A stretch of 35,433 bases of DNA from Planctomycetaceae bacterium (GTDB lineage: Bacteria; Planctomycetota; Planctomycetia; Pirellulales; Thermoguttaceae), in contig JAISQK010000234.1 in the NCBI GenBank assembly GCA_031274255.1, positions 1 to 35,433 on the forward strand, in the 5' to 3' direction. Under the pieces are notes generated by a model. That model was not told the DNA's origin. It saw nothing but the letters and a program-made list of their open reading frames with translations, and did not search any database. The position numbers and the translations under genes were made by a program. Shown piece after piece: positions 1 through 35,433 of the stretch. How positions within the stretch are numbered: position 1 is the first letter of the stretch; every line of letters begins with the position of its first letter.

Positions 1-170
1 CTTTCTTTCAAAGACTGCTGGAAAATCCGCTCACGGATTTCTCGGAAATACGAGTTCACCGTGTTCCGGTTTACCCCCGAAATTGACGCCGTTGCCGTCG
101 CAGTCAGGTCCTCGCAAAAGTAACGTAAAAGCAAGTCAACTTTTTTAGCACTTAAACGCTTGTATCTCAT
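1..170 (-). CDS. IS1595-family transposase, N-terminal part (runs off window)
   Basis: The first 56 codons of a transposase starting at the ATG at 168-170 and running off the left edge. They match the N-terminus of the transposase at 26613-27221 apart from a few substitutions, such as Cys to Tyr near residue 17. This part holds the helix-turn-helix-like region; the DDE catalytic domain is not in the window. No frame disruption is visible in the part present, but the copy cannot be judged complete. Confidence 0.8.
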   Translation of the reverse strand, partial: MRYKRLSAKKVDLLLRYFCEDLTATATASISGVNRNTVNSYFREIRERIFQQSLKE

Positions 171-212
171 AGATTTATATTAAAATGTGTTATGAGATGC
201 TAGGCAAGAGCC
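1..212 (-). mobile_element. IS1595-family insertion sequence, left partial copy
   Basis: This stretch is nearly identical to 27051-27263 of the complete element at 26557-27263. It ends at 203-212 with the same terminal inverted repeat (GGCTCTTGCCTAGCATCTC read on the minus strand). The rest of the element lies beyond the left edge of the window. It has the same orientation as the copies at 26557 and 35258. Confidence 0.9.
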
Positions 213-324
213 ATATTCTTTTTTCCTTCCGCCGATCTAAAATCTGTTTCTGTTATCATTTTCCTGCTTTCCCTCTTGCTTCTGATTTATATCTCATAAT
301 TCTTATTATCTTTCACGGAACCAT

Positions 325-555
325 CGTACTTGAGTATATAATTCATGTACTTTAGTACGGTACTCTTGTGCTTAAGTATGCAACTTTTGTATCTGAGTAC
401 GGAAAACTCGAACTTGAATGCGGGATTATCGTATTTAAGTACATAGCCATCGTACTTGAATACTGAATTATTATACTGGAGTTCGAAACTCTTGTATTTG
501 AGTACGAAACTATTGTACTGGAGTGCGGAATTATCATATTTGAATACGGATCACT
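325..555. repeat. 21-bp tandem array, 11 units (array 1)
   Basis: Eleven degenerate direct repeats with an exact 21-bp period and an approximate consensus TATTGTACTTGAGTACGGAAT. Each unit centres on a dyad of the form cGTACT-TG-AGTACg, so dyads recur every two helical turns. The unit length is a multiple of three, so the minus strand has an open heptapeptide frame across the array, but no conserved start or domain supports a protein. The 85 bases on the left (about 237-324) resemble the left flank of the second array at 15479-15709. It could be a protein-binding array, an iteron-like locus or a decayed coding repeat. Confidence 0.85.
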
Positions 556-865
556 AGTGGAACAATGTATAACTTCTGAGGAATAAATGATTTATGATGT
601 TTTTCTCATCGAAATCTGTGTTTTGTTTTCCAAATTGTCCGCGGCCTAAACCGAATCTCATAATGAGTCAAGGATTCTTTCTATTGGATTTCTGTAACAA
701 AAAATTGGGATAATTCAGGTGTTCAAGAGAGACCGTTCAGGATGATCGGAACATAATCCAGAGAACATTTTATTCCGCAGGACGTTATGGGGATGTGATT
801 CAGGGTTAGCGAAATACAATAGAAGGAACATTTTATTCCATAGGACGTTAAAAGGATGTCTGCCG
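556..865. repeat. Intergenic stretch with a spaced 35-bp direct repeat
   Basis: No credible gene is seen here. Two related copies lie at 763-797 and 826-860, each reading GAACATTTTATTCC, two variable bases, AGGACGTTA, then GGATGT. The distance between copies is 63 bases. A short variant of the first half (GGAACATAATCC) lies just upstream at 748-759. The repeats run into the mosaic element that follows and may be another module of it. Confidence 0.6.
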
Positions 866-1224
866 ACGGCCAAACGTGCCGTTTGATCGCAGATGAGACT
901 GCCGCCCCGAAGCAATAACCCGCTTGCGTTGCTCGCTGGTATCCGCAAACAAAAAAACGTTTCCATCAGAAGCCGAATGGAACGCAGTGACCATGAGGCA
1001 ATCGCGGTGCAGCGTGCCACGCTGCCACTCGCGTTGCTCACTGGAGTCAACTGACGGAAAAACGTTCCGAACGCGAAGCTGTGAGGCAACTGCGATCCAA
1101 CGTGCTACGTTGGCGGAAAAACGTTACCATTGGAAGCCGACCGCGCAGCCGTGAGGCAAGTGCGATCCAACGTGCCACGTTGGCGTCGCGGCTCGCGACT
1201 GCGGTGCAGCAGCATGCTTCCCGG
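866..1224. repeat. Mosaic hairpin repeat, block 1
   Basis: A string of short hairpin modules shared with 11197-11628, 15173-15392, 15802-16461 and 34205-34262. Perfect stem-loops lie at 871-885 (CAAACG/CGTTTG, reverse orientation), 1009-1025 (GCAGCGT/ACGCTGC), 1097-1113 (CCAACGT/ACGTTGG), 1167-1183 (CCAACGT/ACGTTGG) and 1185-1199 (GTCGCG/CGCGAC, loop GCT). The phrase GTGAGGCAA-TGCGAT precedes several of them. Small open frames exist on both strands, but the repeats are oriented both ways and lack conserved starts, so coding is not supported. The block touches the mnmG stop codon at 1225. Confidence 0.85.
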
Positions 1225-3081
1225 TCATTTGATTTTTTCCAAATGAATCAGGATCACAGCGGTGTCCGCCGGTGTGATGCCGCTGATACGTCCCGCCTGG
1301 GCAAGGTCGGACGGTTGAATCCGTATCAGTTTCTCCTTGGCTTCCATCCGAAGATGCGGGACGCTCATGTAGTCGAAGTTCGACGGAATCCGTCTGGAAC
1401 CGAACTTGAGACTGCGGTCAATGTCGATTTCCTGCCGTATGATGTAACCGGAATACTTTGCGTCAACGCTCATCTGTTCCACGATGTCCGGAGCGGTCCT
1501 TCGGAGTTCGGGAACTCTCGCCGTGATCATCTCCCACGTGGTGTCCTGACGTTTTAACGCTTTCCACATGGAACCGTCCGCGTCGTGATGCGTTTCCAGA
1601 ATCCGCCGGACTCGTTGGATTTCCTTCGTCTTTTCGGTGAACCGGTGCCAGCGTCCGGCGTCAATGAGTCCGTATTCATGACCGATCGGCGTCAGACGGC
1701 GGTCGGCGTTGTCCTGACGCAGAAGCAGCCGGTGTTCCGCGCGGCTGGTGAACATGCGGTACGGCTCGTTGACCCCTTTGGTGACAAGATCGTCCAGCAT
1801 GACACCGATGTAAGCCTGATCACGCCGCAAAATCAACGGCTCAAGACCCGCAACCTGTCTTGCCGCGTTCGTTCCGGCAAGGAGTCCCTGAGCCGCGGCT
1901 TCCTCATAACCCGTGGTGCCGTTGAGTTGTCCGGCAAGATACAAGCCCGGCACCGCTTTGGTCTCCAGGGAAATCCGAAGCTGTTCCGGCGGAGCGTAAT
2001 CATACTCAATCGCGTAAGCATACCGCAGGATTTGTGCATTCTCCAACCCCTCAATCCGATGAATCATCTCATCCTGCACATCGCGGGGCAGACTCGTTGA
2101 GAGTCCGTTGACGTAAATTTCCGCGGTGCGGCGTCCTTCCGGTTCGAGAAAAAGCTGGTGACGCTCTTTCTCGGCAAACCGCTCAATCTTCGTTTCAATG
2201 GACGGACAGTAGCGCGGCCCGACGGATTGAATCTGACCGGTGTACATCGGAGCGCGGTGAAAATTCCGGCGTACCAGCTCATGCACCTCCGGATTGGTGT
2301 ACGCCATCCAGCACGGCATCTGTTCCTGATCAATCCGGTCATTCAGGAAAGAAAACGGCGACGGATTTTCATCGCCGGGATGCTCACTCAGTTTGCGGTA
2401 ATCGATTGTGCGACCGTTCAGCCGGGGCGGTGTCCCTGTTTTGAAGCGTCTGAGCGTGATCCCGAGCGACATCAGCGCCGGACTGATTCCCAGGGACGCC
2501 GGTTCGCCGGACCGTCCGCCGGGAAGTGTCAGACTTCCGATGTGCAGCATCCCCTGAAGAAATGTTCCGCAGCAGAGTACCACCGCTTGGGCACGGTAAA
2601 GGATGTCTCCTTCGGCCACGACACCGGAAATCCGCGGTTTCCCGGAATCCCCGTTGACGGAATCTTTCACAAAACCGGTCACCGTTTCCTGCCGGAGATG
2701 GAGATTCGGCTGTTGTTCGAGAAACTCCTTGACGAACTGTTTGTAGGCGGTTTTGTCGGATTGGGCACGCGGTCCGTACATGGCGGCGCCTTTACTCCGG
2801 TTGAGCATCCGAAACTGGATTCCGGTTGCGTCGGCAGCGAGTCCCGTCAGTCCGCCGAGGGCGTCGATTTCCCGGACAATGTGCCCCTTGCCGACACCGC
2901 CGACGGCCGGATTGCAGCTCATCTGAGCGATGGTGTCGAGGTTGGAAGTCAGCAAGGCCGTTTTCGCCCCCAATCTCGACGCCGCAAACGCCGCCTCCGC
3001 ACCGGCGTGACCGCCTCCGACCACCACGACATCATAATCATAACATGCTTCAAAATGGTGCGAATCGGAAACCAATGACAT
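1225..3081 (-). CDS. mnmG: tRNA uridine-5-carboxymethylaminomethyl modification enzyme MnmG (GidA)
   Basis: MnmG works with the GTPase MnmE in the cytoplasm to install the (carboxymethyl)aminomethyl group at U34 of certain tRNAs, using FAD and methylenetetrahydrofolate. The roughly 618-residue product has the normal family length. The FAD-binding GGGHAG motif is at about residues 22-27, followed by the conserved [12 protein letters not shown] segment with its cysteine and by PRAQSDK and KTGTPPR motifs. The ATG at 3081 follows a GAGGGGGAG Shine-Dalgarno sequence; a GTG one codon upstream is possible but less likely. It is transcribed alone or with the downstream repeat; mnmE is not in the window. 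The stop codon directly touches a mosaic hairpin block. Confidence 0.97.
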
Positions 3082-3229
3082 CACTCCCCCTCAATCAAGT
3101 CCCCCTGCTTCGTCACGGACAGGAAAAAACTGCAATTATTTTAAGAAAACGGCAAGCTTTGGTGGAATCCCCAATAAAAACCCGCCTCAAAACAAAAAAT
3201 ATCCTCTTTGCCTCTTTGCATCCACGGAT

Positions 3230-4720
3230 TTATGGATGCCATGGCGTTTGTCCGTTTTTCGGCTGGAGAAACCTGGCTCCGGTCTCTTTGTACCAGCCAA
3301 AGAGGATCGTCCGGAGTTCCTCGGCCTTTTCCGGAAACTTCGCGGCCAAATCATGCCGCTCTCCGATGTCTTCCTTGATGTGATACAAATGCGTCTGTCC
3401 GTCTTCGAGCCGCTGAATCAATTTCCAATCTCCGAGACGAACCGCCGAAGACGGAAAACCGCCCTGATTGCTGTAATGCGGATAGTGCCAAAACAACGGA
3501 CGCAACGGCTGCGTTTTTTCTCCGCGAAGCAATGCGGCAAAACTCACTCCGTCAAGATGCTGTTCCGGCTGCTGCGGAAGACCGGCCAGGTCAAGCAGTG
3601 TCGGATAGAAGTCGGTACTGATGACCGGAACATCGCTGACCGTGTCCGGTTTGATGAATTTCGGAAAACGGATGAGGAGCGGCTCACGAAGACCGCCTTC
3701 ATAGTTCCAGCCTTTTCCGGCACGAAGCGGAAGATTACTTGTCGGGGAACCTTCCGCCGTAGCCAGTCCGCCGTTATCGGACATAAAAATGACGATGGTA
3801 TTGTCGGTCAGACGGAGTTCGTCCAGCTTTTTCAGTACACGGCCGACCATCGCGTCCGTGTGCGACATCATTCCGGCATAGGTCAGATGATTTTGACGAA
3901 TACGTGTTTTACGCGGCTCATCCGTAACATGGACCTGTTCTTCTTCGGCAAAATCGAGTCCCGCGTTGTCCTGCAAACCGAGCCGCTCCTTTTTCCCGCG
4001 GTATGGTGCGATGTATTCCTCCGAAGCTCCGAGCGGAACATGCACCTGATAGAACGAAAGATACAGCAGAAACGGTTTCTCCGACTCTTTGAACGCATCC
4101 AGCACAACCATTGCGTCATCAACGATTTGCGTTGTTTTGACTTCCTTAATCCGATTGGGAACCGTTTTGTTGTTGAGCGGCGGATGTTCCGGAAGGGTGA
4201 GGTTTTTCAGCAGCGGCGCAACGTACCGCGTGTCACCGCTGACAACATCAAACCCCTGAAATTGCGGGCCGTACTCTTTGATGTCGCCGAGATGCCACTT
4301 GCCGAGCAGTGCCGTGTTATAACCTGCCTTGTGAAAAGCCTCACCGAGTGTTGTTTCTTCGAGCGGCATAAACCGTTGCAATTCGGCCGGTTCAAAACGC
4401 TCACTCCGCACACCGGCAAGAAAATTTGTGAGTCCGGCCCGGGCGGGATAACGGCCGCTCATAATACTGTAACGTGTCGGACTGCACACATTGCACGCCG
4501 CATACGCCGAAGTGAAACGGATCCCGTCTTTAGCCAGCTGATTGATGTTTGGTGTTTCATAAAACGTTCCGGGGTTGAACGCTCCGATGTCATTGACGCC
4601 GAGATCGTCTGCGAGAATGAACACAATGTTGGGATGTTCGTTTCCCTCGACCGGTAAAACACCTGCTCCTGTGAAAGCCGCCGCGATGAACAAAGCCGTT
4701 AAAAATGTCTTCCGCCGCAT
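3230..4720 (-). CDS. Secreted formylglycine-dependent sulfatase (arylsulfatase family)
   Basis: Hydrolyses sulfate esters; natural substrates in this group are often sulfated polysaccharides, but specificity cannot be read here. It opens with a signal peptide (MRRK then a hydrophobic stretch to about residue 20). The metal-binding DD pair is at about 38-39. The CSPTR motif has Cys79, the residue that would be converted to formylglycine. GKWHLGD lies at about 140-146 and SDNGG in the middle. The ATG at 4720 has an AAAGGA ribosome-binding site at good spacing; an ATG at 4735 would add five residues with a weaker site. No formylglycine-generating enzyme or transporter is adjacent. Secreted sulfatases are abundant in Planctomycetota. 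Confidence 0.93.
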   Translation of the reverse strand: MRRKTFLTALFIAAAFTGAGVLPVEGNEHPNIVFILADDLGVNDIGAFNPGTFYETPNINQLAKDGIRFTSAYAACNVCSPTRYSIMSGRYPARAGLTNFLAGVRSERFEPAELQRFMPLEETTLGEAFHKAGYNTALLGKWHLGDIKEYGPQFQGFDVVSGDTRYVAPLLKNLTLPEHPPLNNKTVPNRIKEVKTTQIVDDAMVVLDAFKESEKPFLLYLSFYQVHVPLGASEEYIAPYRGKKERLGLQDNAGLDFAEEEQVHVTDEPRKTRIRQNHLTYAGMMSHTDAMVGRVLKKLDELRLTDNTIVIFMSDNGGLATAEGSPTSNLPLRAGKGWNYEGGLREPLLIRFPKFIKPDTVSDVPVISTDFYPTLLDLAGLPQQPEQHLDGVSFAALLRGEKTQPLRPLFWHYPHYSNQGGFPSSAVRLGDWKLIQRLEDGQTHLYHIKEDIGERHDLAAKFPEKAEELRTILFGWYKETGARFLQPKNGQTPWHP

Positions 4721-4988
4721 GATTTTTCCTTTCATGTCTGTTTCTTCAATGAGTCACTGATCAGGATAAATGGAATCATACACAAAAAATGCCTGTGAAC
4801 AATCCCCGTTTCGGCACGGCTGCCGTGAAATAACAAGGAAAAGAAATGAGAAGAAACACGGAATCCATCAAGTGGTACTTGTAATCCCGACGGAAATGGC
4901 TTAAACTTTCTATTGGTATCATAAATGGTTTCCTTTGATCGGATGGCTTGGATCAGCGGTATTTAATGAGATTCCCCCCTAATACTTT

Positions 4989-5771
4989 ATGGATCATTTT
5001 CTTAGACAGATTTCCGAACAGTTCCTGAATGGAAAAACGGACTCCGAAACGTTTCTCCGGCAAATGAGCAGTCTGATTCAGCAGCAAAAAACCGCTGATG
5101 TGGGCGAGGCTCAACTTGATCTCGACCGCCGTCGCCGATGCGGTTTTCCGGAGGTAATTTTTTCTGAAGGCAAGAGTATCACAGCACTTAAGAAAATTTT
5201 AATGACACTTCAGGAGCGGAATGTGGATGTTTTGGCCACCCGAATGACGCAGGATCAGGCCGATGTTATTTGTAGCGAATTTCCTCGAGGTCAATACAAT
5301 TCCATCGGACGGACATTCCGGCTGCCGCCGGTTTCAGGAGAGGAAACGGCACGGCATCATGGAAAGGTTGTGATTCTTTCGGCGGGCACAAGTGATTTGC
5401 CTGTGGCGGAAGAAGCTCGTGAGACCGCCGTCTGGACGGGAGCGGAAGTGACGCTCATCCAGGATGTCGGTGTGGCCGGACCCCATCGGCTTCAGGCCAA
5501 TCTTCATCTCCTTGAAGACGCTGACGCCATTGTGGTGATTGCGGGCATGGAAGGGGCTTTGCCAAGTGTCGTAGGGGGGTACGTAAGTTGTCCGATTATC
5601 GCTGTGCCGACGAGTGTGGGCTATGGCGCCAGTTTCGGCGGCATCGCGGCACTTTTGGGAATGCTCAACAGTTGTGCGTCGAATGTTACCGTAGTGAATA
5701 TCGATGCAGGTTTCAAGGGAGGATATGTCGCGGGGCTGATTTCACGGAACAATTCTTTATCCAGGCACTAA
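4989..5771 (+). CDS. larB: LarB-like nickel-pincer cofactor biosynthesis carboxylase
   Basis: LarB carboxylates and hydrolyses nicotinic acid adenine dinucleotide, the first step toward the nickel-pincer nucleotide cofactor of lactate racemase and related enzymes. The 260-residue product has the family layout: LD-x-RR-RCGFPEVIF-x-EGK at about 44-62, a TR motif at 84-85, AGTSDLPVAEEA at 132-143, DVGVAGPHR at 159-167, GMEGALPSVVGG at 186-197, and MLNSCAS around Cys229, the position of the family's catalytic cysteine. The C-terminal half is PurE-like, so such genes were once called AIR carboxylases. larC, larE and a LarA-type target enzyme are not in the window. The start has no clear ribosome-binding site. 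Confidence 0.93.
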   Translation: MDHFLRQISEQFLNGKTDSETFLRQMSSLIQQQKTADVGEAQLDLDRRRRCGFPEVIFSEGKSITALKKILMTLQERNVDVLATRMTQDQADVICSEFPRGQYNSIGRTFRLPPVSGEETARHHGKVVILSAGTSDLPVAEEARETAVWTGAEVTLIQDVGVAGPHRLQANLHLLEDADAIVVIAGMEGALPSVVGGYVSCPIIAVPTSVGYGASFGGIAALLGMLNSCASNVTVVNIDAGFKGGYVAGLISRNNSLSRH

Positions 5772-5928
5772 TATTGAAATAATCGTTAGTTTTTGCGATG
5801 GAACTGTCAGGAAATTCTCCAAATTTTCTCGATTTATTTTTTGTACAATATACAATTGGATTACACTGGAGTTATCCCATTGTTGAAGACATAATACAGT
5901 GCATTATTCAAAACCAAGGTTTCAATAA

Positions 5929-6660
5929 ATGTCGAATCCGAGAGACGAGAAAAATTGTCAATTGATGTTTGAAATTGAAGGCAATCCTCCTGAAGAAAGT
6001 CCGGCGGGACAGTTATATTTTCAAAAAGACGCTCTCGTTTTTGAATTTCTTGAGAGCGAAGAACCGGTGACGTTTAAAAAATCCAAAATTCCCGGCAACG
6101 TAACCTTCTATGAGGACTGCATTTACTTAAAACATCCTTTGAAAAATGACCAAATATTGGTGCTTTTTCCTCTCACGGAAACGAGCGAAAAAAGGTACAT
6201 TTACCAAAGTCTGCGGAATTGGGTCATGCAGTTGTCGGGAAAAAATTTCGAAAAAGACGCAGCACCTTATTTACGTTTTTTTGATTTGCCGACCAAGTTT
6301 CTGATAGTTTTTCAGTTGATGCTTCCCTTTCTGATTTATTATGTGTTATTCTATTTGAATAAACTTTTGGAAAATATTCCGCCGAAACTCGTTGACATGC
6401 TTGAAGTTTGGGAAAAGATACTGTTTTTTCAGGGAGCAGCGGTTCATTCTCTGATATTGGTGCCGCTTGCGTTTTTCGTACTGGTTTTCAGTCACCGTTG
6501 GGCACTTCTCTGGGTCACCATCATGAGTTTCGTCGCCGTTTTCGGACTGGGAATTGCTTGTATCGCCGTGCCGGGAGATGTTTACCTTGCGGTCATGCCG
6601 TATCTTGTGTGTACGTTGATTTTGGCATTTTACTACATTATCTCACTGAACAAAATCTGA
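5929..6660 (+). CDS. Membrane protein of unknown function
   Basis: I do not recognise this 243-residue protein. The first 120 residues are soluble, rich in charged and aromatic residues and predicted cytoplasmic. Four hydrophobic segments follow, at about 124-143, 168-187, 190-209 and 216-239. There is no signal peptide. The N-terminal part could be a small PH-like or beta-rich domain, which would fit the PH-domain protein encoded next in the same direction 118 bases later, but this is only inference. Base composition is lower in GC than mnmG or nif. A weak AAGG lies before the ATG. Confidence 0.75.
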   Translation: MSNPRDEKNCQLMFEIEGNPPEESPAGQLYFQKDALVFEFLESEEPVTFKKSKIPGNVTFYEDCIYLKHPLKNDQILVLFPLTETSEKRYIYQSLRNWVMQLSGKNFEKDAAPYLRFFDLPTKFLIVFQLMLPFLIYYVLFYLNKLLENIPPKLVDMLEVWEKILFFQGAAVHSLILVPLAFFVLVFSHRWALLWVTIMSFVAVFGLGIACIAVPGDVYLAVMPYLVCTLILAFYYIISLNKI

Positions 6661-6778
6661 GGTACCTTTTTTCTTTCGGCATTCTTTACTTATCCGCAAA
6701 GATTTGATATACTGAAACGGTTATGGCATGGCCATTTGTAACTAAGGCTGCAATCAGTATAACATAAAGGAGAAAATC

Positions 6779-7441
6779 ATGACCGATCCTACCATTCTTG
6801 CCGACCAGCATCAAGAGGACAACAACGAGAATCAGGATGATCAGCAGACAGGCAAATCCCATCAACAAGACCAAACCATGGATCAGGCCGTCGACAAAAG
6901 CCGGGCAGCCAGCGGTCCGACGCCGGAATCCTTTGGTGTCACGTGGCTTCAGGGAAGTTATTCCGGAAAAAAACTGCGTACTCTATTCGGCCTCACTATT
7001 TTAGCGACCATTCTGTTTTTGGTTCTCGCTGTTCTGTTCCGGGGACGCCTCACCCTCACGGATACGGTCTGGTGGTCTCTGATGATGGTGATTCCGGTGA
7101 TTTTGTGGATTCGATATGTTTGTGTCTACATTTACCGCACGAAAACGATCAAATACCGTCTGACGCCGCACCGTCTCTACAACGAATCCGGTTTCCTCAA
7201 GAGAACGATGGACACGCTTGAGATTATCGACATTGAGGATATGCGGATGGAACAGACATTTTGGGACCGTTTCCTTAACGGCGGTGTCGGAACGGTGATC
7301 ATTCTTTCCAACGACAAGACGCATCCTACGATCCGGTTGGAAGCACTGGAACATCCGCAAGACGTGTTCGAGTCGATTGACGAAATGCGGCGGCGGCAGC
7401 GGAGCAGCGGCGCAAGAGTCATCCGTTCGGTCACATCCTGA
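6779..7441 (+). CDS. Membrane protein with bacterial PH domain (bPH2/DUF304-like)
   Basis: A 220-residue protein with three parts. The first 45 residues are a low-complexity segment rich in Gln, Asp and Asn. Two membrane segments follow at about 67-88 and 95-114. A C-terminal domain at about 118-205 has the pattern of bacterial PH domains: YRLTPHRLYNESGFL, a run typed EIIDIEDMR, and a phenylalanine-asparagine-GGVGTVIIL segment. Such proteins are inner-membrane proteins of mostly unknown role. A strong AAAGGAG site precedes the ATG, and the gene appears to have its own leader. It ends 274 bases before the nif promoter and shows no functional link to it. Confidence 0.85.
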   Translation: MTDPTILADQHQEDNNENQDDQQTGKSHQQDQTMDQAVDKSRAASGPTPESFGVTWLQGSYSGKKLRTLFGLTILATILFLVLAVLFRGRLTLTDTVWWSLMMVIPVILWIRYVCVYIYRTKTIKYRLTPHRLYNESGFLKRTMDTLEIIDIEDMRMEQTFWDRFLNGGVGTVIILSNDKTHPTIRLEALEHPQDVFESIDEMRRRQRSSGARVIRSVTS

Positions 7442-7714
7442 GTTGATTTTGTCGGCAAAGTTGCCATTTCATCGGAAAACCGCACGTTCCTACATTTTTG
7501 TGCCATTTCATTTTATAAAACAAAGATGTAGGAATGGAAATCAAACAGGAATCTTGCTCCGGACATTCCGGAGTCTTTTGCGGGATGTCTCACATGGCGG
7601 TGTCTTTCAAATTCTCTTTCTTCGTGAGTCTTTTCACGGGATTTTCTCTGTTTCGCAAAATACCGGCACAACGGTGGCGGGATTTCGATCTATTTTTATC
7701 ATAAAAAGCTCGAT

Positions 7715-7730
7715 TGGCACATTTCGTGCA
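7715..7730 (+). promoter_or_regulatory. Sigma-54 (RpoN) type promoter of the nif cluster
   Basis: The sequence TGGCAC-ATTTC-GTGCA matches the -24/-12 consensus TGGCAC-N5-TTGCA at all but one position, with correct GG to GC spacing. Transcription would start near 7741, leaving a leader of about 137 bases before nifH. I found no TGT-N10-ACA site, the usual NifA activator site, between 7442 and 7714, so the activator is unclear. The rest of 7442-7853 holds no gene that I can support. Confidence 0.7.
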
Positions 7731-7746
7731 AATAGTCCTCAGACAA

Positions 7747-7791
7747 GTTTCCGACATTGGAACAAAACGGAACAAATATGATACCGTTTCC
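7747..7791. promoter_or_regulatory. Paired dyads in the nifH leader, possible operator
   Basis: GTTTCC and GGAAC elements form two imperfect inverted repeats just downstream of the predicted transcription start: GTTTCC at 7747-7752 with GGAAC at 7759-7763, and GGAAC at 7769-7773 with GTTTCC at 7786-7791. The position would suit a repressor or an RNA structure. There is no direct evidence of a regulator. Confidence 0.35.
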
Positions 7792-7838
7792 AAACGAGGA
7801 CGGCGTTTCTCCCGGTGATTTCAGCCGCCGGCACTTGA

Positions 7839-8702
<864 letters not shown>

Positions 8703-8780
8703 AGTCTTGATTGCGGTCCCGTCAAACCTTTTGTCATGTCGATATTACTAACTTGAATTTATTGAGGAGATAACACACAT

Positions 8781-9119
8781 ATGTTAATGATCAGAGCCAT
8801 TATCCGCCCCGAAAAAGTCGATGCAGTCCTTGCCGCTTTGATGGCGGAAGGTTTTCCGGCGGTCACCAAAATCAGCGTTGCCGGACGCGGAAAGCAGCGC
8901 GGTATCAAAATCGGCGACATCACCTACGACGAAATTCCGAAGGAGATGCTGCTCATGGTTGTTCCGAGCAAAGACAAGGACTTTGTCGTCAACAAAATCA
9001 TGGAAATCGCGAGAAGTTCCAAAAGCGCCTTCGGGGACGGCAAGATTTTCGTGTCGCCGGTGGAGGAAGTTTACACGGTCAGTTCCGGTATCAAGGAAGT
9101 TGCGGAGGGGGAAGCATGA
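8781..9119 (+). CDS. nifI1: Nitrogenase-regulating PII protein NifI1
   Basis: A 112-residue PII-family protein. With NifI2, NifI1 binds NifDK in anaerobes and methanogens and blocks it when nitrogen is sufficient; 2-oxoglutarate and ATP relieve this. The sequence shows the PII core: MLMIRAIIRPEK start, T-loop region about 36-54 with the GRGKQRG motif, and the C-terminal ATP-contact segment GDGKIFVSPVEE at 85-96. A strong GAGGAG ribosome-binding site lies upstream. The stop overlaps the start of nifI2 by ATGA, so the two are translationally coupled. The position between nifH and nifD is diagnostic for nifI1/nifI2 as opposed to glnB/glnK. Confidence 0.94.
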   Translation: MLMIRAIIRPEKVDAVLAALMAEGFPAVTKISVAGRGKQRGIKIGDITYDEIPKEMLLMVVPSKDKDFVVNKIMEIARSSKSAFGDGKIFVSPVEEVYTVSSGIKEVAEGEA

Positions 9120-9493
9120 AAGAGGTCATGGCAATCATCCGCATGGGGAAAATCAATCAGACCAAACGGGCGCTTATTGACGCCGGTATCAGTTCCATGC
9201 ACGTCAAGGATGTTCTCGGACGCGGCAAAGGACTGGTTGACATGGTGCGGCTCGCCGGTGCGGAACGGGTTTGGGAGGAAAAAATGGAAGAGCTTGCCGT
9301 CGTCGGACGTTTGATTCCGAAGCGTAAAATCTCGATCGTTGTTCCCAACAAACTTGTCAAGAAGGTCATAAAAACGATCATTGATGTCAATCAGACGGGC
9401 AAAAGCGGTGACGGCAAAATATTTGTCATGCCTGTCCATGAGTCGATTCGTGTCCGTGACGGTCAGACCGGCGAGGAAACACTGGATCAGTAA
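9116..9493 (+). CDS. nifI2: Nitrogenase-regulating PII protein NifI2
   Basis: The 125-residue partner of NifI1 in the inhibitory complex that responds to 2-oxoglutarate. It starts MKEVMAIIRMGK, has the GRGKGL motif at about 35-40, the longer T-loop typical of NifI2 (about 41-70), and GDGKIFVMPVHESIRVR near the C-terminus. It overlaps nifI1 by four bases. With nifI1 it implies rapid post-translational ammonium switch-off of nitrogenase in this organism, provided a NifDK complex is made. Confidence 0.94.
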   Translation: MKEVMAIIRMGKINQTKRALIDAGISSMHVKDVLGRGKGLVDMVRLAGAERVWEEKMEELAVVGRLIPKRKISIVVPNKLVKKVIKTIIDVNQTGKSGDGKIFVMPVHESIRVRDGQTGEETLDQ

Positions 9494-9552
9494 ATTACGA
9501 AGGAATCACACAAAATACATTGGAAAATACCTGGAAATCAGCAGGAGAAAAT

Positions 9553-11196
9553 ATGCGTAATGAAATTGAATTGTCCGTTTCGGGAGAACAGTTCCGTGAA
9601 GACGTTCTGGAGTCGTATTCCCCGAAATTAGCGAAGAAACGTAAAAGGCAGATCCTTGTCAACCAGGTCGGTGACAACGACGAAGTTCCGGAAATTCTGG
9701 CCAACACCCGGACCGCGCCGGGAATCCTTACGATGCGGGGCTGTGCGTATGCCGGCTGTAAAGGGGTGGTGCTCGGGCCGACGCGGGACATTCTTCAGAT
9801 TGTTCACGGGCCGGTCGGCTGTTGTTTTTACGCCTGGCTCACGCGCCGCAACAAAACGAAGCCGCGGACGGACGAAGACGCCAACTACATGCCGTATGCG
9901 ATGTGTACCGATCTTCAGGAGGATGAAATCGTGTTCGGCGGCGAGAAAAAGCTCATGGCCGCCATTGAGGAAGCGGTCGCACTGTTCCATCCGAAAGCGA
10001 TCGGCATTTTCGCCACGTGTCCGGTCGGACTGATCGGCGACGATGTTCACGCGGTGGCCCGTGCTGCGGAAGCGAAGTATCCCGACATCAATATTTTCGG
10101 CTTTTCCTGCGAAGGTTACAAGGGGGTTTCCCAATCCGCCGGTCACCATATCGCCAACAACAAGGTCTTCACCGATGTCGTGGGACAACTGGACGCGTCG
10201 CCGAAAGGGGGCAAATTCCGTCTGAACATTCTCGGTGAATACAACATCGGCGGCGACGCTTTCGAGATTGAGCGGATCGCCGAAGGATGCGGAGTCACCG
10301 TACACTCGACATTTTCCGGGAATTCCGTTTACGAAGAGTTCGCTTCGGCCCACACGGCCGATCTGAATGTCGTCATGTGCCACCGCTCGATCAACTATCT
10401 TGCCGAAATGATGGAAGCGAAGTACGGGCTTCCGTGGTTCAAAGTCAACTTCATCGGAGCGGAGGCCACGGCAAGATCGTTCCACAAAATGGCCAAGTTC
10501 TTTGACGATTCCGATCTGATGGAACAGACGGAACGTTTCGTCGAAGCGGAACTGAAGGAAGTCGAAAAGGTCCGTGAGGAAGTGCGTGCCCGATGCGAGG
10601 GAAAAACCGCCATGATTTTTGTCGGCGGTTCGCGTGCCCATCATTATCAGGAGTTGCTGCATGAGATCGGGGTGCTGACGATTGCCGCCGGTTATGAATT
10701 TGCCCACCGTGATGATTACGAAGGCCGCAAGGTGCTTCCGAACATCGTTGTTGACGCCGACTCGCGGAATATTGAGGAACTGACGGTCACGCCGGATGAG
10801 ACCCGTTACAATCCGCGGATTTCCGAGGAGGAAAGAGCGGAACGGGAAGCGGCGGGATTCACCTTCAGTGATTACCGTGGAATGATGCCGGAAATGCCGG
10901 GAGGAACGCTTGTCATTGACGACTGCAATCATTACGAACTCGAAAAACTGATTGAGTATTACAAGCCGGACCTTGTTTGTGCCGGAATCAAGGAAAAGTA
11001 CATTGTTCAGAAACAGGGGATTCCGATGAAGCAGCTTCACAGTTACGATTACATGGGACCATTCGCCGGTTTCAAAGGCGCGATCAACTTTTACCGTGAG
11101 ATTGACCGTTTGCTTAACAGTAACGTTTTCAAGTTTGCGAAGGCCCCATGGGACGAGTCGCCGGAACTCACGGCCACCTACGGATACAACAATTGA
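9553..11196 (+). CDS. nifD: Nitrogenase molybdenum-iron protein alpha chain NifD (clostridial type)
   Basis: Alpha subunit of the MoFe protein, which carries the FeMo-cofactor where N2 is reduced. The 547-residue product keeps the P-cluster ligands Cys64, Cys90 and Cys156, the cofactor ligands Cys276 (MCHRSINY) and His496 (QLHSYDY), and the active-site residues Gln194 and His198 (GVSQSAGHH). A segment of about 50-60 residues at roughly 391-450 matches the insertion known from Clostridium pasteurianum NifD, placing it in that branch. The ATG at 9553 has an AGGAGA site; a TTG at 9520 in frame is less likely. nifK should follow immediately, but the stop codon is followed by mosaic repeats. No nifK, nifE, nifN or nifB is present anywhere in the window. 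Confidence 0.96.
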   Translation: MRNEIELSVSGEQFREDVLESYSPKLAKKRKRQILVNQVGDNDEVPEILANTRTAPGILTMRGCAYAGCKGVVLGPTRDILQIVHGPVGCCFYAWLTRRNKTKPRTDEDANYMPYAMCTDLQEDEIVFGGEKKLMAAIEEAVALFHPKAIGIFATCPVGLIGDDVHAVARAAEAKYPDINIFGFSCEGYKGVSQSAGHHIANNKVFTDVVGQLDASPKGGKFRLNILGEYNIGGDAFEIERIAEGCGVTVHSTFSGNSVYEEFASAHTADLNVVMCHRSINYLAEMMEAKYGLPWFKVNFIGAEATARSFHKMAKFFDDSDLMEQTERFVEAELKEVEKVREEVRARCEGKTAMIFVGGSRAHHYQELLHEIGVLTIAAGYEFAHRDDYEGRKVLPNIVVDADSRNIEELTVTPDETRYNPRISEEERAEREAAGFTFSDYRGMMPEMPGGTLVIDDCNHYELEKLIEYYKPDLVCAGIKEKYIVQKQGIPMKQLHSYDYMGPFAGFKGAINFYREIDRLLNSNVFKFAKAPWDESPELTATYGYNN

Positions 11197-11628
11197 CCCG
11201 GCAGCGAGCCGCGACGGGCAATGCGAGGGCGTTGGATCGCAATAGCCTCCAGTCTCTTCGAGACGGTCGCTTTCAATAAACAACGTCTCCAACCGCTTGC
11301 GAGGTGCGATGGAACGGACATGTTCCCTTTCGGAAACACGAAATCCGCTTCCTGATGTTCAGGAAAAATGCCTCCGGCGGCCAACGCAAGGGCGTTGGAT
11401 CCCAGTAGGAGCTGCCGCTCCGAAAGTCATGAACCCGTTCGCGTTGCTCACTGGAATTGGTGAGCGGAACAACGTGAAGCGGATAATAGGAGGCCGAAGG
11501 CAAGTGCGGTGCAGCGACACGCTGCCTCACACTCACTTCGTTCGGTTCGCTTTCTGATGGAAAATCTTTCCAACAGAGACCGAAGGCAATCCGGGATGTA
11601 ACAGCACGCTGCCCGCCGCGGCTCGCGG
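11197..11628. repeat. Mosaic hairpin repeat, block 2 (between nifD and a convergent gene)
   Basis: This 432-base gap is filled end to end by mosaic modules and holds no trace of nifK. Perfect stem-loops: GTCTC/GAGAC at 11252-11264, CCAACGC/GCGTTGG at 11381-11398, GGAGC-TGCC-GCTCC at 11408-11421, GCAGCG-ACA-CGCTGC at 11511-11525 and CCGCG-GCT-CGCGG at 11616-11628. The first module begins directly after the nifD stop and the last hairpin touches the stop codon of the convergent gene at 11629-11631. The hairpins could end transcription from both sides. Confidence 0.85.
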
Positions 11629-13455
11629 TCAGTTTCTCGGCACGCTGACCGATTCGCCGCCGGCATGGGTGATCAACGCCCGGAGAACATCAAGCTCAAT
11701 CGTCTGGCGGAAAAAGCGGACGGAACCGTCATAAAGGGAAACATTGACGCCGCCGGGATGTTCCGAACCGATACCGTCCGGCCCTTGATTGATTCCCTTG
11801 ACCGCCTCGTCAAACGCGATGTCTTCCGGCGCCATCCAGCAGACCGGCGTCTTCCGTTCCGCAAAACAGATCGTGTTCGAAGTGCCGTCGGTGATTTTGG
11901 ACATATCCAGTCCTTTGCCGTCCGTGCGTCCGGGAGCCTTGTCTCCGACAATCATGCCGTAGGCGGTGTCCCGCTTCGGATCACCGGCGGTACAACTCGG
12001 ACATCGGAAAAGATCCGGCATTTGGTTGTGAAACTGCTTGTTATGTTCGCTGTCCCACGGCTCCTCCAGGCGGATCGATTTGTAAAGTGCCGTGTGTTCA
12101 AGGTACGGCAGCAGCAACACCCGCCAGCTATGCAGCGGTTTGCCGTCTTTGTCCACGGTGAACGCCGGCGGAAGTTTCAAGTGACTATCATGGTAATTGT
12201 GCATCGCGAGTGTCAGTTGTTTCAGATTGTTGGCGCATCGGGACTTTTTCGCATTCTGCTGAATCAGCTCGAAATTGACCTGCAGCAGTTTTCCCAGAAG
12301 GATTCCCGACTGCGAGAGATTTTCGCCGATCATGCCGACGTTCCAATCGACGGTGAAGCGTTTTCCTTCCGGTTTGAGCGTCCATGCCGTCCGAAGCCGG
12401 GTCAGCGATTCCTCATTGACGACCTCCGGGTACAGCGTCAGAAGCATCTGACTCACCGGCGGAAGATACGCTTTCGGTTTTTCGTTTTCCGTTTTCAGCG
12501 ATTCGAGGTATCGGAGAAACCCGTCCGCCGCCACTTTCAAAATCAACTCTCCCTGCGACGCAAGAATCTGAGCGTCCAGTTCCGACTCCGCTTCGGCGAC
12601 CGCGTGCAGCGATCCCTGTTCGGGGTTCAGTCCGACGGCTTTGAAACGGAGTGCGCTCACAAATTTAGGAAAGTCAATCTTCCCCCGCAGCGACGGGATG
12701 GCTTTCAGAAACGATTCCGGCAACGTCGGCGGAACCTCTTTGAGAACCTTTTTCACGTACTCCGGAGGAGCGTACAGAATCTGAACCGGAGAATCCTTCA
12801 CTTCCGCGTAGGCCGCAAGAAACTCGGCACGTTCCGCCGTCCGTCCCGAACCGAGTTTTGCCGCGACCAGCTCCTTGTAGCGTTTATCCCCGAAGTTGCC
12901 TCTTTCCCCGAACAGGAAGGTGACGTAATAATATCCCCCTTCTTCGCGGGCGGCCAGTTGATTGTTCCTGACCAGTTCATTCTCCTTCAGCAAGGCGTCC
13001 AGCATCGTGACATTCAGACCGTCCACGGGAATCGCCGCGTAAGCAAAAAGCGGAAACTTCCCCGACTGCACCACGAGAAAAGCGTCTTTGATCCCGAGAA
13101 GATCGGTCAGAAAACGCTTGCCCCCTTCGCACCAGTCGAGCAGCCGTTTCCACGTGGCGGGGGTCAATTGCCCCGCAAGGGAATCCTGAGAGATGGTCGG
13201 CGACGTGTTCTGCACCAGCTTGATAAATTCCTCTTCGTTCAGCCCGACATCCTTCAGAATCTTCTGAAAGGTTTCGCGGTTGTTGTTGAGGATCGCCTCC
13301 GGGTCGAGCTTCGTGAAGTCGATATGCACCACGATCACCGTGTCGTCTCCAAGGAGCGGTTTCATTTTTTCCAGCGTGAAATCGTCCTGCGCGAACGCGG
13401 GGAGCGTCAGCAGCGACGCCAGCATCACCAATAAAAGTTGTATGTGTGTTTTCAT
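11629..13455 (-). CDS. Secreted protein with C-terminal DUF1559 domain
   Basis: A 608-residue exported protein. A signal peptide spans about residues 1-23 (LLVMLASLLTLPAFA ending in AQD). Residues about 25-390 are an unrecognised alpha/beta region. The C-terminal part, from about 400, has DUF1559 features: CANNLKQLTLAMHNYHDSHLKLPPAF, SWRVLLLPYLEHTALY, RCPSC, ITDGTSNTICFAE and HPGGVNVSLYDGSVRF. DUF1559 proteins are a large planctomycete family of unknown role, usually with a prepilin N-terminus; this one lacks it. The ATG at 13455 has an AAGGA site; 13476 is a possible longer start. Convergent with nifD. Probably one transcript with the secreted protein at 13510-15111, 54 bases upstream. Confidence 0.88.
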   Translation of the reverse strand: MKTHIQLLLVMLASLLTLPAFAQDDFTLEKMKPLLGDDTVIVVHIDFTKLDPEAILNNNRETFQKILKDVGLNEEEFIKLVQNTSPTISQDSLAGQLTPATWKRLLDWCEGGKRFLTDLLGIKDAFLVVQSGKFPLFAYAAIPVDGLNVTMLDALLKENELVRNNQLAAREEGGYYYVTFLFGERGNFGDKRYKELVAAKLGSGRTAERAEFLAAYAEVKDSPVQILYAPPEYVKKVLKEVPPTLPESFLKAIPSLRGKIDFPKFVSALRFKAVGLNPEQGSLHAVAEAESELDAQILASQGELILKVAADGFLRYLESLKTENEKPKAYLPPVSQMLLTLYPEVVNEESLTRLRTAWTLKPEGKRFTVDWNVGMIGENLSQSGILLGKLLQVNFELIQQNAKKSRCANNLKQLTLAMHNYHDSHLKLPPAFTVDKDGKPLHSWRVLLLPYLEHTALYKSIRLEEPWDSEHNKQFHNQMPDLFRCPSCTAGDPKRDTAYGMIVGDKAPGRTDGKGLDMSKITDGTSNTICFAERKTPVCWMAPEDIAFDEAVKGINQGPDGIGSEHPGGVNVSLYDGSVRFFRQTIELDVLRALITHAGGESVSVPRN

Positions 13456-13509
13456 GTTTTTTTCCTTCTGATCCAATTTTAAAAAAGATGTGTGTCATTT
13501 CCGATTTCG

Positions 13510-15111
13510 TTATTTCCGTTCCACCGTGACTTCCATACGGGAGTCACCGGCACCACTGGGGACCGCGTACTCAATGACCGCCGTGTCCCCCTCGACGTGA
13601 TAGCGGAACGGCTTGTTGTCGTAAACGCCGACGAGCGGCACGGGAAGCTGGTCCACGGCGTCAAGGCTTTTCGGCAGTTTCCCGTCGTGGGTCGCCGCGT
13701 AGTACCGGATCACTTCGACGATCCGCATCAGGTCGGTGTTCTGGTCCGTCCGTGAAAACGCGTTCTTTGCCGCCTGAACCGCCGGCAGAATCAGCGAAAG
13801 ATACAGGTCCGCCGGAGAATCGAATCTCCTGTAGTCGTAGTCGTCAAAGACAATCGCCGTATGTTGGGACCCCGCCGGAAACGACGCCGTGACCAGCATT
13901 TTTTCGTAGGCCGCTTTCGTCGATTCGAGAAGATACGGCGTCACCACCTGATAGACGCTCAGTTTGCCGATCTCCTCCTCCGAAAGTCCGCGTTTCAAAA
14001 GCCGTTCCTTTCCATACGGATAGCTGATCAGGCACGCCGCCGACAGATAGTTTTCGAGATCCGCCGATTTGCCGACATCTTCGAGAGAGTTGAACTGCAC
14101 GGAAACAAACAGCGAGACAAACTCACGGAGAACCGCCTTGCATTCTTCCGCCGGAAGATTGTCCAGCCGGTCAAAGGCTTGTATCATGTTCGGACGGGTG
14201 AAGACCCAGCTCTGTTCCGCCTGCAGCCCCTTCCGCATCATGACGTCCGCGGTCGGAGAAAACTGCGTCAGGGCCGGATAAAGGTTCGGGGCGTCCGGCT
14301 GGACGGAAAGGAGCCGGAGCTGTCCGTCCATGGTCCCTCTGATGGCCGTCGAGACCAGCAGCGTCACCAGACAGGGAAACTCGGAATTCCCGAGATGTTC
14401 CGCCAGCCGGTATCCGACACGGATCGTCCTGACGGCCTCCTCGTACTTGCCGTTTCGGATTTCCCAGTTCGCCTTGCCGCTCAGATAACGTCCCAGGTCG
14501 CGGATGTCCTGAATGTGTTCCAGCGTTGTGGCGAATCCTTTGAATTCCAGAAGATAACTCCAGTCGCAGTCCCGCTTTTTGCTTGCTTTTTCCAGAAGCT
14601 GGAAGGCCGGATTCAGGCTCCGGTAGAGCTGTTCCTCCTGCGAGGCGTCAATGGCGGTCCACGCATTGGGACTATAACGCGGCGGAATGGGAAACGCCCG
14701 GAAATTCATCTTTTCCGCGGCGTAGTCATCTTGCGCGTTTTCGCCGGAACGTTCCGCCAGGACCGTCCGGGCGTACTCTTCCGACCGGTACATCTCGCGA
14801 AGCGCGTAGTACTCTGTTTGTCTCATCTTCTTGTACGCCTCCTGATAAAGCGGAGCGGCGTTGCCCGGCTCCATTTCGGTGACGTGAACATTCAGCCGGT
14901 AGTGGAGGAGCGGATACGGCAGGCCGGCGGGACTGACGGTGAGCCGGAGATATTGCCCCGGGACCTTCGCTTCGGTGTCGTTCCACTTCTCGTAGAATTC
15001 CCGGAAGGAATCGCGTGCCGGAAATTTCACCGCCGGCGGAGTGTCTGCTGCGGCACAGGGGAAGCCCGGAGCCAGACAGCAAAGGGTGAACAGGAACAGG
15101 AATCGTTTCAT
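13510..15111 (-). CDS. Secreted protein of unknown function
   Basis: I do not recognise this 533-residue protein. It has a signal peptide (MKRFLFLFTLCCLAPGFPCAAA) and no later membrane segment. The central part is mainly helical, with TPR-like spacing of aromatic and alanine residues. Near the C-terminus, VIRYYAATHDGKLPKSLDAV resembles a segment found in pseudopilin-like and DUF1559-associated planctomycete proteins, where a peptide stretch on ageing helices precedes 'KLP-SL'. A strong TAGGAGAG ribosome-binding site precedes the ATG. It is followed at 54 bases by the secreted DUF1559 gene, so the two may act together at the cell surface. Confidence 0.8.
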   Translation of the reverse strand: MKRFLFLFTLCCLAPGFPCAAADTPPAVKFPARDSFREFYEKWNDTEAKVPGQYLRLTVSPAGLPYPLLHYRLNVHVTEMEPGNAAPLYQEAYKKMRQTEYYALREMYRSEEYARTVLAERSGENAQDDYAAEKMNFRAFPIPPRYSPNAWTAIDASQEEQLYRSLNPAFQLLEKASKKRDCDWSYLLEFKGFATTLEHIQDIRDLGRYLSGKANWEIRNGKYEEAVRTIRVGYRLAEHLGNSEFPCLVTLLVSTAIRGTMDGQLRLLSVQPDAPNLYPALTQFSPTADVMMRKGLQAEQSWVFTRPNMIQAFDRLDNLPAEECKAVLREFVSLFVSVQFNSLEDVGKSADLENYLSAACLISYPYGKERLLKRGLSEEEIGKLSVYQVVTPYLLESTKAAYEKMLVTASFPAGSQHTAIVFDDYDYRRFDSPADLYLSLILPAVQAAKNAFSRTDQNTDLMRIVEVIRYYAATHDGKLPKSLDAVDQLPVPLVGVYDNKPFRYHVEGDTAVIEYAVPSGAGDSRMEVTVERK

Positions 15112-15122
15112 TTTTCTCTCCT

Positions 15123-15172
15123 ACAGGTTTTAGGTTTTTAAGGGGTTAGGGGTTAGTTTTTAGGGTTTTAGT
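15123..15172 (+). repeat. Telomere-like TTTTAGG/GGGGTTAG tract
   Basis: A short irregular tract of TTTTAGG, GGGGTTAGGGG and TTTTTAGGG units in the 5' leader of the minus-strand gene starting at 15111. The transcript would carry the C-rich complement. Three G-runs are close together, one short of a simple four-tract quadruplex. Confidence 0.5.
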
Positions 15173-15660
15173 AGGCCGGGAAGCCCCGGCTGGGGAACAT
15201 GCTGTTCCATCGCAGTTGCCTTCGGCTTCCTATTGTAAAGATTTTCTATCAGGCGGTCGGCGTTCATTATTATCCTTTTCCCTTTTTTCCGCCGGTTGAT
15301 ACCAGCGACCACCGGGAGCGGGTCATTGTTCGGGACGGCAGTCCCATCGGGGGTGCAGCGGCCTACCGCTGCCCGCCGGAGGCATTCTTTTAATCCGAAA
15401 ATTGTTTCTTTTATCATTTTCTTGCTCTCTTTCTTGATTTTGTTTATTGTTACTTCATTTCTACTTTCTTCTCTGAGGTTGCCAGAGAACTCTCCGTGGT
15501 TCTCGGAGTATCCTCCGGAATGCTCGGGCTTTACTCCGCGACTTTCGGAGTATCCTCCGGGATGTTCGGAGTACACTCCGGGACTCTCGGGCTTTACTCC
15601 GCAATGCTCGGAGTACACTCCGCAACGTTCGGGCTTTACTCCGATGTTCTCGGAGTACAC
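15160..15660 (-). CDS. Doubtful ORF across array 2 and mosaic repeat
   Basis: An open frame of 166 codons. The first 60 or so residues are seven-residue units translated from the 21-bp array (forms such as VYSEHCG and VKPESPG). A Lys/Glu-rich link follows (NKIKKESKKMIKETIF), and the last 80 residues come from mosaic repeat DNA. The tandem array is open in several frames simply because its unit is 21 bases. There is no good ribosome-binding site and no recognisable domain. It may be a real repeat protein, but an incidental ORF is more likely. Confidence 0.2.
   Translation of the reverse strand: MYSENIGVKPERCGVYSEHCGVKPESPGVYSEHPGGYSESRGVKPEHSGGYSENHGEFSGNLREESRNEVTINKIKKESKKMIKETIFGLKECLRRAAVGRCTPDGTAVPNNDPLPVVAGINRRKKGKRIIMNADRLIENLYNRKPKATAMEQHVPQPGLPGLLKP
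15173..15392. repeat. Mosaic hairpin repeat, block 3 (reverse orientation)
   Basis: Read on the minus strand this block parallels 15802-16083. Perfect stem-loops are GCCGGG-AAGC-CCCGGC at 15175-15190, GGAACA-TGC-TGTTCC at 15194-15208 and GGGAC-GGCA-GTCCC at 15332-15345. The last two are variants of hairpins elsewhere with both sides of the stem changed together. It separates the gene at 15111 from array 2. Confidence 0.85.
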
Positions 15661-15709
15661 TCCGAGAGTTCCGGGCTATACTCCGCGACGTTCGTGGAGT
15701 CCTTTGGAC
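15479..15709. repeat. 21-bp tandem array, 11 units (array 2)
   Basis: Eleven units of exactly 21 bases, the first and last degenerate. The complete form is TGTTCGGAGTACACTCCGGGA, centred on the dyad TCGGAGT-AC-ACTCCGA. About every second unit has GGGCT in place of GGAGT on the left arm, giving a higher-order alternation. The sequence differs from array 1 (325-555), but period, copy number and two-base dyad centre are the same. The pyrimidine-rich left flank at about 15400-15478 aligns with that of array 1. Seen on the minus strand, the flank is a purine-rich leader ending in ATGATAA-AGAAACA. Confidence 0.88.
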
Positions 15710-15801
15710 ATCGTGTGGAGCCAATCATAAGTTTCGTATAATAACATATTTATAGCGTTTTTATACTCGAAATGAATATTGTTTCCTATAATGTGTTAAA
15801 G

Positions 15802-16461
15802 TCATGCCTCCGGCGGGCCGCGACGCCGCGGCGGGCGGATGGAGCTACCGCTCCGAAAGCCGTGAATCCGTTCGCGTTGCTCACTGGAGCCTGCGAGCGG
15901 AACAACGTTTTCAACGGAGGCCGAATGGAACGCAGTGACTATGAGGCAACTGCGATGCAACGGCACGTTGCCCCGCTCCCGATTGTCGCTGGTATCCGCA
16001 AACGGAAAAACGGGAAAAGGATGACAATGAACGCCGACCGTCTCGAAGAGACTGGGAGGCTATTGCCCGCCGGGGCTTCCCGGTCGTTGGTCGCTGGAGT
16101 CCATCGGCGGAACAACGTTTTCAACGGAGGCCTAAAGTCTACAGCCTATTGCCTAAAGCCTCCCCCGGGAGGCCGAATGGAACGCAGTGACCATGAGGCA
16201 ACTGCGATGCAACGGCACGTTGCCGCCCGCCGCGGCTTCCCGGCAAAGATTTTCTATCTGGTGGCGAACCGCGAACCGAACAAAGTGAGTGTGAGCCTAC
16301 CGGGATCCAACGCCCTCGCGTTGGCCGCCGGAGGCGTCGCGGCCGCTGGAATCCATTGACGGAAAAAGACTTTCCTCAAAATTGCCGGGGATAACATTGT
16401 CTATCCGAAGCCGACCGACCAGAAGAGACGGGGAGGCATACCGCCCGCCGGGGCTTCCCGG
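15802..16461. repeat. Mosaic hairpin repeat, block 4
   Basis: The longest block. It contains two 54-base copies (15919-15972 and 16171-16224) that differ at one base. Stem-loops: GGAGC-TACC-GCTCC at 15841-15854, GCAACG-GCA-CGTTGC at 15957-15971 and 16209-16223, GTCTC-GAA-GAGAC at 16040-16052, CCGGG-GCTT-CCCGG at 16070-16083 and 16448-16461, and CCAACGC-CCTC-GCGTTGG at 16307-16324. A plus-strand open frame (15772-16359) crosses the block, but it translates only repeat DNA. The right part lies inside the 3' end of the anti-sigma gene at 16297-17289. Confidence 0.85.
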
Positions 16462-17289
16462 CTCTATCGTGTAACGTACCGGCAGGACATTTGTCTGGAA
16501 GTTCGCCGATTCCCGTGTCCGCCGAGCCAGTTCCTCCCGTTCCCGGATCATTTCGTCGAGGTCGAACGGCTCCTCCGGGTTCGCGGCGGCTCTTTGCGGC
16601 CGGACTCCGCCTGCCGGCGTCAACGCGGCCGGCATCAACGGCTCCAGCAGGGATTTCACCCATGAAGAGAGCGGCAGGGAAGGTTCCGAATCCGTCCGCC
16701 CGCTTCGGGCAATGTTCCCCGTGACAATATTCCCCGTGTCGTGATTCTCCGGCCTGCGATTCTCCTCGCTATGCCTGGAATTCTCTGCGTGATGCCCATG
16801 ATTCTCCGCGTGATGATGGCCTGTCTCATTCTTACTCTCCTGGAGAACGATTTCGGAATCCTTCTCCTTCCGCGCGGGACGGCTTTCTTCACGGGGGGCA
16901 TTCTCCGCCGGGGACATCTTCACCGTGAGCGTCTCCGCCGCCGGATTTTCTCCCTTTTCCGCCGGAAAATCTTCGCGCGGAACGAACCGCACCACCTCGC
17001 GGACTTCGATTTTCGGCGGGAGGACGAATGGCACCGCGAAGTACATCGCCGCCGCTCCGAGCACCGCTCCCGCGAGGCCTGTCAGCACCGGAAGCGACGA
17101 AACAAAACAGGAAGAAGGTGTGACGGAACCGGGAAAAACCGCCGGCTCACCCGGAATCGGCGGGAGGGGCGGTCCTTTTCCTTTTCTTTCCGCCGCGGCC
17201 AGAATTTCCGCCGCAAGCTCCTCGTTTGGGGCCGGACTCAGTTCCGCGAGCCGACGTTCCCAATATTCGATTTCCTCATGGTTTTTCAT
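16297..17289 (-). CDS. Putative anti-sigma factor, membrane-anchored, His-rich
   Basis: A 330-residue protein whose ATG overlaps the stop of the ECF sigma gene by four bases, the usual layout for a sigma/anti-sigma pair. The first 60 residues (NHEEIEYWERRLAEL-like helix, Pro-rich link) would face the cytoplasm and bind sigma. One membrane segment lies at about 68-92. The outer part is charged and holds a His/Asn/Glu-rich stretch at about 155-190 (HHHAENHGHHAENSRHSEEN) that could bind metal. Residues from about 276 to the end are translated from mosaic repeat DNA, so the natural C-terminus was probably replaced. No known anti-sigma domain is certain; assignment rests on context and topology. 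Confidence 0.7.
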   Translation of the reverse strand: MKNHEEIEYWERRLAELSPAPNEELAAEILAAAERKGKGPPLPPIPGEPAVFPGSVTPSSCFVSSLPVLTGLAGAVLGAAAMYFAVPFVLPPKIEVREVVRFVPREDFPAEKGENPAAETLTVKMSPAENAPREESRPARKEKDSEIVLQESKNETGHHHAENHGHHAENSRHSEENRRPENHDTGNIVTGNIARSGRTDSEPSLPLSSWVKSLLEPLMPAALTPAGGVRPQRAAANPEEPFDLDEMIREREELARRTRESANFQTNVLPVRYTIEPGSPGGRYASPSLLVGRLRIDNVIPGNFEESLFPSMDSSGRDASGGQREGVGSR

Positions 17290-17780
17290 GGAATGAGTCC
17301 TTGCTCTGTCAGCTTTTTATGTAAAATCTTGATTCCTGTCTGGTATTTGCGGTGGACCGTGCTGGAGGAACTCCCGTAAACGGCCGCGATCTGCTCGAAT
17401 GTCAGCTTTCCCCATATTTTGGCGACAATGATCTCACAGCACTGCCGCGGGAGTCGCTGAAGCTGCTCCAGCACGGCCTGCATTTCCTCGTCCGTTTCGC
17501 GGACCGGCGTGAACCATGCCGGGGTCGTGTGCGAAAAGTCGATTTCGCGCGTTTTGCGGCGGTTTCGCGACCGCAGCGATTTGTTGGATAAATTTCTCAC
17601 GACGGCAAACAGCCACGCCGTCACGTTTTCCGGCGGAGGATGCTGGCGGTAAAGCGAGATAAAGGCCTCCTGGACCACATCTTCCTGCGAATCATGCGGC
17701 CACTGCCGGGCGTACAGCAGAAGAGCCGGCAGCTCGGCTTTAAGCATCGCGGCGAAATCAGTCGATTCTTCTTGCGGCAT
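17286..17780 (-). CDS. ECF-type RNA polymerase sigma factor
   Basis: A 164-residue extracytoplasmic-function sigma factor. Region 2 is at about 15-80 (DSQEDVVQEAFISLYRQ, then AWLFAVVRNLSNKSLRSRNRR). Region 4 is at about 105-160 (LPRQCCEIIVAKIWGKLTFEQIAAVYGSSSSTVHRKY), the helix-turn-helix that reads the -35 element. The ATG at 17780 is preferred; a TTG at 17789 is possible. It overlaps the following anti-sigma gene. Nested inverted repeats lie just upstream at 17817-17859, where its own promoter or operator would be. Targets are unknown. Confidence 0.92.
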   Translation of the reverse strand: MPQEESTDFAAMLKAELPALLLYARQWPHDSQEDVVQEAFISLYRQHPPPENVTAWLFAVVRNLSNKSLRSRNRRKTREIDFSHTTPAWFTPVRETDEEMQAVLEQLQRLPRQCCEIIVAKIWGKLTFEQIAAVYGSSSSTVHRKYQTGIKILHKKLTEQGLIP

Positions 17781-17816
17781 TCTGGACAAGTTTACTGGAG
17801 TTTATGAGGTCAATTC

Positions 17817-17859
17817 ACGTTCCACCGGAATAATAATCCCGCCGGAACGTCATTATTCC
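17817..17859. promoter_or_regulatory. Overlapping inverted repeats upstream of ECF sigma gene
   Basis: Two perfect but mutually exclusive dyads overlap: ACGTTCC at 17817-17823 with GGAACGT at 17844-17850, and GGAATAAT at 17827-17834 with ATTATTCC at 17852-17859. They lie 37-79 bases before the sigma start codon. The arrangement suits an operator or two alternative leader structures; which cannot be told from sequence. Confidence 0.4.
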
Positions 17860-17934
17860 ATTATAATTGGCCGGTTTCTGGAAAAAAGAGAATTTTTGCC
17901 GCCGCTTGCCGGAGAACTCCTGCGGAAAGCCTTG

Positions 17935-20900
17935 TCACTTTTTCAATGTCTCTTCCGCATGACGGGCAAAGTAACCGCGAAAATCTTTTGTGTAGCCCGT
18001 CAGAATCGACTTGCCCAACCCGTCGGCGTCACCGCAATGATACAACGCACGGGCAAGTGAAATCTCAATGAGCGAATCGCGGCGTGCCTTTTCCTGATTG
18101 GTTCCGCCGGGAGCCTGTTTGTCAAACTGTGTCGCTTTTTCCAGTGTATCGTGAACATAACCGGTCATGTGGGGCTGTTTCAAAAGAAATGCCAGTGTTT
18201 CCGCCGCCTCGGAGCCGCCGATGTTTTCCAATGCCAGCGTCACCGCACGGAAGTGGGAAAAATCGCTCTCATGCGTCAGCAGCTTTGCCTTTGCCGTGAT
18301 GGACGTCAAGGCCCGCCGGTCTTTGAGACGTCCGAGCGTGGTGATCCACCGGTCCATCGGACTGGAAGCGTTTCCGGCTTGTCCCATTCCGCGGAAATTC
18401 CAGCCTTTGTCCCACTGTTCATAAGAATCAAGCTTTTTCAAAAGGACCGGCACCCCCACCGTGTCACCGAAATAAGCGGCCATGTTCGCATAGAGAAGTT
18501 TCTCCTCGAAATCCGCAGCGTCAAGGTACGCCTGACGGACCAGCGGCGCGGACTCTTTCGGATACCATGCCACAAGAGCCGCGTTTTCCTTGAAGTTTCC
18601 GCCGAGATTCTTCACCGCCGCAGGAAGTTGCGGTAACGTCTTCCCGTAGTTGTCTTCATGGACGGCGGTTTCCGGTTTCAGATTTCCGATGGCAATGAGA
18701 TGCCGCTGCAATTCCCGTACATCAAGTTTTCTCACACTGTCGATATGATCCCGAACCAGCATTGCCGCCGCACATCCCAGAGCATACCCTTGATTTTGCA
18801 GGTCCGGCTGCATTCGGACGATCGGAAGCGCGTCGCGGTGACAACTCATCGCCAAACCGCTGACGAGAATCCCTTCCACGCCTTGCGGAAGCGAACTCCG
18901 GTAAGGAACATAGCCGTAATACTTGTTCGGATGCGGATGGTTCAGTTCCATGTACGGGTCAATGGTGTAACCGTGTGTGTCGTAATCACTGTAGCCATAC
19001 ATGATCGTGTCGGGATAGGTACGTCCGTTGATCTGGTCGAGTGCGGTAAACGTCACATCTCCGAGAATCTGCCGCCGCTCACGGGTGCTGAGAAGTTTGC
19101 CCTGATCGAAGGCATGGGGATATTTCTCTTTGGCATACACAAACACGTGAGACGAATCAAGAATGTCCGTCTCATCGACAAACATGAAGTCGGTATTCGC
19201 ATAACTTCCTCCGAGGGTACGCGGAGCGAGTCCGGCTCCCTGGACGGCGATTTCCTGATTTTCAAACGACTGAATCTTCGCCCCGGCGGCCACGGCGATG
19301 TCCGCGTTACCGGTGGCATCAATGACAACCTTCGCCGTCACGATTCCCGGACCGAACGGAGTTGTCACCAACACACCCCTGACGTGGTTTCCGACCGTCA
19401 GCGCACCGGTCGCCAGCACCCCGTGCCAGACATCGGCATGGGCGTCATGAAGCGATTTCCGCCACCAATGGATTTTGCCTTCAATACTCCAACTCGCCAG
19501 ACCCGCCTGCACTTCTTTGGTGAAACCGGTCTGGTTGCCGTACCAGTAATTCGAGATTGCTCCTGCGGTTCCGATGCCGCCGAGATCATGCAGGTGTTCC
19601 AGAACAAGCGTTTTCGCCCCCTGCCGTCCCGCTGCAATTCCCGCCGGCGCACCGCTTGTTCCGCCGCCGACCACCACCACATCATAATCCGCAAGAACCG
19701 GAAGGACTCGCTGGGATTCCTGAATGGTTCGTCCCTGCGGATCGAATCCCTGAAGTTCCGAACGGATTCCGGTAAGCACTTCGCGGATGCGGCCGGGAAC
19801 AAGAACCTGTCCGGCAACAAACGGCGGCATCCTGATCACGGTGCGGTACGGCGGTGAAGAGTCTGCCGTTTCCTGAACGGCCTCCTCGGCAAGGTCGCAT
19901 CCTTTTTGACGCCAGACGGAAAGCGGTTCAAAGGTTTGCGGGAAATAGAGTTCGTCCGCGGTGAACGCCTGTTCCGGAGAAAATGTCGCCAGACGGATCT
20001 GCGTTTCCAGCTCAGCCCGGAACGCGAGGTCGTCCGGTGATGTTCCCGGCGGCATCGCCACCGTGAAGTGATAATTGATGACCGGATAATCAATCACACC
20101 GGTCGCCGGCGTTTGCGGCCTTTCCTCCTGATCCCCATTCCCGTAGAGCTTTTGCGGCGGGATTGCAGGACCGGAAAACGACTGTCCTGTCACTTCATAA
20201 CGAACCGCTTTCAACAGAGGATATTTTGCAAGGTCAATCTCACGCGGCTTTCCGCCGATCACGGTGAACTCAGCCGTTTCCAGCGAAGTCACCCTTTCAC
20301 GAGCGTAGAGGATCCGCTTGGCAAGTACCGCCTGACGTCCGCTGCGGTTGGTGATCATCATGCCGACGCTTTTTCCGTTGCTGTCGAGGATTTCACCGGA
20401 CGCAAACGTGTTGAAAAGAAACGGCACTTCCGCCTCAAGAAGCAACCGGTCCAGTGTCCGCTTGATGTGCATCGGACGCGGAGCGGCATCGGTATTTTTT
20501 TGTGATTGTGACGTCACAGGTTTTTCGAAAATCAACAGTTCCGAAAGAAGTATCCGGGACATGTTTTCCGCACGTTTCACCGTCAGTCTCAGATGCCGTG
20601 TTTTGAGCGGCGTCCTGAAAATGCCCGTGAACGGCACCATCATGTTTTTCTCCGACGCATCAAGTTCCACCCCGGTTTTACGGGCAATGGCTCCGTCACA
20701 AGGCCGCCAGTACTCACCGTCATGACTGTAATCAAGTGACACACTGCCGATCTGAAACGGATTGACCGTTGTCCGTTCAAAAGCCATCAACGTCAACTGC
20801 CCGACAGGCTTTTCACCGCCGAGGTCAACGAGGATGACTGCATCGGAGTCCACTTGCAGGGAATCGTTGACCGGTGTTCCCAGCACTCCGTCGGCAAGAC

Positions 20901-21348
20901 GTCCCGGTGCCGGAATTTCAGGATGCGACGCAGCGATCGGTTCCCTGATTCTATAGGTGAACGGATGTTTTCCTTCTGCGGCAAGAAGTCCGGAAAATTC
21001 CGCAGGGAGACTGCTTCGGTTCGGATCGTTCTGTAACGTCTGAAACAACGGATCGTCACGGTCTTCACCGGATTCTCCCGAAAGACGCAATGTTGCCGTC
21101 CGGTCTTCGCCGGGATAAGGGTACGGCGTAATCAGAAGCACATCGGCTCCTTTTCGAGCCGCTTCCCATGCCGCCGCGACACCTCCGGTGGAACCGCCGA
21201 TCACAAGAAGATCAACCTCCTGTGCAAGCGGTACGTCTCTTGCCGATTGTACAACAAATGTTTCTCCGAATAGGGAGGAAATTCCTAAAAAACAAAACAC
21301 CAGCAGTGTGGTGTAAACCATCGAAAACGGGGAAAAAAAATGTCGCAT
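17935..21348 (-). CDS. Exported double FAD-dependent oxidoreductase with discoidin-like and HEAT-like parts
   Basis: A 1137-residue protein with a signal peptide to about residue 28. A first Rossmann FAD motif (LLVIGGSTGGVAAA) lies at about 47-60. An inserted beta-rich segment at about 140-275 resembles a discoidin/F5-8C carbohydrate-binding fold (VDLGGEKPVGQLTL, FRTPLKTRHLRLTV). A second FAD motif ([16 protein letters not shown]) is at about 555-570, with ATG-type FAD contacts near VVIDATGNADIA. The C-terminal 190 residues are helical and HEAT-repeat-like. Members of the FAD_oxidored family in planctomycetes often act on carbohydrates, but the substrate is unknown. An AGGAC site precedes the ATG. 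The lipoprotein gene ends upstream at 21373, 24 bases away, suggesting one transcript. Confidence 0.85.
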   Translation of the reverse strand: MRHFFSPFSMVYTTLLVFCFLGISSLFGETFVVQSARDVPLAQEVDLLVIGGSTGGVAAAWEAARKGADVLLITPYPYPGEDRTATLRLSGESGEDRDDPLFQTLQNDPNRSSLPAEFSGLLAAEGKHPFTYRIREPIAASHPEIPAPGRLADGVLGTPVNDSLQVDSDAVILVDLGGEKPVGQLTLMAFERTTVNPFQIGSVSLDYSHDGEYWRPCDGAIARKTGVELDASEKNMMVPFTGIFRTPLKTRHLRLTVKRAENMSRILLSELLIFEKPVTSQSQKNTDAAPRPMHIKRTLDRLLLEAEVPFLFNTFASGEILDSNGKSVGMMITNRSGRQAVLAKRILYARERVTSLETAEFTVIGGKPREIDLAKYPLLKAVRYEVTGQSFSGPAIPPQKLYGNGDQEERPQTPATGVIDYPVINYHFTVAMPPGTSPDDLAFRAELETQIRLATFSPEQAFTADELYFPQTFEPLSVWRQKGCDLAEEAVQETADSSPPYRTVIRMPPFVAGQVLVPGRIREVLTGIRSELQGFDPQGRTIQESQRVLPVLADYDVVVVGGGTSGAPAGIAAGRQGAKTLVLEHLHDLGGIGTAGAISNYWYGNQTGFTKEVQAGLASWSIEGKIHWWRKSLHDAHADVWHGVLATGALTVGNHVRGVLVTTPFGPGIVTAKVVIDATGNADIAVAAGAKIQSFENQEIAVQGAGLAPRTLGGSYANTDFMFVDETDILDSSHVFVYAKEKYPHAFDQGKLLSTRERRQILGDVTFTALDQINGRTYPDTIMYGYSDYDTHGYTIDPYMELNHPHPNKYYGYVPYRSSLPQGVEGILVSGLAMSCHRDALPIVRMQPDLQNQGYALGCAAAMLVRDHIDSVRKLDVRELQRHLIAIGNLKPETAVHEDNYGKTLPQLPAAVKNLGGNFKENAALVAWYPKESAPLVRQAYLDAADFEEKLLYANMAAYFGDTVGVPVLLKKLDSYEQWDKGWNFRGMGQAGNASSPMDRWITTLGRLKDRRALTSITAKAKLLTHESDFSHFRAVTLALENIGGSEAAETLAFLLKQPHMTGYVHDTLEKATQFDKQAPGGTNQEKARRDSLIEISLARALYHCGDADGLGKSILTGYTKDFRGYFARHAEETLKK

Positions 21349-21372
21349 TTTAGTTTGTCCTGTGTGAAAAAA

Positions 21373-21759
21373 TCAGCGTTTTTTGGGAACATCGACATCA
21401 AACGTCGTTTCGCCGTCCTTGAAGTCGTGATCAATTTTGTAGTCACCGAAAAGCGGCTTGCCGACAGGAAAGTCTTCTGCAACAACACCGTCATTCCCGG
21501 AAACCGTCACGTGATAAGCACCTCCGATAATACCAAATCTTTTCGACAATGTGTACTCCCCGTCAATAATTTCGGCGGCGGTTCCCCCTCCGTTGTTTCC
21601 TTTGGAAAAATCGGGAACAAATGTGATGACGCCGGATTTCAGCGGCTGACCGTCGTAAGTCACTTTGCCGGTCACGGGTTTCAGCTTGGAACCACATCCG
21701 GCGGTAAAAACAAGAGAAAGTAAAAGAAGTATCGCAAACCGTGTCATTGTATTTTTCAT
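21373..21759 (-). CDS. Small lipoprotein with transthyretin/carboxypeptidase-regulatory-like fold
   Basis: A 128-residue exported lipoprotein. The signal peptide ends in the lipobox FTAGC, with the lipidated Cys at about residue 22. The mature part starts with the pattern KPVTGKVTYDGQPLKSGVITFVP, which is very common in small planctomycete lipoproteins with a beta-sandwich of the carboxypeptidase-regulatory type. Function of this family is unknown. It lies 24 bases upstream of the FAD-oxidoreductase fusion in the same direction and may be cotranscribed. The ATG at 21759 has only a weak ribosome-binding site; an ATG four codons in is an alternative. Confidence 0.88.
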   Translation of the reverse strand: MKNTMTRFAILLLLSLVFTAGCGSKLKPVTGKVTYDGQPLKSGVITFVPDFSKGNNGGGTAAEIIDGEYTLSKRFGIIGGAYHVTVSGNDGVVAEDFPVGKPLFGDYKIDHDFKDGETTFDVDVPKKR

Positions 21760-21965
21760 TTTTTGAAAACCTTTTCCGCATGTCTCGCATTTTTTACTTC
21801 TTTTGAGAAATAAACACGCGAAATGTTATACTGAAGTCACTTGAAATTCCATAAGCCGGACAGGGCAAGCCCTCCAACGCAGAGCGTATGATTGAGGCTG
21901 AAGGTTAATGCCCATACCGGTTATGGTATCAATTTGAAAACGGAATCCCGAACGCAACACATCAA

Positions 21966-23066
21966 TCACGGCAATTGGTAATTTTCCCCGTAATTGGCGG
22001 ATGCTGCCGTCAGAACAATGTCCATGCTGGTTGTGTCGGAGATATAATGCGTTGATCCGTCGCAAAGTCCGAAAACGGCCCCGCCGGTATGATAGCTGCC
22101 GAACGGTCCGACGGTGCGAAGCGGGGTGAACCGGGCGGCGACTGTCTCACCCTGTTGCATGGATTTCGGTCCGCAATTGAGATAAAACGCACTTTTCACC
22201 CCTTTGGCAGAAAGAAGCGAAAAGTTCTTGCCGTTTCCGCTTGCATCCCCTTCACTATGGATATACGATCCGCGATGCCAACCGCGATAACCCTGATAGT
22301 CGTTCCAGGAAATCTCCCCGAACGCAAGTGTGTTGGAGGTTCCATCGGAGATAAAACCGAAATTTCTCGATAACCCGATTGTCATAATACCGTTGTCTGC
22401 CACTTCGCCGGCAGCAGTGGAAGAGTTAATACGTGAATAAACATGCGGCGGGTTGGTTCCCGGCACGTTTTCCGTTGCTCCGGCGATTCCATAGTAATGC
22501 GTGGTTTTCCAAGTGGATTCCCCGGATCCTGGAGAATCTTCCTGCGAGGTACTGGGGCAAAACAGGCCGGGAATTTTTACCTCACCAATAGCTTTGTTCG
22601 GTGTATCACTGTAACCATAGTGAAAATCAGCCTGCGAAAAGAGTGCTGTTTGTTCCATGTAAGGACACAAACGTACCATGACGCCAAGATGTCCCTGAGC
22701 ACCGCTCCCTGTCTTTTTTTCCCAACCGTCATTGGGAAACGCACGCATCGCATCGTGATAGGTGTGCAATGCCAGACTCAGTTGTTTGACATGATTTGTA
22801 CACTGCATACGTCTTGCCGCTTCACGGGCGGCCTGAACTGCGGGTAAAAGAAGAGCAATCAAAATCCCGATGATTGCAATCACGACAAGAAGTTCCACAA
22901 GGGTGAAACCGGATCGGGCAGTCAAAACAGATCGGACAATGAATTTTGAACGGACAGAAGAACCTTTGGCAGTGTTTGCAACATATGTATCTGTAATACG
23001 GGAAGCCGTACAGATACCCCCCCCCCCCCCATTTTGACATTTCGGACACAAAGTCAAGTTTTGCAT
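21966..23066 (-). CDS. DUF1559 prepilin-like protein with poly-G tract near start
   Basis: A 366-residue protein. Residues 1-50 are a leader with a CPKC motif and five glycines encoded by a 14-G tract. The type IV prepilin signature SGFTLVELLVVIAIIG follows at about 52-68, then the helix LLPAVQAAREAARRMQC and the DUF1559 domain (ALHTYHDAMRAFPNDGW, CPSTSQED, ISDGTSNTLAFGE, HTGGAVFGLCDGST). These planctomycete proteins are thought to be surface or pseudopilin-like, but their function is unknown. The ATG at 23066 follows an AGGAGA site; upstream starts in frame lack one. Because the G-tract lies 36 bases downstream of the start, gain or loss of a base would shut off the gene. Sequencing error in the tract is possible. 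Confidence 0.9.
   Translation of the reverse strand: MQNLTLCPKCQNGGGGGICTASRITDTYVANTAKGSSVRSKFIVRSVLTARSGFTLVELLVVIAIIGILIALLLPAVQAAREAARRMQCTNHVKQLSLALHTYHDAMRAFPNDGWEKKTGSGAQGHLGVMVRLCPYMEQTALFSQADFHYGYSDTPNKAIGEVKIPGLFCPSTSQEDSPGSGESTWKTTHYYGIAGATENVPGTNPPHVYSRINSSTAAGEVADNGIMTIGLSRNFGFISDGTSNTLAFGEISWNDYQGYRGWHRGSYIHSEGDASGNGKNFSLLSAKGVKSAFYLNCGPKSMQQGETVAARFTPLRTVGPFGSYHTGGAVFGLCDGSTHYISDTTSMDIVLTAASANYGENYQLP
23017..23030 (-). repeat. 14-base G homopolymer in coding sequence
   Basis: Fourteen consecutive G residues on the coding strand of the DUF1559 gene, about codons 13-17. It is the longest homopolymer I noticed in the window. Such tracts slip during replication. Its location before the prepilin cleavage point means that glycine number would not change the mature protein, only the reading frame. 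Confidence 0.85.
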
Positions 23067-23319
23067 GGTTTTTCTCCTGAATTTGGAAAAACGTTGAACG
23101 AAAGTTAACACAGATTGACACAAATCAATCCGATTACTGCATTCTATACACAACAATTCCAAAAGTCAAGCGGGATTGTCGTTTTTTTAGAAAATTTTCC
23201 TGAAATATTTTCACAAAATACAAGTTCTTTTTTCAGCGTGACAGAAAATATGCAACCTTTTCTGATTTTTGCGGATTTTCTCTGTTCCGAGCGGAAATGC
23301 GGAACAGCATCAGCGGACA

Positions 23320-24321
23320 TCAAAAGTACCAGCTCATGCCGGTGAAAACCGTGTGCATGTTTTCCCGGTTTGTCATGGAAGCGTTGTATCTGATGAAAAT
23401 GTCCATCGACCTGCCGAATTTGCCCGTCAGTGACGCTCCGAAAATCAACCGGTCACGGCCGGATTCATAACCTGAAACCGTATAGACACATGGAAACGGA
23501 TCGTTCCAGGAAGTGCGGAACAGATCCCCGCCGCCGAACTCATGAGACCAGCTTCCGCTCAGTTCAGGGTACCATGTCGCAAAGAGGCTCGTTTGCCGCC
23601 AACGGTAACGCAGACCAAGGGTTCCTCCTTTCACCGTGTGATTTGATGAGGAAACATTCATCGGTGAGAGGGTTCCGAAAACCGGCTTCGCCTGATACGG
23701 CGATTCCTCAAGATTCAGGTAGTCGAACCCGAGAAAAGGTTCCATCTGAAAAAGCCCTGAACTGACTTTGATGCGAAATTCCGTAGAAATTCCGTACTGT
23801 TCGGCGGTGCGTTTCCCGTTCCATTGCGAAGCGTTGAACGAATGCATCAGTTTCTGATCGTGATACCCGTAACCGGCATGAATGTCCCACGACCATTGAT
23901 CCCGGTCAATGCCTCCATGTCCGAACAGTTTGAAAGCGTTGACATCTTTCTGAAGAACGCCGGTTTTTTCGTCGGCGGAAAACCAGTCCCCTCCGGCACC
24001 AAATCCCAGAAAGAGGTTCTTTTTGCCGTGCCGCAGCAACCCGGTCGTCAGCCCGAACGAACGGGTCGAGAAGCCGGGAAGTGCCGCTTCCTTTTCATAA
24101 GTTTGCCAACTGCCGTAGAGACTCAAGCGGCTTTTCAAACGCCAATCCTCATCGGCGGCGCATGTCACCGAGTCCGTTCCGCGAAAGAGAATATCCTTGT
24201 TTTCCGCAAGTTTTTCGAGAGAGTTCGAATGGTCACTCCAATAACCAATGTCCCCATCCCCGGGAAACAGGGATGAGGACAACATCAAGAGAACCAAGAA
24301 AAAGGAGAATAAGAAACGCAT
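23320..24321 (-). CDS. Outer-membrane beta-barrel protein (autotransporter-domain-like)
   Basis: A 333-residue exported protein. A signal peptide covers about residues 1-20 (FLFSFFLVLLMLSSSLF). The rest alternates hydrophobic and polar residues with many Gly, Trp and Tyr, and contains barrel-type phrases such as FGLTTGLL, LFLGFGAGGDW, SFNASQWNGKRTAEQYGISTEF and GLRYRWRQ. It ends in Trp-Tyr-Phe, the aromatic terminal residue typical of outer-membrane barrels recognised by the BAM complex. This supports a diderm cell. There is no passenger domain. The ATG at 24321 lies 23 bases after the upstream gene; an ATG at 24378 would overlap it. Confidence 0.75.
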   Translation of the reverse strand: MRFLFSFFLVLLMLSSSLFPGDGDIGYWSDHSNSLEKLAENKDILFRGTDSVTCAADEDWRLKSRLSLYGSWQTYEKEAALPGFSTRSFGLTTGLLRHGKKNLFLGFGAGGDWFSADEKTGVLQKDVNAFKLFGHGGIDRDQWSWDIHAGYGYHDQKLMHSFNASQWNGKRTAEQYGISTEFRIKVSSGLFQMEPFLGFDYLNLEESPYQAKPVFGTLSPMNVSSSNHTVKGGTLGLRYRWRQTSLFATWYPELSGSWSHEFGGGDLFRTSWNDPFPCVYTVSGYESGRDRLIFGASLTGKFGRSMDIFIRYNASMTNRENMHTVFTGMSWYF

Positions 24322-24343
24322 TCTGATAAGTCCGCACAACAGA

Positions 24344-25060
24344 TTATCGTGCCATACCTGGTTGGGGCGGTTGCGCAATCATGGCGGCGGAAGGGTCCTG
24401 CGGATTTCCGGGCTGATTCTGATTGAACGACGGAACATTCATGACATTTTCCTGATGCTGAGGCGGAACGGCGTTGGGGTCTGCCGGAACACCGCCTTCC
24501 GCCGGAGGCTGCTGTTGGCCGTCCTGCTGCCGTGGTTTGATCGGAACAAGTGCCATCAGAGCACGGTCTTTGGAGACATTGTCCATAGCATATCCCCAAA
24601 GTCCGTCTTTTTCGTCGTAACCGACATTGTAACTGTGACCGCTCTGCGCGACGCCTTGCGAAAGCACATTGGGACCGCTCGGACTGCGAACGACCAACGC
24701 ACCGCCGGTCTTCGGATTGGAACCCATTTCCGTGTAAATACGGCACTGATCCACCTGGGTTTGCGGATTGTCCGGCGTAGTGAAAACGGCGTTTCCCATA
24801 AGAATGTTGCCGCAAAGTTGTGTTGCGATGATTCGGGTCCGCGCCAGCACTCCGCCGTTTGTCATCACAAGATCAGGGTCATCCTTGCCTTCCGGCCAAA
24901 GGTAAAGCGTGTCGGAAACTTTGAGTTTCTTGACGGTCAGTTCATCAAGATTGCCGGCCAGTTCCCCGGCACTTTTCTGCGGCAGAAACATTGTCGCCGC
25001 TGCACCGACAACACCGCCGACAACCGCCGCGATGATACTGAGAAAGATTTTTTCGCCCAT
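24344..25060 (-). CDS. Membrane-anchored protein of unknown function with Pro/Gln-rich tail
   Basis: A 238-residue protein I do not recognise. An N-terminal anchor spans about residues 5-25 (FLSIIAAVVGGVVGAAATMFL). A predicted beta-rich segment follows at about 38-160, with repeated short blocks (TLYLWPEGKDDP, GALVVRSPSGPNVLSQG) that resemble parts of surface or phage-tail-like beta structures. The last 65 residues are disordered, rich in Pro, Gln and Asn. A strong CAGGAGG site precedes the ATG. It lies directly before the outer-membrane barrel gene (23 bases between stop and ATG), so both are probably cotranscribed envelope proteins. Confidence 0.75.
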   Translation of the reverse strand: MGEKIFLSIIAAVVGGVVGAAATMFLPQKSAGELAGNLDELTVKKLKVSDTLYLWPEGKDDPDLVMTNGGVLARTRIIATQLCGNILMGNAVFTTPDNPQTQVDQCRIYTEMGSNPKTGGALVVRSPSGPNVLSQGVAQSGHSYNVGYDEKDGLWGYAMDNVSKDRALMALVPIKPRQQDGQQQPPAEGGVPADPNAVPPQHQENVMNVPSFNQNQPGNPQDPSAAMIAQPPQPGMAR

Positions 25061-25256
25061 TGAAATCCAGACCTCCTGTCTGAAAAAAAGTTGGTTTTAG
25101 TTTCAGGTTATCGTCGTCAACATAAAAATAGAACATGTCCGCTGAACCGCCTGTCCCGCCGGTATTGAATCAACATCCTGTTTTGCTCGGTTTTTCCAAT
25201 TTGCCGCAACAGGCGATGTCTGAACGGAATCCCATTTCATGTCGATACCGAAAATA

Positions 25257-25295
25257 CGGTTTCAAAGCGACACATCTGTTTCCATTTTGAAACCG
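25257..25295. terminator. Hairpin between ZnuA-like gene and its downstream neighbour
   Basis: Perfect 10-base arms, CGGTTTCAAA at 25257-25266 and TTTGAAACCG at 25286-25295, enclose a 19-base loop. It lies 47 bases past the stop of the metal-binding-protein gene. The large loop and absence of a T-run make a regulatory or processing role as likely as termination. The rest of 25061-25341 shows no gene. Confidence 0.4.
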
Positions 25296-25341
25296 TTTGG
25301 AAGTTTAACAGAAGCAAGACGTTTTGTCCAGAGCATTTTCC

Positions 25342-26286
25342 TCATTTTTGGCCATACATTCTTGAAATACTGTCCGCGAGCCGCAAAACAGAGATGTAAT
25401 ACTCCGACTCCAAGGGAGAATGCTCTATCAATTCCGCTGCGGTTTGTTCCGCAATCATCCGGGCGGCGGACTGGTTGAATTCCGGCTGAATGATGACGGC
25501 CCTGACATGATCCGCTTTGAATGTTTTGATCCAGTCGGCGATTTCCCTCGGTGACGGCGACTTCCCTTCGACTTCGATGGCACGCTGTACAAGCCCGAAC
25601 TCCTCACAGAAATACGCGTAGGAAGGATGGTACACATAAATCGTTTTTCCGGCGAGCGGATCAAGCTTTTCATGGACTTTTTTTTGCAGATCGGTCAGCT
25701 CAACAAGAAATTTTTCGCAATTGGCGATGTAATCTTCTTTCCCCGCCGGATCAATCCCGATTAACGTGTCGCGGATCACACCGGCCTGTTCCTTGACCAG
25801 CGCGGGACTCATCCAGATATGCGGGTCTGCCCCGCCGTGAGCGTGTGCCGCATGACCGGCGTGATGGTGATGGTCTTCGTGCAGCTTCAAACCTTCCAAA
25901 ACATCGACCACACGAAGATGCGGAGCCTGTGATTTAAGCCTTGGCAGAAGATTTTGCTCCGCAGGAAAACCGATACTGAAAAAAACACGGCATTGGGCCA
26001 GTTTCCTGATCTTTTCCGGCGACGGTGCGTAAGTTTCCGGCTCTCTTCCCGGCGGCACCAGCGTCTCAATGTCCACATGGTACGCATTTTCCACATTCGG
26101 ATACGCGGCGATTTTCCGCACAAAAAACGCTTGCGGCTCAATACTGACCGCCACAGAGAGTTTATTCTGATGCCGGATTTCAGGACGTGACACTCCATTA
26201 CGCATGATTGCGACTGCAACAATCACAACAACAAGCGAAATTACTCCACCGAAAAACACATAGAAAGGCCGAAATTTCTTTTTCAT
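25342..26286 (-). CDS. Zinc/manganese ABC-transporter substrate-binding protein (ZnuA/TroA family)
   Basis: A 314-residue periplasmic metal-binding protein with an N-terminal anchor or signal at about 8-28. The two-lobed fold is visible: VAVSIEPQAFFVRKIA at about 46-61, the His-rich loop HEDHHHHAGHAAHAH at about 136-150, DPHIWMSP at about 154-161 with a ligand His, YVYHPSYAYF with a second ligand His, and IIQPEFNQSAARMIAEQTAA. At the first ligand site, where the family usually has P-H-T-Y, this protein has PETY, so Glu replaces His. No permease or ATPase gene is adjacent. The start is taken at the ATG at 26286; a GTG at 26316 is possible. Zinc is the likely metal from the His-rich loop, but this is inferred. 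Confidence 0.88.
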   Translation of the reverse strand: MKKKFRPFYVFFGGVISLVVVIVAVAIMRNGVSRPEIRHQNKLSVAVSIEPQAFFVRKIAAYPNVENAYHVDIETLVPPGREPETYAPSPEKIRKLAQCRVFFSIGFPAEQNLLPRLKSQAPHLRVVDVLEGLKLHEDHHHHAGHAAHAHGGADPHIWMSPALVKEQAGVIRDTLIGIDPAGKEDYIANCEKFLVELTDLQKKVHEKLDPLAGKTIYVYHPSYAYFCEEFGLVQRAIEVEGKSPSPREIADWIKTFKADHVRAVIIQPEFNQSAARMIAEQTAAELIEHSPLESEYYISVLRLADSISRMYGQK

Positions 26287-26442
26287 TTTAACAATAATCA
26301 AACAGCCCAATTTCACATATTTCCATGTTTCGTATTATATTTGCATTTTCAAAAAATTACAATAGTGAGCATGAGTAAAAGAGAGTGGTGATGTAGTTAT
26401 AGATGTCCAGCAAAATTATCAGACATGATGTATACCATTTGT

Positions 26443-26523
26443 ACTTGAAAATTTGGTTTTTGAAATCCATTTAGACCATAGAAATACGGTATTTCTGCCT
26501 TTGCAAAAACCAAAAATTCAAGT
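26443..26523. repeat. 81-bp nested palindrome
   Basis: The outer arms pair ACTTGAAAATTTGG and its continuation at 26443-26465 with their near-complement at 26500-26523. Inside, AGAAATAC (26480-26487) and GTATTTCT (26489-26496) pair perfectly around one base. The whole could extrude as a long hairpin. It lies upstream of the ZnuA-like gene and 33 bases before the IS element. It could be a MITE, a bidirectional terminator or a regulatory site. The remaining part of 26317-26556 is AT-rich and shows no gene. Confidence 0.6.
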
Positions 26524-26556
26524 GTCATCAGAGTATAGAAATAGGTAAAATAAGAA

Positions 26557-27263
26557 GGCTCTTGACTAGCATCTCTTGTTATTTTATCAGATTTTGACGA
26601 TGTTCAAAAGGTTTACCTCGCGATGATTGTACCTGAATTCGGTTTCCTTTCAATGGAGGATAAAGGTTTGAGAAGAACAGCCGTTGAACTTGGCAAGACG
26701 TCTTTTGGCATAACTCCAAAACGCTTCAATTCCATTGACATGCGACTTTCCTCTTGCAAATTCTTTGCATGATGGAACACCCGATAGTGATCGTAACCGT
26801 TCAAAATCAGTCCGTCGTAAGCTTTCCAGCCATCGGTATGGATGGTGGAGCCTTCAAGGATTTTTCCGCGAATAATAGGCATTAAAGCCTCTTTGGAACA
26901 ATGAGAAACAACCGTTACAAACACATTGCCTTCCCGTTTGAAAAGACCGAACATTGATGTCTTACCCGCAGCACCGCGTCTCCGCTTGCCGCGAACACGC
27001 TTCGCACCGAAGTACGGTTCGTCAAGTTCAAACTCATCCGTTTCCAACGGACTTTCTTTCAAAGACTGCTGGAAAATCCGCTCACGGATTTTCCGAAAAT
27101 ACGAGTTCACCGTGTTCCGGTTTACCCCCAAAATTGACGCCGTTGCCGTCGCAGTCAGGTCCTCGCAAAAGCAACGTAAAAGCAAGTCAACTTTTTTAGC
27201 ACTTAAACGCTTGTATCTCATAGACTTACATTAAAATATGTTACGAGATGCTAGGCAAGAGCC
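26557..27263 (-). mobile_element. IS1595-family insertion sequence, full-length copy (707 bp)
   Basis: The ends are imperfect inverted repeats: GGCTCTTGACTAGCATCTC at the left and GGCTCTTGCCTAGCATCTC at the right (minus strand). One transposase gene fills the interior. The flanking 8 bases (AATAAGAA and ATAATTAA) do not match, so no target duplication is visible. Partial copies of the same element form both ends of the window. Confidence 0.92.
26613..27221 (-). CDS. IS1595-family (IS1016-like) transposase, frameshifted near C-terminus
   Basis: A DDE-type transposase with an N-terminal helix-turn-helix (about 1-45) and catalytic parts FELDEPYFGAKRVRGKRRRGA at about 63-83 and STIHTDGWKAYD at about 126-137. 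The 0-frame reads HHAK and then drifts into an unrelated tail, giving 202 residues. The expected continuation (EFARGKSHVNGIEAFWSYAKRR) is in the -1 frame, so the third catalytic acidic residue is lost unless a -1 shift occurs. In that frame a TGA breaks FILH-x-KETEFRYNHRE. The right-hand copy shares this TGA. The gene is probably a degenerate or recoded transposase. Confidence 0.8.
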   Translation of the reverse strand: MRYKRLSAKKVDLLLRCFCEDLTATATASILGVNRNTVNSYFRKIRERIFQQSLKESPLETDEFELDEPYFGAKRVRGKRRRGAAGKTSMFGLFKREGNVFVTVVSHCSKEALMPIIRGKILEGSTIHTDGWKAYDGLILNGYDHYRVFHHAKNLQEESRMSMELKRFGVMPKDVLPSSTAVLLKPLSSIERKPNSGTIIAR

Positions 27264-27406
27264 ATAATTAATTCGTTCTAACCAGTTGCTGTTGTTCGAA
27301 TGATTGGACGCCAGTAATATTTTGACTAAAATTTGAGTATATGGCAAAATTTCTGCAAAGATTTTCTTCCTTACCGTATCTTATATATGTAGAGACGCAA
27401 AATGTT

Positions 27407-27943
27407 ATGAGCGACGAAATATTGATCCAGGAATATCAGCGAACCGGCAACCGTGAACTTCTCGATGAAGTTGTCCGCCGGAATTTCGATCGGGTTTATC
27501 GCTTTGTCGCCTCAATGGTTACATCAAATGACTCCGTTGACGACCTTGTGCAGGATGTTCTCACATCCGTTGTTCGGAACATCGGAAAATTTCATGGCAG
27601 GTCCCGGTTTTCAACATGGATTTATCAAATCACTCAAAATCGTGTGCGTCGGTTTTTGGAAACATCGGCGCGAAATTTTATGTACCTTGATGACGAACAG
27701 GCCGAACGTATTGAAGCGAAACCATGGGAGGAAACCGTTGATTCCAAAGAACTTATGAAACAAATTGACTCGGTGATTGCAGAACTCTCCCCGGCACTGC
27801 GGACGGCAATTCTTCTGACAGGCGTTGAGGGGCTTACCCCGGAAGAAGCCGCCATCGTTGAAAATTGTTCCGTCGCCAACATTCATTGGCGCATCCACAA
27901 AGCGAGAATAATCCTCAGGCGGCGTTTGAAAGAATATTTATGA
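27407..27943 (+). CDS. ECF-type RNA polymerase sigma factor
   Basis: A 178-residue ECF sigma factor. Region 2 spans about 1-85: EILIQEYQRTGN, RNFDRVYRFVASMV, DDLVQDVLTSVVRN and TWIYQITQNRVRRFLE. Region 4 spans about 120-178: LSPALRTAILLTGVEGLTPEEAAIVENCSVANIHWRIHKARIILRRRL. The ATG at 27407 is chosen because homology starts there; an ATG at 27341 would add 22 residues with no support. It overlaps the next gene by ATGA. The first gene of a set of five genes in the same direction that includes two CsgG-like exported proteins, which may form its regulon. Confidence 0.92.
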   Translation: MSDEILIQEYQRTGNRELLDEVVRRNFDRVYRFVASMVTSNDSVDDLVQDVLTSVVRNIGKFHGRSRFSTWIYQITQNRVRRFLETSARNFMYLDDEQAERIEAKPWEETVDSKELMKQIDSVIAELSPALRTAILLTGVEGLTPEEAAIVENCSVANIHWRIHKARIILRRRLKEYL

Positions 27944-28491
27944 GTACCAAACTTGACGATATACTCCACGATTGGGCACAAACCAAATTACCGGACAACG
28001 AAATCCGGGAAGCGATTCTCCGTAATGTGCTTGGGCAGAAGAAGATCGGAAAGCGACCGACACCCAAACGGCATCATCAAGCTGGCTGGATTACGGCCGC
28101 AGCCATTGCCGCCGTTATGTTATTGTTCGTGCTTGATGTTCCGCAGCAAGACACGCCAATTGTACAAAAGCCGCCGGTTGTGACCAATATCATTACAAAG
28201 AAAGAGCCGATTCAGGTTTCGCTTCTGGTTTTACGGCATTTACCCAATTCGGACACCGCCGTTGAGTTTCTCGAAGACACCGTTTTGGTCACAGAGGATC
28301 AAAAGGTCAATACATTGGATTTGAACGGACACAAATTTTATCTCTGGTTCTATAAAATGGAGCCGGGTTTATTCACGGTGGATGTTGTCATTGACGACAT
28401 CACCGGAACCGATCTCATTGTATCGAACAAAACACGCGGACTGCACCTGAAATCGGAGGAGAACGAGTTTGATGTTTTCGTTTCCTTGTAA
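27940..28491 (+). CDS. Putative anti-sigma factor, single-pass membrane protein
   Basis: A 183-residue protein that starts inside the sigma stop codon (ATGA overlap). The N-terminal 45 residues (STKLDDILHDWAQTKLPDNEIREAIL) would face the cytoplasm. A membrane segment lies at about 51-68 (ITAAAIAAVMLLFVL), and a periplasmic part of about 110 residues is predicted to be beta-rich. It has no recognisable zinc-binding anti-sigma motif. The role is inferred from coupling to the sigma gene and topology. Confidence 0.75.
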   Translation: MSTKLDDILHDWAQTKLPDNEIREAILRNVLGQKKIGKRPTPKRHHQAGWITAAAIAAVMLLFVLDVPQQDTPIVQKPPVVTNIITKKEPIQVSLLVLRHLPNSDTAVEFLEDTVLVTEDQKVNTLDLNGHKFYLWFYKMEPGLFTVDVVIDDITGTDLIVSNKTRGLHLKSEENEFDVFVSL

Positions 28492-28539
28492 ATTTTATGT
28501 TGCGCACAGAATTTTTATGTTACACACAAAGGCAAAATC

Positions 28540-29544
28540 ATGAAACACATGTTTTTCATTCTTTTAACATTATTTCCAGCGGTGCTGTTTGCCGAAGAAT
28601 TGCCGGTGATTTGGGTTGAGGCGGGAACGAATCAGAAAATCAATCTCAACCTGCCGATGAGTGAAGTTTGGACACGTAAACGGATCCCCGTTTCCAACCC
28701 GATCTCCAATTCTTCGGGATATTGGACGTTACTGTATGAACATCGCGTTTTGGCAAGCGGGACGACAAGCTGTAATCCGTCACAAATCGGCACGATTTTT
28801 TCTTTCGATCTGAAAACACCTTCCGTGAAAGAAGGTGTGACGTTACAAGCGGAACTCTCGTTTAATGATGTGACTGTCCGGAAAGTCGTCGTTGCCTCAC
28901 AGGAACCGTTTGAAGATCGGAAAGCATGGTTTGGAAAATACCCGGTTGCGTTGTACGATCCCGAAGGAAAAACGGCGGAATTTTTTGAGAAAGAAGAGTA
29001 TCCGTTTCAGCATTTGAAATCATTCAACGACATTGAAACCGTTACCGGCAGGACAATTATCATCGGCGAAAAGACCTCTTTTGTCAGAAAACGCGGGCTT
29101 GACAAGGTACTGTACCAAAAAATGCAAACCGGAAATTCCGTGCTTGTCGTTGCCCCGGTGGATAATTTTCCGCTTGATTTCAGTGATCCGAACAATACGG
29201 TCTATTCCCTATCGCTGACGGAAAATGCCAAACATCTTTTTCCGCTTGAGCCGGATTATTGGATGACTGATTCCGCATGGGTTTTGCAAAGCGAGAGAGG
29301 AATTGTCATCCTTGCCGATAATAATAACAGATTGCAATCGGAAACACAAGTACTAAAGAATAGATGCCCCGGCGGTCCTCGTTTACTTGATCTCCGTTTG
29401 ATAAAAGGCGATTTCAAAGCGCGGCCGACAAATCGGATGATTGCCGTGAAGAAATCCTTATTCGATAGCAATATCGAAAACAAATATTTTTTCAGGATGT
29501 TAATTGAGACATTGAACAATAAACAATCAGAAACTCACCCGTAA
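28540..29544 (+). CDS. Exported protein of unknown function
   Basis: A 334-residue protein with a signal peptide at about 1-18 (MFFILLTLFPAVLFA). I do not recognise a domain. The N-terminal half looks beta-rich (about 20-120: VIWVEAGTNQKINLNLP, WTLLYEHRVLASGTT). The C-terminal half is mixed alpha/beta. An AAAGG site precedes the ATG. It follows the anti-sigma gene by 48 bases and precedes the first CsgG-like gene by 33 bases, so it is part of the same likely operon. Confidence 0.8.
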   Translation: MKHMFFILLTLFPAVLFAEELPVIWVEAGTNQKINLNLPMSEVWTRKRIPVSNPISNSSGYWTLLYEHRVLASGTTSCNPSQIGTIFSFDLKTPSVKEGVTLQAELSFNDVTVRKVVVASQEPFEDRKAWFGKYPVALYDPEGKTAEFFEKEEYPFQHLKSFNDIETVTGRTIIIGEKTSFVRKRGLDKVLYQKMQTGNSVLVVAPVDNFPLDFSDPNNTVYSLSLTENAKHLFPLEPDYWMTDSAWVLQSERGIVILADNNNRLQSETQVLKNRCPGGPRLLDLRLIKGDFKARPTNRMIAVKKSLFDSNIENKYFFRMLIETLNNKQSETHP

Positions 29545-29577
29545 GGGAGTGTCAACCAACCCCAAAGGAAAATTCCC

Positions 29578-30525
29578 ATGAAAACCAAACTGTCTATGTT
29601 AATGATCTGCGTGTTTCTTTTGAGCGGTATTTGTTTTGCCGAAGAGGACGCTGACAACGCTGTGTATCCCGTTGCGGTGTTGCAATTTCAGGACCGGAGC
29701 AGGGAAGTTACCGGTCAGGGTAAAATTGTTGCGGACATTTTGTTTGCCAATCTTGTCACCAATTCGTCACTTCTTCTCGTAGACCGGGAAGATTTTGACA
29801 CGGTCGTCAGGGAGCAGGAAATCAATATTTCCGGTGTCGTCAGTCCTGATCAAGCCATTAAGATCGGAAATCTGATCGGTGCGAAAATCCTCATCACAGG
29901 AAGCGTCATTCAAACCGAATCAGCGACTTATCTTGTTGCTAAGTTGATCGGAACGGAAACGACACGGGTTCTCGGTGCGAGTATCAAAGGTTCGGTAAAC
30001 GATACCATCGACACGTTGGCTGAACAACTTGCCGTCGATGTTGCCAGAACAATTTTAGCGGATGGTACGAAACTTGTTGCAAAGCCGCTGACTCAGAAAA
30101 ATCGAATTGCCGCGTTGAAAAAAAAAGTCAAGGACAAGACATTTCCGGCAATTGTTGTGGACATTCCCGAAACGTATCTTTCGCAGCATACGGCCGATCC
30201 GGCAGCGGAAACGGAATTTGCACTTTACGCTAAAGAACTTGGCATCGCGGTTTTCGATAAGAAAGCGGCGGACAGGAACAAGGCGGATATTTTATTCGTC
30301 GGCGAAGGATTCAGCGAAAGGGCGTTACCGGTCGGCAATTTGATTTCTGTCAAGGCACGGGTCGAACTGAAAGCCGTTGATCGTATAACCGGCGAAGTCA
30401 TCGCCATCGACCGCCAAACGACGGTCGCAGTGGACATTACCGAGTCCGTCGCCGCCAAAACCGCTCTGCAACAAGCCGGAGCAATCCTTGCCGAACGGAT
30501 CATTCCGAAATTGGGAAAGCAGTGA
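29578..30525 (+). CDS. Exported CsgG-like protein
   Basis: A 315-residue protein with a signal peptide at about 1-21 (MLMICVFLLSGICFA). Residues about 28-160 match the CsgG/FlgT-type pattern: YPVAVLQFQDRS, GKIVADILFANLVTNSSLLLVDREDFDTVVREQEI, ISGVVSPDQAIKIGNLIGAKILITGSVIQT. CsgG-family domains occur in the curli secretion channel and in other lipoproteins at the outer membrane. There is no lipobox, so it is soluble or associated in the periplasm. A second alpha/beta domain follows at about 185-315. A good AAAGGA site precedes the ATG. It lies in the ECF cluster, next to a larger protein with the same N-terminal fold. Confidence 0.82.
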   Translation: MKTKLSMLMICVFLLSGICFAEEDADNAVYPVAVLQFQDRSREVTGQGKIVADILFANLVTNSSLLLVDREDFDTVVREQEINISGVVSPDQAIKIGNLIGAKILITGSVIQTESATYLVAKLIGTETTRVLGASIKGSVNDTIDTLAEQLAVDVARTILADGTKLVAKPLTQKNRIAALKKKVKDKTFPAIVVDIPETYLSQHTADPAAETEFALYAKELGIAVFDKKAADRNKADILFVGEGFSERALPVGNLISVKARVELKAVDRITGEVIAIDRQTTVAVDITESVAAKTALQQAGAILAERIIPKLGKQ

Positions 30526-30616
30526 TTTTTACAGGAAGCAGAAAAAAAGAGGAAATTCTCCCATTCTTTTTTCTTTCGGTGAAATCATTTTCATCGTAAA
30601 AGCCAACATCAAAAAA

Positions 30617-33600
30617 ATGATGAAACGTTTATTATTTTTCTTTATCCTGTTGTTTCCCGCAATCAGCGTTGCCGGGGAGTTGCCACGACTTGCGATTGTT
30701 CCCGGCGGGGAGCCGAACCCTACGGCATTGCTTGCCATCTGCGAGGCGAAGCTGTTTGAGCTCAAAAACGTCGAACTGCTCGAACGACAGGAGATCGACA
30801 AGGTGTTTGCCGAACAAAATTTGAGCGGTATGTTCGATGTGACAAATACCGTCATGCTCGGTGCGATTTTGAAAACCGATTTCTTCGCAGTGCTGGAATC
30901 AACGTCAATCATCGTCTTCGACGCCAAAACCGGGCTGCGTTACGCCGATGAAACGTTGCCGGTAACGTCATCGGGAGGGATCGACGATGCCGCGAACCTT
31001 GCTGTTGAAACGGTCAAAACCGCCATCGAAAAACGGGACAAACTCGGTAACGGAACACTCGCCACGTTCGGTATTTTGGAAATTCGTAATGCGGAATTTC
31101 CGGCGGACCGCAACGTTTGGTGCGAGGCGGTTTCCGGGATGCTGGAGCGTGTACTGCTTCATCGCGGAGCTTCCGTACTGGAACGTTCATGGCTCGAACA
31201 TGTCAGTAAAGAGCGGCAACTGATCGGCGAACAGGATCATTCGCTCTTCGCGTCAATGCAATTGATCAATCTTGAATTTACGCGGTCGGAAACAGCCGAC
31301 GCTTTTCTTCTGAATGTTCATATCGGTGAAAAAACGTTCAAAACCGAAGCTCCGTTCAGAATGCCGCAAAATGCCGTGAACGATGCCGTCAATAAAATTT
31401 TGGAACAAAATCCGGATGAAAAAAGCACTTCGCTGCAAGATGAAGCGGCACGTTTTTACAATGAAGCGGTTTTTCTGTATGAGAACAAACTTTATGATCA
31501 GGCGGCGAAGTATATCGAAACGGCTTACGCACTTAACCCGGAAAATGAAGAATACCGGGATACACTGTTGGAATATCTCTTTGAGGATGCCTATATTCTT
31601 TTAATGCAAAATGTGACAGCCGGGTATGCGGACAGATCTTTTCTCAACAAAGATCCGATAAAAACGAAGCGGTCGATTTCTGTGTTTAGGCGGGCTTTCG
31701 ACATTTATTCCCGTGAACAAAAATTCATGACACTTTCGACAACACGAGGTCCACAAACAATGGATTACAATCGATACCTCAATGTCATTATGCATATTCC
31801 GCAGGATATCTATCCGGAATGGATTTCCGACCGTGAAAAAATATTTCAGCAAGTGTTCGACGATTGGATTAATGTCCGGTATCCGAGGCTAAAGGATAGT
31901 GTTTACGATCAGAAATCATTTTCTCTCTGGGCTTCACCCGGTCTTGTCTCTCCGCCTGAACGTATTCGGAATTATGCCCCGCTTGATGTTGTCGCGAATT
32001 GTTACGAAACGTTTTTTCGTGATCTTTTTGCGTTTCAAAAGCAATATCAGATGAATCCCGATAATGTAAAACCCATTTTAGATCAATTTCAAAAGTTTGC
32101 CATTTACGTTTTATCGCTCGATAACGTCGTTGACCAGCGATTCTATGGTCCAATAGAGAGACCAATCTGGCAAGGCATTGCAGGCTTTACCGGATCACTG
32201 CCGGTCACAACGAAACCGTCTGAAAGGGAAAAAAGTCTTGCTGAGGCTTCGATCCGCCGGACGTTTACTCTTATTTCCGGACAGGGGTTTGATATTTATG
32301 TCTGGGTCACCGAGTTGAGAGTCAGGGAACAACATCGGCGAACAACCGTTCATACCGAAGAAGAACGAAATGAACTCGCCAATGCTTGTATACAGGAGAT
32401 TCAGAATAAGATCATGTCGATTCCCGATGGAATAGAATCCCGTGATCGTGAAATTCTTTCCAAAATGCTGCTGGAGAGGAAAGAAATGCTGGAGAGGATA
32501 ATGGGGACTAAACCGCCTGAAAAACAACCGGAGACTCCGAATGAATTCTTAGCGGCCCGGGAACTGCCAGTGCAAAATGCTCCGTGGAAAGAAAAACGTC
32601 TGCTTTCTCATCTTCACATCCATCCGTCGCTTCATGCCCGGAATGATACGCTTGTTGTCTTTGAAGATATGTATGATAACGGAGAAACAGTCAAGCCACA
32701 TTTATTTAATCTGAAAACCTTTGAACAAACGACATTGCCCGAGTGGAAAATAGAGAAAAGTGAAAATTCCCAGGTCGGTAAATCCTCTGATGTCATTAGA
32801 GGGTGTGATCTTGATGACAAAAACATCTATGTCAGCAGGAACGGTCACGGAATTTTTATTTTTCCACGCGATGGCGGAAGGCCCACGGTGATTAACACGA
32901 AAAACGGCTTGCCGCATAATTTTATCCAAAGTTTCGCTGTGCTGAAAGACAAGCTTTATGCCGGTGTCGGTTTGATTGGCGCGGAGTCATGGTTTGTCGA
33001 AGTGGATTTACAAACACAAAAAGTCACACTCCTTTCCTCAAGTCTTGGAAAAACAGGTACTGCACCGTTTTTCAATCTTTCCCCGCCACCGCGTTTTCAC
33101 AAATTTACACCTGATCCAAAGCACCATCGGATTTTATTTACTGTTCAGGCGGATAATGAGAACCCTAAAAACGGACTCTGGACCGTGGATGAAAATAAAA
33201 CATTCGAGCAAATACTTGCATTCGAAACTTTCGATAGTTTTTTTTCGGACAGACTCTCGATTTCACCGGACGGCAAATATTTATTTTTAGTGAGCTACAA
33301 GGGGGCACCTGCCCTTTTCGACTTGGAAATAAAAAAACAGGTTCAGTTAGACCGATTGAATAATCAATGGTTACAGAAATTGCAATCAGGTATGAATCCC
33401 CCTGCATTTTCTCCACGAGAATTCTACCGGGGATGGTCTTACGGTCTCATCAGTTTGGATTGGGAAAAGCAGTGTCTTGGGAGGGTTTTCATTGAGGATC
33501 CGACACGTATTGAAAGGCTTGACATCGTTTGCAGCAGGCCATATTATGCTTTTGGGGTGATGCTTGCCGTGCCAAACGGTATTGTTGTTATCGGAGATCC

Positions 33601-33631
33601 AAACCAATTCTTTTTTTTACGTTTTGAATAA
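30617..33631 (+). CDS. Large exported protein: CsgG-like, TPR-like and beta-propeller-like parts
   Basis: A protein of 1004 residues. A signal peptide covers about 1-19 (LLFFFILLFPAISVA). The first CsgG-like unit is at about 20-140 (LPRLAIVPGGEP, ELLERQEIDKVFAEQNL). A second similar unit spans about 150-280 (GTLATFGILEIRNAEF, VLERSWLEHVSKERQLI). TPR-like helices follow at about 285-340 (EAVFLYENKLYDQAAKYIETAYALNPENEEYRD). A long helical part lies in the middle. The last 330 residues have repeated strands with propeller-like phrases (NGLPHNFIQSFAVLKDKLYAGV, LSISPDGKYLFLVSY). The ATG pair at 30617/30620 is preferred since the signal peptide begins there. It is the last gene of the ECF cluster. 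Confidence 0.8.
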   Translation: MMKRLLFFFILLFPAISVAGELPRLAIVPGGEPNPTALLAICEAKLFELKNVELLERQEIDKVFAEQNLSGMFDVTNTVMLGAILKTDFFAVLESTSIIVFDAKTGLRYADETLPVTSSGGIDDAANLAVETVKTAIEKRDKLGNGTLATFGILEIRNAEFPADRNVWCEAVSGMLERVLLHRGASVLERSWLEHVSKERQLIGEQDHSLFASMQLINLEFTRSETADAFLLNVHIGEKTFKTEAPFRMPQNAVNDAVNKILEQNPDEKSTSLQDEAARFYNEAVFLYENKLYDQAAKYIETAYALNPENEEYRDTLLEYLFEDAYILLMQNVTAGYADRSFLNKDPIKTKRSISVFRRAFDIYSREQKFMTLSTTRGPQTMDYNRYLNVIMHIPQDIYPEWISDREKIFQQVFDDWINVRYPRLKDSVYDQKSFSLWASPGLVSPPERIRNYAPLDVVANCYETFFRDLFAFQKQYQMNPDNVKPILDQFQKFAIYVLSLDNVVDQRFYGPIERPIWQGIAGFTGSLPVTTKPSEREKSLAEASIRRTFTLISGQGFDIYVWVTELRVREQHRRTTVHTEEERNELANACIQEIQNKIMSIPDGIESRDREILSKMLLERKEMLERIMGTKPPEKQPETPNEFLAARELPVQNAPWKEKRLLSHLHIHPSLHARNDTLVVFEDMYDNGETVKPHLFNLKTFEQTTLPEWKIEKSENSQVGKSSDVIRGCDLDDKNIYVSRNGHGIFIFPRDGGRPTVINTKNGLPHNFIQSFAVLKDKLYAGVGLIGAESWFVEVDLQTQKVTLLSSSLGKTGTAPFFNLSPPPRFHKFTPDPKHHRILFTVQADNENPKNGLWTVDENKTFEQILAFETFDSFFSDRLSISPDGKYLFLVSYKGAPALFDLEIKKQVQLDRLNNQWLQKLQSGMNPPAFSPREFYRGWSYGLISLDWEKQCLGRVFIEDPTRIERLDIVCSRPYYAFGVMLAVPNGIVVIGDPNQFFFLRFE

Positions 33632-33676
33632 GAAAGCAAACCTGACTGTTTTCATTGGAAGTTGAGAACGTTTCGT

Positions 33677-34648
33677 TTATTGACGTAGGCAGTATCCATT
33701 GTGTTTGAAGTGGTTTGAGCAGTCGGTTGAAGAAAAAAACTTTCCCGACCCGCGTAGGATCTCTTGCAACTTCCCCACATCGCGAATCTTCTCTTTACGC
33801 AACAAAGTTTTCAACTTCGAAAAGCTCAGCTCAATCGGATTGAGATCTGGACTGTACAGCGGCAAGTACAACACATTTGCTCTCTTCGACTCCATCAAAG
33901 TCTTCACTTTGGGATCGCGATGCACGATAAGATTATCCATCACGACAATATCCCCTTTGCGCAATACCAGACACAAAACCGTTTCCACCTATTCCCAAAA
34001 ACGCAGACGGTTCATCGTACCGACAAACACCTGCGGCTTACGATTCCGTCGTATCGTAAGCCGCAAACATATAGGTTGTCGTGATCCAATGTGCGTGTGG
34101 TGTTTTATCCACAAGCCGCTTCACTTTCAACGTTCGACCATACCTTCTCGTCATGTTGGTCTTCGCGGAAGTCTCATCGAGAAACACCAGCTTTTTCGGA
34201 TTCAAAGCAACGTAGTACGTTGCATTGCAATAGGCTCATGTTCACTTCGTTCGATTCGCTTCCATGAAATACTGTCTTGTTCCGCCGCATTCAACAGTTT
34301 TATAATTCTGCTTCAAATTCCGAAGCTCTTTGAAGACGGTCGGAAAGCTGACATGCACTGGCAACTGATCTCGAATTTCCGCTAATGTTGCATCGGGTGT
34401 TGCTTCGACGATCTGCTTGAGGAGTTCACTATGTTCTGCGAGTTTCTGTTTCGGACCGGTCTTCGGTTGGAGCGGTTCAATGGCCCCGGTCTCGATCCGT
34501 TATTTTTTGATCTTGGCGATGGTGGAACGCCCGACCATTCCCTTTGTGGAACAAACCAATAACCTTGTCTGCGGTTTTGTGTTCCGATATTCCGTTATTG
34601 CAGTCCAGTCAAATTCGTTTTCGCATTTCTGTTGGGGATGGCTTTCAT
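33677..34648 (-). pseudogene. IS630-family transposase relic
   Basis: Pieces of one transposase are still readable on the minus strand in different frames: an N-terminal part ending KGMVGRSTIAKIKK and broken by a stop, then GPKQKLAEHSELLKQIVEATPDATLAEIRDQLP, then ALNPKKLVFLDETSAKTNMTRRYGRTLK with the first catalytic Asp, and finally GDIVVMDNLIVHRD and LYSPDLNPIELSFSKLKTLLR with the last two acidic residues. A stop separates the last two pieces (RLRFWE then stop). A mosaic repeat segment (34205-34262) interrupts the middle. The gene cannot make active transposase. Confidence 0.85.
34205..34262. repeat. Mosaic hairpin repeat module inside IS630 relic
   Basis: On the minus strand it reads GCGAATCGAACGAAGTGA, then CATGAGCC, ATTGCAATGCAACG and the stem-loop GCAACGT-ACT-ACGTTGC (34207-34223). 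It matches the module at 15919-15972 and the GAACGAAGTGAGTGTGAG version at 11527-11555 (minus). It lies between the IS630 parts EQD and LNPKKLVFLDET, where the family has no such sequence. Confidence 0.75.
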
Positions 34649-34737
34649 GGTATTTCTCCAGATTGATTTCTTGTCAATTCTCTGACAACGACTTCGCATT
34701 GTCCACAGGACAAAAAGTATAACAAAAAAATTAATAG

Positions 34738-35240
34738 GGGAGACGCGGACACCCCTGCCGGCCGAACCGGGGACACCACCCTTACGGTTTGATACTGAGT
34801 ATGTACGCAACGGGACCTGCGAGTTATTCCTGTTTGTTGCGTCATTGGCCGGATGGAGGAGGAGTGGACGTTACCGAACACAGGAAGCGGACGGATTGGG
34901 CGAATCAGATTAAGCGTTTAGTGGATGAGGATTTCCCTGACGCGGAAAAGATCGTTTTGGTGATGGACAATCTTAATACCCATCCATAGTATCGCTTCAT
35001 TATAGGAGACGACGGATACGGGAGATACACTCTACGCCTAAGTATGGCAGCTGTCTGAACATGGCGGAAATCGAACTGATTGTATTGAACCGTGTCATGG
35101 CTTGTCCGATCGTATACCGACGATGGAACGGATGAAACAGGAAACCATCGCTTGGAACCGTGTACGCAATGAGGAAGCCTGTAAGATGGATTGGTGCTTT
35201 ACAAACGCTGACGCACGGATTAAGCTCAAAAGACTATATC
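34738..35240 (+). pseudogene. Second IS630-family transposase relic
   Basis: The plus strand carries a decayed C-terminal half of a different IS630-type transposase. Recognisable parts: GETRTPLPAEPGTPPLRFDTEYVRNGTCELFLF, then after a frameshift KIVLVMDNLNTHP with a catalytic Asp, then NMAEIELIVLNR with the catalytic Glu, and MDWCFTNADARIKLKRLYP near the end. Stops and shifts divide it, and the N-terminal half is missing. It borders the right-hand IS1595 copy. Confidence 0.8.
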
Positions 35241-35257
35241 CACTATCTTGACTGTGT

Positions 35258-35433
35258 ACTAGCATCTCTTGTTATTTTATCAGATTTTTGACGATGTTCA
35301 AGAGGTTTTCCTCGCGATGATTGTACCTGAATTCGGTTTCCTTTCAATGGAGGATAAAGGTTTGAGAAGAACGGCCGTTGAACTTGGCAAGACGTCTTTT
35401 GGCATAACTCCAAAACGCTTCCATTCCATTGAC
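35258..35433 (-). mobile_element. IS1595-family insertion sequence, right partial copy
   Basis: Matches 26565-26739 of the full-length copy with a few substitutions and one extra T. The outermost 8 bases (GGCTCTTG) of the terminal repeat are missing and replaced by CTGTGT next to the IS630 relic. It holds the coding end of the transposase, including the same TGA that breaks FILH-KETEFRYN in the copy at 26557-27263, and runs off the right edge. Confidence 0.88.

Follow-up and report, generated by a model that had tools for sequence, protein, structure and literature searches.

An ECF sigma factor gene that opens a run of genes for exported proteins with CsgG-like domains raises the question of whether those proteins are only the output of the sigma factor or also part of what it responds to. 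Such a run lies in the window (the whole stretch of 35,433 nucleotides analysed here), where all five open frames are present on the + strand. We read it, with a probability of roughly 0.5, as a self-contained, autoregulated envelope module in which a periplasmic assembly would be sensed, the sigma factor freed and more of the cassette made.

The first gene (27407..27943, that is, 27407–27940 plus the stop codon; + strand) encodes a 178-aa protein in which Sigma70_r2 (E 3.4e-14) and Sigma70_r4_2 (E 5.7e-9) lie above the Pfam cut-offs and TIGR02937 is likewise over its cut-off. Having regions 2 and 4 but not region 3, and a length of about 180 aa, it is an ECF sigma factor. Its start is placed at 27407, and not at the ATG at 27341, because a conserved promoter-like site occupies 27355–27383. 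By a 4-base ATGA overlap, it adjoins a gene (27940..28491, + strand, with its ATG at 27940) for a 183-aa protein, which is assigned as a membrane anti-sigma factor by position and family conservation. Hydropathy, on which this architecture is based, indicates a short cytoplasmic part, a single hydrophobic segment beginning near residue 48 and then an exported domain that is conserved. A Pfam scan of this protein gave no match. The zinc motif Hx3Cx2C occurs in none of the 35 anti-sigma reads, the window's included (six of them, L072, L078, L088, L089, L090 and L093, lack the N-terminal part), and a zinc-binding class I assignment was rejected on that count. The sequence-only reading had proposed a sigma/anti-sigma pair within a five-gene cluster; the confirmed frames and the Pfam sigma domains bear this out, as do, for the anti-sigma factor, its position, hydrophobic segment and family conservation. 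Planctomycetes have many ECF sigma factors, most of which, to our knowledge, have no known signal.

The three remaining genes, all on the + strand, encode exported proteins that we call unk (28540..29544; 334 aa), csg (29578..30525; 315 aa) and big (30617..33631; 1004 aa). With csg as bait, 66 loci were found, almost all of them in PVC phyla and the others in Colwellia and Desulfobacterium; as the loci were retrieved by two csg peptide patterns, this number is a lower bound, and every locus has csg by construction. A scan of genome contigs with the single big protein found nothing, and one with an alignment of six csg proteins recovered relatives. Among the loci with enough contig around csg for neighbours to be counted, the gene immediately before csg is unk in 55 of 61, a sigma gene stands upstream in 38 of 53, and in 34 of 53 big follows at a distance of at most 1 kb; the nearest relative, L041, has no big after csg. 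The order sigma, anti-sigma, unk, csg, big is conserved among the loci. That the genes would not be linked in any other genome had been named beforehand as the outcome that would undo the proposal, and the linkage holds, the gene order recurring in other PVC genomes. In the other 15 of the 53 loci, csg has no sigma gene beside it; the sigma pair is thus an optional part of the cassette, and the exported proteins can work without this sigma switch. Two isolates with the exported genes, Rhodopirellula sp. SM50 and Colwellia sp. 75C3, lack an adjacent sigma gene. Distances of sigma correlate with those of csg (r 0.872) and unk (r 0.836), with 0 of 999 permutations as high, and distances of big track those of csg weakly (r 0.341). 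Plain co-inheritance also yields correlated distances.

The sigma gene is preceded by a two-box motif, CCAAGATTT-N11/12-GCGTCTAA, represented in the window by the predicted promoter-like site GCAAAGATTT-N11-GTATCTTA (27355..27383, + strand). At a scan cut-off of 16 bits, 36 of the 39 loci with sigma carry the motif (L046, L098 and L103 fall below), versus 1 of 15 without sigma, a count that is partly circular because the motif weights were initially derived from a seed picked by eye on the sigma upstreams. The single sigma-less locus with a site is L072, whose reading frames look broken; L043 scored poorly in the first scan, and its site was located further upstream on a later one. In an unseeded split-half test, with the pass level set at that of 98 per cent of mononucleotide shuffles, 15/19, 19/20, 18/19 and 20/20 held-out sigma upstreams passed, whereas the unk upstreams of sigma-less loci did so in 0, 0, 0 and 1 of 14 cases (14 and not 15, since L072 was omitted). 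The csg upstreams of Lentisphaerota passed in 6/6 cases every time; in these loci, which lack unk, the motif precedes csg in all six. Because the motif is tied to the presence of sigma, with the split-half test agreeing, and also stands before csg in Lentisphaerota, the sigma factor most likely acts on the cassette that encodes it, through a dedicated predicted promoter. Predicted internal terminators and sigma-70 sites within the cassette are at about chance level.

A strict form of the motif was also scanned for in seven genomes, with the reversed pattern as control. The window's genome has 2 sites (one being the promoter-like site described above) versus 2 in the control; G091 has 8 versus 4, none of the 8 adjoining a cassette gene, and G070 has 1 versus 2. 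The counts in the other four are 0 versus 6 (G018), 0 versus 1 (G029), 0 versus 4 (G030) and 0 versus 0 (G084). Since the sites in the window's genome equal the control count, no wider regulon is visible, and, as far as pattern matching can indicate, the sigma regulon looks limited to the cassette. The promoter-like site, the wide distribution and the optional sigma pair all go beyond the sequence-only reading.

The exported proteins are modular. In unk, a signal-peptide-like start is followed by an Ig-like beta-sandwich (about residues 20–125) and an alpha/beta domain (about 127–204), with DUF4350 relatedness in some members; its model has a mean pLDDT of 67.5, and residues 220–334 are mostly of low confidence. 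In csg, one alpha/beta unit of CsgG/LpoB/TolB_N type (about 25–165) precedes a C-terminal domain (about 180–313) that is conserved across the family and to which no Pfam family corresponds in our scans; PDB sequence searches gave it no relative either, the matches being only chance-like. A further CsgG unit in this second half was considered and rejected, as hhalign gives 0.63 per cent against csg unit 1 and <5 per cent against the units of big.

The alpha/beta unit matches PF03783 (CsgG) over the cut-off (E 4e-12), and all 30 aligned csg family members match it at E<=0.01, which would suit a CsgG-type outer-membrane channel through which the cassette exports a fibre or protein. The match, however, covers only residues 31–115 and profile positions 11–103 of 210, and the match to the solved CsgG structure in PDB ends at chain residue 133, just before what we take to be its first membrane hairpin (residues 134–154). 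Between the equivalent point and the closing helix, csg has about 30 residues, too few for two membrane hairpins; both N-terminal units of big have, in the model, only short strands at that position. A lipobox pattern was found in 4 of 63 csg members and is absent from the window's csg. A channel is therefore very improbable, and csg was rejected as a curli transporter with two hairpins; the channel part of the earlier proposal is thus not supported, the likeness being confined to the alpha/beta core. LpoB (15 members), FlgO (3) and TolB_N (3) are the next Pfam families among the 30 at E<=0.01, and the unit appears closer to soluble periplasmic domains of these types than to the CsgG channel.

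The model of big comprises two alpha/beta units (24–144 and 150–263), TPR-like helices, a long helical middle and propeller blades (725–870), with low confidence in the middle and in the last 130 residues. Alone, big matches CsgG below the cut-off (E 0.04), yet among the 30 family members that were aligned, 12 do match it at E<=0.01, and hhalign relates its two N-terminal units to the csg unit at 98.8 and 96.4 per cent. The two exported proteins with CsgG-core domains, and the helices and propeller of big, were thus correctly anticipated. The head of big, used as a profile query against PDB, yielded nothing informative; structure comparisons gave no CsgG, TolB_N or LpoB row for the two units, which is evidence neither way because the propeller filled the list. 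Across the family, the head is kept and the tails vary.

Variable tails would also fit a mobile recognition or conflict cassette with a conserved head and swapped recognition tails. The cassette is patchy (3 of 148 genomes of the phylum, the window's included), occurs in Colwellia and Desulfobacterium, and in the window is flanked on both sides by IS remnants. Against this reading, which we regard as improbable, the non-sigma proteins have no meaningful match in PADLOC or PHROGs, csg has no match at E<=1e-10 among 72,556 plasmid records, and the scans made found nothing toxin-like.

Under the envelope-module reading, the anti-sigma factor would hold the sigma factor at the membrane in the resting state, as gene order, the hydrophobic segment and the conserved exported domain suggest. 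In the periplasm, between the inner and outer membranes, unk, csg and big probably act as one sensing assembly. Within it, big and csg may bind each other through their CsgG/TolB_N-type units, as the domains they share and the linkage of their genes suggest. The tail of big, which varies across the family and is a propeller in the window, could bind an envelope component, glycan or protein. A change in the assembly would then reach the anti-sigma factor through its exported domain, and the freed sigma factor would make more cassette from its own promoter, for which the comparative evidence is strong; in loci that lack the sigma pair, the exported proteins are probably under other control. A different, possible but rather doubtful account is that the sigma pair controls the cassette while the exported proteins are no more than its output and serve as an envelope maintenance complex of the TolB/LpoB kind; the anti-sigma factor would then use its own exported domain to sense an unrelated signal. 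The anti-sigma exported domain is conserved on its own, and the sigma-less loci and the LpoB, FlgO and TolB_N matches of csg point the same way; a regulon apparently confined to the cassette, however, makes pure output for general stress less natural, and the patchy presence fits a housekeeping role poorly.

If the envelope-module reading is right, CsgG-core domains would serve here in soluble, modular periplasmic proteins and not in a curli pore. One locus joins an ECF sigma factor, a predicted promoter, a small target set and exported partners shared across phyla, so that signal, partners and output are testable together. We suggest, tentatively and against the odds, an undescribed class of envelope signalling in which an ECF sigma factor is wired to a periplasmic tandem CsgG/TolB_N-type assembly, the exchangeable tail of big choosing the signal and the sigma factor amplifying the receptor. 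No described system of this composition had been known to the sequence-only reading, and our literature searches found no published description of the cassette.

Known systems share single parts with it. With the CsgG curli transporter (PF03783), csg has the N-terminal alpha/beta core in common, but it differs in the missing room for membrane hairpins, the missing conserved lipobox and the extra C-terminal domain. The penicillin-binding-protein activator LpoB (PF13036) has a similar small alpha/beta core, whereas the window's csg scores 16.5 bits, below the curated cut-off of 22.3, has no lipobox and is a two-domain protein. TolB of Tol-Pal, like big, joins a beta-propeller to an alpha/beta domain of TolB_N/CsgG-core type in the periplasm, and its structure 7mx5 is among the best Foldseek matches of big (E 5e-4); TolB_N itself (PF04052) has no match among the window proteins. 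TolB, however, has one alpha/beta domain and then the propeller, whereas in big the propeller comes after two such domains, TPR-like helices and an extended helical region. The blades of big find their best matches in the Bacteroides hybrid two-component sensors BT4663 and BT4673 (4a2m, E 1.2e-4; 3va6, Z 13.1, rmsd 2.8, 136 aligned), but a Pfam scan detects no kinase or Y_Y_Y domain in big, and the output of the cassette is an ECF sigma factor. ECF operons, those of the RpoE-RseA type among others, likewise have a sigma gene adjoining that of a membrane anti-sigma factor, an autoregulatory promoter (here predicted) and a -10 box with GTC. Most ECF promoters have an AAC core in the -35 box, whereas the -35-like box of the cassette, CCAAGA, lacks it; and, in contrast to known ECF/anti-sigma operons, the anti-sigma factor has no zinc motif and its partners are CsgG-like and propeller proteins.

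The sequence-only reading had proposed a five-gene ECF sigma/anti-sigma cluster, and all five frames were found where it had placed them on the forward strand: sigma (27407-27943), anti-sigma (27940-28491), unk, an exported Ig-like/DUF4350-like protein (28540-29544), csg, an exported CsgG-like protein (29578-30525), and big, a 1004-residue CsgG-like protein with TPR-like helices and a propeller (30617-33631). The sigma and anti-sigma genes overlap by ATGA, and the remaining intergenic gaps are 33 to 91 bases. The sigma protein has regions 2 and 4, both above Pfam cut-offs. The anti-sigma protein gave no match in the Pfam scan and lacks the zinc motif that was looked for; it has a single hydrophobic segment, starting at residue 48. 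The N-termini of unk, csg, and big are signal-peptide-like, as judged by eye. The cassette is single-copy in its own genome and has a G+C content of 0.454, compared to 0.521 in window bases 1-26600. In the Pfam scan, remnants of an IS1595-like transposase (26613-27221) and of an apparently broken DDE_3/IS630-like transposase (33677-33988) flank it upstream and downstream, respectively, and more broken-transposase-like sequence was seen by eye beyond the latter (c. 34000-35250). Elsewhere in the window, the reverse strand encodes a ZnuA-like zinc-binding protein with a His-rich loop (25342-26316; PF01297, E = 3.8e-57) and a DUF1559/N_methyl protein adjoining an autotransporter beta-domain protein (21966-24378).

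Among 99 sampled genomes, csg was detected in 11, its own included (E <= 1e-8), with none at that threshold in three genomes of the same genus, and unk was detected in 6 (E <= 0.001); csg adjoins unk in all five of the unk genomes other than its own. At high stringency, csg occurs in 3 of 148 genomes of the phylum, the window's counted. One csg-less genome of the same genus carries two adjacent short big-like pieces (G003:C314:3616-4007; residues 732-830 and 25-60, in reversed order), perhaps a relic. A scan of genome contigs with six csg proteins retrieved 66 loci from Planctomycetota, Verrucomicrobiota, Kiritimatiellota, Lentisphaerota, further bins, two Colwellia strains, and one Desulfobacterium. 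In a csg tree built with a quick method, phyla are intermixed, and the nearest sequence to that of the window (63 per cent identity) is from locus L041, where csg (L041:1116-2096) is followed by a small opposite-strand frame and a TPR-type frame, big being absent. The Colwellia and Desulfobacterium loci (L073, L082, L083) combine csg with a big-type gene, and those of Colwellia have neither sigma nor anti-sigma; upstream in L073, galactose-gene-like frames and a LacI-type regulator-like frame were noted by eye.

Gene order was surveyed by searching all frames of these loci with an iterated profile for each of the five proteins, and the counts are restricted to loci with enough contig. The linkage recurs: in 55 of 61 loci, the gene immediately upstream of csg is unk, the six exceptions all being Lentisphaerota (L101-L106), while sigma and anti-sigma are upstream of csg in 38/53 and 33/58 loci, respectively. 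A big-type gene lies within 1 kb downstream of csg in 34 of 53 loci, and at any distance on the same strand in 39. Because of these counts, we regard unk and csg as a firm pair, the sigma pair as common, and big as common but exchangeable. In four of the six Lentisphaerota loci (L101, L104-L106), big is situated between sigma and csg. Distance matrices agree best for sigma and csg (r = 0.872, n = 39), followed by sigma and unk (r = 0.836, n = 34), and least for csg and big (r = 0.341, n = 34); none of 999 permutations reached any of these values. Correlations of this kind may also result from common descent alone.

A two-box motif, CCAAGATTT and GCGTCTAA separated by 11-12 bases, recurs 5' of sigma genes (summed score 751 vs 335-375 in eight shuffled sets). 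In the window, the promoter-like boxes are at 27355-27364 and 27376-27383 (forward strand). Sites of at least 16 bits number 47 in the 66 loci plus the window, and shuffled sequences give 7. Of the 47, sigma is the gene that follows in 37 cases, csg in 5, a divergent big in 1, and a fragment of anti-sigma in 1; the other 3 are upstream of none of them. A site is present in 36 of 39 loci with sigma vs 1 of 15 without. In a seedless split-half test (pass level, 98 per cent of shuffles), 15/19, 19/20, 18/19, and 20/20 held-out sigma upstreams passed, compared to 0, 0, 0, and 1 of 14 loci without sigma. All six Lentisphaerota csg upstreams, which were kept out of training while sigma upstreams from five of the same loci were in the training pool, passed every time. 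In L101-L106, the motif is repeated, with the second copy upstream of csg. The strict pattern occurs twice in the window's genome (the 27355-27383 site and one other), as does its reversed control. Taken together, comparison among loci demonstrates the linkage of the cassette and a dedicated predicted promoter, and points to autoregulation with a putatively narrow target set.

The CsgG core assigned to csg was recovered: its N-terminal unit (about 25-165) matches PF03783 in all 30 aligned members (E <= 0.01), of which 15 also match LpoB, 3 FlgO, and 3 TolB_N. Against solved structures, CsgG was the only sensible match of the csg profile (E = 0.04, ending at residue 133). Conservation is high in the second domain (30109-30522, forward strand; A6 mean column identity, 58 per cent), and the sequence scans of Pfam and PDB recovered no relative. 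A secretion channel is an unlikely role for csg. In unk, an Ig-like sandwich (best structural match Z = 7.3, rmsd 3.7, 95 aligned), whose modeled likeness may reflect just a common arrangement, accompanies an alpha/beta part. At the loose threshold of E <= 0.1, DUF4350 is touched by 4 of 30 members and LacZ_4 by 3. Profile comparison bore out the two CsgG-like units of big, which are N-terminal and related to the first unit of csg. The AlphaFold model of big has a mean pLDDT of 61.9 and is mostly good at 24-334 and 725-870. At the propeller-like end that had been ascribed to big, the modeled blades resemble those of the BT4663/BT4673 sensors and TolB. The head is retained among relatives: 50 frames, including the window's, combine it with sequence beyond profile position 780 (one contig accounts for both L035 and L051). 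The tails vary, with FGE-sulfatase in 2 of 30 members and, among seven others scanned, FG-GAP (Colwellia), ankyrin, a 3-keto-disaccharide-hydrolase-like domain with DUF4350, and weak BNR and LRR.

We propose that the anti-sigma protein would keep sigma at the inner membrane, that csg would meet big via the CsgG-type units of both, and that the big tail would bind some envelope component; the exported assembly would then signal to anti-sigma, and freed sigma would increase production of the same proteins. In the leading alternative, unk, csg, and big are output only.

The sequence-only reading knew of no described system of this composition, and none was found in the literature searched. In the full texts searched, no paper was found on CsgG with ECF sigma and Planctomycetes, on CsgG-like proteins with a sigma/anti-sigma operon, on any three of CsgG, LpoB, TolB, and FlgO together, or on CsgG with DUF4350. 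No title or abstract opening in a wider search describes such a cassette, and excerpts of PMC8103513 and PMC7406223 do not name CsgG. A printed group label for this ECF sigma may exist. We file the cassette as a variant of ECF sigma/anti-sigma signaling, with an exported part undescribed within the literature searched.
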